This document shows positions 1 to 64,000 of a stretch of 64,000 nucleotides of DNA, piece by piece. Location of the stretch: positions 1-64,000 of the forward strand of contig NZ_WNXQ01000002.1 of NCBI RefSeq assembly GCF_009789075.1, in the 5' to 3' direction. How positions within the stretch are numbered: position 1 is the first letter of the stretch; every line of letters begins with the position of its first letter. The notes beneath the pieces were generated by a model. The model saw only the letters and a program-made list of their open reading frames with translations. It made no database searches and was not told the DNA's origin. The stretch comes from Pseudooceanicola pacificus. Its GTDB lineage: Bacteria; Pseudomonadota; Alphaproteobacteria; Rhodobacterales; Rhodobacteraceae. A program made the translations under genes and the position numbers.

Positions 1-407
1 GAGGCGGTCACCGCAGCCGTCACCCGCGCGGCGCCCACGGCATCCAGCGCGGGCAGGATCCGCCAGCGCACCAGCGTGCCGGTCACCGGGCCAAGGCCCA
101 GCACCTGGGACAGCGCCACCGCCGCCGCGCCCGCGCGCGAGGCCACGCCCGGGGCGAGGCCCGTACGCAGATGGCGGTGGATCACCGCGTCATAGCGCCC
201 GACGGCCCAGAAGCTGAGCGCCGTCGCCCCGGCCGCCGCCAGCCACTGGCCCGGCGAGACGGCCCGCACCGCGGAGGCGATCTCGGCCATTTCCAGCCCG
301 GCCAGCCGGTCGCGCAGCAGCCAGAGGCAGACCAGCCCCAGCACCACGGGCAGCGCAAATCTGAACGCGCGCCGCCCCGCGACGCGTGCCTTGGATGTCC
401 TGAGCAA
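1..407 (-). CDS. MprF-like lysylphosphatidylglycerol flippase/synthase N-terminus (partial)
   Basis: Read on the minus strand this frame starts at a TTG and is still open at the left edge, so only the first 135 or so residues are present. The start is set by a GGAGGG ribosome site seven bases upstream of the TTG; no in-frame ATG lies nearby. The protein begins with a basic stretch, then a membrane segment (residues about 15-30), a second hydrophobic stretch near 60, and a GTLVRWRILP motif near 115. That motif resembles the MprF/UPF0104 integral membrane domain, which in the full family synthesises and flips lysylphosphatidylglycerol. The aminoacyltransferase half would lie outside the window, so a stand-alone UPF0104 protein is equally possible. 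Confidence 0.6.
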   Translation of the reverse strand, partial: MLRTSKARVAGRRAFRFALPVVLGLVCLWLLRDRLAGLEMAEIASAVRAVSPGQWLAAAGATALSFWAVGRYDAVIHRHLRTGLAPGVASRAGAAAVALSQVLGLGPVTGTLVRWRILPALDAVGAARVTAAVTA

Positions 408-1019
408 TTCCGTTCCCTCCACTCACCGGGGGCAAGGGATAGGGCGCGGATCTTGCCCGGTCCTTAACGGATCAGATTGTCGGGACATTCGAGGGCGACG
501 GGGACTGTCCGTCGGGGCCCCGGCCTGCGCCGGGGCGTGTCGGACCCGGCCCCCCGTGTGTCGTTCGACAGGAGGGAGCGGGCGGCGCGGGGTCCGGCGA
601 TTGTCGCCCCGAGGGCCGGTGCGCCGGTCGCGGTCCGGGTGAGAGGTACTTGGGGTGTCTCGCTGTGGCAGGATGGCCTTGCGCGACGTCCGAAATGCCC
701 CTGTGCGTCGCTCGCGGTGCAGGAGGCTGTCGCCGGGGATACCCGCGCGTGCTGTGCCGGGTGTGCGTCCAATGGTTCGGAGTGCCGTTTCACGGCCTTC
801 GGGGCGCCATTGCGATGTCTTCGGCCCCCCTTGGCGTTCGGTGTGCCCGTGCGTGATGCCCGGGGCGGCGCGGGGTGTCGTTTCAGGCGGATGAGCCGCT
901 AGAAAGCGGCGAGGCACCTTGCGAAGGGGCGCAAATACCCCCTCCGCAGGGCGCCGGATACGGAAAGGGCCGCGCTGATCGGCGCGGCCCTCGGGACAGT
1001 CTCCGCCCGGATCGGCGGC
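408..1019. other. Intergenic stretch with no recognisable gene
   Basis: Open frames here exist on both strands only because of the GC-rich composition. Their translations are arginine- and proline-rich and match nothing recognised. Apart from the terminator hairpin at 967-990 no signal was seen. Confidence 0.6.
967..990 (-). terminator. Terminator hairpin of the ATPase zeta gene
   Basis: A perfect 9-bp stem (GGGCCGCGC with GCGCGGCCC) around a 6-nt loop is followed on the minus strand by TTT. It lies about 30 bases past the stop codon of the minus-strand zeta gene, so it probably ends that transcript. Confidence 0.6.
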
Positions 1020-1334
1020 TCAGTTCTCTTCCATCAGCTGCGTCTTGGCGAGGATGGCCATTTCCTCGATCTTGGCGCGGATGGTGTCGTCGTCGGCCTT
1101 GTCGCCCAGGTCGGCGGCGACCTTGCGGATCACGTCCTCATAGCCGGCTTCCTCGAAATCGGCCTTCACCACCTCGGCGGCATAGGCATCGGCATCGGCG
1201 CCGGATTTGCCCAGCAGGCCGGCGGCCCAGAGGCCAAGCAGCTTGTTGCGGCGGGCTTCGGCCTTGAACTTCATGGCCTCGTCATGGGCGTACTTGTTCT
1301 CGAACGCGTTTTCGCGGTCATCGAAGGTGGTCAT
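1020..1334 (-). CDS. F1FO-ATP synthase zeta inhibitor subunit (DUF1476)
   Basis: This 104-residue protein belongs to the DUF1476 family, which includes the zeta subunit that blocks ATP hydrolysis by the F1FO enzyme in Paracoccus and other alphaproteobacteria. The N-terminus [19 protein letters not shown] is the inhibitory helix typical of the family, followed by a four-helix core ([16 protein letters not shown] onwards). The reading frame could start seven codons earlier, but a GGGGAG ribosome site sits eight bases before the ATG at 1334 and the family begins there. It acts in the cytoplasm on the F1 head. It stands alone, divergent from purC, with its own terminator. Confidence 0.9.
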
Positions 1335-1509
1335 GGTCGGCTCCCCTCTGGTCACTGGCCCCCGATATGACGTCGCGACCGCCTCCGCGCAAGTCTTGCC
1401 TGCGGGGGTGCGGCAAAGGGGGCGCGGCCCGGCTGCCGCCGCAAGGGGCAGCGCGGCCCCGTCCCCTGGCGCAATCGGATGGTGCGGCGGCCCCGCACAC
1501 CGCTGGCGC

Positions 1510-1538
1510 TTGCGGCAGATACGGCATTGGCATAAGAG
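1510..1538 (+). promoter_or_regulatory. Possible sigma70-type promoter for purC-purS
   Basis: TTGCGG and TAAGAG are separated by 17 bases, 41 bases before the purC start codon. The -35 is reasonable but the -10 matches only half of the consensus, so this is a weak prediction. Confidence 0.28.
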
Positions 1539-1579
1539 GACGCGAGAGGGGCCGCAGGTTCCACCGACCGGGAGATCTC

Positions 1580-2341
1580 ATGGCACGGCGCAAGAAAATC
1601 TACGAAGGCAAGGCGAAGATCCTCTACGAGGGCCCGGAACCGGGTACGATCGTCCAGTACTTCAAGGATGACGCCACCGCGTTCAACGCCCAGAAGAAGG
1701 ACGTGATCGAGGGCAAGGGCGTGCTGAACAACCGGTTGTCCGAATTCTTCATGACCGGGCTGAACAACATCGGCGTGCCGACCCATTTCATCAAGCGGCT
1801 CAACATGCGCGAACAGCTGGTGCGCGCCTGCGAGATCATCCCGCTTGAGGTGATCGTGCGCAACTATGCCGCCGGGTCGCTGTCCAAGCGCCTGGGGATC
1901 GAGGAGGGCACCGCCCTGCCGCGCCCCATCGTCGAATACTGCTACAAGGACGACAAGCTGGGCGACCCGATGGTCACCGAGGAACATATCGCCGCCTTTG
2001 GCTGGGCCAGCCAGCAGGACATGGACGATGTCCTGGCCCTGGCGCTGCGGGTGAACGATTTCCTGTCGGGCGTCATGATGGCCGTCGGCATCAAGCTGGT
2101 GGATTTCAAGATCGAGATCGGCCGCGTCTACGAGGGCGATTTCCAGCGCCTCGTGGTGGCCGACGAGATCAGCCCCGACAGCTGCCGCCTGTGGGACATG
2201 GAAACCGGCCAGCACCTGGACAAGGACGTGTTCCGCCGCGACCTGGGCAGCCTGACCGATGCCTATACCGAGGTCGCACGGCGCCTGGGCGTGATGCCCA
2301 AGAACGCCACCCAGATTACCAAGCCGACCCTGATCAACTGA
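1580..2341 (+). CDS. purC: Phosphoribosylaminoimidazole-succinocarboxamide synthase
   Basis: PurC joins aspartate to CAIR with ATP to make SAICAR in purine biosynthesis. The 253-residue protein has the family N-terminus ([18 protein letters not shown]), the central [10 protein letters not shown] segment and the [11 protein letters not shown] motif of the SAICAR synthetase fold. The start is the ATG at 1580, preceded by GGAG; a much longer upstream extension is open but lacks family similarity. Its stop lies 11 bases before purS, so the two genes are probably co-transcribed. Confidence 0.95.
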
Positions 2342-2352
2342 AGGACCGCGCG

Positions 2353-2592
2353 ATGAAGGCCCGTGTGAACGTCATGCTCAAGACCGGCGTACTGGACCCG
2401 CAGGGCGAGGCCGTGCGCCATGCGCTCGGCTCGCTGGGATTTGCCGGGGTCGAATCCGTGCGCCAGGGCAAGGTGATCGAGCTGGACCTGGCCGAGACCG
2501 ACCGCGCCGCCGCCCAGGCCGCGGTGACCGAGATGTGCGAGAAGCTGCTCGCCAATACGGTGATCGAAAGCTATTCGGTCGAGCTGGTCTGA
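2353..2592 (+). CDS. purS: Phosphoribosylformylglycinamidine synthase subunit PurS
   Basis: PurS is the small subunit that bridges PurL and PurQ in the three-part FGAM synthase. The 79-residue product has the expected beginning (MKARVNVMLKTGVLDPQGEAV), the LGF-x6-VRQGK element and a C-terminus ending in YSVELV, and its length is normal. It starts 11 bases after purC. purQ, which usually follows purS, is absent: the next gene is on the opposite strand. That gap is described separately as a finding. Confidence 0.93.
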   Translation: MKARVNVMLKTGVLDPQGEAVRHALGSLGFAGVESVRQGKVIELDLAETDRAAAQAAVTEMCEKLLANTVIESYSVELV

Positions 2593-2721
2593 ACGCCGTC
2601 CTGATGCGGGGCCTGCTCTGCTGTGACGGCCCGGCGCAGGGCTGACGGGCCTGTGCGGGTGTGTCGCCCGGGCATTGGCCGGTCCGCCGAAAGCTGCAAT
2701 TCGTGACAAAACGGAAGGTCT

Positions 2722-2741
2722 GGCCGCCTGCAAAGGCGGCC
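2722..2741 (-). terminator. Hairpin downstream of the sterol-desaturase-family gene
   Basis: GGCCGCC and GGCGGCC form a 7-bp stem with a 6-nt loop just past the end of the minus-strand hydroxylase gene and beyond the plus-strand purS. It may terminate transcription from either side. No long T-run follows immediately. Confidence 0.45.
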
Positions 2742-2747
2742 GGTCCG

Positions 2748-3626
2748 CTATTCTGCAGGGGCGTTCCACTTGGCGGCGGCATCGGGGCGCGCGGCGATGC
2801 GGAGCGCCACCCGCCGGATGCGCCGGCGGATCATCCGGCCCCATTGCAGGACGGGATAGGCAAGGATCGCAACCGGGTTGATGTCGCTGATCCCGCTTTC
2901 CTTCAGCCCCATCGGGGCGTCGATGCTGTCGGGCCGCCGGTAGGTGGCGAAAAGCCAGTCCCACAGCGGCATCACATTGGCCAGGTTCTTGCCATAGGCC
3001 TCGGGCGTGTCGGCATGGTGCCAGCGGTGGAACCGGGGCGATGCGATCAGCAGGCGCAGGGGCCCGTGGTCGATATCCAGGTCCAGGTGCACATACATGT
3101 TCAGCAGGATCAGCAGCAGCATGATCACCGGGATCGTCTCGGGGATCTGCAGCCAGGTCAGCAGCAGGACGTAGCTGGCCGTCATCAGGATCGACTCGAA
3201 GGCATGCACCCGGAAGGCGGTGAAGGCGTTCACATGGGTGTCGGAGTGATGCGCCGCATGGGCGGGCCAGCCCCAGCGGGTGTGCATCAGCCGGTGGTTC
3301 CAGTAATCGCAGAAGTCGCGGGTCACGATGCCGACCAGAACGGTCACCGCCAGCGGCACGCCGTCCCAGGTTCCGGCGGGCAGGGTCCACAGGCCGATGG
3401 CGTCGAACTGGGCCTGCATCCAGACGCTGATCGCCTCGTAATACCGAAAGACGATCATGATGTTGAAGAAGTAGACCACCAGCGAGGCCACGCTATTGAG
3501 GATCGCATTGCGCCCCAGCTCTTCGCGCCGGCCCAGCACGAGGTAAAGACCCACGCTCGACAGCCCGCCCACCAGCACCAGGTGGCGGAAGACGAGGTCC
3601 ACGGCCCAGTCGATCTGTTCCTGCAT
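2748..3626 (-). CDS. Sterol desaturase / fatty acid hydroxylase family membrane protein
   Basis: The 292-residue protein is a di-iron membrane hydroxylase. It carries the three histidine clusters that bind the metal: HRLMH, HAAHH and HRWHH. These are set among four or five hydrophobic helices, including the VFRHLVLVGG and VYFFNIMIVF segments near the N-terminus. Family members hydroxylate or desaturate sterols, carotenoids or lipid acyl chains in the membrane, and the substrate cannot be deduced here. The ATG at 3626 has AGGGAA about ten bases upstream; the open frame extends 18 codons further but without similarity. It is a single gene convergent with purS. Confidence 0.85.
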   Translation of the reverse strand: MQEQIDWAVDLVFRHLVLVGGLSSVGLYLVLGRREELGRNAILNSVASLVVYFFNIMIVFRYYEAISVWMQAQFDAIGLWTLPAGTWDGVPLAVTVLVGIVTRDFCDYWNHRLMHTRWGWPAHAAHHSDTHVNAFTAFRVHAFESILMTASYVLLLTWLQIPETIPVIMLLLILLNMYVHLDLDIDHGPLRLLIASPRFHRWHHADTPEAYGKNLANVMPLWDWLFATYRRPDSIDAPMGLKESGISDINPVAILAYPVLQWGRMIRRRIRRVALRIAARPDAAAKWNAPAE

Positions 3627-3769
3627 CCGTCGGTGTTCCCTGCATTGTCCTGTCTCTCTTGAACACGGGCGGTGCGGCACCAGTCGGACACCAAAGTGGC
3701 AGAATATGGCAATATCACCCCCTCAGGACGATGCCGGAGCGCCGCGCAGGGGCGATCCGAATTTCGCGA

Positions 3770-3799
3770 TTGTGTTTACCTGCGGTATGCACCTATTGT
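3770..3799 (+). promoter_or_regulatory. Candidate promoter in the long rne leader
   Basis: TTGTGT and TATTGT are spaced 18 bases apart in a locally AT-richer patch. If used, it gives the ribonuclease E mRNA a leader of roughly 370 bases. The prediction rests on sequence alone. Confidence 0.35.
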
Positions 3800-3812
3800 G
3801 TTATGTACGGAT

Positions 3813-3833
3813 CGGACCCCATGCCGGGGTCCG
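3813..3833 (+). promoter_or_regulatory. 8-bp hairpin in the rne 5' leader
   Basis: CGGACCCC and GGGGTCCG form a perfect stem around a 5-base loop, shortly after the candidate promoter. The whole stretch 3627-4172 has no gene. Long structured leaders that let RNase E control its own mRNA are known in enterobacteria; whether this hairpin does so is inference. Confidence 0.4.
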
Positions 3834-4172
3834 CCGGAGAGTTTCGCTGGCCACGCGGCGGGGGGATCCCTTGGGATCGGACCGATGCGAGGCCAGGCCG
3901 ATCTGGCCCTCACGGGGGCCGAAGAAACGCCAGGCGCCGGGAAACCGGCCGTCAGGCACCTGAACGGGTAGCGCGCCCGACAAACGAGGCCGCTGCCGGA
4001 GAAGAAACGCGATGAGGCGCGCGAGCGGATCGACAGATAATGCGGGGGCCGGGATGGGCCCTTGTCGCTCTGCGCCACGTATCGCCCTTGACAGTCACGA
4101 CAGCCAGCGCCCCCGTCCACCGGGCCTTCAACCGCCCGGACGGGATCGCCTTGCTGCGTGCAAACGGACAAC

Positions 4173-6977
4173 ATGGCAAAGAAAATGCTTATCGACGCCA
4201 CCCACGCGGAGGAAACCCGCGTCGTGGTGGTGGACGGAAACAAGGTCGAGGAATTCGATTTTGAATCTGAAAACAAGCGCCAGCTAGCTGGCAACATATA
4301 TCTGGCCAAGGTCACGCGGGTCGAACCCTCGCTGCAGGCGGCCTTTGTCGATTACGGCGGGAACCGGCACGGCTTCCTCGCCTTCTCGGAAATCCATCCG
4401 GATTACTACCAGATCCCCGTCGCCGACCGCGAGGCGTTGATGGAGGAAGAGCGCGCCTATGCCGAGGCACAGCGCGCCCGCGACGAGGAAGACGACAAGA
4501 AGAAGAGCCGCCGCTCGTCTTCGTCCCGCTCCCGCGCGGCCCGGGCCGACAGCGACGACGCCGTCGCCACCCAGGACCCCGCCGACGAGATCGAGGGGAT
4601 GGAAACCATCGACTTCGACGATGGCGGCGACGAGGTGCCCGAGGGCAGCTCGCCCATGGAAACCGTGGCCGAGACCCCGGTCGAGGAGCCGCTGGACGAC
4701 GACACCTCCGACGTGCAGGACGATGACGACGACGAGGAGGAGGCCAAGGCCCCCGACGCCGCCGCCAAGGACAGCGAGATCGAGAGCGTCGCCGAAGAGG
4801 ACGACCACGAGGACATCCGCCCGGTCCGCAAGCCGCGCCCGCGCCGCTACAAGATCCAGGAAGTCATCAAGGTCCGCCAGATCCTGCTGGTGCAGGTCGT
4901 CAAGGAAGAACGCGGCAACAAGGGCGCCGCGCTGACCACCTATCTTTCGCTGGCCGGCCGGTACTGCGTGCTGATGCCGAACACCGCCCGGGGCGGCGGC
5001 ATCTCGCGCAAGATCACCAATGCCGTCGACCGCAAGAAGCTCAAGGAAATCGCGAACGAGATCGAGGTGCCGCGAGGCGCCGGGCTGATCGTGCGGACCG
5101 CGGGCGCCAAGCGGACGAAATCCGAGATCAAGCGCGACTATGAATACCTGCAGCGCCTGTGGGAACAGATCCGCGAGCTGACGCTGAAATCCATCGCGCC
5201 GGCCAAGATCTACGAGGAAGGCGACCTGATCAAACGTTCGATCCGCGACCTCTACAACCGCGATATCGACGAGGTCCATGTCGAGGGCGAGCGCGGCTAC
5301 CGCATCGCCAAGGACTTCATGAAGATGATCATGCCGTCCCACGCCAAGAACGTGAAACACTACCAGGACAGCATGCCGCTTTTTGCGCGCTACCAGGTGG
5401 AAACCTACCTGGGCGGGATGTTCAACCCGACGGTCCAGCTGAAATCCGGTGGCTACATCGTGATCGGCGTGACCGAGGCGCTGGTGGCGATCGACGTGAA
5501 CTCGGGCCGGGCCACCAAGGAAGGCTCGATCGAGGAGACCGCCACCAAGACCAACCTGGAGGCCGCCGAGGAGGTGGCCCGCCAGCTGCGTCTGCGTGAC
5601 CTCGCCGGGCTGATCGTGATCGACTTCATCGACATGGACGAGCGCAAGAACAACGCCGCCGTCGAGAAGAAGCTGAAAGACAAGCTCAAGACCGACCGCG
5701 CCCGCATCCAGGTCGGCCGCATCTCGGGCTTCGGCCTGCTGGAGATGTCGCGCCAGCGCCTGCGCCCCGGCATGATCGAGGCGACGACCCAGCCCTGCCA
5801 CATCTGTCACGGCACCGGGCTGATCCGTTCCGACGACAACATGGCGCTGAACATCCTGCGCCAGATCGAGGAAGAGGGCACCCGCAAGCGGTCGCGCGAG
5901 GTTCTGGTGAAATGCCCGGTGGGCATCGCCAACTACCTGATGAACCAGAAGCGCGAGCATATCGCCCAGATCGAGGGCCGTTATGGCATGGCCGTGCGCA
6001 TCGAGGGCGACCCGGTGCTGGTCAGCCCCGATTTCAGCCTTGAAAAGTTCAAGACCGCCACCCGCGTGGTCAAGGAAATCCAGATGGTGGTGTCGGTCGA
6101 CACCTCGCTGATGGACGAGGTCGACGCCGAGGTCGAGGAGATCGAGGACGATCCCGTCGAAGAGACGACCACCCAGGCGGAGCCGTCCGGCGGGTCCGAA
6201 AACGGCGACGGCGGCGATACCCGGCCCAAGAAGAAGCGGCGGCGGCGGCGGCGGAAGAAGTCGTCCGGCGGCGCGCCGCAGGGCGAGGCCCGCGATGGCG
6301 ACAGCGACAGCGATGGCGACGAGGGTGGCCAGTCCGACGATGCCGACGCGGCTGACACCGCCGGGGACGGCGCGGATGCTCCGGCCGAAACCGCCGGGGC
6401 CCCGGTGGCCGAAGCCGCGCCCGCGGCGGTCGAGTCCGCCGATGCCGTGACCGAGGCCGAGGCCCCCGAGGCCGCGGCCGAAGAGGCGCCCAAGCCCAAG
6501 CCCAAGCGCACCCGCTCGCGCAGCACCAAGTCCAAGGCGGCCAAAGAGGCCGAAGCGGCAGCCGCCGCCGAAGCCGCCGCTGCCGAAGCCGGCACCGACC
6601 CGGTCGCGCCCGAAGCGGTGGCCGAAGCCTCGGCCCCCGAGGCCGCGACCTCCGAGGCGCCGGCGGGCGAACCGGCCCCCGAACCTGCCGCCCCGGCGGC
6701 AGAGGCCGCACCCGAGGTGCTGCCCGAGCCGGAACCGGTGGTCGAAGCGGTCGAGGCTCCGGCCGAGCCCGCGCCTGCGCCCGAAGCCGCCGCGCCCGAG
6801 GAGATGGCCGAGGCCGACCCCGCCCCGGCAGAGACCCCGGCGGCAGAGGAAACGGCTGACGACAGCGCGACCACCGGCGAAGAAACCGCCGAGGCGCGTG
6901 TGCCGGAAACCGTGTCCGAAGACGGCACGGATGACGACAAGCCCAAGCGCCGCGGCTGGTGGTCGCTCGGCCGCTGA
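4173..6977 (+). CDS. rne: Ribonuclease E/G family endoribonuclease
   Basis: This 934-residue protein is the central mRNA-decay and rRNA/tRNA-processing endonuclease. It starts at ATG 4173 (MAKKMLIDATHAEETRVVVV); an in-frame GTG 15 bases upstream is less likely. The S1 domain is split by a long acidic and arginine-rich insertion at about residues 95-230, a layout known for alphaproteobacterial RNase E. The catalytic DVNSGR motif puts the metal-binding aspartate at residue 441. The zinc link CHICHG begins at Cys542. Past residue 660 the tail is disordered: an arginine block (KKKRRRRRRKK), then several hundred residues rich in Ala, Pro and Glu, ending in RRGWWSLGR. Such tails normally scaffold degradosome partners on the membrane or RNA. 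Confidence 0.96.
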   Translation: MAKKMLIDATHAEETRVVVVDGNKVEEFDFESENKRQLAGNIYLAKVTRVEPSLQAAFVDYGGNRHGFLAFSEIHPDYYQIPVADREALMEEERAYAEAQRARDEEDDKKKSRRSSSSRSRAARADSDDAVATQDPADEIEGMETIDFDDGGDEVPEGSSPMETVAETPVEEPLDDDTSDVQDDDDDEEEAKAPDAAAKDSEIESVAEEDDHEDIRPVRKPRPRRYKIQEVIKVRQILLVQVVKEERGNKGAALTTYLSLAGRYCVLMPNTARGGGISRKITNAVDRKKLKEIANEIEVPRGAGLIVRTAGAKRTKSEIKRDYEYLQRLWEQIRELTLKSIAPAKIYEEGDLIKRSIRDLYNRDIDEVHVEGERGYRIAKDFMKMIMPSHAKNVKHYQDSMPLFARYQVETYLGGMFNPTVQLKSGGYIVIGVTEALVAIDVNSGRATKEGSIEETATKTNLEAAEEVARQLRLRDLAGLIVIDFIDMDERKNNAAVEKKLKDKLKTDRARIQVGRISGFGLLEMSRQRLRPGMIEATTQPCHICHGTGLIRSDDNMALNILRQIEEEGTRKRSREVLVKCPVGIANYLMNQKREHIAQIEGRYGMAVRIEGDPVLVSPDFSLEKFKTATRVVKEIQMVVSVDTSLMDEVDAEVEEIEDDPVEETTTQAEPSGGSENGDGGDTRPKKKRRRRRRKKSSGGAPQGEARDGDSDSDGDEGGQSDDADAADTAGDGADAPAETAGAPVAEAAPAAVESADAVTEAEAPEAAAEEAPKPKPKRTRSRSTKSKAAKEAEAAAAAEAAAAEAGTDPVAPEAVAEASAPEAATSEAPAGEPAPEPAAPAAEAAPEVLPEPEPVVEAVEAPAEPAPAPEAAAPEEMAEADPAPAETPAAEETADDSATTGEETAEARVPETVSEDGTDDDKPKRRGWWSLGR

Positions 6978-7000
6978 GGCCAGACGACAGGGCAGAAATC

Positions 7001-7035
7001 GGGCCGCGCGTCAGCCAGACGCGCGGCCCTTTTTT
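7001..7035 (+). terminator. Strong intrinsic terminator of rne
   Basis: A 12-bp perfect stem (GGGCCGCGCGTC with GACGCGCGGCCC) with a 5-nt loop is followed directly by six T residues, 24 bases after the rne stop codon. Confidence 0.95.
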
Positions 7036-7329
7036 CGGTTTTGGGGTCTGCGTGATCTCCACAGGCCACCCTGTTCCGGCTGGCCGGACGGGGCAGCGGC
7101 CCCGAGGCGCCGGAGCAGGTCCGGCGCACCGGACGGGACACCAGGGTGTCGAGGCGGGCGGCCTGGCAAACCAGATGTCCGGCCGGACGATCAGGACAAC
7201 AGCCGACGCCTTGGTCCCCGGCGCAAGGCAGCAAGTGTCAGGATGATCCGGTGAGGCCGGTCGGCTTGGCCGGACAGCTGCCAGAAGACGCCAGCCCACG
7301 CGCCAGACCCAAAACCAGCCAGGTCCGAC

Positions 7330-7527
7330 GAGGCGCTTCACGTCCCGGACGTGCTCCGGGACCTCGCGCCGCCAGGCACACCCGCCCGGTCCAGCGAGGC
7401 GCTTCACGTCCCGGACCTGCTCCGGGACCTCGCGCCGCCAGGCACCCCCGTCCGGTCCAGCGCGGCGCCTCGCGTCCCGGACCTGCTCCGGGACCTCGCG
7501 CCGCCAAACGCCTCCGCCCGGTCCGGC
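7330..7527. repeat. Three tandem copies of a 66-bp unit in a convergent intergenic region
   Basis: Units begin at 7330, 7396 and 7462. The first two differ at only a few positions and the third is more diverged. Each contains GTCCCGGAC and CCGGGACCTCGCGCCGCCA, so each can form a hairpin of the GTCCCGG type. The unit length is a multiple of three, so the array stays open in frame on both strands, but the translations (GPGAGPGREAPRWTGR on the minus strand) look non-biological. The stretch 7036-7565 between the rne terminator and tusA holds no supported gene. Confidence 0.85.
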
Positions 7528-7565
7528 CAGACGTTACGCGTCCCCGCTGCCAGGCACCTTCGCCC

Positions 7566-7805
7566 TCAGCCTTCGGGCCGTCCGGCCCCGCGCCTTACGG
7601 TGAATTCGGCGACCCCGTCGACCTCGCGCATGCCCAGGAACTCATGCCCCGCCTCGTGGCAGAAATGCGGGATGTCGATCACCGCCACCGGGTCGTCCGC
7701 CCGGATCCGCAGGATATCGCCTGGGGCGAGCGCCATCAGCCGTTTGCGCAACCGCAGCACGGGCAGGGGGCAGATCAGCCCGACGGCATCGACGATATCT
7801 TCCAT
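7566..7805 (-). CDS. tusA: TusA/SirA-family sulfur carrier protein
   Basis: The 79-residue protein carries the family signature near its N-terminus, VGLICPLPVLRLRK, with the sulfur-accepting cysteine at residue 12 in the Cys-Pro-x-Pro motif. TusA-type proteins pass persulfide sulfur for tRNA thiolation, molybdenum cofactor or sulfur oxidation in the cytoplasm. The start at 7805 has an AGGCAGG site upstream. It is divergent from ccdA, with about 117 bases between them. The adjacency fits a role in thiol or sulfur handling but does not prove one. Confidence 0.88.
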   Translation of the reverse strand: MEDIVDAVGLICPLPVLRLRKRLMALAPGDILRIRADDPVAVIDIPHFCHEAGHEFLGMREVDGVAEFTVRRGAGRPEG

Positions 7806-7922
7806 GCCCGCCTGCCTAATCCGGCCCCCGGGCCAAGTCCAGCCACGGGCTGAAACACCCGGCCACGCGCTTGTGACATCGCGCCGCGTGACGCACACCG
7901 GCCCATGCGCTAAGCGGGTGGC

Positions 7923-8672
7923 ATGTTCGGCATCGACATCATCGACGCGGCCCTGCTGCCCGCCATGCTCGTCGCCCTCGCTGCGGGGGTGGTGTCCTTT
8001 CTCAGCCCCTGCGTGCTGCCCATCGTGCCGCCCTACCTGGCCTATATGTCCGGTGTCTCGATGGGCGAGCTGGGGCAGGGCGGACAGCGCCGCCGGGCCC
8101 TGCTGCCCGCGCTCTTCTTCGTCATGGGGCTTTCGACCGTCTTCCTGCTGCTCGGCTTCGCCGCCTCGGCGGTGGGGACGCTCTTTCTGCAGTACCAGTC
8201 GTGGTTCAACACCGTCGCCGGCATCCTGGTGATGATCTTCGGGGCGCATTTCGTCGGCGTCTACCGCATCGGCTTCCTCGACCGCGAGGCGCGGCTGGAT
8301 GCGGGCGACAGGGGCGGCTCGGCCTTCGGGGCCTATGTGCTGGGCCTCGCCTTCGCCTTTGGCTGGACGCCCTGCATCGGCCCGCAGCTTGGCGCGATCC
8401 TGTCGCTCGCCGCGTCAGAGGCCGATGTGTCGCGGGGCACCCTGCTGCTGGCCGTCTATGCGGCGGGCCTTGGCATCCCCTTCCTGCTGGTCGCGGCCTT
8501 CCTGCCGCGCCTGACTGGCGTCATGGGCTGGATGAAGCGCCACATGGAACAGATCGAGCGGGTGATGGGCCTGCTGCTCTGGACCATCGGCCTGCTGATG
8601 CTGACCGGGGGCTTCTCGGCCTTCTCCTACTGGCTGCTTGAGACATTTCCGGGGCTTGCGCTGATCGGTTGA
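7923..8672 (+). CDS. ccdA: Cytochrome c biogenesis protein CcdA
   Basis: CcdA moves reducing power from cytoplasmic thioredoxin across the inner membrane so that apocytochrome c thiols stay reduced for haem attachment. The 249-residue product has six hydrophobic segments and the two redox cysteines in FLSPCVLPIVPPY (residue about 24) and WTPCIGPQLG (about 146), as expected for the family. The ATG at 7923 gives the normal length. Several c-type cytochromes are encoded nearby (11712-13173). Confidence 0.92.
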   Translation: MFGIDIIDAALLPAMLVALAAGVVSFLSPCVLPIVPPYLAYMSGVSMGELGQGGQRRRALLPALFFVMGLSTVFLLLGFAASAVGTLFLQYQSWFNTVAGILVMIFGAHFVGVYRIGFLDREARLDAGDRGGSAFGAYVLGLAFAFGWTPCIGPQLGAILSLAASEADVSRGTLLLAVYAAGLGIPFLLVAAFLPRLTGVMGWMKRHMEQIERVMGLLLWTIGLLMLTGGFSAFSYWLLETFPGLALIG

Positions 8673-8736
8673 TGCCTCAATATTGCCCGGAACCCCTTGT
8701 AGGGTCGGGCAAAAGAGGCATCGAGCATCAAAGCCC

Positions 8737-9963
8737 ATGACGACACCAGTGACCCGCCGCCGGGTGTTCTACATCCCCGGCTACGACCCGATCCATCCGC
8801 GCCGCTACCGCGAGCTCTACCGCAAGGAGGGCGCCGCGCAGGCCGGGATCTCGGGCTATGAGCTGTCGCTGCGCCCCAAGACGACCAAGGGCCCCTATGG
8901 CTGGCACGTGACCGCCACGATGGAGGGCGCGACCGCCGACGCGGATGTCGAGGTGCTGGTCTGGTCCGATATCGTGCGCGACAGCATGAGCAATTCGATC
9001 CCCGCCACCTACCTGCAACTTGTCCGCACCGCCTGGGCCTATATCGGCACCGGCGCGCTCTGGCGGCTGATGCGGCTGCGCAAGGGGCCGGTGATCGCCG
9101 CGCTTTACCCCGTGGGGTTCCTGCTGCTGCAGCTGGTGCTGGGTCTGGCCGCGGGCCGGATCGCGGGCGGGGCGCTGAACTGGGCGCTTGGGGTGCTTGG
9201 CGCCGGGCTGCTGGCGCCCTGGGCCGGGATCGCGGCGGGGCTGGCGGTGCTGGTCGCCGTGCTGCGCTGGTTCCGCAAGAAGGACGGCAAGTTCTTCGCC
9301 TATTACCTGATGCACGACTATTCCTTCTCGGCCCGCTCCCTTGGCGCCAATCCGCCGGCGCTGGAGGCGCGGATGGCCGAATTTGGCGAGGCCATCGCCG
9401 CCGCACTGGCCGAGGATGTCGACGAGGTTCTGGTTGTCGGCCATTCCTCGGGCGCGCATCTGGCCGTGTCGATCCTGGCCGACCTGATCCGCGCCCGCCG
9501 GGTGCCCGCCGACGGCCCGGCGCTGTCCTTCCTGTCGCTGGGGCAGGTGGTGCCGATGGTCTCCTTCCTGCCCAGGGCCGACCGCCTGCGCACCGATCTG
9601 CGCTACCTGTGCCAGCGCGGCGAGCTGACCTGGATCGACGTCACCGCGCCGGGCGACGGCTGTGCCTTCGCGCTCTGCGATCCGGTGGCGGTCTCGGGCG
9701 TGGCGCCCGAGGGCAAGCGCTGGCCGCTGGTGGTTTCGGCGGCCTTCACGCAGACCCTGTCGCCCGAAACCTGGAAGGCGCTGCGCTGGCGCTTCTTCCG
9801 GCTGCATTTCCAGTATCTCTGCGCCTTCGACCGGGTGGGGGATTACGACTACTTCCGCATCACCGCCGGGCCGTTGACCCTGGGTGCGCGCTACGAAGGC
9901 CGTGTGCCGTCGAAAAGCCGGATCGAGGCGGCGGTGTCGAAATACACCAGCGTCACCGCATGA
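8737..9963 (+). CDS. Membrane-anchored alpha/beta-hydrolase-like protein
   Basis: The 408-residue protein opens with RRRVFYIPGYDP, a beta-strand plus oxyanion-type loop seen in lipase-like hydrolases. It has a pair of strongly hydrophobic segments at about residues 120-170 (VIAALYPVGFLLLQLVLGLA). VVGHSSGAH near residue 233 is a G-x-S-x-G nucleophile elbow. No substrate can be named. The ATG at 8737 was preferred to the longer open frame, whose extra 18 residues are not protein-like. Its stop overlaps a short frame that in turn overlaps the P450 gene, so the hydrolase and P450 are probably one transcript. Confidence 0.7.
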   Translation: MTTPVTRRRVFYIPGYDPIHPRRYRELYRKEGAAQAGISGYELSLRPKTTKGPYGWHVTATMEGATADADVEVLVWSDIVRDSMSNSIPATYLQLVRTAWAYIGTGALWRLMRLRKGPVIAALYPVGFLLLQLVLGLAAGRIAGGALNWALGVLGAGLLAPWAGIAAGLAVLVAVLRWFRKKDGKFFAYYLMHDYSFSARSLGANPPALEARMAEFGEAIAAALAEDVDEVLVVGHSSGAHLAVSILADLIRARRVPADGPALSFLSLGQVVPMVSFLPRADRLRTDLRYLCQRGELTWIDVTAPGDGCAFALCDPVAVSGVAPEGKRWPLVVSAAFTQTLSPETWKALRWRFFRLHFQYLCAFDRVGDYDYFRITAGPLTLGARYEGRVPSKSRIEAAVSKYTSVTA

Positions 9964-10139
9964 CCCCTATGCTGCCTGCCACCCGGGGTGCCGGCCTGAC
10001 CGATCCTGCCCTCGCGCCCCGCGCGGCAGAATGGGCTGACGGCCGGGGCCAGCCCGGGCGCATCGACCGGACCGCCGCGGTGCCGCATCCCCGCCCGGCC
10101 GGGCAGGGGCGCCGCCCGCCCCCGCGGGCCGCCCGATGA
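9960..10139 (+). CDS. Possible 59-residue coupled small ORF
   Basis: An ATG at 9960 overlaps the hydrolase stop as ATGA, and the frame's own stop overlaps the P450 start at 10136 as ATGA. This is the arrangement expected for translational coupling at both ends. Against it, the product is rich in Pro, Arg and Ala, has no recognisable domain, and its third-position GC (about 83 percent) is not striking for this genome. It may be only a spacer that happens to be open. Confidence 0.25.
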   Translation: MTPMLPATRGAGLTDPALAPRAAEWADGRGQPGRIDRTAAVPHPRPAGQGRRPPPRAAR

Positions 10140-11512
10140 CCCGTCCGCCGAAACCCCCCGCGCGGCCCGACCGCGTGTCGCTGCGCCGGTATGTCCAGCT
10201 CTTCCGGGCCGATATCCTGTCGGCCCAGCCCGCCAAGCTCTACCGCGCCTGGATGGCCGAGTTCCGCACGCCCTTCTTCCGCTCCTACCTCGTCAACCAG
10301 CCCGAGCTGGTGAAGACCGTGCTCAAGGACCGCCCCGAGGATTTCCCGAAATCCGACCGGGTGAGCGAGGGGCTGCGCCCCCTGCTTGGGCAGTCGGTCT
10401 TTGTCACCAATGGCGAGACCTGGAAGCGCCAGCGCCGCATCATCGACCCGGCCTTCGAGGGCGGGCGGCTCAAGGATACCTTTCCGGCGATGCTGGCCGC
10501 CGCCCGCGCCTGCACCGGGCGGCTGGCCGGGCGCACCGGCGCCGATGTCGAAATCGAGGAGGAAACCAGCCACGCCGCCGCCGACGTGATCTTTCGCACG
10601 CTCTTTTCGATCCCGATCGAGCACGAGATCGCCGCCGCCGTCTTTCGCGAATTCCGCACCTATCAGCGCACCCAGCCGGTGGTGAACCTGGCCGCCTTTG
10701 TCCCGCTGCCGCGCTGGTTCCCGCGCTTCTTCCGGCGCGAGACGCGGCAGGCCGCGCGCACCATTCGCGGCCTGATCACCCGGCTATGCGCCGAACGGGC
10801 CGAACAGATCGCGGCCGGCACCGCGCCCGACGATCTGGCCACCAAGATCATGACGACCCGCGATCCCGAAACGGGGGAACTGTTCTCGACCTCCGAGATG
10901 GTGGATCAGGTGGCGATCTTCTTCCTGGCCGGGCATGAAACCTCGGCCTCGGCCCTGGCCTGGACGCTCTACCTCATGGCGCTCTACCCCGACTGGCAGG
11001 AGAAGGTGGCCGAGGAGGCCCGCGCGCTGGACGATGACGACAGCTTTTCGGCCGTCTCGCGCCTGCGCGTCAGCCGCGACGTGTTCCGCGAGGCGCTGCG
11101 CCTGTACCCGCCGGTCCCGATGATGGTTCGCGAGGCCGCATGCCCGGTGCAGTTCCGCGACCGCGAGGTGGCGAAGGGCAGCCAGGTCGTCCTGTCGCCC
11201 TGGCACCTGCACCGCCACGAACGGCTGTGGGAGCGGCCCGACGATTTCGACCCGGCCCGCTTTGGCACCGAGAATGGCCGCGCCTGCCTGCGTGACGCCT
11301 ATATCCCGTTCTCGGCCGGGCCGCGCGTCTGCACCGGGGCGGGCTTCGCGATGGTCGAGGGGGTGCTGATCCTGGCGTCGATCCTGCGCCGGTTCCGCGT
11401 CAGCCCCGTACCGGGGCGCGAGCCGGTGCCGGTGGCGCATCTGACGGTCCGCTCGAAGGACGGGATCTGGCTGCGGCTAGAGGCGCGGGACGCTCCGGCA
11501 GAGCCGGACTGA
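10136..11512 (+). CDS. Cytochrome P450
   Basis: The 458-residue protein is a soluble bacterial P450 monooxygenase. The I-helix oxygen-binding motif AGHET is at residues 265-269, and the K-helix E-x-x-R appears as EALRLYPP. The haem-thiolate loop is FSAGPRVCTG with the ligand cysteine at residue 399. All key residues are present and the length is normal. No ferredoxin or ferredoxin reductase lies nearby, so its electron donor is elsewhere. The substrate is unknown; the neighbouring lipase-like gene suggests a lipid or ester substrate, which is inference. Confidence 0.93.
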   Translation: MTRPPKPPARPDRVSLRRYVQLFRADILSAQPAKLYRAWMAEFRTPFFRSYLVNQPELVKTVLKDRPEDFPKSDRVSEGLRPLLGQSVFVTNGETWKRQRRIIDPAFEGGRLKDTFPAMLAAARACTGRLAGRTGADVEIEEETSHAAADVIFRTLFSIPIEHEIAAAVFREFRTYQRTQPVVNLAAFVPLPRWFPRFFRRETRQAARTIRGLITRLCAERAEQIAAGTAPDDLATKIMTTRDPETGELFSTSEMVDQVAIFFLAGHETSASALAWTLYLMALYPDWQEKVAEEARALDDDDSFSAVSRLRVSRDVFREALRLYPPVPMMVREAACPVQFRDREVAKGSQVVLSPWHLHRHERLWERPDDFDPARFGTENGRACLRDAYIPFSAGPRVCTGAGFAMVEGVLILASILRRFRVSPVPGREPVPVAHLTVRSKDGIWLRLEARDAPAEPD

Positions 11513-11711
11513 CCCCGGCGGCAGGGCTTCGGTGGCCGCAGGCCGGGGCATTCTGACAGGGGCCCGGGCCGCGATGTGGCCGGGTGGCCGGGATTCCGAC
11601 ACATCGTCCAGTGGCGAGACAGCGGCGCCCGTCCAGTGGATCCGCCCGCGCCGGTCAAACGATCCCTAAGGTTCCGCAACGGCCCGAGCCGGTGACCCCG
11701 GCGCAATGGCT

Positions 11712-12611
11712 CTACTGGATGGCGGGCACGATCTTCAGATAGGACGCGATGGCGGCGCGGTCCTCGTCGCTCAGATGGGCGGTGTTCTTGACCACATCGG
11801 CCATCTCGCCGCCCGCCACGTCGAATTCCGGGGTGAAGCCGCTCTTGAGGTATTCCGCGATATCGCCCTCTGACCAGCTGAGCCCGCCGGGGGTGATGTT
11901 GGGAATACTGCCCTGGCCCGAGGGGTTCGGCCCGCCCGCCAGCCAGCGCGACCGCTCGGCCCCGCCAAGCGCGTTGCGCGGCGTGTGGCATTCGGCGCAA
12001 TGGCCAAGCGCCTCGACCAGGTAGCGCCCGCGCAGCTGCTGCGCGTCCAGATCGCCCGTGACCGCCCAGTCGTCGGTGAAGAACAAAAGCTTCCACCCGC
12101 CCAGCGATGCCCGGACCGAAAAGGGAAAGCCCACGTCATGCGGAACCGAGGGCGTGGGATCGGCTGGCAGCGTCGCCATGAAGGCATGCAGATCCGCGAT
12201 GTCCTGCGGCGTGGCATGTACGTAAGAGGTGTAGGGAAAGACCGGGTAGTAATGCGCGCCCTGCGGCGAGACACCGGCCTGCATCGCATTGCCCAGGTCG
12301 GCCACGCTCCAGTCGCCGATACCCGCCTTGGGGTCGGACGAGATGTTGGGGGCGTGGAAGGTGCCGAACTGCGTCTTGAAGGGCATGCCGCCCACCAGGA
12401 CCAGCCGCGCCTCGCCCTCGGCCCCCGGTGCGGCGTGACACGCGGCGCAGCCGCCCGCCCAGAACACCGTTTCGCCCTGTACGGGATCGCCTGTCAGCCC
12501 CTCGTAGGTGCCCGCGGCCATCGGCGCCGGGCGGGTGATCATCCAGAAGGCGCCGCCGCCCAGGACGGCCAGCACGACCGCGATGAAAACGATCCTGAGG
12601 AACATGTACAT
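11712..12611 (-). CDS. Membrane-anchored dihaem cytochrome c
   Basis: The 299-residue protein starts with an uncleaved or signal-type membrane helix (residues 4-24) and holds two haem c attachment sites, CAACH near residue 56 and CAECH near 208. The domain pair resembles the cytochrome subunits of periplasmic alcohol and aldehyde dehydrogenases, with methionine-containing segments after each haem site. It faces the periplasm and transfers electrons to the respiratory chain. A second in-frame ATG at 12605 is also possible. It lies downstream of cytochrome c' on the same strand, separated by a hairpin. Confidence 0.85.
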   Translation of the reverse strand: MYMFLRIVFIAVVLAVLGGGAFWMITRPAPMAAGTYEGLTGDPVQGETVFWAGGCAACHAAPGAEGEARLVLVGGMPFKTQFGTFHAPNISSDPKAGIGDWSVADLGNAMQAGVSPQGAHYYPVFPYTSYVHATPQDIADLHAFMATLPADPTPSVPHDVGFPFSVRASLGGWKLLFFTDDWAVTGDLDAQQLRGRYLVEALGHCAECHTPRNALGGAERSRWLAGGPNPSGQGSIPNITPGGLSWSEGDIAEYLKSGFTPEFDVAGGEMADVVKNTAHLSDEDRAAIASYLKIVPAIQ

Positions 12612-12650
12612 GGGCGGTCTCCGCGTTGCTGCTGGCGCGACTCATAGCAC

Positions 12651-12672
12651 GGGGCGCCGTTTCGGGCGCCCC
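12651..12672 (-). terminator. Hairpin between the two cytochrome genes
   Basis: GGGGCGCC pairs with GGCGCCCC over a 6-nt loop, in the 88-base gap after the cytochrome c' stop. No T-run follows, so it may be an attenuator or an mRNA 3' stabiliser rather than a full terminator. Confidence 0.45.
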
Positions 12673-12699
12673 GCAAATCCGTTTTCCGGCCGGGACCGG

Positions 12700-13173
12700 T
12701 CAATCCGCGGCGCGATAGGCCTTGTGGCAGGCACCGCAGGCGCCGCCGAGGGGGCCCATTGCGCCCTGAAGCGAGGCGAGGTCGGTGCCGGCCACGGCAG
12801 CCATGTCCGCTGAGGCTGTCTGCAGCGCGGCAGCGCTCTTGGTGATTCCCTCCATGTCCTCCCAGATCGCGGGCAGGGCGCGGGTGCCCTCGACCGAGGC
12901 ATTGTCCGATCCCTCGGGCCAGAGCGCCATCTGGTTGGTGCCGCTGATCGCGACCAGGTTGTCGGCGGCGGCCTGCGCGGCGGCGGCGTTGTATTCCATG
13001 TCGCCCTTGGCCATGGCCCCCAGCTGCCCGAGGTTGAAGGCATAGAGCTGCATGGTGGCCTTGCGGGCCTTGATCGCGGCTCCCACGGCCGGATCCGCGT
13101 GGCTGGCACCGATGGCGGCCCCTGCAATTCCCAGTGCAGCAAGCGCCGCGGCGGCGAGTGTCAGCTTTTTCAT
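12700..13173 (-). CDS. cycP: Cytochrome c' (class II, periplasmic)
   Basis: The 157-residue preprotein has a Sec signal peptide (about 22 residues, cleaved near IGASHA) and one haem site, CGACHKAYR, very close to the C-terminus. A C-terminal haem on a four-helix bundle is the hallmark of class II cytochromes c. These five-coordinate proteins bind nitric oxide and protect against nitrosative stress. The start ATG follows a GGGATG-type site. It is upstream of the dihaem cytochrome on the same strand. Confidence 0.9.
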   Translation of the reverse strand: MKKLTLAAAALAALGIAGAAIGASHADPAVGAAIKARKATMQLYAFNLGQLGAMAKGDMEYNAAAAQAAADNLVAISGTNQMALWPEGSDNASVEGTRALPAIWEDMEGITKSAAALQTASADMAAVAGTDLASLQGAMGPLGGACGACHKAYRAAD

Positions 13174-13243
13174 CCCTGTTGGTCTCCATCAAATTGGCTG
13201 TTCGTAGCGCAACGGTAGCAGGAAAAATTGTTGCGGTTGCTGA

Positions 13244-13432
13244 CTAATTCGTGAATCCGGGCAGGCGCGGGCCGCGCGGGTTCACCTTCATCCAGTCGGG
13301 CGTTCCGAAAAAGTGTTCCAGCGTGACGATCAGCAGGCAGATCGCGACCACCGCCAGCACCAGTTTCACACGTCCGGGCGAGGGCGGATTGCGCGCCCAG
13401 CGGGACATTCGGACCAGCCACATGCCCCACAT
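13244..13432 (-). CDS. Small single-pass membrane protein of unknown function
   Basis: This 62-residue protein has a basic N-terminus (RMSRWARNPPSPGRVK), one clear membrane helix (LVLAVVAICLLIVTLEHFFG) and a short C-terminus with WMKVNPRGPR. The charge pattern predicts the N-terminus inside. It begins two bases after the hpt stop and is probably co-transcribed with it. ATG codons at 13432 and 13423 are both possible starts. No function is recognised; short proteins of this layout are common in Rhodobacteraceae. Confidence 0.65.
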   Translation of the reverse strand: MWGMWLVRMSRWARNPPSPGRVKLVLAVVAICLLIVTLEHFFGTPDWMKVNPRGPRLPGFTN

Positions 13433-13433
13433 C

Positions 13434-13973
13434 TCAGGTGAACCTCACCTTGCCGATATAGGGCAGGTTGCGGTTGCGCTGCGCGTAGTCGATGCCGTAG
13501 CCGACCACAAATTCGTCCGGGATTTCAAAGCCGATCCAGTCGGCCTTGAAATCCACCTCGCGCCGCGAGGGCTTGTCCAGCAGGGCGATGGTGCGCAGCT
13601 TCTTGGGGCGGCGGGCGCTCAGCATGTGGATCACGTGGCTGAGCGTGTAGCCGGTATCGACGATATCCTCGACCACCAGCACGTTGCGGCCCGCGATCTC
13701 GCCCCGCAGGTCCTTGAGGATGCGCACCTCGCGGCTGGATTCGGTCGAGTCGCCGTAGGACGAGGCCTCCAGGAAATCGACCTCGACATTCATGTCCTGC
13801 AACTCGCGCGCGATATCGGCGATGAAGACGAAGGAGCCGCGCAGCAGGCCCACGACAACCAGCTTTTCATCGGCCGGAAACTCGGCGCGGATTTCGCGGC
13901 ACAGCTGTTCGATCCGCGCGGCAATGGACTTGGCCGAGATCATCTGGTCGATGACATATGGACGCTCTGACAT
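13434..13973 (-). CDS. hpt: Hypoxanthine phosphoribosyltransferase
   Basis: This purine-salvage enzyme makes IMP or GMP from the base and PRPP. The 179-residue protein has the PRPP-binding motif [13 protein letters not shown], an early GLLRGSFVF loop and the late [20 protein letters not shown] segment that carries the base-binding Lys and Asp. The start at 13973 has AAGGGAAG upstream; the open frame extends 24 codons further without similarity. It is divergent from the RatA/Coq10-like gene and followed by the small membrane protein. Confidence 0.93.
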
Positions 13974-14043
13974 GATCTTCCCTTGATCTTCCCGGCCCAG
14001 TCTACGACATCGGCGGGGTGAACTGAACGGCCCAGAGAGCGAC

Positions 14044-14499
14044 ATGCCGACCCATTCCGAGACGCGGATTCTGCCCTATACGGCACAGCAGATGTACGAC
14101 CTTGTGGCGGATGTGGCGCGCTATCCGCAATTCCTGCCCTGGTGTGCCGCCGCCCGAATCCGCACGCGCACCCCCTTCGACGGGCCCGAGGGCGCGGGCG
14201 AGGTGATGGAGGCGGATCTGGTGATCTCGTTCAAGGTCTTTCGCGAGCGGTTCGGCTCTCGCGTCACGCTCTGGCCCGGGCGGCGGCGGATCGACACCGA
14301 ATATATCGACGGGCCGTTCAAATACATGAAATCCTACTGGCAGTTCGCCGAGGCCGACGGCGGCTGCGAGGTCCAGTTCTTTGTCGATTTCGAATTCCGC
14401 AACGCAGTGCTGCAGGGCATCATCGGCGTGGTCTTCAACGAGGCGATGCAGCGCATCGTGCGCGCCTTTGAACGGCGCGCCGCCGATCTTTATGGCTGA
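14044..14499 (+). CDS. RatA/Coq10-type START-domain protein
   Basis: The 151-residue protein matches the polyketide cyclase/START family that includes Coq10 (ubiquinone binding) and RatA. Features are the [14 protein letters not shown] segment near residue 20, the strand [17 protein letters not shown], and a C-terminal helix [13 protein letters not shown]. In alphaproteobacteria it is usually taken as a ubiquinone-binding helper of respiration, while RatA in E. coli affects ribosome subunit joining. The sequence does not decide between them. Confidence 0.8.
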
Positions 14500-14502
14500 G
14501 CC

Positions 14503-14985
14503 TCAGGGCGCGGGCGCCTGCAGCAGCATCCGCAGCGCGTGATCGCGGGACGCCTCGCGCACCGCGGCGCGGCCCCGGGCGCCAAATTCGATGGTCTCGG
14601 CAATCGTGTCCCGTCCGGTCTGGGCCAGGGCAAAGCAGACCCGCCCCTCGGGCTTGTGTTCCGACCCGCCCGGCCCGGCGATGCCGGTGATCCCCACCGC
14701 CAGCGTGGCCCCGGCGCGCGCCAGCGCCCCCTCGGCCATTTCGCGGGCGACCTCCTCGCTGACCGCGCCGTGGGCCTGCAGCGTCTCCGCCGACACGCCC
14801 AGCAGGTCGCGTTTCATCCCGTTGGAATAGGTGCAGATCCCGCCCAGAACCGCCTTTGACGATCCGGCGATATCGGTCAGCGCGGCGCTGACCATGCCGC
14901 CCGTGCAGCTTTCGGCGGTGACCACCCGGTGGCCGTGGGCGAGGCAGACGTCGAGCACCTGTTGCGCAAGCGAAGGCTGGGTCAT
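14503..14985 (-). CDS. pncC: Nicotinamide-nucleotide amidohydrolase (CinA C-terminal domain)
   Basis: This 160-residue protein is a stand-alone CinA C-terminal domain, which deamidates nicotinamide mononucleotide to nicotinic acid mononucleotide in NAD salvage. Family motifs seen are TAESCTGGM (residues about 23-31), TYSNGMKRDLLGV, VGITGIAGPGGSEHKPEG and VCFAL. The N-terminal competence/damage domain of full-length CinA is absent, as is common in this group. Its ATG overlaps the pgpA stop as ATGA, so it is the last gene of the ispDF-pgpA-pncC operon. Confidence 0.88.
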   Translation of the reverse strand: MTQPSLAQQVLDVCLAHGHRVVTAESCTGGMVSAALTDIAGSSKAVLGGICTYSNGMKRDLLGVSAETLQAHGAVSEEVAREMAEGALARAGATLAVGITGIAGPGGSEHKPEGRVCFALAQTGRDTIAETIEFGARGRAAVREASRDHALRMLLQAPAP

Positions 14986-15479
14986 GACATGAACACTCCA
15001 TGCACGATGGCGGCCGAGATGGCGACCACGACGGCCGCGGCCACCCCGGCGAGGATATCGTCGAGCATCACGCCCAGCGGATCGTCGCGCCGGTCGGCCC
15101 AGCCGATGGGCCCGGGCTTGAGGATGTCGAAGGCGCGGAAGGCCAGGAAGGCGACGACCCAGCCGGGCCAGAGCGCCAGGACACCCACATCCGCATGCGC
15201 CGCCCCGATGGAGACCGGCAGCAGGGCCACCCATTGGCCCGCGACCTCGTCGATCACGATTTCCGACGGGTCGTGATTGTCGGACCCGGCGGTTTCGATC
15301 CGCGTGGCCCAGACCCCGGCGACAAAGGTCACGAGGATGCCCAGCATCAGCAGATAGGGGCCGCCGATCCAGTGCAGCACCAGCGCCACGGGCAGGGCCG
15401 CCAGCGACCCCCAGGTCCCCGAGGCCGGCCGCATGTACCCCACGCCGCCAAATGTCGCGACGATCTCAGTGACTTTCAT
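14982..15479 (-). CDS. pgpA: Phosphatidylglycerophosphatase A
   Basis: PgpA dephosphorylates phosphatidylglycerophosphate to phosphatidylglycerol in the inner membrane. The 165-residue protein has the family's early GTWGS motif, the catalytic acidic stretch [11 protein letters not shown], the DILKPGPIG segment and the late DDILAGV, on four hydrophobic helices. Its start overlaps the ispDF stop (ATGA) and its stop overlaps the pncC start, so all three are translationally coupled. Confidence 0.9.
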
Positions 15480-16618
15480 GCCTTCACCAGCGTCGCGGTG
15501 GCCAGCGCCGCGATCCCTTCTTCTCGTCCGGTGAAGCCCAGCCTCTCGGACGTGGTTGCCTTGATCGAGACGCGCGTCCCGTCGATCCCGCAGATGCGGG
15601 CGATTTCCTGTGCCATCCGGATGGCATGCGGCCCGATCTTGGGCCGCTCGCAGACCAGGGTGCAGTCGACATTGCCGATGGCAAAGCCGCGCGCGCGCGC
15701 CAGACCGGCCGCATGGGCCAGGAAGATTTCGCTCGCCGCGCCCTTCCATTGCGGGTCGGTCGGCGGGAAATGCCGCCCGATGTCGCCCTCGGCCATCGCG
15801 CCGTAGAGCGCATCGGTGATCGCATGCATCCCCACATCGGCATCGGAATGGCCCACCAGCCCGTGCCCGTGATCGACCCGCACACCGCAGAGGATCACGT
15901 GATCCCCGGGGCCGAAGGCATGCACGTCATAGCCGTTGCCCAGGCGGATGTCGGGCAGGGGCAGCTGGTCCATCGTCCCTCGCAGGATGCGCTCGGCGCG
16001 GGCGAAATCGCCGGGGCCGGTGATCTTGATGTTGTCGGCCTCGCCCTCCACCACGGTGACGGCCAGGCCCGCCGCACGGGCGACCTCCACATCGTCGGCG
16101 GCTCCGCCCGGATGGGCGGCATGGGCGGCGCGGATGGCGGCAAAGCGGAACCCCTGCGGCGTCTGCGCGGCCAGCAGGCCGGTGCGGTCCTGGGTGCCGG
16201 TCACCGCGCCCCGGTCCCCGTGCCAGAGCGCATCGCTGACCGGCAGGCCCGGGGCCGCGGCCTCGGCGCTCTCCAGCGCGGCGGTGACCCGTGCGATCAG
16301 CGCGGGCGTCACGCAGGGGCGGGCGATGTCGTGGATCAGCACCGCGTCGGGCGGATCGCCCGCCAGCGCCTCCAGCCCCGCCCGGACGGAGGCATCGCGC
16401 GTGGCCCCGCCGGTGGCGCGCAGCACATGGGCGGGCAGGGGCACCGCGCCGTCATCGGGATGCAGGACCACCACGATGGGCGCTGTCCCGGCGGCGTCGA
16501 AGGCCGAAATCGTCCAGTCGGCCACGCGGCGCCCGGCGAGGGGGCGCCATTGCTTGGGCAGCCCGCCCCCGGCGCGTGTGCCGCGCCCGGCTGCGACGAT
16601 GATTGCGGCTGTCTTCAT
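15476..16618 (-). CDS. ispDF: Bifunctional IspD/IspF of the MEP isoprenoid pathway
   Basis: The 380-residue fusion carries two enzymes. Residues 1-215 are MEP cytidylyltransferase (IspD), with the CTP-binding [16 protein letters not shown] loop and the later IHDIARPC motif. Residues about 222-380 are MECDP synthase (IspF), with [26 protein letters not shown] and the C-terminal [17 protein letters not shown]. Such fusions are typical of alphaproteobacteria. The start at 16618 has GAGGGG seven bases upstream; the longer open frame is not supported. It is the first gene of the operon and divergent from dusB. Confidence 0.95.
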
Positions 16619-16801
16619 GGTCCCCTCGTGGTACGTCCCGGTCATAGGACCTTGGCCGGGCAAGCGCAATCGCGGGGTGATTGCGGGAATGTGCCCAACT
16701 AATAGGCATCTGCCTGTTTGCGAACAGGTTGCGACGCCCCGATTCATTGTCCATATGCATGCTTTCGGCTAGCCAAAGAGCACTGCACAAGGATTGGGCA
16801 C

Positions 16802-17791
16802 ATGCTGCTGACCCTGGGCACTATCGCCCTCTCGCCTCCGGTTCTGCTGGCCCCGATGGCCGGAATCACCGATCTGCCTTTCCGCGATCTGGTGACAGGT
16901 TTCGGCGCGGGCCTCGTGGTGAGCGAGATGGTGGCCTGCCGCGAGATGCTGACCGGGCGTCCCGGAACCCGCGAAAAGGCCGAGCTGGGCCTGGGCCGCG
17001 CCCGCACCTCGGTGCAGCTGGCCGGCCGCGATCCCGAGTGGATGGCCGAGGGCGCGCGCCAGATCGCAGGTCAGGGCGCGCAGATCATCGACATCAACAT
17101 GGGCTGCCCCGCCAAGAAGGTGACGGGCGGGCTGTCCGGGTCGGCGCTGATGCGCGACCCCGATCACGCGCTGCGGATCGTCGAGGCGGTGACCGGCGCG
17201 GTCAGCGTGCCGGTGACGCTCAAGATGCGGCTCGGCTGGGATGGCGACTGCCTGACCGCGCCCGAGATTGCCGCCCGGGCCGAGGCGGCCGGCATCCGGA
17301 TGATCGTGGTGCACGGGCGCACGCGCTGCCAGTTCTACAAGGGCCGGGCCGACTGGGCCGCCATCGCGGCGGTCAAGCAGGCGGTGTCGATCCCGGTCAT
17401 CGCCAATGGCGACATCACCGATGCCGCCTCGGCGCGCGAGGCGTTGCGCCTGTCGGGCGCCGATGGCGTGATGATCGGGCGCGGCGCGCAGGGGCGGCCC
17501 TGGCTGCCGGCGCAGATCGCGCATGACCTTTACGGCGCCCCGCCGCCCGACGTGCCTGTGGGAGAGGCGCTTTCCAACATGATATCAAATCATTACGACG
17601 CGATCCTCGCCTTCTACGGGGTGTCCTTGGGCCTGCGTGTGGCGCGCAAGCACCTGGGCTGGTACATGGATGCCGCCCGGGTGACGCCCGATCTGCGGCA
17701 GCGCATCCTGCGCAGTTTCGACCCGAAAGAGGTCCACCGGCTGATCGCCCGCGGCTTTGCCTCCGCTCCGGTCGAGATGGCGGCGGCATGA
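16802..17791 (+). CDS. dusB: tRNA-dihydrouridine synthase (NifR3 type)
   Basis: This FMN enzyme reduces uridine to dihydrouridine in tRNA. The 329-residue protein has the opening LAPMAGITDLPFRDL, the catalytic cysteine at residue 102 within INMGCPAKKV, and the phosphate-binding GDI and GVMIGRGAQG motifs. The start ATG at 16802 gives the usual length. Its stop overlaps the ntrB start as ATGA. This nifR3-ntrB-ntrC order is classic for Rhodobacter and other alphaproteobacteria. Confidence 0.93.
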   Translation: MLLTLGTIALSPPVLLAPMAGITDLPFRDLVTGFGAGLVVSEMVACREMLTGRPGTREKAELGLGRARTSVQLAGRDPEWMAEGARQIAGQGAQIIDINMGCPAKKVTGGLSGSALMRDPDHALRIVEAVTGAVSVPVTLKMRLGWDGDCLTAPEIAARAEAAGIRMIVVHGRTRCQFYKGRADWAAIAAVKQAVSIPVIANGDITDAASAREALRLSGADGVMIGRGAQGRPWLPAQIAHDLYGAPPPDVPVGEALSNMISNHYDAILAFYGVSLGLRVARKHLGWYMDAARVTPDLRQRILRSFDPKEVHRLIARGFASAPVEMAAA

Positions 17792-18873
17792 CGATGGAGG
17801 ACAACGCGATCTGGGCCTCGCTTCCGGTTCCCGCCCTGCTGCTGGACCCCGAGGACAGGATCGAAGAGATCAATCCGGCGGCCGAGGGGTTCCTGAACAC
17901 CTCCTCCCGCTCGATCCGCGGCCAGCAGGTCTGGGAGCGGGTGATGATCAACTCGCCGCTGGAACTGGCCTTCAACCGGGCGCGGGACACGGCCTCGCCG
18001 CTGTTTGTCAACGATGTCGACGTGGGCACGGGCGAACGCGCGCCGCTGCACTGCAACCTGCAGATCGCGCCGGTGCAGGACCGCCCGGGCTATATGCTGT
18101 TCCTGATTTCCCCGCGGGAACTGGCGGGGCGGATGACGCAGGACCATTCGGTCAAGAGCGCCGCGAAATCCGCCATCGGCATGGCCGAGATGCTGGCGCA
18201 TGAGATCAAGAACCCGCTGGCCGGCATCACCGGCGCCGCGCAGCTGCTGTCGATGAGCCTGTCGGCCGAAGACCGCGAGCTGACCGACCTGATCGTGGGC
18301 GAGACGCGCCGTATCGTGAAGCTGCTGGAGCAGGTCGAACAGTTCGGCAATCTGACCCTGCCGGACATGAGACCGGTGAACATCCACGACGTCCTGGACC
18401 GCGCCCGCCGGTCGGCCCTGCTGGGCTTTGGCGCACATATGAAGATCATCGAGGATTACGACCCCTCGCTGCCGCATGCGATGGCGGATGCCGACCAGCT
18501 GCTGCAGGTAGTTCTGAACTTGTTGAAGAACGCCGCACAAGCTGCTGGAAAAGAAGGCGGAACCATCCGTCTGCGATCCTATTTCGAACACTCGTTCCGG
18601 CTGCGCCGGGCGGATGGCGGCGGAAAGTCGCTGCCGCTGCAGATCGAGGTGATTGATGACGGCCCGGGCCTGCCGCAGGATATCGCAGAGGATATATTCG
18701 ACCCCTTCGTGTCGGGCCGCGAGAACGGGACGGGGCTGGGGCTGGCCCTGGTCAGCAAGATCATCTCGGACCACGAGGGCTGGATTTCGGTCACCTCGGT
18801 GCCGGGGCGGACGGTGTTCCGCATTTCACTGCCGATGGCACCTCGAGCCAGGAAGAAAAAGGAGACTCTCTGA
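17788..18873 (+). CDS. ntrB: Nitrogen-regulation sensor histidine kinase NtrB
   Basis: NtrB phosphorylates NtrC when nitrogen is scarce and is controlled by PII. The 361-residue cytoplasmic protein has a PAS domain (residues about 10-120) and the H-box [13 protein letters not shown] with phospho-accepting His138. The ATPase domain follows with the N-box [13 protein letters not shown], the DDGPG loop and the [10 protein letters not shown]2 motif. There are no membrane segments. Its stop overlaps the ntrC start (TGATG). Confidence 0.94.
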
Positions 18874-20240
18874 TGGATGGCACCGTCCTCGTCGCGGATG
18901 ACGACCGCACGATCCGCACCGTGCTCACGCAGGCGCTGACGCGGGCCGGCTGCAAGGTGCATGCCACCTCGTCGCTGACCACCCTGATGAGGTGGGTCGG
19001 CGAGGGGAAGGGCGACGTGGTCATCTCGGATGTCATGATGCCTGACGGCAACGGCCTGGAAATGCTGCCGAAAATCGCGACCGACCGGCCCGGATTGCCG
19101 GTCATCGTGATCTCGGCCCAGAACACGATCATGACGGCGATCCAGGCGGCCGAGGCCGAGGCCTACGACTACCTGCCCAAGCCCTTCGACCTGCCGGACC
19201 TGATGAAACGCACCGCCCGCGCGCTGGAGCAGAAGCGGCGTATGCCCTCGGGCCCCAAGGTCGAAGAGGTCGAACGCCCCGACGAGCTGCCGCTGGTCGG
19301 CCGCACCGCAGGGATGCAGGCGCTCTATCGCCTTGTCGCGCGGGTGATGAACACCGACCTGGCGGTGATGATCTCGGGCGAGAGCGGAACCGGCAAGTCG
19401 CTGATCGCCAAGGCGATCCACGATTTCAGCGACCGGCGCAACCTGCCGTTTGTCACCGCCTCGTCCTCGGATCTGCAGGATCTCGAAGGCCCGGCGCGGG
19501 TCCTGGCGCGGGCCAAGGGCGGCACCGTATTGTTCGATGAAATCAGTGACATAGACATCGAAGTTCAGGCGCGCATCGTGCGCATGATGGACGGGCCCAC
19601 CGACTCGCTGCCGCGGTTCATGGCGACCTGCCAGACCGACCCGAACCGCGCGATGGAAGAGGGCAAGGTGCGCCAGGACCTCTACTACCGGCTCTGCGGC
19701 GCGACGATCCAGGTGCCCGCCCTTCGCGAGCGGGTCGACGACATCCCGCTGCTGGTCGAGCATTTCCTGCAGCGCGCCGAGCGTGAGGGCGCCCCGCGCC
19801 GCCACGTGGTGGACGACGCGATCGAGATGATGCGCGCCTATTCCTGGCCGGGCAACGTGCGCCAGCTGGAAAACGCCATCCGCCGGCTGGTGCTGACCGC
19901 GCGTACCGACGAGATCACCCGCCCCGAGGTCGAAGCCGTGCTGGGCAACCAGCCCGAGACCGAGCCGGTGCTGGGCGGCGGCGATACCGAGAAGCTTTCG
20001 GCCTCGGTCTCGCGCCATCTGCGGCGGTATTTCGACCTGCATGGCAACATGCTGCCGCCCCCGGGCCTCTATGCGCGCATCCTCAAGGAAATGGAGATGC
20101 CGCTGATCGAGATCGCGCTGGATGCCACGGGCGGGAATCAGGCGAAATGCGCGGATCTGCTCGGCATAAACCGGAATACTTTGCGCAAGAAGATCACCGA
20201 CCTTGATATTCGCGTGACACGCCGACGCAAATTGATGTAA
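18873..20240 (+). CDS. ntrC: Nitrogen-regulation response regulator NtrC, sigma54-independent type
   Basis: The 455-residue protein has a receiver domain with phospho-acceptor Asp53 (SDVMMPDG), an AAA+ domain with Walker A GESGTGKS at 169-176 and Walker B VLFDEISD, and a C-terminal Fis-type helix-turn-helix ([19 protein letters not shown]). The GAFTGA loop and neighbouring residues needed to touch sigma54 are missing: the stretch between the Walker boxes is shortened and reads [15 protein letters not shown]. Rhodobacter capsulatus NtrC has the same deletion and works with the housekeeping RNA polymerase. GGAG lies upstream of the ATG. Confidence 0.95.
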
Positions 20241-20334
20241 AACCGCAACATAACCGTGGCCATTGGGAGTCCTCTCCCGCAACGAGCCACAATATATGGC
20301 GGTTGGCCGTTGAGGCTACACATCTAGGCGGGGG

Positions 20335-22635
20335 ATGCCTGTGGCAACCCGGGCACGAAACCTGACATGGAACCGGCTGGCCCGGCTCCGTCGTCAGAAG
20401 CGATATCAGAATGCGGCGACGCTCGGGCTGGTGATACTTGGCCCGACGCTGGCGCTGTGCACCTTCCTGGTGCTGGGCCCGCTGGACCAGGGCGCATCGG
20501 CCCTGTCCTTGCGGCTGGTGCTGCTGGCCGACCTTGTCTATGTGCTGGTCGTGGCGGCGCTGGTCCTGCAGCGGGTGGCGCAGATGGTGGCCGCGCGGCG
20601 CGCGCGGTCGGCCGGGTCGCGGCTGCACCTGCGGCTGACGGGCGTGTTTGCGCTGATGGCGCTGATCCCCACGGTGACGGTTGCGATCTTTGCCATGCTG
20701 ACCGTGAACATCGGGCTGGAGGGCTGGTTTTCCGACCGGGTGCGCAATGTGGTGGGCACCTCGCTTGCAGCCGCGCGCGCCTATGAGGACGAGCATCGCG
20801 GCGATCTGGAAGAAGACGCCCGGGCGCTTGCCAATTTCCTCGACGGGGCGCGGGATGCCGCGTTCTTCATGGGCGATGCCGAGCTGCGGCAGGTGCTGAC
20901 CTCGGGGCAGGGCCAGATCCAGCGCGGGCTGCGCGAGGCCTATGTCATCGACGGCACGGGCGAGATCCGGGCGCGGGGCGAACGCTCCTACCTGTTCGAT
21001 TTCGAACGCCCGAGCGCCGAACAGATCACCCAGGCCGAGGAGCAGGGATTCCTGCTGATCGAGGATTGGGACAACAACGAATTCCGCGCCCTGTTGCCGC
21101 TGTCGCGTTTCACCGACCGGCTGCTCTATGTCAGCCGCCAGGTCGACGGCGAGATCCTGAACCTGCTGGACGACACGCAGGAAACGGTGCGGCTGTATCA
21201 GCAGCTGGAAAGCGAACGCGGCAGGGTGCTGTTCGAGTTCGGGCTGCTCTATGTCGGTTTTGCCGTGATCCTGATCCTGGCGGCGATCTGGCTGGGCCTG
21301 TGGTTCGCCGAACGCCTGTCGCGCCCCGTGGGCCGGCTGACCGGCGCGGCGCAGCGGGTCGGCGCGGGCGACCTGGGCGTGCAGGTCCCCGAGGAGGAGG
21401 GCGAGGACGAAATCGCCATGCTGGGGCGCTACTTCAACCAGATGACGCGGCAGCTGAAGGGGCAGCGCGACGCCCTGCTGGAGAACACCGCCCAGATCGA
21501 GGCGCGGGGCCGGGTCTTCGACAGCGTGCTCTCCTCGGTGACCTCGGGCGTGGTCGGGCTGGATGCCGAGGGGCGCGTGACCTTCGTCAACCGCTCGGCC
21601 GAGCGGCTGCTGGCCTGGGACGAGGGGCGGACGGCGACGATGATATCGGTCGCGGTGCCCGAGTTTGGCGCGCTGTTCGAGCAGATCCGCGCGGGCGGCG
21701 GGCCCGTGGTGCAGGAGGAAATCCGCGTCTCGCGCAAGGGGCGGAGCGAGAACCTGCTGGTGCGCATGGCCACCCGGCGCAATGCCGACGGGCGGCGCGA
21801 GGGCTATGTGGTGGCCTTTGACGATGTGACCGACCTGGTGGCGGCGCAGCGCATGGCGGCCTGGGGCGATGTCGCGCGGCGCATCGCGCATGAGATCAAG
21901 AACCCGCTGACGCCGATCCAGCTGTCGGCCGAACGCATCCGGCGCAAGTTTGCCCGCCACCTGGACGAGGCCCAGGCGAGCGACCTGGAGGGGCTGACCG
22001 AGGTGATCGTACGTCAGACCAACGACCTGCGCCGGATCGTCGACGAATTTTCGAAATTCGCCCGCATGCCGGAACCGGAGCGGCGCGACGAGGATCTGGC
22101 GCGGCTGGTGCGTGACGCGGTGCTGCTGCAGCAGGCGGGCCAGCCCGACGTGGATATCACCAGCGACATTCCGGCGGCGGCGATGCCGGCGCGGCTGGAT
22201 GCGACGATGATCGGGCAGGCGCTGACCAACCTGATCAAGAATGCCGGCGAGGCGACCGAGACGCTGCGCGAGAAGGGCGCACCGGAGAATTACGGTCCGG
22301 CGGTGCGGGTGCGCTGCGGCGTTGCCCCCTCGGACGGCGACCCGGAGCTGGCCCCCTGGGCCGAGGTCCGGATCGAGGACAACGGCATCGGCCTGCCCGA
22401 GGACCGGGCCCGGCTGTTCGAACCCTATGTGACGACGCGGGACAAGGGCACCGGACTGGGCCTGCCCATCGTCAAGAAGATCATCGAGGAGCACGGCGGA
22501 ACGCTGGCCCTTGAAGATGCGCCCCTGTTCGCGGGGTGCAATCACCACGGCGCCGCGGCGGTGATCCGGCTTCCCCTGAAGCCGGTGGAACAGCCGCAGG
22601 TCCGCAAGGAAAGAGAGCGAGAGGCACATGAGTGA
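20335..22635 (+). CDS. ntrY: Membrane sensor histidine kinase NtrY
   Basis: The 766-residue protein senses nitrogen or redox state at the membrane and pairs with NtrX. It has about four hydrophobic helices: two near residues 28-80, one near 100-125, and one near 305-325 after a periplasmic loop. A HAMP linker (SRPVGRLTGAAQRV), a PAS domain and a kinase core follow; phospho-accepting His519 lies in HEIKNPLTPIQ, and the ATPase domain shows LTNLIKNAGEA and GTGLGLPIV. It begins 94 bases after ntrC, so it may have its own promoter. Its stop overlaps ntrX by eight bases. Confidence 0.94.
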   Translation: MPVATRARNLTWNRLARLRRQKRYQNAATLGLVILGPTLALCTFLVLGPLDQGASALSLRLVLLADLVYVLVVAALVLQRVAQMVAARRARSAGSRLHLRLTGVFALMALIPTVTVAIFAMLTVNIGLEGWFSDRVRNVVGTSLAAARAYEDEHRGDLEEDARALANFLDGARDAAFFMGDAELRQVLTSGQGQIQRGLREAYVIDGTGEIRARGERSYLFDFERPSAEQITQAEEQGFLLIEDWDNNEFRALLPLSRFTDRLLYVSRQVDGEILNLLDDTQETVRLYQQLESERGRVLFEFGLLYVGFAVILILAAIWLGLWFAERLSRPVGRLTGAAQRVGAGDLGVQVPEEEGEDEIAMLGRYFNQMTRQLKGQRDALLENTAQIEARGRVFDSVLSSVTSGVVGLDAEGRVTFVNRSAERLLAWDEGRTATMISVAVPEFGALFEQIRAGGGPVVQEEIRVSRKGRSENLLVRMATRRNADGRREGYVVAFDDVTDLVAAQRMAAWGDVARRIAHEIKNPLTPIQLSAERIRRKFARHLDEAQASDLEGLTEVIVRQTNDLRRIVDEFSKFARMPEPERRDEDLARLVRDAVLLQQAGQPDVDITSDIPAAAMPARLDATMIGQALTNLIKNAGEATETLREKGAPENYGPAVRVRCGVAPSDGDPELAPWAEVRIEDNGIGLPEDRARLFEPYVTTRDKGTGLGLPIVKKIIEEHGGTLALEDAPLFAGCNHHGAAAVIRLPLKPVEQPQVRKEREREAHE

Positions 22636-24043
22636 TATTCTGATCGTTGACGACGAGCGTGACATACGTGAGTTGATTTCCGACATCCTCGAAGACGAGG
22701 GCTATACCACCCGGCTGGCCGGGAACTCCGACGACTGTATGGGGCAGCTCAACGCCGAGCCGCCCGCGCTGATGATCCTGGACATCTGGCTCAAGGACAG
22801 CCGGATGGACGGGATCGACATCCTGAAACACGTCAAGCGCGACAATCCGGATGTGCCGGTGGTGATCATCTCGGGGCATGGCAATATCGAGATCGCCGTC
22901 GCCGCGATCAAGCAGGGCGCCTATGACTTCATCGAGAAGCCGTTCAACATCGACCAGCTGCTGGTGGTGATCCGCCGCGCGATGGAGGCCAGCCGCCTGC
23001 GCCGCGAGAACAACCAGCTGAAGCGCAAGGACACCCAGTCGGCCGAGATGATCGGGGCATCGGCCGCCTATCGCACGCTGGTCTCGCAGCTGGACAAGGT
23101 CACCAAGTCGAACGGCCGCGTGATGCTGAACGGCCCGGCCGGGTCGGGCAAGGAGGTGGCGGCGCGCTTCATCCATGCCCATTCCAACCGGGCCGAGGGG
23201 CCGTTTGTCGTGGTCTCCTGCGCCTCGATCGACCCGGACCGGATGGAGCAGGTGCTGTTCGGGCGCGAAAGCCCCGAGCGCGGGGTGGAAAAGGGCCTGC
23301 TGGAGGAAGCCCACGGCGGGATGATCTATTTCGACGAGGTCGCGGACATGCCCCTGGGCACCCAGTCCAAGATCCTGCGCGTGCTGGTCGACCAGCAGTT
23401 CCTGCGTGTCGGCGGGTCGGACAAGGTGCGGGTGGACCTGCGCGTCGTCTCCTCGACCAGCCGCAACCTGGAGGCCGAGATCAACGGCGGCCGCTTCCGC
23501 CAGGAGCTGTTCCACCGGCTGAACGTGGTGCCGATCACCGTGCCCAGCCTGGAGGAGCGCCGCGAGGACATCCCGCTGCTGGCGCAGCATTTCATCGAGG
23601 GGCTGAACCGGACGCAGGGCCTGCCGCTGCGCGCCCTGTCCGAAGAGGCGGCGGCGCTGATGCAGACCATGGTCTGGCCCGGCAACGTCCGCCAGCTGCG
23701 CAACATGATCGAGCGGGTGCTGATCCTGGGCGACGGACGCGGCGAGATCACCTCGGCCGAACTGCCAAAGGAGGAAAACAAGGCGCAGGGCGAGGACCGC
23801 GTGGTGCTCTCGGGTTCGCTGGCGACCCTGCCGCTGCGCGAGGCGCGCGAGGCCTTCGAGCGGGAATACCTGCTGACCCAGATCAACCGCTTCGGCGGAA
23901 ACATCTCGCGCACGGCGCAGTTTGTCGGCATGGAACGCTCGGCGCTGCACCGCAAGCTGAAGTCGCTGAACGTGGTGACGACCTCCAAGGCCGGGTCGCG
24001 GGTGGCCCATGTCGAGGACGAGGAAACCGTCGAGGTGGATTGA
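22628..24043 (+). CDS. ntrX: Response regulator NtrX
   Basis: This 471-residue partner of NtrY has a receiver domain with Asp52 (LMILDIWLKDS) and a AAA+ domain with Walker A GPAGSGKE and Walker B MIYFDEVAD. The C-terminal Fis-type helix-turn-helix (GGNISRTAQFVGMERSALHRKL) ends the conserved part. As in other alphaproteobacterial NtrX proteins the sigma54 contact loop is not a GAFTGA: the region reads GRESPERGVEKG. The gene overlaps ntrY, so the pair is co-translated. hfq and trkA, which often follow ntrX in this class, are absent. Confidence 0.94.
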   Translation: MSDILIVDDERDIRELISDILEDEGYTTRLAGNSDDCMGQLNAEPPALMILDIWLKDSRMDGIDILKHVKRDNPDVPVVIISGHGNIEIAVAAIKQGAYDFIEKPFNIDQLLVVIRRAMEASRLRRENNQLKRKDTQSAEMIGASAAYRTLVSQLDKVTKSNGRVMLNGPAGSGKEVAARFIHAHSNRAEGPFVVVSCASIDPDRMEQVLFGRESPERGVEKGLLEEAHGGMIYFDEVADMPLGTQSKILRVLVDQQFLRVGGSDKVRVDLRVVSSTSRNLEAEINGGRFRQELFHRLNVVPITVPSLEERREDIPLLAQHFIEGLNRTQGLPLRALSEEAAALMQTMVWPGNVRQLRNMIERVLILGDGRGEITSAELPKEENKAQGEDRVVLSGSLATLPLREAREAFEREYLLTQINRFGGNISRTAQFVGMERSALHRKLKSLNVVTTSKAGSRVAHVEDEETVEVD

Positions 24044-24069
24044 CCCTCCCCGCCTGGGCTGCGGGAGGG
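24044..24069 (+). terminator. Hairpin immediately after ntrX
   Basis: CCCTCCCCGC pairs with GCGGGAGGG, with one bulged C, around a short loop that begins right after the stop codon. It lacks a T-run, so termination is likely but not certain. Confidence 0.5.
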
Positions 24070-24129
24070 GAGATGACGCCGGGCGCCGCGGGCGCCTCGG
24101 CCGGGGAAGGGGGGCTGTCTGCCCCCCTC

Positions 24130-24180
24130 TTGCACCTGCGGTGCAATTCACCCCCCGAGGATATTTTTGGCCAGAGGAAG
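24130..24180. repeat. Half-copy of a dispersed palindromic element
   Basis: A 7-bp hairpin (TTGCACC-TGC-GGTGCAA) is followed by CCCCCGAGGATATTTTTGG and CAGAGGAAG. The same hairpin-plus-motif layout appears twice, in opposite orientation, at 32296-32397. The rest of 24070-24605 has no supported gene: its open frames are arginine- and glycine-rich. Confidence 0.55.
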
Positions 24181-24605
24181 CGAGCGGGGCGGTGCGGGGG
24201 CCGGGGCGTCCGGACAGGAGCCCCACGTTTTGGTCTGGGCGTGCGACCCGCGTGCAACCGGCATTGGACGGCGAAGCGGGGGCGGCGGAGACAGCCGGGT
24301 TTCATGGCTTGGCGTGAGGATGCGCCGCCGCGGGATGTCGCGTAGGATGCAGGCCCGCGCAGCGAATGCAGATGCAGGCTGTCGGGCACGCGGCTCGTGC
24401 CGGTGTGACGTGTTTTCGGATCGGCGTTCGGATGATCGTGGCGCGTTTGGTGTCCGGGGTCATGTCCCGCCCGCTGCGGGATCTCGACTCATCCTCCGGA
24501 GGGGGCGGCGGGCTGGAGAGGGGAGCAGGAGGTGCCGCCCCGGGGGCGTTGCAGGGCAGGTGGCTGTGCGGCCCGGCCCCTGTGCCCCGGGTTGAGGCGC
24601 GCGGG

Positions 24606-25925
24606 TCAGGCCACCGGTTCGAGGGGGCGGATCTTGAGCCGGGTGATGCGGTTTTCCTTGCGCGCCACCACTTCGAAACGGAAGCCGTGGAACGAGAAGA
24701 CCTGGCCCACCGTCGGGATTGACTGCGCCTCGTGGATCACCAGGCCGGCGACGGTATTGGCCTCGTCATCGGGCAGGGACCAGTCGGTCGCGCGGTTCAG
24801 GTCGCGGATCGTCATCGCGCCGTCGATCAGGTACTGGCCGTCTTCGGATTTGCGGATCGAATGTTCCGCATCGGCGTCGAATTCGTCGGTGATCTCGCCG
24901 ACGATCTCTTCGAGGATGTCCTCCAGCGTGATCAGCCCCTGAAGCGAGCCGTATTCGTCGACCACCAGCGCGAAATGCGTCCGCATCTTGAGGAACTGGC
25001 GCATCTGGTCGTCCAGCGTCGTGGTCTCGGGCACGAAATAGGGCTTCATCGCCACATCGGCGATGCGGAATTCGCGCAGCCCCTCGGCCGCGCTGCCGGC
25101 GGTGACCGAGAGCTTGTGCACCGCGCGCAGCAGGTCCTTGGCGTGGATGATGCCGATGATGTTCTCGGGGTCGTCGCGATAGACCGGCAGGCGGGTGTGG
25201 CTGCTTTCCAGGCACTGGGCCAGGATGTCCTCGGGCGAGTCTTCGGCATTGATGATCTCGATCCGCGAGCGGTGCAGCATGACCTCTTCGACCGTGCGAT
25301 CGCCCAGGTCGAGCGCGCCGAGCAGGCGGTCGCGGTCCTCTTTCTCCACCACGCCCTCGGAATGGCCGAGGCTGATGGCGCCGGCGATCTCCTCGCGCAC
25401 GGCGAGGATCTGGCTGTCGGGATCGGTGCGCACGCCAAAGATGCGCAGCACCAGCCGGACCAGCAGCCGGACGGCCGAGACCAGCGGCGCAAAGACCGTG
25501 ATCACCACGCTGATCGGGGCCGACACGCCGGCGGCGGCGGCTTCGGCATTGGTGATGGCATAGGTCTTGGGCAGCACCTCGGCGAAGATCAGGACCAGCA
25601 GGGTCATCACCAGGGTGGCCAGCGCCACCCCGTTGTCCCCGAAGAGCCCGGTGAAGAGCGCCGTCGCCAGCGAGGTGGCGAGGATGTTGACCAGGTTGTT
25701 GCCCAGCAGGACCGAGCCGATCAGCCGCTCGTTATCCTCGGTGATGTCGAGGGCGCGCTGCGCGGAGCGCGAGCCCTTGTCGGCCTGCGAGCGGAGTTTG
25801 CCGCGCGAGGCGGCGGTGAGCGCGGTTTCCGAGCCCGAGAAGAAGGCCGAGAGCACCAGCAGGAAGAGGATCGCCGAGGCGGTGATCCAGAAGGCGGCGT
25901 CGTACAGGGTGGCTGTGTCGTCCAT
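24606..25925 (-). CDS. CNNM/CorC-family membrane transporter with CBS domains
   Basis: The 439-residue protein has an N-terminal DUF21 membrane domain of four helices, including LVLSAFFSGSETALTAASRGKL and LLGNNLVNILATSL. A cytoplasmic CBS-domain pair (residues about 205-340, with TRLPVYRD and VVDEYGSLQGLITLEDILEEIVGEI) comes next. The C-terminus is a CorC_HlyC domain (DGAMTIRDLN to RLKIRPL). Family members take part in magnesium or cobalt efflux. The full length is present. It lies upstream of xerD on the same strand and is probably independent. Confidence 0.9.
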   Translation of the reverse strand: MDDTATLYDAAFWITASAILFLLVLSAFFSGSETALTAASRGKLRSQADKGSRSAQRALDITEDNERLIGSVLLGNNLVNILATSLATALFTGLFGDNGVALATLVMTLLVLIFAEVLPKTYAITNAEAAAAGVSAPISVVITVFAPLVSAVRLLVRLVLRIFGVRTDPDSQILAVREEIAGAISLGHSEGVVEKEDRDRLLGALDLGDRTVEEVMLHRSRIEIINAEDSPEDILAQCLESSHTRLPVYRDDPENIIGIIHAKDLLRAVHKLSVTAGSAAEGLREFRIADVAMKPYFVPETTTLDDQMRQFLKMRTHFALVVDEYGSLQGLITLEDILEEIVGEITDEFDADAEHSIRKSEDGQYLIDGAMTIRDLNRATDWSLPDDEANTVAGLVIHEAQSIPTVGQVFSFHGFRFEVVARKENRITRLKIRPLEPVA

Positions 25926-26010
25926 GGGTCAGGTCAGGCGGCCTATGAGGGGTTCGCATGGTTATGGGGCCGGGCGGCCCGGCATTCAAGCGTGGCACCG
26001 AGCCGCGCCG

Positions 26011-26946
26011 TCAGCCGCGGCGCTTGCGCATCAGGGGGTGGTGATCCTGCACCAGATCCTTCAGCCGCTCGTCCAGCACATGGGTGTAGATCTCGGTGGT
26101 GGCGAGGTCGGCATGGCCCAGCAGGGTCTGGATCGCCCTGAGATCCGCCCCGCCGGCCAGCAGGTGGGTGGCAAAGGCATGGCGCAGGGTATGCGGTGTG
26201 ACCTTGTCGGGCGAGACGCCGCCATAGGCCGCGATTTCCTTGATCAGCAGGTAGAACCGGTTGCGCGTCAGGTGCCCCGAGGCCCCGCGCGAGGGGAAGA
26301 GGAATCGCGAACCGGCCGCCCCGCGCGCGCGCGCGGCGACATCGGCCTCGTCCCGCAGGATCAGCCATTCGACCAGCGCCACCCGGGCGGGCCCCGACAG
26401 CGGCACCATGCGTTCCTTGCCGCCCTTGCCCAAGATCAGCAGCATGCGCGGATCGCCCCGCGCGGCGGCAACCGGCAGCGAGACCAGTTCGCTGACCCGC
26501 ATCCCGGTGGCGTAGAGCAGTTCCAGCAGGCAGGTGTTGCGCACCCGGTCGGGGACCGAGCGGCCCTGATGGCGGGCGGCCTCCAGCAGCTTGCCGACCT
26601 CTTCGGTGCTCAGCGTCTTGGGCAGGCGCTTGTCGCGCCCGGGACCGCGGATCTGGATCGCGGGATTGTCCGCGCGCCAGCCTTCCTCGAAGGCGAAGCG
26701 GTAGAGCTGGCGGATGGCCGAGAGGCGGCGGGCGCGGGTGGCGCGGCTCAGCCCCTGGGCGTCGCAGAAGACGAGGTAGGCCTCGACATCGTCGCGGCTG
26801 GCGGTGGCGAAGCCGTTGCCGCGCCGCTCCAGCCAGTCGGCCACGTCCTTCAGGTCGCGGCCATAGGCGAGCAGGGTGTTGCGCGCCGCGCCGAGTTCGG
26901 CCGCCTGGGCCTCGAGGAAAGCGGATATCCAGCGCGCGGCGTCCAC
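26011..26946 (-). CDS. xerD: Site-specific tyrosine recombinase XerD
   Basis: The XerCD pair resolves chromosome dimers at dif. The 311-residue protein has the N-terminal SAM-like core-binding domain (residues 1-95) and a catalytic domain with all expected residues: Arg in ATGMRVSEL, the HTLRHAFATHLL box, the second His in LLGHADL, and nucleophile Tyr287 in TTEIYTHV. It begins only three bases after the exported-protein gene. The position in a stable housekeeping block argues for chromosomal XerD rather than an integrase. Confidence 0.92.
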   Translation of the reverse strand: MDAARWISAFLEAQAAELGAARNTLLAYGRDLKDVADWLERRGNGFATASRDDVEAYLVFCDAQGLSRATRARRLSAIRQLYRFAFEEGWRADNPAIQIRGPGRDKRLPKTLSTEEVGKLLEAARHQGRSVPDRVRNTCLLELLYATGMRVSELVSLPVAAARGDPRMLLILGKGGKERMVPLSGPARVALVEWLILRDEADVAARARGAAGSRFLFPSRGASGHLTRNRFYLLIKEIAAYGGVSPDKVTPHTLRHAFATHLLAGGADLRAIQTLLGHADLATTEIYTHVLDERLKDLVQDHHPLMRKRRG

Positions 26947-26949
26947 GGC

Positions 26950-28527
26950 TCAGCCCCTCCGGTCCAGGATCAGCATCTGCAGGGCGGCCTGGCGGGCGAT
27001 GTCCTCCAGCCCGACGGAGCGCAGGACGGTCAGCGCCTCGGTCGCGTCCTTCCACTCGCCCGCGGCGGCGCGGGAATAGAGCGTCATGGCCCTGAGGATC
27101 GCCTCGCCCAGACGGTGCTCGGCGATCATGCGGCGGGTCTCGTCCGTGGGGCGGGCATCGGGGGCCCAGGCGGCGGCCACCGCGCGGGCGGCGGCGGAAT
27201 GCGCCTGAGCCTTGCCGGGATCGCCGGTGGCCAGGGCGGCGAGGAACAGTTCCTCGGGGCCGTCGGCCTGCATCTTCATCGCCGCCGCCTCGTACCCGCT
27301 CGACAGCATGGCGGTGCGGAAGGCCGTGCGGCGGGCGGGTTTGCCGGGCAGGTCCATCCCGGCCAGCCTGTCGCCGTAAAGGCGGGCAAAGGGCACCTCT
27401 AGCCAGACCTCGCGCATGGCGGCCCAGGCGGCGGTCACCGTGTCGGCCACGGCCTGGGGTTCGCCCGAGGTCATGGCGGTGTCGAACTCCTGCACCGCCG
27501 CGACCCGGTCCCAGATCCCGCCCGAGGCGGCGGGCTTGCGTTCGGTATAGACGCCCAGCAGGCGGTTTTCCGGCAGGGCGCCGGTGCGGGCCAGGCGTTC
27601 GATGGCCTCCAGCTCGGATTTCCAGCCCGACAGGTTGCGCAGGTCCGACATGGCATAGGCGCGCGGCTGCGAGGCCACGGGCAGCGACTGGCCGATCGCC
27701 TCGTGCAGGCGGAAGACCAGCGGCGTGATCCGGGCCGGCGGGGCCAGCGGGGGGGCGCCTTCGACCAGTTCGGGATCCAGGAACATTTCCAGCAGCGTGT
27801 CGGTCGACGGCGGCAGCACATTCAGCGCCCGCACGGTCGAGAAGGTCAGCGCCGCCGCCCGCCAGTCGCCGCGCCGGGCGAGGCAGTAGATCCGCGCGTC
27901 ATAGCCCGGCGCAAGGTCGGGGCGCGCATCCATCCGGGCACAGGCGTCATCCTCGGTCCCTGCCAGCAGAGACAGGTCGAAATAGCGGTTGAAAACCTCG
28001 GGGTAGCGTTCCGGCCCGGCGCGTTCGATCAGGGCCAGCGCGGGTTCCACGGCGCCCAGTTCGGCCAGCTTGTCGATCCGGGCGACCAGCAGCACCGGGG
28101 CGCTGCCGTGATCGGCGGCGGGGTCTGCCTCGGCCAGCAGCAGGGTATAGAGCAGCGACTGCATCGCGGGCAGCCGGTCGACGTCGAGCCGGCCCATCAG
28201 CCCGGCCAGAACGCTTTCGCGCGACCCGGCCCAGAGCGTTTCGGGAAAGCCGGTGACCGCCGAGCCCAGCAAGCCGACCGAGGCCGTGTCGACCTGGTTC
28301 AGCGGCGTCACCTCGACATCGGGACGGCTGGCGCCCCGGGCGACGGGCGGTTCCACCACCGGCTCGACCGGGCGCATGACGGCCGTGGGCAAGGACTGGC
28401 TGAGCCAGTCGATCGCCGAAATCGGCGCCTGTGCGGCGACCGGGCCCGCCAGAATCGGGCCTAGCACAGTCGGGCCCGCCAGGAGGGCCAGCGCAAGCGG
28501 GAAAGGGATCAGGCGCCTAGTTGACAT
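26950..28527 (-). CDS. Exported helical-repeat protein of unknown function
   Basis: The 525-residue protein begins with a Sec signal (PFPLALALLAGPTVLGPILAG, cleaved near VAAQA). The mature part is alanine- and leucine-rich, with regularly spaced helices such as LVARIDKLAELGAVEPALALIERAG that suggest an alpha-solenoid. It is probably periplasmic. It lies between a 49-residue membrane protein, which it overlaps by 11 bases, and xerD. That order suggests one transcript opposite aroK. No enzymatic motif is visible and the function is unknown. Confidence 0.7.
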   Translation of the reverse strand: MSTRRLIPFPLALALLAGPTVLGPILAGPVAAQAPISAIDWLSQSLPTAVMRPVEPVVEPPVARGASRPDVEVTPLNQVDTASVGLLGSAVTGFPETLWAGSRESVLAGLMGRLDVDRLPAMQSLLYTLLLAEADPAADHGSAPVLLVARIDKLAELGAVEPALALIERAGPERYPEVFNRYFDLSLLAGTEDDACARMDARPDLAPGYDARIYCLARRGDWRAAALTFSTVRALNVLPPSTDTLLEMFLDPELVEGAPPLAPPARITPLVFRLHEAIGQSLPVASQPRAYAMSDLRNLSGWKSELEAIERLARTGALPENRLLGVYTERKPAASGGIWDRVAAVQEFDTAMTSGEPQAVADTVTAAWAAMREVWLEVPFARLYGDRLAGMDLPGKPARRTAFRTAMLSSGYEAAAMKMQADGPEELFLAALATGDPGKAQAHSAAARAVAAAWAPDARPTDETRRMIAEHRLGEAILRAMTLYSRAAAGEWKDATEALTVLRSVGLEDIARQAALQMLILDRRG

Positions 28528-28666
28528 CCAGCGTCACGGGCGAGCGGACCTCGGTCAGGGGCGGCGAGAAATCCACGCCGAACCACGGGCCGAGATAGGC
28601 ATAAACGACAAGGGCGAAGCCCAGCAACAATGCCAAATAGAACAACCACTTGATTACGGTAAACAT
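28517..28666 (-). CDS. 49-residue membrane protein
   Basis: A short frame begins MFTVIKWLFYLALLLGFALV, giving one membrane helix, then YLGPWFGVDFSPP and a polar end with VTLDVN. Its stop codon lies inside the start of the exported protein (start at 28527), an 11-base overlap typical of coupled genes. Protein-like composition and the coupling support a real gene. Function unknown. Confidence 0.7.
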   Translation of the reverse strand: MFTVIKWLFYLALLLGFALVVYAYLGPWFGVDFSPPLTEVRSPVTLDVN

Positions 28667-28799
28667 CCGTTGCTGCCCCGGTGCCTGATTTCATATGCCT
28701 GCTTCTTTTGGGACTTTATAACTGGCATTTCCGACAAGATCACGTCATTCAGGCAAGATCGTGAAGAATTGAGCGAGAGACAGCCGAGTCAGGCGCGAA

Positions 28800-29345
28800 A
28801 TGGGGTGGAACGTGCGGAAAACCATCGTGCTCGTTGGCATGATGGGAGCAGGCAAGACGGCTGTCGGCAAGGCGCTGGCGGCGTCGCTGGCCGTTCCCTT
28901 TCTCGATTCGGATCACGAGATCGAGACCGCCTCGAACCAGTCGGTGGCCGAGATATTCGACCGTTACGGCGAAGCCTTCTTTCGCCGGAAAGAGGCCCAG
29001 GTGATCGCGCGCCTTCTGGACGAGGAATGCTGCATTCTGTCGACCGGCGGGGGTGCCTTTCTGCAAGAGACGAACCGCAGCGCGATCAGCGCGCGGGGGG
29101 TTTCGGTCTGGCTGGACGTGCCGCTGGACCTGCTGTGGAAAAGGGTGCGCCAGCGCGACACCCGGCCCCTGCTGCGCACCGCCAATCCGCTGGCCACGCT
29201 CTCGGGGCTCTACGATGCGCGGGTGCCGATCTATGCGCTGGCCGATCTGAGCGTGAAGGCCGATCCCGCCTTCACCGTGCAACAGATGGCCGAGCGCGTG
29301 CTCGACGCGCTGGCCGTACGCCCCGATGTTCTGGAGAAAACATGA
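28800..29345 (+). CDS. aroK: Shikimate kinase
   Basis: AroK phosphorylates shikimate in the chorismate pathway. The 181-residue protein has Walker A VGMMGAGKTAVGK, the substrate-binding DSDHEIE with FFRRKE, the STGGGAF motif and the lid arginine in RDTRPLL. All catalytic residues are present. Its stop overlaps the aroB start (ATGA), the usual aroKB coupling. Confidence 0.94.
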   Translation: MGWNVRKTIVLVGMMGAGKTAVGKALAASLAVPFLDSDHEIETASNQSVAEIFDRYGEAFFRRKEAQVIARLLDEECCILSTGGGAFLQETNRSAISARGVSVWLDVPLDLLWKRVRQRDTRPLLRTANPLATLSGLYDARVPIYALADLSVKADPAFTVQQMAERVLDALAVRPDVLEKT

Positions 29346-30454
29346 TCGACACCATCCGCGTCGAACTTGGCGACCGCAGCTATCCCATCCACATCGGCCC
29401 CGGCCTGCTGGGCCGCGCGGGGGCGATGATCGCCCCGCTGCTGGCGCGTCCGCGCGTGGCCGTGGTGACGGACGAGACGGTGGCCGCGCTGCACCTGGAC
29501 ACCCTGCGCGCCGGGCTGGCGGGGCAGGGGATCGAGACGGTCGCCCTGGCGCTGCCCCCCGGAGAGGCGACCAAGGGCTGGCCGCAGTTCGAACGCACCG
29601 TGGAATGGCTGCTGGCGCAGAAGGTCGAGCGGCGCGACATCGTGCTGGCCCTGGGCGGCGGGGTGATCGGCGATCTGGCCGGATTCGCCGCGGCCGTGCT
29701 GCGCCGGGGCGTGCGCTTCGTGCAGGTGCCGACCTCGCTGCTGGCGCAGGTCGACAGCTCGGTCGGGGGCAAGACCGGGATCAACGCGCCGCAGGGCAAG
29801 AACCTGATCGGCGCGTTTCACCAGCCCTCGATGGTGCTCTGCGATATCGACGTGCTGGCCTCGCTGCCGCCGCGCGACTTCCTGGCCGGCTATGGCGAGG
29901 TGGTGAAATACGGGCTGCTGGGGGATGCGGCGTTCTTTCACTGGCTGGAGGAGAACGGCCCCGCCGCCGCGGCCGGTTCGCCCGAGGCGCGGGCGCGGGC
30001 GGTCCGCCGGTCCTGCGAGATGAAGGCCGAGATCGTGGCCCGGGACGAGACCGAGCAGGGCGACCGCGCGCTGCTGAACCTGGGCCATACCTTCTGCCAC
30101 GCGCTGGAATCGGCCACCGGCTATTCCGACCGGCTGCTGCATGGCGAGGGCGTGGCCATCGGCTGCGCCCTGGCGTTCGAGCTTTCGGCCCGCCTTGGCC
30201 TGTGCCCGCAGGAAGAGCCCAGCCGGGTGCGTGCGCATCTCAAGGGCATGGGCATGAAATGCGACCTCTCCGACATTCCGGGGGAGCTGCCCGGCGCGGC
30301 GGCCCTGCTGGATCTGATGGGGCAGGACAAGAAGGTCATCGACGGGCAGCTGCGTTTCATCCTCGCACGCGGGATCGGGCAGGCCTTCGTCACGGCCGAT
30401 GTCCCGCGCGAGGCGGTGCTGGCCCTGCTGGACGAGGCGCTGACGGCGGCCTGA
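29342..30454 (+). CDS. aroB: 3-dehydroquinate synthase
   Basis: AroB converts DAHP to 3-dehydroquinate with NAD and a metal ion. The 370-residue protein shows the NAD-binding ALGGGVIGDLAGF, the QVPTSLLAQVDSSVGGKTGIN core, the GYGEVVKYGLLG segment and the metal-ligand histidines in NLGHTFCHALE and LLHGEGVAIG. The start at 29342 overlaps aroK; a much longer open frame exists upstream but is not real. Confidence 0.95.
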   Translation: MIDTIRVELGDRSYPIHIGPGLLGRAGAMIAPLLARPRVAVVTDETVAALHLDTLRAGLAGQGIETVALALPPGEATKGWPQFERTVEWLLAQKVERRDIVLALGGGVIGDLAGFAAAVLRRGVRFVQVPTSLLAQVDSSVGGKTGINAPQGKNLIGAFHQPSMVLCDIDVLASLPPRDFLAGYGEVVKYGLLGDAAFFHWLEENGPAAAAGSPEARARAVRRSCEMKAEIVARDETEQGDRALLNLGHTFCHALESATGYSDRLLHGEGVAIGCALAFELSARLGLCPQEEPSRVRAHLKGMGMKCDLSDIPGELPGAAALLDLMGQDKKVIDGQLRFILARGIGQAFVTADVPREAVLALLDEALTAA

Positions 30455-30643
30455 GGGCCAGAGCGCAGCGACGGGGACAGGGTTTCCGGCCAGGGCGTCG
30501 TGGGGGGCGCTGTTGCTGCGCGTGCGGCGCCGGGGGGCTGCGCGGGGGGCGGGGCTGCGCATTTCGTCGCGCCGGGGGCGTCTTGGGTCTTGCAAACCGC
30601 GTTGATGGCTTGTGAATATCGGGCCGACCAAGGAGAGGTTTCG

Positions 30644-31153
30644 ATGATCAGTCCGGCCTATTGCGTGATGATGGCGCAGTACAATTCCTGGCAGAACCGC
30701 TGCATGCGGCAGGCGATGGAGCAGTTGGACGAGGCCGATCTGACGGCGGATCGCGGCGCCTTCTTCAAGTCGATCCTCGGCATTGCGAACCACCTGCTCT
30801 GGGCCGACCGGATGTGGATGTCGCGACTGGGGGACACGGTCGAAAAGCCCGATGTCGCCGCGTCGGGCAGCACCGCGATCACGCCCACCTCGGCGGTCTG
30901 GAGCGCCGAGCGGTTCCGGCTGGACGGCCAGATGGAGCTCTGGGCCGAGGGGCTGCACGCGATCGACCTGACCGGCAACCTGCGCTGGTATTCCGGCGCG
31001 CTCGGGCGGGACACGGCGCGGCCGGTGGCGCTCTGCGTCGCGCATATGTTCAATCACCAGACCCATCACCGCGGCCAGATCCACGCGATGCTGACCGCCG
31101 CCGGCGCCAGGACGGCGGACACCGATCTTTTCATCATGCCCGGGCTCGAGTAA
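30644..31153 (+). CDS. DinB-family putative metal-dependent hydrolase
   Basis: The 169-residue protein has the four-helix DinB fold. Candidate metal-binding histidines are in IANHLLWADRMW (residue about 49) and in the HQTHHRGQIH motif near residue 142. DinB-like proteins include thiol transferases that use mycothiol or bacillithiol, but no substrate can be assigned. AGGAGAGG lies upstream of the ATG at 30644. It is 190 bases after aroB, with no clear operon partner. Confidence 0.85.
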   Translation: MISPAYCVMMAQYNSWQNRCMRQAMEQLDEADLTADRGAFFKSILGIANHLLWADRMWMSRLGDTVEKPDVAASGSTAITPTSAVWSAERFRLDGQMELWAEGLHAIDLTGNLRWYSGALGRDTARPVALCVAHMFNHQTHHRGQIHAMLTAAGARTADTDLFIMPGLE

Positions 31154-31208
31154 GGCCCGGGTCCGGCGCGGGCGATCCGCGGCGGAAGACTTCTCAAGGA
31201 GGACACCC

Positions 31209-32204
31209 ATGTTCAACGCCCTGATCGTCGACAAGACCGGGGACGGCCCGGCCACGGCCAGCGTCCGGCAGATCGATACCGACGAGCTGCCCCATGCCGA
31301 GGTCACGGTGGCCGTCGAATATTCGACGGTGAACTACAAGGACGGGCTGTGCCTGTCGGCCAGTGGCGGCGGGCTGGTGCGCAAATATCCGCATGTGCCG
31401 GGCATCGATTTCGCCGGCACGGTCGAAGAGAGCAGCGACAGCCGCTACAAGCCCGGCGACAAGGTCGTGCTGACCGGCTGGCGCGTGGGCGAGGCGCATT
31501 GGGGCGGCTATGCGCAGAAGGCGCGGGTCAAGGCCGACTGGCTGGTGCCGCTGCCCGACGGGCTGACGACGCGCCAGGCGATGGCCGTGGGCACCGCCGG
31601 GTTCACCGCGATGCTGGCCGTGATCGCACTGGAGGAGCACGGGCTGACCCCGGGCCACGGGCCGGTGCTGGTGACCGGCGCCGCGGGCGGCGTGGGCTCG
31701 GTCGCCACGGCGATCCTGGGCAAGCTGGGCCATGAGGTGGCCGCGGTCACCGGCCGTCCCGAGACGGCGGCGTACCTGAAGGATCTCGGTGCGACCACGA
31801 TCGTGGCGCGGGAGGAGATCAACGAGACGGTCAAGCGGCCGCTGGAAACCGAGGCCTGGGCCGGCTGTGTCGATGCCGTGGGCGGCGCGATGCTGGCGCG
31901 GGTGCTGGGGCAGATGAAATACGGCGGTTCGGTTGCCGCCGTGGGCCTTGCGGGCGGCGCGGCCCTGCCGGCGACGGTGATCCCCTTCCTGCTGCGCGGG
32001 GTGAACCTGCTGGGCATCGACAGTGTGATGAAGCCCTATGCCGGGCGGCTGAAGGCCTGGGAGCGCATCGCCACCGATCTGCCGATGGAGAAGCTGGAGG
32101 CGATGGTTCATCCCGCCACCCTGTCGGATCTGCCGGGGCTGGGCGCGGATATCCTGGCCGGCAAGGTCAAGGGCCGCGTGGTGGTCGACGTGGCCGGAAG
32201 CTGA
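31209..32204 (+). CDS. acuI: AcuI/YhdH-type acryloyl-CoA reductase (MDR family)
   Basis: The 331-residue NADPH-dependent medium-chain reductase lacks the zinc ligands of alcohol dehydrogenases. It has the N-terminal STVNYKDGL motif, the VPGIDFAGTV strand, and the nucleotide-binding VTGAAGGVGSVA loop, ending in KGRVVVDV. AcuI enzymes reduce toxic acryloyl-CoA to propionyl-CoA, a step in dimethylsulfoniopropionate (DMSP) breakdown in marine alphaproteobacteria. An AAGGAGG site lies just upstream of the ATG. A hairpin follows. Confidence 0.85.
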   Translation: MFNALIVDKTGDGPATASVRQIDTDELPHAEVTVAVEYSTVNYKDGLCLSASGGGLVRKYPHVPGIDFAGTVEESSDSRYKPGDKVVLTGWRVGEAHWGGYAQKARVKADWLVPLPDGLTTRQAMAVGTAGFTAMLAVIALEEHGLTPGHGPVLVTGAAGGVGSVATAILGKLGHEVAAVTGRPETAAYLKDLGATTIVAREEINETVKRPLETEAWAGCVDAVGGAMLARVLGQMKYGGSVAAVGLAGGAALPATVIPFLLRGVNLLGIDSVMKPYAGRLKAWERIATDLPMEKLEAMVHPATLSDLPGLGADILAGKVKGRVVVDVAGS

Positions 32205-32211
32205 CGGAGGC

Positions 32212-32233
32212 GCGCCGTCTCTCACGACGGCGC
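32212..32233 (+). terminator. Hairpin after acuI
   Basis: GCGCCGTC and GACGGCGC form an 8-bp perfect stem with a 6-nt loop, seven bases past the acuI stop. There is no T-run. Confidence 0.5.
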
Positions 32234-32295
32234 AAGCGGCCCCGTCGGACAGGAGCGCCTTCGGCGCACATGATGTTTTGCACCGCGCATCCGCG

Positions 32296-32397
32296 CGGTG
32301 CGTCTGACTCCTCCGGCGGGCATATTTGAAGCAAGAGGAAGCAGGGGACCGGCCCCCTGCTTCATCTCGTCCAAAATACTCCGGGGGAGACGCACCG
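32296..32397. repeat. Imperfect 45-bp inverted repeat, full copy of the dispersed element
   Basis: The left arm runs from CGGTGCGTC through CATATTTGAAGCAAGAGG to GCAGGGG. The right arm is its near reverse complement (CCCCTGC, CATCTCGTCCAAAATACTCC, GACGCACCG). The arms meet at a 6-base centre, so the RNA could fold into one long hairpin. The surrounding gap 32234-32889 contains no supported gene. Confidence 0.65.
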
Positions 32398-32889
32398 CAG
32401 GTGCGGCGGGGGCAGAGCCCCCTTTCTTGCACAACATGCAGCCTGTCCATCCGGCGGGTCCGCCGGAATGCGGGGTCAAAGGGCCGTGACCCGGCTGGTT
32501 TGGGCGACCCATGTCCCGGATCTGGGACCACCACCTGCCGTACAGGACATCGGCGTGCTGTGCCCGCCGATTTGGCCGCCCGTCCGGGGGCCGGGGTGCG
32601 GCTGTCGCGGGCTGAGCCGTGGTGCCGTCACGCTCGGGGGGGGCGAGGGCAGCAAATGCGGCGGTCCGCGGGCTGCCCGATCGTGGGCGCGATGTGTTTT
32701 CTGCGACAGGATCGGTCGCTTTTGCATAGAATATGGGCGTTGCCGGTTGAACCCGGACCCATGGTTTGATTAACCTTTCACCTCAAGGATGTGCTGCGCC
32801 CTGCCGCGGCACGGATGCCACAGCAGCGCGAGGGAGAGTACCCGGACCGGACGTGGCCGGCCCCTTCGCGTCAAACCGGGAGAGGTGAG

Positions 32890-33306
32890 ATGTTCTCGAC
32901 AATCATGGTGCCCGTGGACCTGGCCCATGCCGACCGGCTGGGCAAGGCGCTCGATTGCGCGGCCAGGCTGGCGAAGGCCGAGGGTGCAAAAATCGTCTAT
33001 GTCGGCGTTTCGGCCGCCGCGCCGTCCTCCGTCGCCCGTACGCCCGAGGACTTCGCCGAGAGGCTTGCCGCCTTTGCCGCCGAGCAGGGCCGGGCGACGG
33101 GGATCGAGGCGTCCTCTCATGCTGTCACCAGCCACGATCCGGCCACCGATCTGGACCCCGCCCTGTTGCGCGCGGTCGAGGAGACGGGCGCCGATCTGGT
33201 GGTGATCGCAAGCCACATTCCCAATGTGGCCGACCATATCTGGCCGTCCAACGGCGGCACGATCGCGGCGCGGGCAAGGACCTCGGTCCTTGTCGTGCGT
33301 GACTGA
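32890..33306 (+). CDS. Universal stress protein UspA family
   Basis: The 138-residue protein has the UspA fold: MFSTIMVPVDLAHAD at the N-terminus, a central VVIASHIP strand, and the C-terminal NGGTIAARARTSVLVVR. The last motif resembles the family's G-2x-G-9x-G(S/T) ATP-binding loop but is degenerate. A GAGAGGTGAG site precedes the ATG at 32890; an upstream open extension is not supported. Followed 61 bases later by the BCCT transporter gene, it may be its stress-linked partner, a pairing often seen with membrane transporters. Confidence 0.82.
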   Translation: MFSTIMVPVDLAHADRLGKALDCAARLAKAEGAKIVYVGVSAAAPSSVARTPEDFAERLAAFAAEQGRATGIEASSHAVTSHDPATDLDPALLRAVEETGADLVVIASHIPNVADHIWPSNGGTIAARARTSVLVVRD

Positions 33307-33367
33307 AGGCAAGCGGGCGCCAAGACCCGCGACATGTTGTTTACCATAGCGAACAGGGGGGCCATGA

Positions 33368-35011
33368 ATGGCCGATACGACAAGCAACCAGGGCATACCC
33401 GAACCGGAAGGCGCGTCCGATGTGATCCAGACCGAATACGAGATCGGTCAGGACAACATCGATGGCAGCGTCGGCCCGTTCGGCTTTGACATCCACAACC
33501 CGGTCTTCGTGATCTCGGGCCTGGCCATCGTGGCCTTCGTCTTCTACACGCTCGCCCTGCCGGAGCAGGCGGGGGCGGTGTTCTCGTGGCTGTTTGCATC
33601 CGTGACCAAGGGGTTCGACTGGTTCTTCCTGGCGGCGGCGAACATCTTTGTCATCTTCTGCCTCGTGCTGATCGTGACCCCGGTGGGCAAGGTCCGGCTG
33701 GGCGGCGCCGATGCACGGCCTGATTACAGCTATATCGGCTGGTTCGCGATGCTGTTTGCCGCCGGCATGGGCATCGGGCTGATGTTCTTTGGCGTGCTGG
33801 AACCGGTCTATCACATGGCCGTTTCGGAACCGCTGGGCGTGCCTTCGCCCTTTACCGAGGACGGGCAGCTGATCCCGGAAAACGTGGAGGCGGCCAAGAA
33901 GATGGGCCTGGCCGCCACGATCTTCCACTGGGGGCTGCACCCCTGGGCGATCTATGCGGTGGTGGCGCTGGCGCTGGCGCTCTTCAGCTTCAACAAGGGG
34001 CTGCCGCTGACCATCCGCTCGGCCTTTTACCCGATCCTGGGCGACCGGGTCTGGGGCTGGTGGGGCCATGTCATCGACACGCTGGCGGTCTTTGCCACGC
34101 TCTTCGGGCTGGCGACCTCGCTCGGCTTTGGCGCGCAGCAGGCGAATGCCGGTCTGAACCACGTCTTCGGCGTGCCGATCGGGCCGACGGCGCAGGTGCT
34201 GCTGATCACCGGCATTACCTCGATCGCGCTGATTTCGGTGCTGCGGGGGCTGGATGGCGGGGTCAAGCTGCTGTCCGAGATCAACATGGGGATTGCGGCC
34301 CTGCTGCTGCTTTTCGTGCTGTTTGTCGGGCCGACGCTGCTGATCATGACCGATTTCGTCAACGGGCTGGGCGCCTATCTGGTCGACCTGATTCCGCTGT
34401 CGAACCCGGTGGGCCGCGAGGATACCGGCTTTGTCCAGGGCTGGACCTCGTTCTACTGGGCCTGGTGGATCAGCTGGTCGCCGTTCGTGGGCATGTTCAT
34501 CGCCCGCGTCAGCCGCGGCCGCACGGTGCGCGAGTTCATCATCTGCGTGCTGATCATCCCCTCGCTGGTCTGCGTGTTGTGGATGGCCGTCTTTGGCGGC
34601 GTGGCCATCGACCAGGTTCTGAGCGATCCGGCCACCAGCGCGGTCAAGGCGCAGGTGATCGACAGCTACAACCCGCCGCTGTCGCTGTTCGCGATGCTGG
34701 AGGGGCTGCCGTTTTCGGGGATCACCTCGGTGATCGGGATCGTCCTGGTGATCGTGTTCTTCGTCACCTCGTCGGATTCGGGCTCGCTGGTGATCGACAC
34801 GATCACGGCCGGCGGCAAGGTCGACGCGCCGGTGCCGCAGCGCGTCTTCTGGTGCGTGTTCGAAGGCGCGGTGGCCATCGTGCTGCTGCTCTCGGCCGGG
34901 GGGCTGCAGTCGCTGCAGTCGATGGTGATCTCGACCGGGCTGCCGTTCACGATTGTCCTGCTGCTGATGTGCTGGGCGATCTGGAAGGGGCTGCGGGCCG
35001 AACAGGCCTGA
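33368..35011 (+). CDS. BCCT-family betaine/choline/carnitine-type transporter
   Basis: The 547-residue protein has about 12 membrane helices and the BCCT landmarks: the glycine-rich GMGIGLMFFGVLEP segment near residue 140 and the aromatic TSFYWAWWISWSPFVGMF stretch near 360. FVTSSDSGSLV follows near 465. BCCT carriers import glycine betaine, choline, carnitine or DMSP, driven by sodium or protons. Substrate cannot be read from sequence, although the nearby AcuI gene makes DMSP worth considering. Confidence 0.92.
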   Translation: MADTTSNQGIPEPEGASDVIQTEYEIGQDNIDGSVGPFGFDIHNPVFVISGLAIVAFVFYTLALPEQAGAVFSWLFASVTKGFDWFFLAAANIFVIFCLVLIVTPVGKVRLGGADARPDYSYIGWFAMLFAAGMGIGLMFFGVLEPVYHMAVSEPLGVPSPFTEDGQLIPENVEAAKKMGLAATIFHWGLHPWAIYAVVALALALFSFNKGLPLTIRSAFYPILGDRVWGWWGHVIDTLAVFATLFGLATSLGFGAQQANAGLNHVFGVPIGPTAQVLLITGITSIALISVLRGLDGGVKLLSEINMGIAALLLLFVLFVGPTLLIMTDFVNGLGAYLVDLIPLSNPVGREDTGFVQGWTSFYWAWWISWSPFVGMFIARVSRGRTVREFIICVLIIPSLVCVLWMAVFGGVAIDQVLSDPATSAVKAQVIDSYNPPLSLFAMLEGLPFSGITSVIGIVLVIVFFVTSSDSGSLVIDTITAGGKVDAPVPQRVFWCVFEGAVAIVLLLSAGGLQSLQSMVISTGLPFTIVLLLMCWAIWKGLRAEQA

Positions 35012-35038
35012 GGCCGGCCAGCCGGCTGAGGAAATCCG

Positions 35039-35068
35039 AACCGGCCGGGGCAACCCGGCCGGTTTTTT
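35039..35068 (+). terminator. Strong intrinsic terminator of the BCCT gene
   Basis: AACCGGCCGGG and CCCGGCCGGTT form an 11-bp perfect stem with a GCAA tetraloop followed by six T residues. It abuts the stop codon of the convergent kinase gene and could serve both strands. Confidence 0.95.
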
Positions 35069-35898
35069 CATGCGCGCCCGAGGCCCAGCAGGATCGACAG
35101 CAGGTCAAGCTCGCGGTCGCAGGCCAGTGTGCCCCCGGCCCGCCAGGCGATCGAGAGGGCGCATTTCGCAGCCCCCCATTGCAGCAGCCGGTCGGGCGTC
35201 TGGCCAAGCGCCGGGGCCCAGACGGATGCGCGGCGCCGCAGGACGGCGGGGTCCCGGATCAGGTCCGGGACACCCGAGGGATTGCGCAGGGCATTGGCCA
35301 GCTCATAGCCGATGTCGCCCGCCACGCCCTTGGCGTCGAAGGCGACATATCCGCGGGAACAGAGGCGGATATTGTCGTGATGCAGATCGCCGTGCAGCCC
35401 CCGGGCGGGGCCCTGGCTGTCCAGCAGGCGGCGCGCCAGGGCGCGGGCGGCGGCGATGTCGCGCCGGGCGGGGGCCGGGCAGTCAGGCGCAAACTGCAGG
35501 GCGAAGAGGGCGGCGAACCAGTCCGCCAGTACCGGCAGGCCGTCGCAGGGCAGGGCGCGGGCATGCAGCCGGGCGGCGGTGGCGGCCAGTTCCGCCGTGG
35601 CGGTCACGTCATCGCCCGCGCGCACCATGTCGCCCAGCGACGGGCCGTCGAGCCATTCCATCAGCGCCGTGGTCCGGCCGACCGAGTGGACAAGCGCCGC
35701 CCCGTGCCCGTCAAGCGCCTGCATCAGGGCAAATCCCGGCGCCTCGTTTGCCATATCGGAGCCGTGGTAGACCTTGAGCGCGGCGGGGCTGCCATCCCCC
35801 CGTGTCACGCGCCAGATCGTGGCCAGGGCGGAGCGTTCGGCGACCTGCGCCGCGCGCAGCCCGTGGGCCTGCAGGATGCTGTCGGGCAGGGTCTCCAT
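35068..35898 (-). CDS. APH-like small-molecule kinase (aminoglycoside/hydroxyurea kinase family)
   Basis: The 276-residue protein has a protein-kinase-like fold. It shows the ATP-anchoring lysine in AALKVYHG, the catalytic loop GLHGDLHHDNIRL (Asp and Asn present) and the metal-binding FDAKG. This matches the APH(6)/hydroxyurea phosphotransferase group. Chromosomal members often have unknown natural substrates, so resistance is not implied. The start at 35898 fits the family; the open frame continues 47 codons upstream without similarity. It is divergent from the aminotransferase gene. Confidence 0.8.
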   Translation of the reverse strand: METLPDSILQAHGLRAAQVAERSALATIWRVTRGDGSPAALKVYHGSDMANEAPGFALMQALDGHGAALVHSVGRTTALMEWLDGPSLGDMVRAGDDVTATAELAATAARLHARALPCDGLPVLADWFAALFALQFAPDCPAPARRDIAAARALARRLLDSQGPARGLHGDLHHDNIRLCSRGYVAFDAKGVAGDIGYELANALRNPSGVPDLIRDPAVLRRRASVWAPALGQTPDRLLQWGAAKCALSIAWRAGGTLACDRELDLLSILLGLGRA

Positions 35899-35989
35899 GC
35901 CGCGCACTCTGGCGCAATCCCCGCGACAGGACAACGACGCCGCGCGATCCCCCTTGCGCCCGGGCCAAAAGCTCTGAAAAGTCCGGCGC

Positions 35990-37213
35990 ATGACATTCGA
36001 CATCGACTTCGTCCGGGCGCAGTTCCCGGCCTTCGCCACCCCGGCACTGACCGATTGGGCCTTCTTTGAAAACGCCGGCGGCAGCTATGCCTGCCGCCAG
36101 GTGATCGACCGGCTGACCCGGTTCTACACCGAACGCAAGATGCAGCCCTATGGCCCCGCCGATCCCACCCGCCTGGGCGGCGAGGAGATGGACGAGGCGC
36201 GCAGCCGGCTGGCCGCCATTCTGGGCGTGGCGCAGGACGAGCTGTCCTTTGGCCCCTCGACCACGCAGAACACCTATGTGCTGTCGCAGGCCGTCCGCCA
36301 GTGGCTGAAACCGGGCGAGGCCATCGTCGTGACCGACCAGGACCACGAGGCGAATTCCGGTCCCTGGCGCCGTCTGGCCGAGTCCGGCATCGAGGTGCGC
36401 GAGTGGAAGCTCGACCCCGACACCGGCCAGCTGGACCCGGAACAGCTGGAGGCGCTGCTGGACGACACCGTGCGGCTGGTCTGTTTCCCGCATTGCTCGA
36501 ACGTGGTGGGCGAGGTGAACCCGGTGCTGGAGATCACCGCCATCGCCCATGCCGCCGGGGCCTTTGTCTGCGTCGACGGTGTCAGCTATGCGCCGCACGG
36601 GCTGCCCGATGTCGGGGCACTGGGGCCGGATGTCTACCTGTTCTCGACCTACAAGACCTACGGGCCGCATCAGGGCGCGATGGTGATCCGCCGCCAGTTC
36701 GGGCAGGAGCTGCCCAACCAGGGGCATTTCTTCAACGCCGATACGCTCTACAAGCGGTTCACGCCCGCCGGGCCGGACCATGCGCAGGTGGCGGCCTGCG
36801 CGGGGATCGCCGATTACATCGACGCGCTGGATGCCCATCACGGCGGGCAGGGCGGCACCCCGGCCGAACGCGGCGCGCGGGTGCACGACCTGATGCGCGC
36901 GCAGGAGATCCGGTTGATGGAGCCGCTGCTGGATTACCTCGGCTCGAAGAACTCCGTCCGCCTGCTGGGACCGCGCGCGGCCGCCAACCGGGCGCCGACC
37001 ATCGCGGTGCAGCCCGAAGGGCCTGCCGCGCCGCTGGCCGAGGCGCTGGCGCAGCACGGGATCGTCTGCGGCGGCGGGGACTTCTACGCGGTGCGCGCGC
37101 TCAAGGCGATGGGGGTCGACCCGGCGCAGGGCGCCTTGCGGCTGAGCTTTGTCCACTACACGAGCGAGGCCGAGGTGGCCAAGCTGATCGGGGCGCTGGA
37201 CGCGGTTCTTTGA
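35990..37213 (+). CDS. Class V aminotransferase-fold PLP enzyme (cysteine desulfurase-like)
   Basis: The 407-residue protein has the class V fold. The PLP-binding lysine is Lys222 in STYKTYGPHQG, the cofactor-ring Asp lies in VDGVSYAPH, and GPSTTQN near residue 86 is the phosphate-binding loop. The N-terminus (FFENAGGSYACRQVI) resembles cysteine-desulfurase and selenocysteine-lyase-like subfamilies. No reactive loop cysteine typical of IscS/SufS was identified, so the reaction is uncertain. Confidence 0.85.
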   Translation: MTFDIDFVRAQFPAFATPALTDWAFFENAGGSYACRQVIDRLTRFYTERKMQPYGPADPTRLGGEEMDEARSRLAAILGVAQDELSFGPSTTQNTYVLSQAVRQWLKPGEAIVVTDQDHEANSGPWRRLAESGIEVREWKLDPDTGQLDPEQLEALLDDTVRLVCFPHCSNVVGEVNPVLEITAIAHAAGAFVCVDGVSYAPHGLPDVGALGPDVYLFSTYKTYGPHQGAMVIRRQFGQELPNQGHFFNADTLYKRFTPAGPDHAQVAACAGIADYIDALDAHHGGQGGTPAERGARVHDLMRAQEIRLMEPLLDYLGSKNSVRLLGPRAAANRAPTIAVQPEGPAAPLAEALAQHGIVCGGGDFYAVRALKAMGVDPAQGALRLSFVHYTSEAEVAKLIGALDAVL

Positions 37214-37268
37214 TCCGGGCGGGCAGCGGCTTACGTAGCCCCGTTGCATTCCGATCCGACATGGACCC

Positions 37269-38675
37269 ATGACCGAGACCAAGCCCTGCATCCTCTGGTT
37301 CCGCCGCGACCTGCGGCTGGACGACCATCCCGCCCTGCGCGCCGCGGCCGAAGGCGGCCGCCCGGTGATCCCGCTCTACATCCGCGACCATGCGGTGGAC
37401 GATCTGGGCGCGGCCCCGAAATGGCGCCTTGGCCTGGGGCTGGAGGCGTTCGCCGCAACGCTGAAGGGCGCCGGGTCGCGCCTGATCCTGCGGGCGGGGC
37501 CGGCGCTGGAGGTTCTGGAAGAGGTGATCGCGCAGACCGGGGCCGGGGCGGTCTACTGGTCGCGCCTTTACGATCCGCAGGCGCAGGAGCGCGACAGCCG
37601 GGTCAAGGCGGCGCTGAAGGACCGGGGCGTCGAGGCCAAGAGCTTTGCCGGGCATCTGCTCTACGAACCCTGGACGGTCGAAACCCAGCAGGGCGGGTTC
37701 TACAAGGTCTATTCGCCCATGTGGCGCGCGGTGAAGGACCGCGAGATCGCAAAGCCCCTGCCCAGGCCCGCGCTGACGGCGCCCGCCGACTGGCCCGCAT
37801 CGGACCGGCTGGACGACTGGGCCCTGGGTGGCGCAATGCGCCGGGGCGCGGGCGTGGTGGGCGAGCATGTGAAACCGGGGGCCGAGGCCGCGCACCGCAG
37901 GCTGGGTCAGTTCGCGGCCCACCGGCTGCGCAACTACAAGGCCGACCGCGACATGGTGGCCGAAGACGGCACCTCGGGGATGTCGCAATACCTCAGCCTG
38001 GGCGAGATCTCTCCGCGCGAATGCTGGCATGCCGCCACCGGATCGGGGCAGGGGGCCGAGACCTTCCGCAAGGAACTGGTCTGGCGCGAGTTCGCCTATC
38101 ACCTGATGTTCCACACGCCGCGTATCCTGGATGCCAACTGGCGCGAGGACTGGGATGCCTTTCCCTGGAACGAGGACGCGCGCCGCAAGGAGGTCATCGC
38201 CTGGAAACAGGGCCGCACCGGCGTGCCCTTCGTCGATGCCGCCATGCGCGAGATGTATGTGACCGGCACCATGCACAACCGCGCCCGGATGATCGTGGCC
38301 AGCTACCTGACCAAGCACCTGATGTGCCACTGGCGCATCGGCCAGCAGTGGTTCGAGGACTGCCTGGTCGACTGGGACCCGGCCTCCAACGCCATGGGCT
38401 GGCAGTGGACGGCGGGGTCGGGCCCGGATGCCGCGCCCTATTTCCGCATCTTCAACCCCGAGACGCAGGCGGCCAAGTTCGATCCCGACGGCACCTACCG
38501 CCGCCGCTGGCTTGCCGAGGGGCAGGCGCGGCCGACCAGGACCGCGCTCAGCTATTTCGACGCGATCCCGCTGCGTTGGGGGCTGAGGCCCTCGGATCCG
38601 CCCCCGACGCCGCTGATCGCGCTGGAAGAGGGCCGCAAGCGCGCACTTGAAACCTATCAGGCGCGGGAAACGTAA
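37269..38675 (+). CDS. phrB: Deoxyribodipyrimidine photolyase
   Basis: This flavoenzyme repairs UV-induced cyclobutane pyrimidine dimers with blue light. The 468-residue protein has the opening WFRRDLRLDDHPAL and the FAD-binding domain with TSGMSQYLSLGEISPR, RIGQQWFEDCLVDWDPASN and GWQWTAGSGPDAAPYFRIFNP. The tryptophans expected for electron transfer are present. It is a class I photolyase; the antenna cofactor cannot be decided. It starts a run of stress genes (cfa, trgA, trgB, cysK). Confidence 0.93.
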   Translation: MTETKPCILWFRRDLRLDDHPALRAAAEGGRPVIPLYIRDHAVDDLGAAPKWRLGLGLEAFAATLKGAGSRLILRAGPALEVLEEVIAQTGAGAVYWSRLYDPQAQERDSRVKAALKDRGVEAKSFAGHLLYEPWTVETQQGGFYKVYSPMWRAVKDREIAKPLPRPALTAPADWPASDRLDDWALGGAMRRGAGVVGEHVKPGAEAAHRRLGQFAAHRLRNYKADRDMVAEDGTSGMSQYLSLGEISPRECWHAATGSGQGAETFRKELVWREFAYHLMFHTPRILDANWREDWDAFPWNEDARRKEVIAWKQGRTGVPFVDAAMREMYVTGTMHNRARMIVASYLTKHLMCHWRIGQQWFEDCLVDWDPASNAMGWQWTAGSGPDAAPYFRIFNPETQAAKFDPDGTYRRRWLAEGQARPTRTALSYFDAIPLRWGLRPSDPPPTPLIALEEGRKRALETYQARET

Positions 38676-38750
38676 CGGAATGGTGACAAAATCTTGCGGG
38701 CCGGGGCCGTTGCCGCCTAGCCTTGCGCAACGGGTATGGGAGCAAGGAAC

Positions 38751-39959
38751 ATGATCCTCACCAGCACGAAGGACCAGAAGGACCTGCCACGATATTTCGT
38801 GCCGGTCTTCGATATGGCGGCGCGGATGCCCGTCGGGCGGCTGGACCTAGTCCTGCCGGATGGCCGGACCTTCCGGGCCGAGGGCGGCAAGCCCGGCCCT
38901 GTGGCCGAGGTGCGCGTGCATCACCCCGACACCTTTGCCCGCCTGATCCGCGAGGGCGATCTGGGGTTCTGCGATGCCTATCTTGAGGAATGGTGGTCGA
39001 CGCCCGATCTTCAGGCCTTCCTCGACCTGATCCACGCCGGCAATGACGAGATGTTCGACGGCTTCCCGGGCATGGGGCTGGTGCGCGCCTACGAGAAGTT
39101 CCGCTTCTGGATGCAGCGCAACACCAAGAAGCAGGCCAAGAAGAACATCAGCGCCCATTACGATCTGGGCAATGAGTTCTACGGGCTGTGGCTGGACGAG
39201 ACGATGACCTATTCCTCGGCCCTGTTCCAGACCGGGCAGGAAAGCCTGGAGGCGGCACAGACGGCGAAATATGCCTCGATGGTGGATCAGATGCAGGTCA
39301 ACCCGGGCGACCACGTGCTGGAGATCGGCTGCGGCTGGGGCGGTTTCGCGGAATATGCCGCCAAGGAGCGTGGGCTGCGCGTCACCGGGCTGACCATCAG
39401 CCAGGAGCAGTTCAAATACGCCCAGGAGCGGATTGCCCGCGCCGGGCTGTCCGAGCAGGTGAATTTCAAGCTGCAGGATTACCGCGACGAGCGGGGCAGC
39501 TACGACGGCATCGCCTCGATCGAGATGTTCGAGGCCGTGGGCGAGAAATTCTGGCCGGTCTATTTCAACACCCTGCGCGACCGGCTGAACCCGGGCCGCA
39601 ACGCGACGCTGCAGATCATCACCCTGCAGGACAAGCGGTGGGAGACCTACCGCCGCGGCGTCGATTTCATCCAGAAGTACATCTTTCCCGGCGGCATGCT
39701 GCCCAGCCCCACGGTGCTGCGGCAGGAAATCGAAAGGGCGGGCCTGTCGGTCGCGCGCTCCGTCGAATTCGGGCAAAGCTATTCGCAGACGCTGCGCCGC
39801 TGGCACGATACGTTCAACGAAAAGTGGGACAAGGTGGCCGACCTCGGCTTCGATGAGCGTTTTCGCCGCATGTGGAACTTCTACCTGACATCTTGCGCGG
39901 CAACTTTTGCCGGTGGAAACTGCGACGTGACGCAAATTACCGTGACGAGGCCCCTCTGA
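38751..39959 (+). CDS. cfa: Cyclopropane-fatty-acyl-phospholipid synthase family methyltransferase
   Basis: The 402-residue S-adenosylmethionine methyltransferase adds a methylene group to membrane acyl chains or a related lipid. It has the ISAHYDLGNEFYGLWLDETMTYS segment, the SAM-binding VLEIGCGWGGFAEYAA motif, the SIEMFEAVGEKFW active-site region and YIFPGGMLPS. The start at 38751 was preferred because AAGGA lies just before it; an in-frame ATG at 38736 lacks a ribosome site. It ends one base before the trgA start codon, so the two are co-expressed. Confidence 0.88.
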   Translation: MILTSTKDQKDLPRYFVPVFDMAARMPVGRLDLVLPDGRTFRAEGGKPGPVAEVRVHHPDTFARLIREGDLGFCDAYLEEWWSTPDLQAFLDLIHAGNDEMFDGFPGMGLVRAYEKFRFWMQRNTKKQAKKNISAHYDLGNEFYGLWLDETMTYSSALFQTGQESLEAAQTAKYASMVDQMQVNPGDHVLEIGCGWGGFAEYAAKERGLRVTGLTISQEQFKYAQERIARAGLSEQVNFKLQDYRDERGSYDGIASIEMFEAVGEKFWPVYFNTLRDRLNPGRNATLQIITLQDKRWETYRRGVDFIQKYIFPGGMLPSPTVLRQEIERAGLSVARSVEFGQSYSQTLRRWHDTFNEKWDKVADLGFDERFRRMWNFYLTSCAATFAGGNCDVTQITVTRPL

Positions 39960-39960
39960 C

Positions 39961-40407
39961 ATGCTGACGATGCCCAAGCTGGTATCGGCCCTGATGATCG
40001 CCTTCCTGGCGTGGATCATTTCGGGGCTGGTCAAGGCGGTGATGCCGGAAGAAACCAATTTCGGGCATTTTGTCGAACTTTCGGTGGTGGTGGGCCTGCT
40101 CTGCGGCTGGGTCGTGCTGGGGCGCCGGGTGAACGGCTTCCTCGGCTTTGGCATCGCGACGGGCATCGGCCTGACGGCGATGGTGGCGACGGTGTTCTGG
40201 ACGCTGTTCCTGGTCACCGGCAACGAGGTGCTGCGCCTTGCGGTCGACGAGCGTTTCGACGGCCCCAAGGAGGCGCTGCTGGCCATGTTCCCCCTCGGGG
40301 CGGAATACGGGCAGTACCTGCTGTTCCGCGACACGATCCTGACCATCGTGATCGGCGGCATGGTGGCCGGGTTCCTGGCCGATCTGTCGGCCCGGTACTG
40401 GAAATAA
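39961..40407 (+). CDS. trgA: TrgA-family membrane protein (tellurite resistance locus)
   Basis: The 148-residue protein has four hydrophobic helices: SALMIAFLAWIISGLV, SVVVGLLCGWVVLG, GLTAMVATVFWTLFLV and ILTIVIGGMVAGFLA. It fits TrgA of the Rhodobacter sphaeroides trgAB-cysK tellurite-resistance locus in position and topology. How TrgA lowers tellurite toxicity is not known. It is followed six bases later by trgB. Confidence 0.8.
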   Translation: MLTMPKLVSALMIAFLAWIISGLVKAVMPEETNFGHFVELSVVVGLLCGWVVLGRRVNGFLGFGIATGIGLTAMVATVFWTLFLVTGNEVLRLAVDERFDGPKEALLAMFPLGAEYGQYLLFRDTILTIVIGGMVAGFLADLSARYWK

Positions 40408-40413
40408 CGCTGC

Positions 40414-41529
40414 ATGCCATCGGTCTTTGTCTATGGCACCCTGCGCCATGCCCCGTTGCTGGCCATTGTCACAGGCGAACTGCCCGCGACAACGCCCGCC
40501 CGTCTGGCGGGCCATGCCGTGGTGCAGGCCAGAGGCGAGGATTATCCCCTGCTGGTGCCGCGCCCCGGTGCCGTGGCCACCGGCCTGCTGGTCGAGATGT
40601 CGGACGAGGGTTTTGCCCGCGCCGACTGGTACGAGACCGCGTTCGGCTATGCCTGCCGGCCCTGCGAGCTGCAGACCGACGCGGGCGCGCGCACGGCGCT
40701 GGTCTGGCTGCCGCAAGAGGCGCCGCAGGCCGATGACGGGCCCTGGAGCCTGGAGCGCTGGCAACCCGGCTGGGCCGCCCTGAGCGAGATCGCGGCGAGC
40801 GAGGCGATGAGCTTCTTCGGCCGCCTGACGCCCGCCGAACTGGGCTTCAGCTTCACCATGATGCAGATGCGGGCCGATGCGCATCTGCGCTCGCACGACA
40901 AGCCCAGGCCCCGTGTCACCAGCGACATGACCTCGGACAGGGTGGAACTGCTGTCCTCGCGGGCCGATCACATCGGCTATTTCACCACCCGGGTCGACAC
41001 CCTGCGCCATCCGACCTTTGCCGGCGGGATGAGCGCGGTGCTCAAGCGCGAGACCTTCATCGCGGGCGACGCGGCCATCGTGCTGCCCTACGACCCGGTG
41101 CGCGACCGGGTGCTGCTGGTGGAACAGTTCCGCATGGGCCCCTATGCGCGCGGGTCGCGCTATCCCTGGATGCTGGAGCCGGTGGCCGGCCGCGTCGACC
41201 CGGGCGAGACGCCCGAGACCTGCGCCCGCCGCGAAGCGGTGGAAGAGGCGGGGCTGGATCTGCGGGATTTGCTCCACGTCGGGGATTTCTATCCCAGCCC
41301 CGGCTGCATCACCGAATATTTCCACACCTATGTCGGCCTCTGCGACCTGCCGGATTCCATCCCCGGCACCCACGGCGTGGACGCCGAGGGCGAGGACATC
41401 CGGACCCGTCTTCTGCCGTTTGAGGCGGCGATGGACCTCATTCCCGCGGGCGAGGCGGACAACGGACCGCTCTTCCTGCTTCTGACCTGGCTTTCACGCG
41501 AGCGTCCCCGTTTGCGCGGCATGGCTTGA
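40414..41529 (+). CDS. trgB: TrgB: gamma-glutamylcyclotransferase-like plus Nudix hydrolase fusion
   Basis: The 371-residue protein is a two-domain fusion. Residues 1-120 have the AIG2/gamma-glutamylcyclotransferase fold opening with VFVYGTLRHAPL. Residues about 190-371 form a Nudix hydrolase with the box GRVDPGETPETCARREAVEEAGL, complete with REAVEE, similar to ADP-ribose pyrophosphatases. It corresponds to TrgB of the tellurite locus. The pairing suggests clearing of a nucleotide-linked metabolite together with glutathione turnover, which is inference. Confidence 0.85.
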   Translation: MPSVFVYGTLRHAPLLAIVTGELPATTPARLAGHAVVQARGEDYPLLVPRPGAVATGLLVEMSDEGFARADWYETAFGYACRPCELQTDAGARTALVWLPQEAPQADDGPWSLERWQPGWAALSEIAASEAMSFFGRLTPAELGFSFTMMQMRADAHLRSHDKPRPRVTSDMTSDRVELLSSRADHIGYFTTRVDTLRHPTFAGGMSAVLKRETFIAGDAAIVLPYDPVRDRVLLVEQFRMGPYARGSRYPWMLEPVAGRVDPGETPETCARREAVEEAGLDLRDLLHVGDFYPSPGCITEYFHTYVGLCDLPDSIPGTHGVDAEGEDIRTRLLPFEAAMDLIPAGEADNGPLFLLLTWLSRERPRLRGMA

Positions 41530-41587
41530 GTCCACCCCGGCCCCCGTCTAAATCTAGCGGGCCAAAGGACGAGGAAGGAGCCCCGCC

Positions 41588-42616
41588 ATGCAATTCGCCA
41601 AGGACCTGGCCCAGGCGGTCGGGAACACGCCGCTGATCAAGCTGCGCCGTGTGAGCGAGGAGACGGGATGCACGATCCTCGGCAAGGCCGAGTTCCTGAA
41701 CCCCGGCCAGTCGGTCAAGGATCGCGCCGCGCTGTGGATCATCCGCGACGCCATCGCCAAGGGCGACCTGCTGCCCGGCGGCACCATTGTCGAGGGCACG
41801 GCGGGCAACACCGGTATCGGGCTGGCGCTGGTCGGGGCCTCGATGGGGTTCAAGACGGTGATCGTGATCCCCGAGACGCAGAGCCAGGAAAAGAAGGACA
41901 TGCTGCGTCTGGCCGGGGCGCACCTGGTTCAGGTGCCCGCCGCGCCCTACAAGAATCCGAACAATTACGTGCGATATTCCCAGCGTCTGGCCGAAGAACT
42001 TTCCAAAAGCGAACCAAACGGCGCGATCTGGGCCAATCAGTTCGATAACGTGGCCAATCGTCAGGCGCATATCGACGGCACCGGCCCCGAAATCTGGGAC
42101 CAGACCGATGGCAAGGTCGACGGGGTGGTCGCCTCGGTCGGATCCGGCGGCACGCTGGCCGGTATCGGCATGGCGCTGCAGCCCAAGGGCGTGAAGATGG
42201 CGCTGGCCGATCCGATGGGCTCGGGGGTCTATTCGCTCTACCGCGAAGGCGAGGCGAAGCCCGAGGGCAGCTCGATCACCGAGGGGATCGGGCAGGGGCG
42301 GATCACCGCCAACCTCGAAGGGTTCACGCCCGATTTCTCGTATCAGATCCCGGATGACGAGGCGCTGCCCTATGTTTTCGACCTGCTGGCCGAAGAGGGG
42401 CTGTGCCTTGGCGGGTCCAGCGGCATCAACATCGCCGGGGCGGTAAGACTGGCGCGGGACCTCGGGCCCGGGCATACCATCGTGACGATCCTTTGCGATT
42501 ACGGTAACCGGTACCAGTCGAAACTGTTCAACCCGGAATTCCTGCGGGAGAAGGGCCTGCCCACGCCGTCCTGGCTGAGCGAAGCCCCCCGCTCGATCCC
42601 CGGAGTCTTCAACTAG
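41588..42616 (+). CDS. cysK: Cysteine synthase A
   Basis: O-acetylserine sulfhydrylase makes cysteine from O-acetylserine and sulfide. The 342-residue PLP enzyme has the cofactor lysine at residue 44 in NPGQSVKDRAA, the phosphate-binding and substrate loop EGTAGNTGIG, and the second glycine loop SVGSGGTLAGIG. It is followed 12 bases later by the channel gene. It completes the trgA-trgB-cysK block; cysteine supply is known to counter tellurite toxicity. Confidence 0.93.
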   Translation: MQFAKDLAQAVGNTPLIKLRRVSEETGCTILGKAEFLNPGQSVKDRAALWIIRDAIAKGDLLPGGTIVEGTAGNTGIGLALVGASMGFKTVIVIPETQSQEKKDMLRLAGAHLVQVPAAPYKNPNNYVRYSQRLAEELSKSEPNGAIWANQFDNVANRQAHIDGTGPEIWDQTDGKVDGVVASVGSGGTLAGIGMALQPKGVKMALADPMGSGVYSLYREGEAKPEGSSITEGIGQGRITANLEGFTPDFSYQIPDDEALPYVFDLLAEEGLCLGGSSGINIAGAVRLARDLGPGHTIVTILCDYGNRYQSKLFNPEFLREKGLPTPSWLSEAPRSIPGVFN

Positions 42617-42627
42617 AGAGGTGGCCG

Positions 42628-45102
42628 ATGCGGCTCTTCCGCCTTCTGACGGTCCTGCTGCTCGGCCTTGCCCTTCTGGGGCCCGTTGCCACGGCGCCGC
42701 TGCTGGCGCAGCCGGTGCAGGGCCAGCCGCTGGACTACGAGGCCTGGAACCGTGTGGCCGCCCGCGCGCAGGAGGCCACGGACAGCCGCCGCGCCTCGAC
42801 CGAGGCGCTGGAACAGCTGCGCACCGAACTGGTGGCCTGGCGCTCCTCCTTCGAGGCGGCGCGATCGACCAATGCCTCGGCCATCGACACGGTGCGCGCG
42901 CAGCTTGCCGCCCTTGGCCCGGCGCCCGCCGATGACCAGCCGCCCGAGGCGGCCGACATCGCCACGCAGCGCAGCGAGCTGACGCAGCGCCTGACCGAGC
43001 TGGAGGCCCCGGGCCGCGCCGCCGAGGTCGCCCACAGCCAGGCCGACGCCCTGATCCGCGTGATCGACCGCATCGTGCGCAATCGCCAGACCGACGAGCT
43101 GCTGGAACTGGGCCCCTCGCCGCTGAACCCGGTGAACTGGCCCGTCGCGCTAGGCGCGGCGATGGATTACCTGACCGCGCTGGTGACCGAGACGCGCAAC
43201 ACCGTCACCAATCCGACCCGCGTCGCCGAGGCCAAGGCCAAGGCGCTGCTGGTGCTGATCCTGCTGGCCATCGCCACCGTGCTGCTTCTGCGCGGGCGCC
43301 TGTGGACCGAACGCCTGACCCAGTCGGTCCAGGACCGCAGCCGCACGGCGGAACGCTACCTGCTGGCCTTTCTGATCTCGCTGGGCCAGATCATCCTGCC
43401 CGTTGCCGGAACCATCGCGCTGGTCACGGCGGCCTTCGTCACGACGATGGTTTCCGGCAGGTCCGAGGTGGTGCTGACTGCCTTGCCCGGCGCGGCGCTG
43501 GCCTTCTTTGTCGCCCGCTGGGTGGGGGGGCGCATCTTCCCCCGCTCCGAGGTCATCGAACCGCCGCTGGATCTGACCGGGCAGCAACGGCTGGAGGGGC
43601 GGCTCCACGCGACCTTCCTGGGGCTGGTGCTGTTCCTTTACGGGATGATCAACGCGGTTGGCGAATCCGAGAACTGGCTGCCCGGCACCCGCAATGTGCT
43701 GCTGTTCCCGCTGATGGTTCTGGGCGGGCTGATGCTGCTGCGGGTGGCGCGCCTGCTGGCGCTGCATTCCCGCGCCGCCGAGGCCGATGGCGACGAGATG
43801 CCCTTCCGCAACCGGATGACCTATCTGCTGTCGCGCGCCATCGCGACGGTGGCCATCCTGGGGCCGGCGATCTCGGCCGTGGGGTATTTCAAGCTGGGCT
43901 ATTCGATTGTCTTCCCGACGATCTTCAGCCTTCAGACGCTTGGCTTCCTGCTGATCCTGCAGCGCGTGGTGACAGAATTCTACGTGCTGCTCACCCGCAA
44001 CCGCGAGGGCGCGCGCGATGCGCTGGCCCCGGTGCTGGCGGGGTTTGTGCTGGTCATCGCCTCGGTCCCGATCTTTGCGCTGATCTGGGGCGCGCGGGTC
44101 ACCGACCTGACCGAGCTCTGGGGCCGGTTCCTCGCCGGGTTCACCGTGGGCGAGACCACCGTCTCACCCACCGATTTCCTGACCGTGGTGGTGGTCTTCG
44201 CCTTCGGCTTCGGCGTGACGCGGCTGGTGCAGGGCACGCTGCGCACCACGGTCCTGCCGCGCACCCGGATCGACCCGGGCGGGCAGACGGCGATCATCTC
44301 GGGGCTGGGCTATGTCGGTATCTTCCTCGCCGCCATCGTCGCGATCACCTCGGCCGGGATCAACCTCTCGGCGCTTGGATATGTCGCCGGGGCGCTGTCG
44401 GTCGGCATCGGCTTCGGCCTGCAGAACATCGTGTCGAACTTCGTCTCGGGGATCATCCTGCTGGTCGAACGTCCGGTGTCCGAGGGCGACTGGATCGAGG
44501 TCGGCCCCAACATGGGCTTCGTGCGCGCGATCTCGGTCCGCTCCACACGGATCGAGACCTTCGACCGCCGCGACGTGATCGTGCCCAATGCCGACCTGGT
44601 GGCCGGCACGGTGACGAACTGGACCCGGGGCAACCTGACCGGCCGCCTGGTGGTGCCCATCGGCGTCGCCTATTCCACCGACACCCGCCATGCGGCCAAG
44701 GTGCTGCAGGCAATCGTCGAGGAACAGCCGATGGTCCTGCTGAACCCGCCGCCGCAGGTGGTCTTTGTCGGCTTTGGCGCGGATTCGCTGGATTTCGAGA
44801 TCCGGGCGATCCTGCGCGACATCCTGTCCATCGTCTCGGTCCAGAACGAGGTACGCCACCGCATCATCGAACGCTTCCGCGAAGAGGGGATCGAGATCCC
44901 CTTCGCGCAGCGCGACCTCTGGTTGCGCAACCCCGAGGCGCTGCGCGGGGCAGGGGGCACGGAGCCCCAGACCGCGCCCGCCGCCACGCCAGCCGCGACA
45001 GAGCCCGCCACCCCGCTGGCCCCCGGCGCGGCCTATCTGAAGGACAGCGACGTGGACAGCGACGGCACCGCGGACGGCGGCGACCCGGACGGATCGCGCT
45101 GA
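42628..45102 (+). CDS. Large MscS-family mechanosensitive channel (DUF3772 type)
   Basis: The 824-residue protein starts with a signal peptide (LFRLLTVLLLGLALLGPVATAPLLAQ). It has a periplasmic coiled-coil/DUF3772 domain to about residue 190, then some ten membrane helices. The conserved MscS pore and beta domain (residues about 560-770) includes GALSVGIGFGLQNIVSNFVSG and RPVSEGDWIEV. The C-terminus is short and Ala/Pro-rich. It releases solutes on hypo-osmotic shock. It follows cysK closely and is probably read with it. Confidence 0.92.
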   Translation: MRLFRLLTVLLLGLALLGPVATAPLLAQPVQGQPLDYEAWNRVAARAQEATDSRRASTEALEQLRTELVAWRSSFEAARSTNASAIDTVRAQLAALGPAPADDQPPEAADIATQRSELTQRLTELEAPGRAAEVAHSQADALIRVIDRIVRNRQTDELLELGPSPLNPVNWPVALGAAMDYLTALVTETRNTVTNPTRVAEAKAKALLVLILLAIATVLLLRGRLWTERLTQSVQDRSRTAERYLLAFLISLGQIILPVAGTIALVTAAFVTTMVSGRSEVVLTALPGAALAFFVARWVGGRIFPRSEVIEPPLDLTGQQRLEGRLHATFLGLVLFLYGMINAVGESENWLPGTRNVLLFPLMVLGGLMLLRVARLLALHSRAAEADGDEMPFRNRMTYLLSRAIATVAILGPAISAVGYFKLGYSIVFPTIFSLQTLGFLLILQRVVTEFYVLLTRNREGARDALAPVLAGFVLVIASVPIFALIWGARVTDLTELWGRFLAGFTVGETTVSPTDFLTVVVVFAFGFGVTRLVQGTLRTTVLPRTRIDPGGQTAIISGLGYVGIFLAAIVAITSAGINLSALGYVAGALSVGIGFGLQNIVSNFVSGIILLVERPVSEGDWIEVGPNMGFVRAISVRSTRIETFDRRDVIVPNADLVAGTVTNWTRGNLTGRLVVPIGVAYSTDTRHAAKVLQAIVEEQPMVLLNPPPQVVFVGFGADSLDFEIRAILRDILSIVSVQNEVRHRIIERFREEGIEIPFAQRDLWLRNPEALRGAGGTEPQTAPAATPAATEPATPLAPGAAYLKDSDVDSDGTADGGDPDGSR

Positions 45103-45294
45103 GCCGACGCGTTGCCGCGCCCCGCCGGGGCCCCTGCGCCGCGGGGCTGCGCCCGCCCGCGTGGCCCGCCCGGAGTACCGAGCGGTCCATTGTGGCGGCC
45201 GAGGGCAGTTCCGCCAGGGTCTCGCAGGGGCCTGTCGAAAACCCTGTTTTGGCTCTTGAACGTCTTGGGGATGTTCGGCTAATGAGACCCGACC

Positions 45295-45384
45295 GGAGAG
45301 GTGGCCGAGTGGTCGAAGGCGCACGCCTGGAAAGTGTGTAGGCGGGAAACCGTCTCCAGGGTTCGAATCCCTGTCTCTCCGCCA
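45295..45384 (+). tRNA. tRNA-Ser (anticodon GGA)
   Basis: The 90-nt sequence folds as a class II tRNA. The acceptor stem GGAGAGG pairs with TCTCTCC, ending in G and an encoded CCA. The anticodon loop CTGGAAA has GGA at 45329-45331, there is a long variable arm, and the T-arm contains GGTTCGAATCC. The long extra arm and GGA anticodon identify serine, reading UCC and UCU. A terminator follows. No second copy of its 3' end was noticed downstream by eye. Confidence 0.97.
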
Positions 45385-45406
45385 CTTTCAGACACCGAAT
45401 ACGTCC

Positions 45407-45431
45407 AAGGGCCCCGGTTGGGGCCTTTTTT
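45407..45431 (+). terminator. Terminator of the tRNA-Ser transcript
   Basis: GGCCCC and GGGGCC pair over a GGTT loop and are followed by TTTTTTCTTTTTG, 26 bases past the tRNA CCA end. Confidence 0.9.
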
Positions 45432-45773
45432 CTTTTTGTTTCAAATGGCATTGGCAGGGCCATTCGCCCTTCGGAGACTGGGCGCTTGCCGAAGAATGGG
45501 TCTCCGAAGGGCCCGTGTCTCTGTTCGAGTGCCCCTCGATGGTTACGGGACGGCGTGAAACATCCTCGCATTTACAATGGGTTGCCGGGTTCATGGGGTC
45601 GCCGCGTTCGCGAGATAATCCGGTAACGGAGACCGACACGAAGCTGCAGGGCGGTCGGAAGGATGGCTCCTGGCGGCCTATCACGATGTCAGCACGGCAC
45701 TGCGTGCGATCCGCAAGAAAGCGCTGATGACGGATCGGCTATAAAACGATAACGATTACAAAAAAGGGAACGG
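45432..45773. other. Gap between the tRNA terminator and the nuclease-like gene
   Basis: No complete gene was found. A 41-codon open end (45619-45744, stop TAA, with SEGWLLAAYHDVSTAL inside) looks protein-like but lacks a start and may be the tail of a lost gene. Base composition drops below the core genome from here. Confidence 0.4.
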
Positions 45774-46655
45774 GTGCGGATGAACCACCAAGCCTACTCG
45801 AACGGCATTCAGATAGAACAACTCGAAGGTGGCCTCCTGATACAACAAGGTGGCGAGGCCTACATTGCGCGATCCTGGCGTCTCACGCCCTCCGTCGATC
45901 ATTTGATCAGGACAGCAGCTGCCGGTGGGTTGGACTGGATGATCCGCTCGGATCACCCGCTTCGAAAAGCGCGATGGCCCAATGCGAGAGGGGTTGTCTA
46001 CTTGGCCTTCTCGGCGTCTCCTGATCTGCAATGGTCCGTCGCGATCGACACATTTCGCCCGGCGCGCGGTGACTTCGGTCATGCTGTCTTTAACGGCAAG
46101 TATCACGCGCAGTTTGTTACGCGGGGCATCCCGTTTGTCTTCGAGGGGCGCAACAAAACGTCGGGACATCTGGTCGTTGCCAGAGATTTCGTGATCCCGA
46201 CCCTTGTTGAATTGGCGGACTTCGATCACAGCGTCTTGACCCTCAACAGGACGCCACATCAAGGGGATGGCTTTACGACCGAATACGTGATCCAGCACAG
46301 CATACTTGCGAATTGGGAGCAGACGCCTTGGGCGGGACGTTACGACCTTGTTCAGGACGAATTCCCGGTCGATGGAGGGCTCTCTTCTCGGCGGATCGAC
46401 ATTCTGGGACGTGACCAGTTGACAGGAGATTGGCTCATAATCGAGCTAAAGCGCGCCGAAGCGAGGCCCGAAGCCGTGGAGCAGGTGGCGGATTACTTGC
46501 TCGCCCTCGGGAAGCGAGATGACTTTGTATACGGCAAATTGGAAGGAGTCTTAGTCGCCGAACGGATCCCAACCTCTGTCCGTTCATTGGCAAAGGCCGA
46601 GGGCATCACGGCTTACGAAATTGGGTGGCCGATGCAGCTTACGCGTGTCGCCTGA
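45774..46655 (+). CDS. PD-(D/E)xK nuclease-like protein
   Basis: The 293-residue protein contains, near residue 205-240, RRIDILGRD followed by DWLIIELKRAEA. The spacing of the Asp and the Glu-x-Lys on neighbouring strands is that of PD-(D/E)xK nucleases of the NucS/RecB-nuclease-like type. A helix with VEQVADYLLAL follows, as in those folds. The first 190 residues match nothing recognised. The start could be GTG 45774 or ATG 45780; AAAGGGAA is upstream. Codon and base use are clearly less GC-rich than the flanking core genes, which suggests transfer. Role unknown; DNA repair or defence are both possible. Confidence 0.6.
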   Translation: MRMNHQAYSNGIQIEQLEGGLLIQQGGEAYIARSWRLTPSVDHLIRTAAAGGLDWMIRSDHPLRKARWPNARGVVYLAFSASPDLQWSVAIDTFRPARGDFGHAVFNGKYHAQFVTRGIPFVFEGRNKTSGHLVVARDFVIPTLVELADFDHSVLTLNRTPHQGDGFTTEYVIQHSILANWEQTPWAGRYDLVQDEFPVDGGLSSRRIDILGRDQLTGDWLIIELKRAEARPEAVEQVADYLLALGKRDDFVYGKLEGVLVAERIPTSVRSLAKAEGITAYEIGWPMQLTRVA

Positions 46656-47039
46656 TCAGTCGAACACCCGCTCCGGCTGTTCGTGCCATGGCAGGGCCGC
46701 GACGTCGGTCAGTTTCAACAGGGTTACGGCGGGCACCTCGCGCTTGTAGACCAGTCGCTTGAGGACACCCGGCGCGAAATAGGTGAGCCGCGGCTGGCGG
46801 CTGACATGGCGTTCGGCCAGCCCCACGGCTTTTTCCAGATCGGTGACCGTATTGAACTCGTCAGCTTCCATGCTCCGCCGCCGGCCCCACGCCCGGCCGA
46901 TGGCGCGCGGGATATGCGGATCCTGCGTCCGGTCTTCGCTGGGCAGATAGGCGGCGGGCGGCATGATCTTCGGCCGCCCGTTTTGCTTGCGGACCTTGAG
47001 CGGCACGAAGATCTGGATGGACACGTCGGGTTTCATCAT
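46656..47039 (-). CDS. Helix-turn-helix accessory protein of a recombinase module
   Basis: This 127-residue frame starts MMKPDVSIQIFVPLKVRKQNG and ends VAALPWHEQPERVFD. The middle contains a helix-turn-helix-like stretch (TVTDLEKAVGLAERHVSRQ). Proteins of this layout commonly follow large serine recombinase genes in alphaproteobacterial islands. Its ATG overlaps the stop of the recombinase remnant upstream. The frame is open further upstream through unrelated scrambled DNA, so the long 220-residue version is an artefact. It may still be expressed. Function not established. Confidence 0.5.
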   Translation of the reverse strand: MMKPDVSIQIFVPLKVRKQNGRPKIMPPAAYLPSEDRTQDPHIPRAIGRAWGRRRSMEADEFNTVTDLEKAVGLAERHVSRQPRLTYFAPGVLKRLVYKREVPAVTLLKLTDVAALPWHEQPERVFD

Positions 47040-47200
47040 TCCGCCGCCGCCTTTTTTCGTGGCGCAATCATGTCGCGCATGACGCCCGAGACGCCGTCGG
47101 TCCGGACGTCGATGGCCAGCCCCTCGGACGTGACGGTGACCCAGCGCACCAGCAACTGCACGATCCGGGTCTGCTCTGCAGGGAACAGCTGGCCCCAGGC
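47036..47200 (-). pseudogene. C-terminal remnant of a large serine recombinase
   Basis: The minus strand reads AWGQLFPAEQTRIVQLLV and VTVTSEGLAIDVRTDGV, then a basic tail ending in KKAAAE. This is the typical C-terminal end of the resolvase/Recombinase family found in mobile islands. The catalytic resolvase domain and zinc ribbon are gone: upstream DNA belongs to another gene in another frame. Its stop overlaps the next gene as in intact modules. Confidence 0.65.
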
Positions 47201-47369
47201 GCAGGATGCGCGTCATATAGGACGTCGCGATCCCCTCCCGTTCGGCCAGTTCGGCGATGGTGGCGAACTCTCCTGACTCATACATCCGCTTCCAGCGGAA
47301 GGCGCGGGCTTCCGCCACCTGCTGAGTGTCGGCATCGCCGTCGCCACGCTGATTCTGATCCTCTCGTTT
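47199..47369 (-). pseudogene. Truncated helix-turn-helix gene joined to the recombinase remnant
   Basis: The minus strand encodes AEARAFRWKRMYESGEFATI followed by a clear helix-turn-helix (AELAEREGIATSYMTRILRL). It then breaks off exactly where the recombinase tail begins, in a different frame. It has no ATG and is missing its normal N- and C-terminal parts. The junction looks like a deletion between two related module genes. Confidence 0.55.
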
Positions 47370-47389
47370 CTAAGGTAACTTCCAGGCAG

Positions 47390-47536
47390 ATGACCGACCG
47401 GGGCCTCCTGGCCCGCGTCCGGCACGAGGGAATCGTATCCGGACCCTATCTCGATGTGAAACAGGTCTGGACCCTCGGAATAGGCCACACGGCCGCCACC
47501 GGTCTGCCCGATTCTGCCGCTATGCCGCGCGGCATG
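47390..47536 (+). pseudogene. N-terminal fragment of a phage-type lysozyme
   Basis: The ATG at 47390 is followed by GLLARVRHEGIVSGPYLD and then VWTLGIGHTAATGLP. This is the start of a T4-like lysozyme/endolysin with the catalytic Glu and the GIGHT motif. After PRGMGALVEWR the similarity stops, so the rest of the enzyme is lost. The frame stays open into the next gene, making one 451-codon fusion. Confidence 0.6.
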
Positions 47537-47674
47537 GGTGCTCTGGTCGAATGGCGCGTCGCGATGTCGGTGTCGTTCCGTCTGATCTCTCTGATTTCTT
47601 TGGATTTTTGGATTGCCTTCCGGCCAGCCACCGTGCTTGGCTTCAGCGGTATATTTGATCGCGTGGATTGTCTG

Positions 47675-48745
47675 ATGTCAGGATCGCTCCAAGCCAGTTT
47701 ACCGGAGAAATATTTTGTCGATGACTTGCCGGGCGCCGCGCTCGTCGGTGCGCGGTTGAACGGAATTCTGCAGAAGATCGAGGCGGGTGAGACGCTGACC
47801 TCCCTGGCGCAGGCGTTTCTGACGTTAGGTGAGCTCAACTCTCTTCTGGCGCTAGCGACCGGTCAGATCGATCGCCCTGCCTTCGAGGAGGCTGCGGCAC
47901 GCGAGCGGTCAGATCGTATCCAAAGCGCGAAGGACGAAGCCGACAGGGTGGCAGCCGAACAGGCCCGAAAGGCCGAGGCGATGGATGTCGCGGTCAAGGC
48001 GCGCTTCGCTGCAATGGAGAATGACCCCGTGCTGCGCCGCAAGCGCGAAGCCCGCGAGTTGCGGGATCGGTTCGGCATCGGCTTCATCGAGACAGAGCAC
48101 TATCCGCGTGCAATGCGGCTGCTAAAACAGGTAGCGAGCGGCGACCGCCTGGCGCATGTGGACGTCGCATGGTTGTCTACCGAGGCGGTGGACTGCTGGA
48201 CCGATGCGTTGCAGCAAGCATGGCATCGGATGGAAGCAGAAGCGCTCACCAAGGCATGGGAAGAAAGCCGCGATCCGTGGGACGCCGTAAATGCCAGTGC
48301 GCATTGGCGGAAGGCTGCTGAACCCCAGCGGGCGCTGGAGGTGACGGAGGCGGCGCTCGCCAAGGCGGGACGGAGCCCGAAACCGAGATCGGCGCTCTTG
48401 ACGACGCGCGGAGGCGCGATGCGCGATGGTGGTCGTCTCACCGAAGCCAGGACACTCGGGCTGGAGGCGCACGAACTGACTCCGGCCGATTTCAGGCCGT
48501 GCACCTTGCTTGGCGCTGTCTTTATGGGGCTTGGGGACCTCGCAGCCGGTCACGAGTGGTATGCAAAAGCCGAGGCAATGGGCGCCGAGCGCCGCGCCAT
48601 CGATCAGGATCTGCGGGCGCTGCTGATCCGTTCGGAACCCGATGCGCGAGATCGTATCCGGAACTATCTGCTCGAGCAGGATCCAGAGCGTTTCGCGTGG
48701 CTGCGAAAATGGAATCATATGGTCGCTGAGGAGCACCGGCGATAA
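47675..48745 (+). CDS. Hypothetical helical-repeat protein
   Basis: From the ATG at 47675 the 356-residue product has a globular start (PEKYFVDDLPGAALVGARLNG) and a charged coiled coil at about residues 75-130. The C-terminal half resembles TPR repeats, for example GGRLTEARTLGLEAHELTPA and GLGDLAAGHEWYAKAEAMG. TPR scaffolds bind partner proteins; no catalytic motif is visible. The frame is continuous with the lysozyme fragment upstream, so translation might begin at 47390 instead. Sitting beside a nuclease-like gene in an island it could belong to a defence cassette, but this is inference. Confidence 0.55.
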   Translation: MSGSLQASLPEKYFVDDLPGAALVGARLNGILQKIEAGETLTSLAQAFLTLGELNSLLALATGQIDRPAFEEAAARERSDRIQSAKDEADRVAAEQARKAEAMDVAVKARFAAMENDPVLRRKREARELRDRFGIGFIETEHYPRAMRLLKQVASGDRLAHVDVAWLSTEAVDCWTDALQQAWHRMEAEALTKAWEESRDPWDAVNASAHWRKAAEPQRALEVTEAALAKAGRSPKPRSALLTTRGGAMRDGGRLTEARTLGLEAHELTPADFRPCTLLGAVFMGLGDLAAGHEWYAKAEAMGAERRAIDQDLRALLIRSEPDARDRIRNYLLEQDPERFAWLRKWNHMVAEEHRR

Positions 48746-48802
48746 CCTGTGTAGGTGCCAGTTCATCGCTCGACCTATGGTCGAGCGATGAAAGCCACTC
48801 GA

Positions 48803-49063
48803 TCAGTCGAAAACCCGCCCTGGCTGCTCTTCCCACGGCAGGGACGCCACGAAGCACAGGTCATAGATGCTGATCGTCGAGGGCTCACGGCGGACGACCA
48901 GCCGCTCGACGACGTCCGGTGCCAGCCATGCGAGGCGGATCAGGCGGCTGGCGCAACGGTCGGACAGGCCCTCGTCGGCGGCGAGATCGGCGAGCGTGGC
49001 GACGTCGCCGCGTTCCAACCGCTGCCGCCAGCGCCAGGGACCTTCCGAAGCCGCTCATCTCGG
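48803..49063 (-). pseudogene. Second remnant of the helix-turn-helix module gene
   Basis: The minus strand encodes WRWRQRLERGDVATLADLAA with a helix-turn-helix-like segment (DEGLSDRCASRLIRLAWL) and ends VASLPWEEQPGRVFD. The end is closely similar to that of the gene at 46656. A stop codon precedes it and no ATG is available (only TTG at 49018), so the 5' part is missing. Confidence 0.5.
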
Positions 49064-49167
49064 CGTGATCCCTGCAGGCGGTCCCGGAGGATCAGCGTCG
49101 TGCATTTGCCCCGCCAAAGCGTTCTTCCGATCCCACTGCGGCAGGAAAACCTCGGTGTCACCAAGGG

Positions 49168-50667
49168 TTAGCCCCGGTGGCATTCGACCCGCACGGTCAA
49201 GGCCCGCCAGGTGCGACCGCGTTCGTCTTCGGGCAGGGGGCGGGCGTTGCGAGACTGGTTGATGACCGGCACCTCGTAGCGCTCCAGAAAATCGCGAGCA
49301 ACCGCGCCGCGGATCATGAAGGCGATGTTCTCGATGTTCTTGCCTAGGCTGACGGTGATGTTCGGCTTTGACACCACCACGCCGATCTGCGCGCCATCCG
49401 AGGACAGAACCGGCCCGCCCGAGTTGCCGGGCTGGACCGGCGCGGTCATCTGCATGTGGCGCCGGTCGCCAAAAAATCCGACCGTGCTGGACAACACGCC
49501 CGATGTCAGGTTCAGCGACTGCGAGTCCTGAAAGACCGGATAACCAAGCACGTATAGCTCGGCGCCAAGTTCGGGCGAGGTTTGCGAGAACCGCACCGGG
49601 TTGCGGCCCGCCAGCGAAGGCACGCGGATCAGCGATAGGTCGACCCGCGGGTCGGACCCGATCAGGATCGCGTCCTGGCCGAACACGGTCAGCCGGGCGC
49701 ACCCTTCGACGACATGGTGGTTGGACAGAACATGCCCCTGCAGCGACACGATGGAGCCCGACCCGGTGCCGCGCACCGTGTTCATCCAGGCGGCCTGTCC
49801 GCGCCCGACGCCTTCGCCGCGGGCGGCGCGGGCCTTGGTCTCGGTCTTGGAAAGGCCGGCGCTGTGGAAGGGCTCGAAACTGCCGAGGATCTCGGCGATC
49901 AGCGGGCGCATGGCGGTCACGCTGTCCTCGTCCAAACTGATCTCGACCCCGCGCAGCTGGCCGTTGGCGGTGGAGTATAGCGAATACTTTCGTCGCTCGG
50001 GTCCTTCCTCGTCCTTTTTCCGGACGCCGACCATCGCGGTGAAGCCGCCTTCGCTGCTGGTGACGAGAATGCGGTAGTCGTTCTTCTCGGCGGCCTGGCG
50101 CAGCATGGTTTCGGCCTGCGAGATCGACAGCGCCAGGTCGTAGCGTTCGATGGTCAACGCCATATTCGAGACATCCTGGCTGCGATAGCGGATGTGGCTG
50201 TCATTATCGCCCCAGGTATTGGGGTCGCCAAGGAAGCCTTTGGGCAGGCGCAGGCGGGTGCCCGTCCAATACTGATCCTCCAGCAGAAGGCGGGCGTCGC
50301 GGCGGGTGGCCGAGGCGCGCCTGTCCAGCGCGCGCAGCTGCGCGTCGGTCAGGTGGCCAGTGGCCTGCTCGCCGAATCCCTGCTGGAACAGCCGGATCGC
50401 CGCATCCAGTTCGCGCGTCGACTGCCCGTTGATCTGTCCGCGGTAAAGCCCGATCCACGAAAGTTTGGTCTGCAGGTCCTCCAGCCGGCCGGCCTGGCCG
50501 GTCCGGTTGGCGGGCAGGCCGATCATGGCCATCAGGTTGTCGGGCGCCGTCCGGGCGGCAGCCGGTCCCGCCCCCAGACCGGCCCCCAGACCTGCCAGCA
50601 GAACAGCAAGGGCAATGCACAGACGCATTGCCCTGCAAGCGTGCCGTATGCCGATCGTCGGTATCAT
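49168..50667 (-). CDS. Secreted trypsin-like protease with peptidoglycan-binding domain
   Basis: The 499-residue protein has a signal peptide (LCIALAVLLAGLGAGLGAGPAAA) and a PG_binding_1 domain (residues about 55-115, LSWIGLYRGQINGQSTREL). A spacer of unknown fold comes next, then a chymotrypsin/HtrA-like protease domain. The triad is visible: His318 in SNHHVVEG, Asp343 in RVDLSLIRV and nucleophile Ser416 in QPGNSGGP. It should act in the periplasm near the cell wall. The ATG overlaps the lipoprotein stop (ATGA), making it the last gene of the six-gene operon. No protease is part of the classic Tag system. Confidence 0.88.
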   Translation of the reverse strand: MIPTIGIRHACRAMRLCIALAVLLAGLGAGLGAGPAAARTAPDNLMAMIGLPANRTGQAGRLEDLQTKLSWIGLYRGQINGQSTRELDAAIRLFQQGFGEQATGHLTDAQLRALDRRASATRRDARLLLEDQYWTGTRLRLPKGFLGDPNTWGDNDSHIRYRSQDVSNMALTIERYDLALSISQAETMLRQAAEKNDYRILVTSSEGGFTAMVGVRKKDEEGPERRKYSLYSTANGQLRGVEISLDEDSVTAMRPLIAEILGSFEPFHSAGLSKTETKARAARGEGVGRGQAAWMNTVRGTGSGSIVSLQGHVLSNHHVVEGCARLTVFGQDAILIGSDPRVDLSLIRVPSLAGRNPVRFSQTSPELGAELYVLGYPVFQDSQSLNLTSGVLSSTVGFFGDRRHMQMTAPVQPGNSGGPVLSSDGAQIGVVVSKPNITVSLGKNIENIAFMIRGAVARDFLERYEVPVINQSRNARPLPEDERGRTWRALTVRVECHRG

Positions 50668-51446
50668 CCCAGCAGCACCTGCAACGCCTCGATCTCGGCG
50701 TTGACCTTGGACTCGCTGCGGGTCGAGACGGTGATCTGCTGGCTGCGCTCGCTCGACAGGCGGGCGACGTTCGGCGTCTTGGCGCGCGCGCCGGCCGAGT
50801 TGATGCCCTGCTGCGTGCGCGCGACCGAGCCGGTGACGTCGACAAAGGCGTCCAGACGCTGCCCGACACCGTTGAATGCGGCCGAGATCAGGCGGTTGTC
50901 CTGCGCCACCCAGACTTTGATCTGGTTCAGCTCAGAACGTGCGGCGGTCTTGGTGACCTTGCCCGACACAGCCCGGCTGCGCAGCGAGGCAAGCTGGCTG
51001 CTGCGGCAGTTGCGCAGGTTCTTCGCCGCCGTTCCGGTGCGCGTCAGCAACGCACGTTCCTTGCCGGCGTCTGCGTTCACATTGCCGAGCAGCGAATTGG
51101 CATCGGCCGATCGTTGAGCGACCTGCTTGTAATAGACCTCGCTATACCCGGCCAACCCGCCCAGCGAGGCCCCGATCAGGGCACCCTGCGCGCGGTTGTC
51201 GCTGCCGGCAACCGCCGCGCCCAGCACCGCGCCAATCAGCGCGCCGGCGATGGCGGCATTGGCCTGTTTCTGAAGGTCCGAGCGGCGCGATGCCTCGACA
51301 TCGGCCCGGAACTTCGAACAGGTGTCGGCGGCGTTCACGGCGCCGGGTGCAAGGGTGATCTGTTCATCGCACCCTGCGAGCGACAGGCTGGCGACAAGTG
51401 CGATGCAACCCGCCTTGCCGGTGTTGGAAAGAAGTTCGAAATTCAT
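50664..51446 (-). CDS. Glycine-zipper lipoprotein, TagQ-like by position
   Basis: The 260-residue protein has a lipoprotein signal with lipobox LAGC (lipid-modified Cys26). A glycine-zipper hairpin at about residues 66-100 (AGALIGAVLGAAVAG and GALIGASLGGLAGY) could insert in the outer membrane. The rest is helical and rich in Ser, Arg and Asn. In Pseudomonas the gene next to tagR encodes the outer-membrane lipoprotein TagQ, and this gene holds the same place here. Direct sequence similarity to TagQ could not be tested. Confidence 0.7.
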   Translation of the reverse strand: MNFELLSNTGKAGCIALVASLSLAGCDEQITLAPGAVNAADTCSKFRADVEASRRSDLQKQANAAIAGALIGAVLGAAVAGSDNRAQGALIGASLGGLAGYSEVYYKQVAQRSADANSLLGNVNADAGKERALLTRTGTAAKNLRNCRSSQLASLRSRAVSGKVTKTAARSELNQIKVWVAQDNRLISAAFNGVGQRLDAFVDVTGSVARTQQGINSAGARAKTPNVARLSSERSQQITVSTRSESKVNAEIEALQVLLG

Positions 51447-51470
51447 GATATACCTCCAAATGTCATCTGA

Positions 51471-53438
51471 TCATTGCCGTTGTTGATCCGGGAAGCGGCT
51501 GCGCCGCAGGTCGCGCACGCTGTCCAGCTGGTTGATCCAGCTGCGGCGCATGGTTTCGGTGACCTGACCCCGCGCGGCGCGGATCTCGGTCTGGTGAGTG
51601 GTGAAAAGATCGAGGTAGGGCCCGAAAACCTCGACGCCGAGGCCAGCATAGCCGCGCCTGGTCTCTGCCAGGCGGGCATCCACGAAGGCGGGCTCGAAGC
51701 TTGCGATCTTGGTCTGCATCTGCAGGTAGAGGTCAAAGGCAGCGTCGATCCGGGTCTGGTTGACCTCAAGCTGCTTGGCCGCCTCGGCCAGTGCATCGGT
51801 GATCTCGCGCGTCTGCGGGCGGCGGTCGCGCAATTCGCTGACGCGCTGCATGCCGGCGAACATGTTGCGCCCGATCCGGTCCATCAGGTTCGCGGTGGCG
51901 ACGGCCGATCGGGCGGACAGGCGGACCTCTTCGGATTTGCTTTCGCGGAGGCGGACGTTCATCCGGTCGATCTCGACCTGAAGCTGGGCGACGCGGTCCT
52001 TCAGCTGGCTCTGCGTCAGCGTCCCGACCGACACTTCGCGGCGCAGGCGGTTCAATTCGGCCTCCAGGTCCTTCGCGTTGGTGTCGTCATTGATGCCCAC
52101 GCCCTGATCCAGCAGCGTGCCGCGGCCCTGCATCATCGCCTCTTCCAGGGGGGTGTTGGCCAGCCCCTCGACGAAGTCGTTGCCGGCGTCGCGGCGGCCG
52201 ACGAAAACCGGGGCAGAGACCAGCAGCCGCGTGCCCATGGTGGCCGTGCGGCCTTCGCCGCGCGCGGTAAAAAGGGCCTGCGCCTCGACCCGGCGGCCGA
52301 CGGTGTTCTGTTCGCGCAGGAAAAGCGAGTTTCCGCCCTTGGTCACCACGCCGCCGACCTGTCCAGCCAGCCCGTCCGGGCGGGTCATGCGGAACAGGTC
52401 AAAGACGATCTCCTCGGCGTTGCACAGCGTGTCGAGCAGGCCGAAGGCATTGGGCCGGGTCATGCCGACCGGGGCCAGCCCTGCGGTTTCGCCGCGCGGA
52501 GGCTCGGCACATATCTCGGGCAGCAACGGCTGGACGGTCTGGCCGGTGTCCGGGTCCAGCACGCCGGGCAAGCGCAGGCTGCGGCTTTGCGGCGTCACCT
52601 GGCTGGCGCCACCGCGCGCTGCGAATTCCCACTCTGCCTCGGTGGGCAGGCGGACATAGCCGGTCGCGCCCTGTTCCCAGGGCAAGTCGGGGTTCTGGCC
52701 GGCCGCGATGCGTTCGCTATCGCGGGCGATCAGCCAGTTCGAATAGTCGCGCGAATAGCCGACCGCATCGAACCACGACAGGCCGCCCTGGGGCGGGATG
52801 CGGCGCAGCTCCATGTCGCGCAGACCTTGTTCAAGCGGCGCGCAGGCGGGGCCGGCGGGGTCGGCGGTCTCGGCGGCGGGCAGGTCGAAGAGGCCAAGCG
52901 CGCGTATCGACCACTGGACGGAGGTCAGCTCGTACTTGGCAAGGTAATAGGCGCGGGCGGTGGTGTCGGCGATGGCACCGCTGGTCAGGGGGCCGCTGGC
53001 CTGCGACAGCGAGAAAGCGCCCGAGACCGGCGTCGTCCAGGGCCCGTTTGAGAGCACGATCTGCGCGGATTCAGCGTCGATGTCGACACTGCGCCCGAAA
53101 CTGCCGTCGACCTGATCCAGCAGATGGTCCACCGGCACGTCAATGCGCTGAAAGATCATCGACCGCCCGCAGGGCATCGGCAGCGCCAGCACGGCTGGCA
53201 GGGTGGCGCCGCCGCGCCGCTCGGGGCAGGGGACGTTCGACAGGTCGCGCTGGTTCTTCGCAATCAGCTCTTCGCGCGCGCTGCGCCAGGCGGCCGGGTC
53301 GTCTACCAGGCACCAGCTGCCGCCGGTCGGGTCCGGCTGCGCCGCATCCTGTGCCGCTAGCGGCCGCGGTGTCAGGGGCCAGGTCAGCGCCGCAAGGCCG
53401 GCCAGCACCGCCAATGTCCCGCGAGCCCGTTCAGTCAT
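51471..53438 (-). CDS. Secreted SUMF1/formylglycine-enzyme-fold protein, TagR-like
   Basis: The 655-residue protein has a signal peptide (LAVLAGLAALTWPLTPRPLAAQ). A SUMF1 (FGE-sulfatase) fold lies at about residues 160-420: YYLAKYELTSVQW, GLSWFDAVGYSRDYSNWLIA, YVRLPTEAEWEFAARGG and a final NAEEIVFD region. A long predicted coiled coil (about 440-510) and helical tail end it. TagR of the T6SS phosphorylation pathway is a periplasmic SUMF1-fold protein that activates PpkA. The formylglycine-forming cysteines are not obvious, so a binding role is more likely than catalysis. Its ATG lies eight bases inside the end of the permease gene. Confidence 0.82.
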   Translation of the reverse strand: MTERARGTLAVLAGLAALTWPLTPRPLAAQDAAQPDPTGGSWCLVDDPAAWRSAREELIAKNQRDLSNVPCPERRGGATLPAVLALPMPCGRSMIFQRIDVPVDHLLDQVDGSFGRSVDIDAESAQIVLSNGPWTTPVSGAFSLSQASGPLTSGAIADTTARAYYLAKYELTSVQWSIRALGLFDLPAAETADPAGPACAPLEQGLRDMELRRIPPQGGLSWFDAVGYSRDYSNWLIARDSERIAAGQNPDLPWEQGATGYVRLPTEAEWEFAARGGASQVTPQSRSLRLPGVLDPDTGQTVQPLLPEICAEPPRGETAGLAPVGMTRPNAFGLLDTLCNAEEIVFDLFRMTRPDGLAGQVGGVVTKGGNSLFLREQNTVGRRVEAQALFTARGEGRTATMGTRLLVSAPVFVGRRDAGNDFVEGLANTPLEEAMMQGRGTLLDQGVGINDDTNAKDLEAELNRLRREVSVGTLTQSQLKDRVAQLQVEIDRMNVRLRESKSEEVRLSARSAVATANLMDRIGRNMFAGMQRVSELRDRRPQTREITDALAEAAKQLEVNQTRIDAAFDLYLQMQTKIASFEPAFVDARLAETRRGYAGLGVEVFGPYLDLFTTHQTEIRAARGQVTETMRRSWINQLDSVRDLRRSRFPDQQRQ

Positions 53439-54654
53439 GGCGCAGCCCCTTCGTCGGTTCCAGCCGCGCCGCCCGATAGCCGGCAAGGCAACCCGCCGCC
53501 GCTCCGGCGGCGGTGGCGGTCAGCGTGGCCACCAGCAGATGATGCGGGGCGATTTCGCTGATCCGGCCGGAAAGCCCGGCCAGCCCCTCGAGCCCGCGAT
53601 TGATCAGGGGTTGCAGGCCAAGCGCGATCAGCGCCGCGGCGACCGACCCGGTCAGCGCGATCATCATGCCCTGCAGCGATGGCATCAGCGAGATTTCGGC
53701 GCTGCTCAGCCCCAGCAGGCGCAACAGCGAAAGTTCGCGGGATTTCTCGACCACGCTGGCGGCCAGATGCAGGCCAAGGGTCAGCAGGAACCCGGCGGAG
53801 GCCAGCGAGGAGATGGCGAAGAATATCCAGGTCAGCCCGGTCTCGATCTCGAGCGCGGTTTCCACCGCCGAGGCGCGTGTCTCGACGTCCAGCCCGTCCT
53901 GCAACAGGCGGTCGCGCAGGCCCGGCACATCGCGCACGTCGCGCGCGAACAGGCGGAAACTGGCAATGCTGCGCGCGCCGGCGTCCAGCCGGGTTCCGGC
54001 GCGGGCGCTTTCCCAGCCGAGTTCGGGCACCGCGAAGCCTTCGCGCCAACGCTCGATCGCGCCTTCAAGCTCGGGCGCGACAAACACATCGTCGGTCTGA
54101 AGCAGGTCGCGCGGGATTGTGCCGACCACGGTGACCTCGTGGCGAAGGCTTTCGCGCTGCTCGCCGACGGTGCGCAGGATCACGAAGGTGATCGTGCCGC
54201 CGGTCCTGACACCGGTTTCGATGGCGGCGCGTTCGGTCAGCACGGCCTCGGACAGTCCCGCGGGGGCGGGGCCGCCGGCCAGGTAAGGATCGCCGGTGAC
54301 CGAGGGGATCATCCGGCTGTCCAGCATGGACCGGCTATCCGGGCCACGCAGCCGGACCGATCCGGCCAGATACCGCGCCCGAGGCAGGAGGAAGGCGACC
54401 CGGGGGTCGTCTGCGAGGTCGGCGAACCACGCTTCGGTCAGTTCGGTATCGCGCATCAGGCGGATTTCTCTCACGCGTGGGTCATCGCGCAGGCTCGAGA
54501 TCATGTTGTTAACCACGCCGAACTTCAGCGCGTAGAGCAACAGCAAAGGCAGCAGCGCCACGGTCACCGCGATGCAAAGGCAGCCAGCGGCCTGCCAGCC
54601 GTGCAGCAGATCGCGGCGCGCCAGTCGGAACAGCAGGCCAAGGCGCAGACTCAT
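53431..54654 (-). CDS. FtsX/MacB-type ABC permease, TagS-like
   Basis: The 407-residue protein has the MacB/LolE topology. One membrane helix near the N-terminus (CIAVTVALLPLLLLYALKF) is followed by a large periplasmic domain to about residue 280, and three helices at the C-terminus carry the FtsX motif (ELSLLRLLGLSSAEISL). Such mechanotransmission permeases move force rather than solute across the membrane. It overlaps the ATPase gene upstream and the SUMF1 gene downstream, so the three are tightly coupled, matching tagT-tagS-tagR. Confidence 0.88.
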   Translation of the reverse strand: MSLRLGLLFRLARRDLLHGWQAAGCLCIAVTVALLPLLLLYALKFGVVNNMISSLRDDPRVREIRLMRDTELTEAWFADLADDPRVAFLLPRARYLAGSVRLRGPDSRSMLDSRMIPSVTGDPYLAGGPAPAGLSEAVLTERAAIETGVRTGGTITFVILRTVGEQRESLRHEVTVVGTIPRDLLQTDDVFVAPELEGAIERWREGFAVPELGWESARAGTRLDAGARSIASFRLFARDVRDVPGLRDRLLQDGLDVETRASAVETALEIETGLTWIFFAISSLASAGFLLTLGLHLAASVVEKSRELSLLRLLGLSSAEISLMPSLQGMMIALTGSVAAALIALGLQPLINRGLEGLAGLSGRISEIAPHHLLVATLTATAAGAAAGCLAGYRAARLEPTKGLRHD

Positions 54655-55442
54655 GCGGATTGCACCTGTTGGGGCAGCGGCGCCAATGTCGATGTCTCGC
54701 CACCGCTTCCGGTGTGCGTCTCCAGGCGGCGCACGGTGAAACCGTAGCGTGTGGCGAGGTCCTCGTTGTGGCTGACCATGACAAGTGTAGCGCCGGTGGC
54801 CTTGGCGGCGTTGACCATGACCTGCATGACCTCGTTCGCCGTCGCGCCGTCAAGCGCGGCGGTCGGTTCGTCCGCCAGCAGGATAACAGGCGCCGAGGCC
54901 ATGGCGCGCAGCACCGCCGAACGCTGGCGCTGCCCGCCCGAAAGGCCGGCGGGCAGGCGGTCGAGCATGCGTTCGATGCCCATGGCAGCGGCCAACGCTT
55001 CGATCCGTTCGCCGATCTCGCGCCCGCGCTGGCCGGCCAGTTCGGCCGCCAGCAGGGCATTGTCCCGCACCGAAAGATAGGGCAGAAGTCCGCCATCCTG
55101 CAGGACGAAGCCCATCGTGCGCGACCGGATCGCCGAAAGCACGGTGGCCTGTCCCGCAAGGATCGGTTCCTGCACCGACAGAAGGCGGCCGTCGCCGTAG
55201 GGCGACAGGTCGTAGCGGTCCAGCGCGTCCGGGCAGCTGAGCAGGCCGAGAACCTCCAGCAGGGTGGTCTTGCCGCTGCCGCTGCGCCCGACCAGGCAGA
55301 TGCGTTCGCCGGCGCGGATCGTCAACTCGGGCACGGACAGCCGGAACCAGGCCTGCCGCGAGGCGTCGAAACGCGCCACCTCCAGCCCGCCGAGCGCCAT
55401 GATAGGGCGGGCCGGACGGCTTTCGCTTGGCACTTCGGTCAC
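54651..55442 (-). CDS. MacB/LolD-type ABC transporter ATPase, TagT-like
   Basis: The 263-residue ATPase has Walker A GRSGSGKTT, a Q-loop in MGFVLQDGGLLPYLSV, the signature LSGGQRQR, Walker B VILLADEP and the H-loop VSHNED. All catalytic residues are intact. The RQAWFRLSVPELTI start resembles LolD/MacB nucleotide-binding domains. Its stop overlaps the permease ATG (4 bases), and it begins 12 bases after the vWA gene. Confidence 0.92.
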   Translation of the reverse strand: MTEVPSESRPARPIMALGGLEVARFDASRQAWFRLSVPELTIRAGERICLVGRSGSGKTTLLEVLGLLSCPDALDRYDLSPYGDGRLLSVQEPILAGQATVLSAIRSRTMGFVLQDGGLLPYLSVRDNALLAAELAGQRGREIGERIEALAAAMGIERMLDRLPAGLSGGQRQRSAVLRAMASAPVILLADEPTAALDGATANEVMQVMVNAAKATGATLVMVSHNEDLATRYGFTVRRLETHTGSGGETSTLAPLPQQVQSA

Positions 55443-55454
55443 GGCGCGCGGTCC

Positions 55455-57992
55455 TCAGGGCAGGTTGCGCAGTGAGACCGGGGTGGCTTCGAGGCCGGGG
55501 TCGTCCGCACCGAAATCGACCCACTTCTTGGTGTCGTTGAACAGCTCTCCGTAGACCCGCCGCTTGCCGTCGATCGATTCAATGAACTCCTGCCGCGCGG
55601 CGACGCTGATCGAGGACCAGTATTCGCGGTCGAGCCGCAGCACCTGGCTGCGATAAGGCAGGTTCTTGAGGAAGGTCGGCAGGATCGAGGCGACGATGTC
55701 GCGCCCCTCGGGGATGGGCTTGTCGGGGTCGGACGAGGTTTCGGCCGCCAGCACCTGCAGCTTGTCGAAGAAAGCGCCGGGATCGTCGCCGCCAGAGCGG
55801 TAGGCCTGCACGATCAAGTCCAGACGCTTGTCGAGCGTGGACAGCTGGTTGCGGGTTAGGAACACGCTGACCTCGAGCGCGCGGCGTTTGGGGTCGCTCA
55901 GGTCCTTGTCTGCGGCCCATCCGGCAAGGAAGGTCGGGGCATCGCCCCCATTCGCGGCGGCGAGACTTTCCAGCTGGGCGCGAAAGATCTCGTTGCGCAC
56001 GGCGGCGGCCAGGCGGCCCGAGCTGCCCTCGGCGGGGATCGGCTCCAGCGCTTCGACCGAATTGATCATCTCGCCGGCCGAGGCGGTAACAACGGCCTGT
56101 GCCAGGGTCCGGCTCATCGTGTCCAGTTCGCGGCCGAATTCCTCGTCCGAGGTGGCGTCGATGGCGACGTATTTCTGAACCGCTGCGTCGCCGGTGCTGG
56201 AGATCACGCGATATTGCGCCTCGCCGCTGGCGAAATCGGCCGAGTTGGCGGGGGTGCGCAGATGCAGCGTCGCGATGGCGATGTTGCTGCGGTTGGCGCC
56301 ATCCGCCACCGTGTCCGACGTGACACTGGCCAGGGCGGCCAGCGGGTCGCCGCCCTCGCGCGCCGAGGCGTCGGTCACCAGGATGATGAGGCGGGCGTCG
56401 AAGGGTTTCCAGTCCATCTCGCTGATCGCGGCCTGGATGCCGGCAAAGCTGTCTTCGCGGAAACCGACCGTCGGGACCGTGGCCTCGCGGATCTGGCGAG
56501 CCTGGGCAAGCACGGTGGCCGGGTCGGCCTCGATGTCCAGCGGCTGGAATATGCGGGTCACATATTCGAGCCCGCTAGGGTTGTTGCCGATATTGTCGCG
56601 GAACCCCACGATGCCGAAGCTGACGTTCTGCGTAGTCTCGAACTGCTGGAACGCGTTGTAGAAACTTTCGATGGTCTGATATGTGCGGTCGATGAACGGC
56701 CCCATCGAGACGGTGGTGTCGATCACGAAGGTCACGCCGATGCGGAACACCCCGTCGTTGCGCGCGGCCGAGGAATCGGCCGAGACCTCAAAGCTTTTCT
56801 CGTCACGCGGCGCGATGGCGCTGGCGTTGGCGGGCACGGCGGCGACCTTGAGCAGAACGGTCTCGTCGGCCCCGTCAAAGGCTTCCTCGCGCCAGTCGAG
56901 GATCGGCAGCAGGTAGGGCTGGTTGTCGAAGGTCACGGCTGTTTCAGGTTCGATCGCCACCAGTTCGCGGACCCACACCGGCTGATAGGCCGGATCGGCC
57001 TGCACCTTTTCGCGCTCGGCGCGGATCCGGTCATAGAGTTCGGCCGCCTCGCTGGAATAGTATGGGCTGTTCACCATGTCCGACAGGACCGTGGCGTCGT
57101 CGAAGAACAACACCTGACCGCGGCTGCCGCGCGGCGCAAAGTTCATCACCAGCATCGAGGACCATTTCAGCGTGTCCGCCGTGCGTATCCAGCCCGAGGT
57201 GCCTTCGCGCAGGGACGAGCCGACCTCGAGCCAATTCTCGCCACCCGCGAGAGCTTCGTCGAAGACATAAAGCAGGTCGAAGACGGGCAGTTCGGTTCCG
57301 TCGCCCGTGTCGGTGACATCGGCGTGCAGCGAGGCGTTCGGCAGGGTCAGGACGCGGCGGAACAGGTTGTCGTTGTCGGGATCGACCATCGGGCTGCGGC
57401 GAGCGGCAGGCGTCGCGTCGGCCGCGGCGGTGCCCTCGCCGGTTGCCCCGTCGGTGGCGGCGCTGCCCTCTGCGGCGGCGGCGGGCTGACCGGTGGGCGG
57501 CTGCGGCGTTTCACCGGCGGGCGCGGCATCGACCGAGGTGTCGGGCGTGGTTGGACTGGCGGGCGCAGCGGATGCAGCGGATTCGGCGGCGCTGACAGCG
57601 TCGCTCAGCGCCGCGACGGCGGTGGAATAGCTGTCGACCTGCACCCTGGCTGCATCCAGTGCACCCTGGATCTCGGCGGTGACGGCCGGGGCCGTGCCGG
57701 TATCGTCGCACGTCACCTCAGGCATGGAATCCTCGCCAAAGAGCGTGTCTGGCAGCTGCGGCTTTGCTGGCAGATCGGGCAGGGCGCCGGCGGCCTCGGC
57801 AGTCAACGCTGTGGCGCGCAATTCCAGCCCGTCCGCCCGTGCAACAAGTTTGCGAAGGCTTTTCTGCAGGCTTACATATTGATCGCGCAGGTCCCGGACA
57901 ATTGCCTGTGTGTCGGAATTGCATTCCGCCAGAACGGGCGATGACATCACGGTCAGAAAAATGGATACAACAAATGCAGACCTAAACTTCAA
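55455..57992 (-). CDS. Secreted von Willebrand A protein resembling the periplasmic part of PpkA
   Basis: The start is a TTG at 57992, fixed by a perfect AAGGAGG eight bases upstream and by the signal peptide that follows (cleaved after SSPVLA, residue 22). A helical region and a low-complexity Ala/Pro/Thr linker (about 135-200) come next. A beta-rich domain (about 208-310: LFRRVLTLPNASL, WLEVGSS, GWIRTADTLKWSS) precedes a vWA domain whose MIDAS motif is DTTVS with Asp425. The C-terminal 220 residues are helical. The beta-rich plus vWA order resembles the periplasmic part of the T6SS kinase PpkA, but there is no kinase domain or membrane anchor. First gene of the operon. Confidence 0.8.
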   Translation of the reverse strand: MKFRSAFVVSIFLTVMSSPVLAECNSDTQAIVRDLRDQYVSLQKSLRKLVARADGLELRATALTAEAAGALPDLPAKPQLPDTLFGEDSMPEVTCDDTGTAPAVTAEIQGALDAARVQVDSYSTAVAALSDAVSAAESAASAAPASPTTPDTSVDAAPAGETPQPPTGQPAAAAEGSAATDGATGEGTAAADATPAARRSPMVDPDNDNLFRRVLTLPNASLHADVTDTGDGTELPVFDLLYVFDEALAGGENWLEVGSSLREGTSGWIRTADTLKWSSMLVMNFAPRGSRGQVLFFDDATVLSDMVNSPYYSSEAAELYDRIRAEREKVQADPAYQPVWVRELVAIEPETAVTFDNQPYLLPILDWREEAFDGADETVLLKVAAVPANASAIAPRDEKSFEVSADSSAARNDGVFRIGVTFVIDTTVSMGPFIDRTYQTIESFYNAFQQFETTQNVSFGIVGFRDNIGNNPSGLEYVTRIFQPLDIEADPATVLAQARQIREATVPTVGFREDSFAGIQAAISEMDWKPFDARLIILVTDASAREGGDPLAALASVTSDTVADGANRSNIAIATLHLRTPANSADFASGEAQYRVISSTGDAAVQKYVAIDATSDEEFGRELDTMSRTLAQAVVTASAGEMINSVEALEPIPAEGSSGRLAAAVRNEIFRAQLESLAAANGGDAPTFLAGWAADKDLSDPKRRALEVSVFLTRNQLSTLDKRLDLIVQAYRSGGDDPGAFFDKLQVLAAETSSDPDKPIPEGRDIVASILPTFLKNLPYRSQVLRLDREYWSSISVAARQEFIESIDGKRRVYGELFNDTKKWVDFGADDPGLEATPVSLRNLP

Positions 57993-58019
57993 GGAAATGT
58001 CCTCCTTAAATTTGCATGC

Positions 58020-58048
58020 AATACACAGACTGTTTGCGCATCTGTCAA
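58020..58048 (-). promoter_or_regulatory. Sigma70-type promoter of the Tag-like operon
   Basis: On the minus strand a perfect TTGACA is followed after 17 bases by TGTATT. The -10 box ends 12 bases before AAGGAGG and 27 bases before the TTG start codon, giving a very short leader. This is one of the best promoter matches in the window. Confidence 0.7.
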
Positions 58049-58731
58049 GAATGAATGGGTCGCAAATGTGACAGGAATTTGGGGCCTGCCAGAAAATGCG
58101 CGAAAGGGTCCGGGTCAGGTCACTGATCGCCCCGTCGCCGGGCACCGCAGGGCCCAAGCTGCGATTCGGCGTCAGCCAGATCCGGGAAGCGCCTGATACA
58201 GCGACATCTCGGTATGCTATGCGTTGGCCCCGCTCGCGGCAGTCATCGCGACCTTTTCCCAGATCCTGACCAACTGGCTCCGAAAGCTCTTGCACGGAAT
58301 GCGGCACGGTATGCGGCCGAGGATAATCCTGATCGGTTCCGGCAGTCTCGACGCGGCCATCGTCTCGGTGCTGGCACGCGACCACGGGCTGAGGGTGCCG
58401 GGCCCCGACATCCGCAAATCGCAGCGCCATGTGACGGGGGGCTGGGATCAGCCTGGTGATCAGCGGTAACTACGGAATGCACTGTGCTTCCCTCGTCCGG
58501 GGACGGGGCATTCATTATGCAATAGGGCCCGCGGGCGATATGACCTGTGCCCCGATTTTCCTGCGAATTGGCGCAGAGTCGGCAGATTGATTTCCGAGGC
58601 AGGGCGGCGCGCATTGTCGCCAGTTTCGGGCGCCAACTCCACGGGCGGCAAGTGTCCGACGCCCGGGTGAGGCCGGTGCTGAGTGTCGTCGTGCTGCCAT
58701 GGAGCCTGTCGAGAGCGCCCTGTCGGAGATC
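58049..58731. other. Gap between the Tag-like operon promoter and the regulator pseudogene
   Basis: No complete gene was recognised. Short open frames on both strands, for example around LARDHGLRVPGPDIR at 58370-58415 on the plus strand, look like worn fragments but cannot be assigned. Confidence 0.45.
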
Positions 58732-59225
58732 CTAGCGGTCCCTGACGGCCTGGCCCAATGTGGACGCCGCCTCCATCACCATGGGGGCCATGCGGTTGCG
58801 GAAGTCCTCTTCGCTCCAGTCCGAAAGCGAGGCGGCCAGGTGAACCGCGGCGATTGGGGCGTCCCGAACTGTCGGTCACGGCGGCGCCGATGGCGATTTC
58901 GCCCATCAGGACCTCTTCCAGCACCACGGCATAACCGTCTTCGCGGGCGCGGTCGATACGGCGGGCGACCTCGGCCTTGTCCAGCACCGTCCGCGAGGTG
59001 AACGCGAAGTAATCCGCCGTTTCGACGATCTCAAGCATCTCGTCGCGGGGAAGCCGTGAGAGCATGGCGCGCCCGCCCGAGCTTTGCGGACAGGACAGGC
59101 GGTGACCGACCAGCGTGGCATAGAATGTCCCGCGCTTGCTTTGCAGGCGCACCGCGTAGATGTGGCTGGCGCCGTCCTCGCTGTTCCGCGCGAGGCGGGC
59201 GCGGCGGCTGATGCTGGGGCAGGCG
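58732..59225 (-). pseudogene. IclR-family transcriptional regulator, truncated and frameshifted
   Basis: Two frames together give the effector-binding domain of an IclR regulator: HIYAVRLQSKRGTFYATLVG, EVARRIDRAREDGYAVVLEE and AIGAAVTDSSGRP in one, and AAVHLAASLSDWSEEDF to VMEAASTLGQAVRDR in the other. A single extra base near 58854 causes the shift; removing it restores GRPIAAVHL. The helix-turn-helix domain is missing because the sequence changes into a peptidase fragment at about 59230. It would once have controlled the adjacent peptide operon. Confidence 0.75.
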
Positions 59226-59234
59226 GGACAGATC

Positions 59235-59438
59235 GACCTCGCCGCCAACCGGGCCGTGACGTCGGACCATCTGTCGGTTCCCTCGTCGATCTGCATGCAT
59301 CCCGACCCTGCGCTGCCGCCGGACAGGCGTAACATGACCGTCGCTTCTGCCGTGGTCGACCTGACCGCCTGCAGGCTCTGGGTCACCGACGGCCCGCCCT
59401 GCGAGGCCGAGTATCACTCCTATGACCGGCAGGCGTAG
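59235..59438 (+). pseudogene. C-terminal fragment of a C45-type peptidase/acyltransferase
   Basis: The plus strand encodes VTSDHLSVPSSICMHPDPAL and NMTVASAVVDLTACRLWVTD, then GPPCEAEYHSY and a stop. This pattern is the end of peptidase C45 (penicillin acyltransferase-like) proteins. The N-terminal catalytic part is gone; the left edge abuts the opposite-strand regulator fragment, marking a deletion or inversion point. Confidence 0.6.
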
Positions 59439-59461
59439 CCGCAGCTGGCCGAGGCGTCGGG

Positions 59462-60702
59462 ATGAACACCATTCCCCGATCCACGCCGCGCGACCCGCGC
59501 ACACCGAGCGCCCCGATCCTGCCGCGCGACCGCTGGTGCCTGCCGCCGCATCACCGTTGGACCTTCAGCCACATGCTGGAAATGACCGCGACCGCGACCG
59601 CGGCCATTCGGCGCGGGCAGACAGCGGTCTGGACGCTTCCGGCCGCCGCGCGGGACGTCACCGGCATCGGTTTTGAAAGCCACCGCGAGACCCGGACGGT
59701 CGGGGCCTGACTGGTGGCGGATCAGACAGACGGGTTCCTGGTGCTGCACCGCGGCCGCATCCTGCACGAAAGCTATTGTGACGCCATGCGCCCGCAGGAC
59801 CTGCACTTGTCGATGTCGATGTCGATGTCGATGTCGATGTCGATGTCGATGTCGATGGCCAAGTCGATCCTGGGCATCCTCACCGGCATTCTGGCCGACG
59901 CGGGACGGATCGACCTGGCGGCCCCGCTGGCCGCGCACCTGCCCGAGCTGGCGGCGACGGGCTACAGGGGGGCAACGGTGCAGCACCTGCTCGCCATGAC
60001 CTTGGGCGTGGTCGTCGACGAAAGCTACGACGTGCCCGGGTCGCACATGCAGAAATTGGGCGAGGCCGTGGTATGGGCGGATGGCCCGCGCACCGAAGGC
60101 TGGCCGCAGACCGTCTGGCAACTGATCCTCGAACTGACCGAGACCGAACGCGTCCACGGCGCTCAGTTCCTGTATCGCTCCATCGAAACCGACCTGCTGG
60201 GCTTTGTAGTCGAGCGCGTGACCGGCCAACCGCTGGCCGAGCTGGTGTCCGAGCTGATCTGGCAGAAGATCGGCGCCTAGGAGGACGCGGCCTATACGCT
60301 GGATCACGGCGGTTTTGCCTTGGCCGACGGCTGGTTCAACGCGATCCTGCGCGACTATGCCCGCTTTGCTCAAATGGTGCTGCACGGGGCGTGGCGAATG
60401 CCAGGCGCGTGGTGCCCGAAGCCTGGATCGAAGAGGTGCGGTTCGGCGCCGGCGGCGCCTTTGGCGGACCGCATGCCGAAGTGCTGCCAAGGGGCGGCTA
60501 TCACAACAAGTGGTGGCAGACCGATCGCGGGCGCGGCGTGATCATGGCGCAGGGCATCTATGGCCAATGCATCTATCTTGAATTCGAGGCCCGCTTCGCC
60601 GCGGTCAAGCTGTCGACCTGGCCGACACCCCTGAGCGTGCCCGGCGCCAGGACGCGGCTGGCGGCACTCCGGGCCATCGGGCGCGAGGTTGCGGCGTCAT
60701 GA
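59462..60702 (+). pseudogene. Beta-lactamase-family serine hydrolase, inactivated
   Basis: The fragments line up as one class C-like hydrolase. An N-terminal part (HRWTFSHMLEM to GFESHRETRTVGA) ends in a TGA at 59708. The middle carries GFLVLHRGRILHESY and the likely catalytic S-x-x-K in MAKS after a serine-methionine repeat, and ends in a TAG at 60278 where GAG would restore the frame. A base is missing near 60390, after which RVVPEAWIEEVRFG resumes in another frame to the true stop at 60702. With two nonsense codons and one frameshift it cannot make a full protein. Its stop overlaps the permease start. Confidence 0.8.
59810..59857 (+). repeat. Hexanucleotide tract (TCGATG)8
   Basis: Eight perfect copies of TCGATG encode eight Ser-Met pairs directly before the catalytic serine region of the hydrolase pseudogene. 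Changes in copy number would keep the frame. Intact relatives, as remembered, have about two such pairs. Confidence 0.95.
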
Positions 60703-61640
60703 TCAGGTTCGTCGGCCTCCGCCTGCTGATGGCGGTCCCCACCCTGGTGCTGGTTACGCTGGCCGTATTCGTGATGATGCGCCTGGTGCCTAGCGATCCG
60801 GCGTCGGTCATGCTGGGCGAACAGGTCACCGGGGAAATGGTGGCGCGGGTGCGCCAGAGCATGGGACTCGACCAGCCGCTGCCGCGGCAATACCTGCTCT
60901 GGATTGGCGACCTGTTGCAGGGCGACCTCGGGCGGTCGATATCGAACAATCAGCCGGTTCTGCCGACCATCCTCGACCGCTTCAGGATATCTGCGCCGAT
61001 CGTGATCGTCGCGGTGACGCTGGCGGCGCTGATCGCGGTTCCGCTCGGGCTGCTGACCGCGTGGCGGCAGGGATCGGCATGTGACGTGTCCACGGTCGCG
61101 ACCTCGACCCTGCTGCCGTCGCTACCCAGCTTCTGGCTGGGTCTGATGATCCTGCTGGTGTTCGGGCTGAAACTGGGGTGGTTCCCGGTGCTCGGCATGG
61201 TGGGCGCGATCGGCGGCGGCTGGGCCGTTCTGAGCGCCATCGCCATGCCCGTCCTGACCCTGCTGCTGATCGAGATCGGCGCCATCCTGCAGATGACCCG
61301 CCCCAGTGCGGTCGAGGTGCTGCGCCAGGACTACATCACCCATGCGCGGGCCAAGGGGCTGTCCGAAGCGGTGGTGCTGCGCCGCCATGCCTTTCCCGAT
61401 GCCTTCGCCCCGACCTGGACCCTGATCGACCTGATCCTGGGCGCGCTGCTGGGCGGGATCGCGGTGGTCGAGACGGTGTTCACCATTCCCGGGCTGGGCC
61501 GGCTGCCGGTGCAGGCGATCTTCGAGCGTGACTACCCGGTGGTGCAGGGCTGCATCCTGCTGATCGCCCTGACCTAGGTGGTCATCAACCTGGTGGTCGA
61601 CCTGACCTATCCACTGTTCGACCCGAGGGTGCGGGCATGA
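60699..61640 (+). pseudogene. Peptide ABC permease (DppB/OppB-like) with premature stop
   Basis: The frame encodes a typical DppB permease: RFVGLRLLMAVPTLVLVTL at the start and five or six helices. The cytoplasmic EAA loop region (YITHARAKGLSEAVVLRRHAF) and VVETVFTIPGLGRL follow. A TAG at 61575-61577 interrupts the last helix; beyond it the same frame continues VVINLVVDLTYPLFDPRVRA to the normal end. One base change from a tyrosine codon explains the stop. The last 20 residues would be lost, probably abolishing function. Confidence 0.82.
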
Positions 61641-62470
61641 GCGCGATTTTCCGGGGATCGGGGCGCATCGGGCTGGCCGGCTGGATCGGCGGCGCACTGG
61701 CCTTCGCGGTCATCGCCGTGGCCGCGTTCGGGCCCTGGCTTGCCCCTTATGATCCCATGGCACTGGATCTGCGTGCGCGGCTTTCGGCGCCCTACCTGGA
61801 TCACCTGCTGGGCACGGGCGAGTTCGGGCGCGACATCCTCAGCCGGCTGATTTTTGGCGCGCGGGTCTCGATCTTTGTCGCCCTGTCTACGGTGGCCGTG
61901 GCGCTGGTCATCGGCGTGGGATTCGGCGTGCTGACGGGGTTCGTGCGTGCGTGGACCGACCGGATCATCGGTATCTTCAACGACGCGCTGCTGGCGTTTC
62001 CGGGCCTGTTGCTGGCGCTTGGCGTCATGGCGGTGGCGGGTGCATCGGCAGGGGCCATGGTGCTTGCGCTAGGCCTGGCCTTTGCCTCCGCGGTGCTGCG
62101 TGTGACGCGGTCCGCTGTGCTGTCTCAGCGCGCGCGCGAATTCGTCGAGGCCAGCCGGGTGATGGGAAATTCCGAGGCGCTCACCATGTGGCGGCACGTG
62201 CTGCCCAACGCGCTGGCGCCGCTGATCGTTCTGGCGACCTCGATGTTCGGCTGGGTGATACTGGCCGAAAGCGCGCTGAGCTTCCTTGGCCTGGGCGTCC
62301 CGCCGCCCGCGCCGTCCTGGGGCAACATGCTGGCAGCCGCGCGGCCCTATATCCAGGATGCGCCCTGGCTGATTGTTCTGCCGGGTTTGTGCATCCAGGC
62401 CACCCTGCTGGGGGTCAACCTGCTGGGCGATGCCCTGCGCGACCTGCTGGATCCGAGGATGCGGACATGA
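61637..62470 (+). CDS. Peptide ABC permease (DppC/OppC-like)
   Basis: The 277-residue protein has the usual DppC features. There is an N-terminal helix, the HLLGTGEFGRDILSRLIFGARVS motif and the EAA loop (FVEASRVMGNSEALTMWRHVLPNALAPL). The C-terminal ALSFLGLGVPPPAPSWGNML ends the conserved part. The frame is intact and overlaps both neighbours by ATGA. With its partner permease, hydrolase and ATPase all broken it is probably no longer functional. Confidence 0.85.
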   Translation: MSAIFRGSGRIGLAGWIGGALAFAVIAVAAFGPWLAPYDPMALDLRARLSAPYLDHLLGTGEFGRDILSRLIFGARVSIFVALSTVAVALVIGVGFGVLTGFVRAWTDRIIGIFNDALLAFPGLLLALGVMAVAGASAGAMVLALGLAFASAVLRVTRSAVLSQRAREFVEASRVMGNSEALTMWRHVLPNALAPLIVLATSMFGWVILAESALSFLGLGVPPPAPSWGNMLAAARPYIQDAPWLIVLPGLCIQATLLGVNLLGDALRDLLDPRMRT

Positions 62471-62790
62471 GTCTTCTTGAGGTGGAAGCGCTGCGGGTGC
62501 AGGCCGGGCTGACCGGGGCCGAGGTTGTCAGCGACCTGTCCTTCACGCTGGGCGCGGGGCGCATTCTGGCGCTGGTCGGCGAAAGCGGGTCGGGCAAGAC
62601 CATGGCCGCGCGGTCGGTTCTGGGGCTGCTTCCCCATCCGATGCGGATTGCGGGCGGCGCGATCCGCTTCGTCGGCACCGACCTGACATCGCTCGCCCCC
62701 CGGCAGATGGCGGGTTATCGGGGCGCCCGGATCGGGATGATCTTTCAGGAGCCGATGACGTCGCTGAACCCCGCGCTGCACATCGGCCGC
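62467..62790 (+). pseudogene. N-terminal fragment of a peptide ABC transporter ATPase (DppD/OppD-like)
   Basis: The first 108 residues are a normal start of an oligopeptide ATPase: Walker A VGESGSGKTMAARS near residue 37 and the Q-loop MIFQEPMTSLNPALHIG. The signature, Walker B and C-terminal zinc-binding region are missing. Just after the Q-loop the sequence changes in frame into a primase-like protein. Confidence 0.8.
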
Positions 62791-64000
62791 GCCCCGAAGC
62801 GTCTGCTGGTCTATCGCACGGCCGCACCGTTTCGAGGCATCAAACGCCATCAGCTCGAAGTGCTGTGCCTCGGGCTGCAGTTTCTGGCTTATGCCGACCA
62901 CCCCGACACCGGCGCGCCCTATGTCTGGCCCGACGAGGGGCTGGCCGATCTCGATATCAGCGATCTTCCGGAAATCACCGAGGCGGCGGCGGCGGCCTTT
63001 CTTGACGAGGCCTATGCGATCCTGCCCAAGGCCCTGCGTCAGCGCGGACTGCGCTCGGCAGCACCGGCCACATCCCTGCGAAGCCACAAGCAGATCGGCA
63101 CCTTGTCGGCTATCCGGTCGGCGCTCGACTGGCTGCCGAATGACGAGCTCGATTACGACAGCTGGATGCGCATCGGCATGGCGCTGAAAGGGGCGCTTGG
63201 CGGTGAGGGCGGCGAGGTTTTTGCCAACTGGTCGGCTCAGGCGGCCAAGGATGTGCCTGCGACGACCGTCCGCGCCTGGGCGAGCTTCAAGCCCGACCGG
63301 ATCGGCGCAGGCACAATCTACCACCTCGCCATGGAGCGCGGCTGGCAGCCGGATGCCGCCTTGCGCCTCGACGGCAGCCTCGATCCGGACGGCCCGCATC
63401 CGGCCGCCGATCTACTGGCCCGGCTGGAGGGGAGCGCGCCGACCGTGGCCGCCCCGGAAAAGCCCATCTTCAACCTGACCATTCCCGACGGTCTTGTCGG
63501 CGATCTGACCGGCTACATGCTGGCGACCGCGCGCCGCCCGCAACCGCTTCTGTCGCTCGGGGCCAGCCTCTGCGCGATCGGGGCGTTGATGGGGCGGCGG
63601 TACCGCACGACCAGCAACCTGCGCTCGAACCTCTATGTCGTGGGGATCGCCGACAGCGGTTCGGGCAAGAACCACGCCCGCGAAATCATCAACGAGGTCT
63701 TCTTCGAGGCGGGTCTCGCCCACCATCTCGGCGGCAACAAGATCGCGTCCGGCGCCGGGCTCCTGACCGCGCTTCATCGGCAGCCCGCGATCCTGTTCCA
63801 GATCGACGAATTCGGGATGTTCCTCTCGGCCGCCGCCGACCGCAAACGCAGCCCGCGCCATATCACCGAGATCCTCGACAACATGACCGAGCTCTTCACC
63901 GCAGCGGGCGGGATCTTCCTCGGGGCGGAATATGCGAACCGCGACGGCACGAACGAGCGGCGCGACATCAACCAGCCCTGCCTTTGCGTCTATGGCACCA
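62791..64000 (+). CDS. Primase/AAA replication protein of a mobile element (5'-truncated, runs off the window)
   Basis: The reading frame from 62467 stays open to the last base, at least 511 codons. From residue about 109 it resembles the end of a prim-pol domain (KRLLVYRTAAPFRGIKRHQL and YVWPDEGLADLDI). A PriCT_2-like domain follows (SALDWLPNDELDYDSWMRIG to FKPDRIGAGTIYHLA). The last part is a DUF3987-like ATPase with Walker A ADSGSGKNHA at about residue 395 and ILFQIDEFGMF as Walker B. Such proteins prime replication of phages and integrative elements. Its own N-terminus has been replaced by the ABC ATPase fragment. Confidence 0.7.

Follow-up and report, generated by a model that had tools for sequence, protein, structure and literature searches.

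The six-gene operon at positions 49168 to 57992 (minus strand) is, with a probability that we put at roughly 55%, a T6SS-independent trans-envelope sensor of the TagQRST/PpkA type, lacking the kinase half of PpkA and equipped with a wall-bound serine protease as its output. It lies in the window, the whole stretch of 64,000 nucleotides that was analysed, and its near-contiguous genes run in the order vWA protein, ABC ATPase, FtsX-type permease, SUMF1-fold protein, lipoprotein and protease. The features are as follows.

58001 to 58007, minus strand: ribosome-binding-site-like AAGGAGG ahead of the TTG start of the vWA gene (sequence)
55455 to 57992, minus strand: secreted vWA protein of 845 aa with a TTG start, homologous to PpkA's periplasmic half but kinase-less (PpkA profile match, Foldseek; signal peptide by eye)
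54651 to 55442, minus strand: ABC ATPase, TagT-like, GTG start (Pfam ABC_tran, 6.1e-22; profile match to genes in the TagT position)
53431 to 54654, minus strand: FtsX-type permease, TagS-like (Pfam FtsX, 1.3e-10; hhalign to TagS)
51471 to 53438, minus strand: SUMF1-fold exported protein, TagR-like (Pfam FGE-sulfatase, 4.3e-20; hhalign to TagR)
50664 to 51446, minus strand: glycine-zipper lipoprotein, distant TagQ homologue, SLAGC lipobox with Asp after the Cys (Pfam Gly-zipper_YMGG, 1.5e-07)
49168 to 50667, minus strand: exported protease with PG_binding_1, a middle domain and Trypsin_2 (Pfam, triad alignment, fold)
49150 to 49166, minus strand: terminator-like hairpin just past the protease stop (weak evidence)

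The ORF positions, the Pfam domains and the spacing confirm six coupled genes with the domains given in the preliminary description of this DNA. The ABC and FtsX genes overlap by 4 nt, as do the lipoprotein and protease genes; FtsX and SUMF1 overlap by 8 nt, and gaps of 12 and 24 nt separate vWA from ABC and SUMF1 from the lipoprotein. For the SUMF1 gene we used the start codon ATG at 53438; the TTG at 53486 gives only the longest ORF. Because nine terminator-like sites were found where 6.0 are expected, the hairpin is weak evidence on its own.

An independent scan of named genomes found the block complete and in unchanged order in 8 of 10 loci. These eight loci and the window make up type A, which thus has nine carriers. 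The five proteins aligned (all except the ATPase) share 36–59% identity between the window and the other type A loci, and the flanking genes mostly differ, a pattern that goes beyond coincidence. A TIR_2 gene and two further genes stand directly upstream on the same strand in three of the nine loci; no TIR gene occupies that position in the other six, the window included. Among viral contigs there was one pattern match and no confirmed relative. In the core tree, which was midpoint-rooted without an outgroup, type A forms one clade (bootstrap 100). This tree excludes L022, L023 and L069 as duplicates of L077, L085 and L086; L006, L037, L038, L046–L049, L051–L053 and L076 as partial or cassette-less; and L059, L063 and L071, each missing one of the four core matches. 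L039, L065 and L068 were labelled as Srf-linked by default, with no Srf gene visible before their contigs end, and L065 was placed outside the Srf clade.

Homology to the Tag proteins, which had previously been inferred, was examined by aligning the window's families with hhalign against families from six TagQ-equivalog loci. The vWA family matched PpkA over 615 columns (E 2.4e-71), the permease family matched TagS over 393 columns (E 2.2e-58) and the SUMF1 family matched TagR over 565 columns (E 1.5e-35). The match of the lipoprotein family to TagQ (202 columns, E 1e-17) was the weakest of the four. The window-family ATPase profile scored 238–256 bits on the TagT-position genes of T6SS loci. 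Furthermore, in all six T6SS-type loci fetched, tagT-S-R-Q adjoins the PpkA periplasmic domain in the order seen here, as the preliminary description proposed. Its claim that the window operon differs in being transcribed from the vWA end did not survive, since ppkA-tagT-tagS-tagR-tagQ runs in that same direction in 6/6 of these loci. With PpkA and TagR both matched, and no T6SS locus with PpkA that uses these genes in the standard way seen in the incomplete window genome, the earlier interpretation is supported in part: it keeps its Tag homology and its absence of kinase, FHA and TssC, and loses the reversed direction.

The identity of the vWA protein is secure from the PpkA profile match and from the similarity of its model to integrin/vWA folds (Foldseek, E 3.8e-07); Pfam alone is weak here, with VWA_4 at E 0.0011, under the model's cut-off. 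The whole-length structural model has low confidence (pLDDT 65.1), with higher values in the vWA part. Pfam found no kinase domain within the protein and a signal peptide can be read by eye, in agreement with the earlier view of it as free and secreted. Searches against PDB sequences gave only chance-level matches for the vWA protein and none at E 1e-5 for the SUMF1 protein.

The relationship of the lipoprotein to TagQ calls for more care. The window protein scored 52.7 bits with the TagQ model (NCBIfam NF041250) and did not reach its equivalog cut-off of 300. All nine type A lipoproteins matched this model at E 1e-5 or better, and eight of them also matched a generic glycine-zipper model. With the TagQ model, other glycine-zipper proteins reached E values down to 3.4e-14, their matches covering only the zipper; because such proteins score as well as the window lipoprotein, a single match to the model proves little. 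We nevertheless rejected a likeness confined to the glycine zipper: a control hhalign of two OmpA-type sequences aligned 82 columns (E 9.6e-10), as against 202 here, and context decides. In six of the nine type A lipoproteins Asp follows the lipobox Cys. In E. coli, Asp at this position leads to retention in the inner membrane, and by that rule the lipoprotein would be held there, unlike TagQ.

The protease contains a PG_binding_1 domain (aa 62–114, Pfam 2.9e-07), a middle domain that matches no Pfam name and a Trypsin_2 domain (aa 302–430, Pfam 8.2e-20). Sequence and fold together predict a trypsin-like domain with a His-Asp-Ser triad, and H318, D343 and S416 are invariant in all nine type A proteases. 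The trypsin-like domain is shared with the periplasmic proteases HtrA/Deg/DegS and MarP; unlike these, the window protease has an N-terminal peptidoglycan-binding domain and no PDZ domain (none by Pfam up to E 1), and it scores far under the MarP and Deg cut-offs. A full-length orthologue of it and the close form of the vWA protein occur in the same 3 of 149 genomes of the host's family (Rhodobacteraceae).

The absence of kinase, phosphatase, FHA and T6SS genes (the last judged by TssC) from the window held up: Pkinase, FHA and TssC had no match there or elsewhere in the window genome (66.85% complete), and one PP2C query found nothing in the window. The survey of carriers with and without T6SS, judged by a TssC match, showed that seven of the nine lack TssC and that the other two have it on contigs different from that of the block. 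We therefore rejected the idea that the operon is part of a T6SS locus. FHA matches were missing from 7/9 carriers, the window genome among them, and a Hanks kinase (Pkinase) was missing from three and present somewhere in the genome in six. Two near-complete carriers have neither kinase nor FHA matches. An Srf-type cassette was likewise rejected, since SrfB and SrfC (one query each) were absent from the window and from the eight other type A loci. On the other hand, the lack of a kinase is not special to this operon, because three kinase queries gave no match of at least 60 bits in any of the 28 Srf-linked loci retrieved.

With the TagQRST-PpkA-PppA system of the Pseudomonas H1-type T6SS, the operon has five homologous genes in common, and their order and direction agree. 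It differs in having no kinase domain, PP2C, FHA or T6SS genes, in its free, exported vWA part and in the added protease. Tag genes next to srfB/srfC in the absence of T6SS were already described in 2013 (PMC3608642), and in the searched literature, which takes in few subscription journals, the available text of that paper is the only description of Tag genes without T6SS. The operon is therefore a new, protease-bearing variant and not the first of its sort. The reported cassettes (srfB, srfC, a Hap-like gene and tagQRST/ppkA, in host-associated Deltaproteobacteria) are similar in that, according to the same text, their genomes mostly lack T6SS. The window operon, unlike them, has no SrfB/SrfC, belongs to a separate clade and carries its wall-binding domain on the same protein as the protease domain.

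By analogy with these systems, we infer the following course of signaling. Envelope damage would be perceived by the lipoprotein together with the TagR-like SUMF1 protein, as TagQ and TagR suggest, and these two would act on the free vWA protein of the periplasm, the counterpart of the PpkA region with which TagR reportedly interacts (PMC3224232). The TagT/TagS-like ABC pair might then use ATP hydrolysis to change shape on its periplasmic side. FtsEX changes shape on that side upon ATP hydrolysis, and the proposed likeness is that an ABC/FtsX-type pair drives an enzyme at the wall, in the periplasm; in contrast to FtsEX and its wall-enzyme partners, this enzyme is a protease, accompanied by Tag-like partners. 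Such a change could switch on or position the peptidoglycan-tethered, HtrA-like protease, which may cut a periplasmic substrate, for example a wall hydrolase, or a stress regulator in its outer part.

The protease might instead be a maturation or reset factor that trims the vWA protein, the TagR-like protein or the lipoprotein at the wall, with an unlinked partner as the true output. Its place as the last gene, its absence from the five-gene relatives L054 and L084 and the unlinked Hanks kinase in six of nine carriers fit this explanation, but trypsin-like genes stand beside differently built cassettes and the two near-complete carriers have no kinase or FHA match; we consider it unlikely. Somewhat less likely again is a defence against phage or contact-dependent weapons triggered by envelope injury, in which TIR genes would, in some carriers, be the output of a protective or suicidal response, and the protease would serve as a coupled step. 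The upstream TIR_2 genes and the reported response of TagQRST to outer-membrane damage (PMC11881912) would suit it; however, most type A loci lack the upstream TIR gene, PADLOC was unmatched by the vWA, SUMF1 and lipoprotein products, and the protease matched only the protease domain of RT-Protease_XI.

That the operon is a MacB/Lol/FtsEX-like housekeeping machine, handling lipoproteins or wall enzymes without sensing, appears improbable. The ATPase does score, always under the cut-off, with FtsE, LolD and MacB models, and the permease weakly with LolC/E, but kinship to TagS, TagR and PpkA is far stronger and the close form is rare within the host's family. We give least credence to the operon being what remains of a decayed T6SS locus: the seven carriers without TssC speak for it, yet six open frames are conserved in nine genomes with the triad residues intact, and two carriers have both the block and, on a different contig, a T6SS.

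The preferred reading of a Tag-type sensor with a protease output suggests that this sensor is used more widely than the T6SS name implies. How TagQRST detects injury is described as still unsolved (PMC11881912), since the Pseudomonas readout is a whole secretion machine and a kinase cascade. A sensor beside one protease, in genomes without TssC or FHA (two of them near-complete and without a Hanks kinase match), would offer a clean system for asking whether the Tag/ABC part can signal in the periplasm. More tentatively, the vWA-ABC-FtsX-SUMF1-lipoprotein cassette may serve Proteobacteria in general as a portable sensor of envelope injury, with T6SS control, SrfB/SrfC, tubulin-like GTPases, FHA-proteases, TIR proteins or a wall-bound protease as outputs; in kinase-free genomes it would be an all-periplasmic, ABC-driven mechanical protease switch, and in some carriers it could lead to TIR self-destruction.

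A trypsin-like protease is a repeated partner of the cassette in the host's family, which lends indirect support to the sensor's presumed control of proteolysis, but the pairing is common there only. Such a gene lies near 11 of 12 Srf-linked loci inside the family, a feature that these cassettes share with the window. Outside the family a trypsin match was found in 3/12 Srf-linked loci, in two of these on the far side, and there was none in L054 and L084; the cassette in general thus does not need a protease. A kinase/FHA-linked cassette (genome G051, locus L036) resembles the window operon in combining a trypsin-like protease with ABC, FtsX, SUMF1 and vWA genes and no TssC, but has two kinases, and its protease is fused to FHA in place of PG_binding_1.

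The six genes lie head to tail with intergenic spacings of −8 (overlap) to +24 nt (gap). The order of transcription is exported vWA protein, ABC ATPase, FtsX-type permease, SUMF1-fold protein, glycine-zipper lipoprotein and, last, a protease that combines a peptidoglycan-binding domain with a trypsin-like domain.

49168–57992, minus strand: six-gene operon
Ahead of the first gene (vWA): AAGGAGG site
3′ of the last gene (protease): terminator-like hairpin

The lipoprotein matched the NCBIfam TagQ model at E 3.7e-14, far under the model cut-off, and unrelated glycine-zipper proteins scored equally well. Therefore, six loci with TagQ above the cut-off were fetched as a T6SS-type reference set. 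In all six, ppkA-tagT-tagS-tagR-tagQ are co-directional, as are their counterparts in the window, and kinase and PP2C queries matched (6/6); a published study likewise places tagR downstream of pppA-ppkA (PMC3224232). L042, the sole reference locus scanned with Pfam, has TssM/IcmF, TagF and PP2C as neighbours, and its vWA-bearing protein contains a kinase domain. Profile–profile comparison aligned the window vWA protein with PpkA over 615 columns (E 2.4e-71), the permease with TagS over 393 (E 2.2e-58), the SUMF1 protein with TagR over 565 (E 1.5e-35) and the lipoprotein with TagQ over 202 (E 1e-17), versus 82 columns (E 9.6e-10) for a two-sequence glycine-zipper control. Because the PpkA alignment takes in the whole of the window protein beyond roughly residue 197, up to the C-terminal end, the vWA protein is, as judged from sequence, the periplasmic half of PpkA, freed and carrying its own putative signal peptide (recognized by eye).

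A scan of named genomes gave 10 loci, and in eight of them the block is complete with its gene order unchanged; these eight and the window are referred to as type A (n=9, counting P. atlantica and the Albidovulum MAG once each). The carriers besides the window are:

Pseudaestuariivita atlantica (G072)
an uncultured Rhodobacteraceae
Paracoccus sulfuroxidans
Ruegeria halocynthiae
Pseudogemmobacter bohemicus
P. hezensis
Paracoccus sp. IB05
an Albidovulum MAG (G014)

Of the other two loci in the scan, that of a Rhodospira MAG has five genes, with no protease match within the 1.5 kb remaining on the contig; in the second, on Tistrella mobilis pTM1, a kinase and PP2C adjoin the cassette, and TssC lies about 20 kb off on the same contig. 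Among 149 Rhodobacteraceae genomes, the vWA protein matched in 19 (one marginal), its close form was found in three, including the window genome, and a full-length protease orthologue occurred in exactly those three; any protease match at E 1e-15 was seen in 24. Across 385 alphaproteobacterial genomes the close vWA form occurred solely in the window genome, and 21 others had more distant relatives. Genes flanking the block are mostly unshared among the nine loci, except for a TIR-bearing pair (three loci), downstream genes of the close relatives L081–L083 and a small number of weak matches. In the window lipoprotein, the residue after the lipidated Cys is Asp (51366–51371, minus strand); this position is Asp in 6/9 type A loci, Thr in two and Phe in one. 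In E. coli, Asp after the lipoprotein Cys directs the protein to the inner membrane, and by analogy the residue hints that the lipoprotein may reside there, unlike TagQ.

A midpoint-rooted tree of 50 loci was computed from four core proteins (LG+G4+F on 1742 columns, with 1000 ultrafast bootstraps), and all type A loci formed a single clade in it with bootstrap 100. Adjoining it are cassettes of five genes in which no protease matched, L084 (79) and L054 (98); next come two cassettes with a Tubulin_2 neighbour (100) and then the T6SS group (99). In the two with this neighbour (L055:5121-16398, L064:5062-16923), the five-gene Tag-like cassette is preceded by a Tubulin_2 GTPase, Pfam-confirmed in L055 and represented in L064 by an ORF that resembles it, and by a small zinc-ribbon-like protein. 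Cassettes beside srfB/srfC (Srf-linked) formed a separate group (95), two members of which were so labelled by default. A trypsin-like gene was present in 11 of the 12 Srf-linked family loci with at least 8.5 kb upstream, the exception (L024) also lacking SrfB. The Srf-linked loci of other Alphaproteobacteria had one in 3/12, lying in two cases at the cassette's far side, and the pairing of cassette and trypsin is therefore not general. The PG_binding_1 domain is fused to the protease in type A, whereas a PG_binding_1-type gene stands separately after SUMF1 in 10/12 Srf-linked family loci (local queries; one Pfam-confirmed). In genome G051, where TssC was not found, the row (L036:1680-10992) reads kinase, trypsin-FHA fusion, ATPase, permease, SUMF1, second kinase and vWA.

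TssC was detected in two of the nine type A carriers, on contigs other than that of the operon, and FHA matches were confined to these two, at most 4 kb from TssC. More broadly, TssC occurred in 9/19 vWA-positive family genomes, always on a different contig. No Hanks kinase match was found in three type A genomes, namely the window genome (66.85% complete, which makes this absence weak), P. atlantica (99%) and the Albidovulum MAG (98%). The remaining six had 1–4 matches each, none inside the fetched loci with the kinase queries used; in L078 a kinase is on the contig of the operon, about 775 kb distant.

T6SS-independent Tag genes are already known from Campbell et al. 2013, who described tagQRST/ppkA together with srfB/srfC and a Hap-like gene in host-associated Deltaproteobacteria, only one of which had T6SS machinery (PMC3608642). 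The operon is Srf-free and kinase-less and carries a wall-binding protease, a combination not found in the open-licence literature searched. The triad positions of the protease (H318, D343, S416, from the family alignment) are invariant in 9/9 type A loci. Its structural model (pLDDT 79.8, pTM 0.53) matches Deg/DegS, and Pfam gave no PDZ match. The predicted signal peptide and PG_binding_1 domain indicate that it should be exported and seated on the wall.

TagQRST is reported to be an outer-membrane damage sensor in P. aeruginosa (PMC11881912) and TagR to interact with the PpkA C-terminal domain (PMC3224232); the operon retains counterparts of all of these. Because no kinase is present for inward reporting, an all-periplasmic circuit is the simplest arrangement and the most likely one. 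From the homology and gene content of the cassette, which are observed, we infer each signalling step: the lipoprotein and the TagR-like protein would act as sensors, the vWA protein as relay, the ABC pair as mechanical switch and the wall-tethered protease as the acting end. We place the probability that the protease is the output at roughly 0.55, slightly lowered by the count of trypsin neighbours outside the family.

Three of the nine type A loci have a TIR_2 protein (626–650 aa) and two more genes directly upstream of vWA: a protein of 284–292 aa that belongs to no Pfam family, and a small ORF in which two hydrophobic segments were recognized by eye.

L077:5721-8980, same direction as vWA: TIR_2 gene set
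L078:5706-8992, same direction as vWA: TIR_2 gene set
L080:5655-8992, same direction as vWA: TIR_2 gene set

The set is absent upstream of vWA in the window, and the single TIR_2 match of that genome is on a different contig. An ORF with an IclR C-terminal match (58460–59386, minus strand), which looks like a fragment, lies upstream of the operon. A NucS_C endonuclease domain protein is encoded nearby (45774–46655, plus strand). A beta-lactamase-family ORF (59714–60702) carries a hexanucleotide array, TGTCGA x10.2, at 59808–59868; its frame ends with a stop at 60280, and an ORF in another frame overlaps it (60073–60702). Finally, within a single open frame at 61951–64000 (plus strand), an ABC_tran match is followed by one to PriCT_2; this unusual combination may reflect a frame or assembly anomaly.
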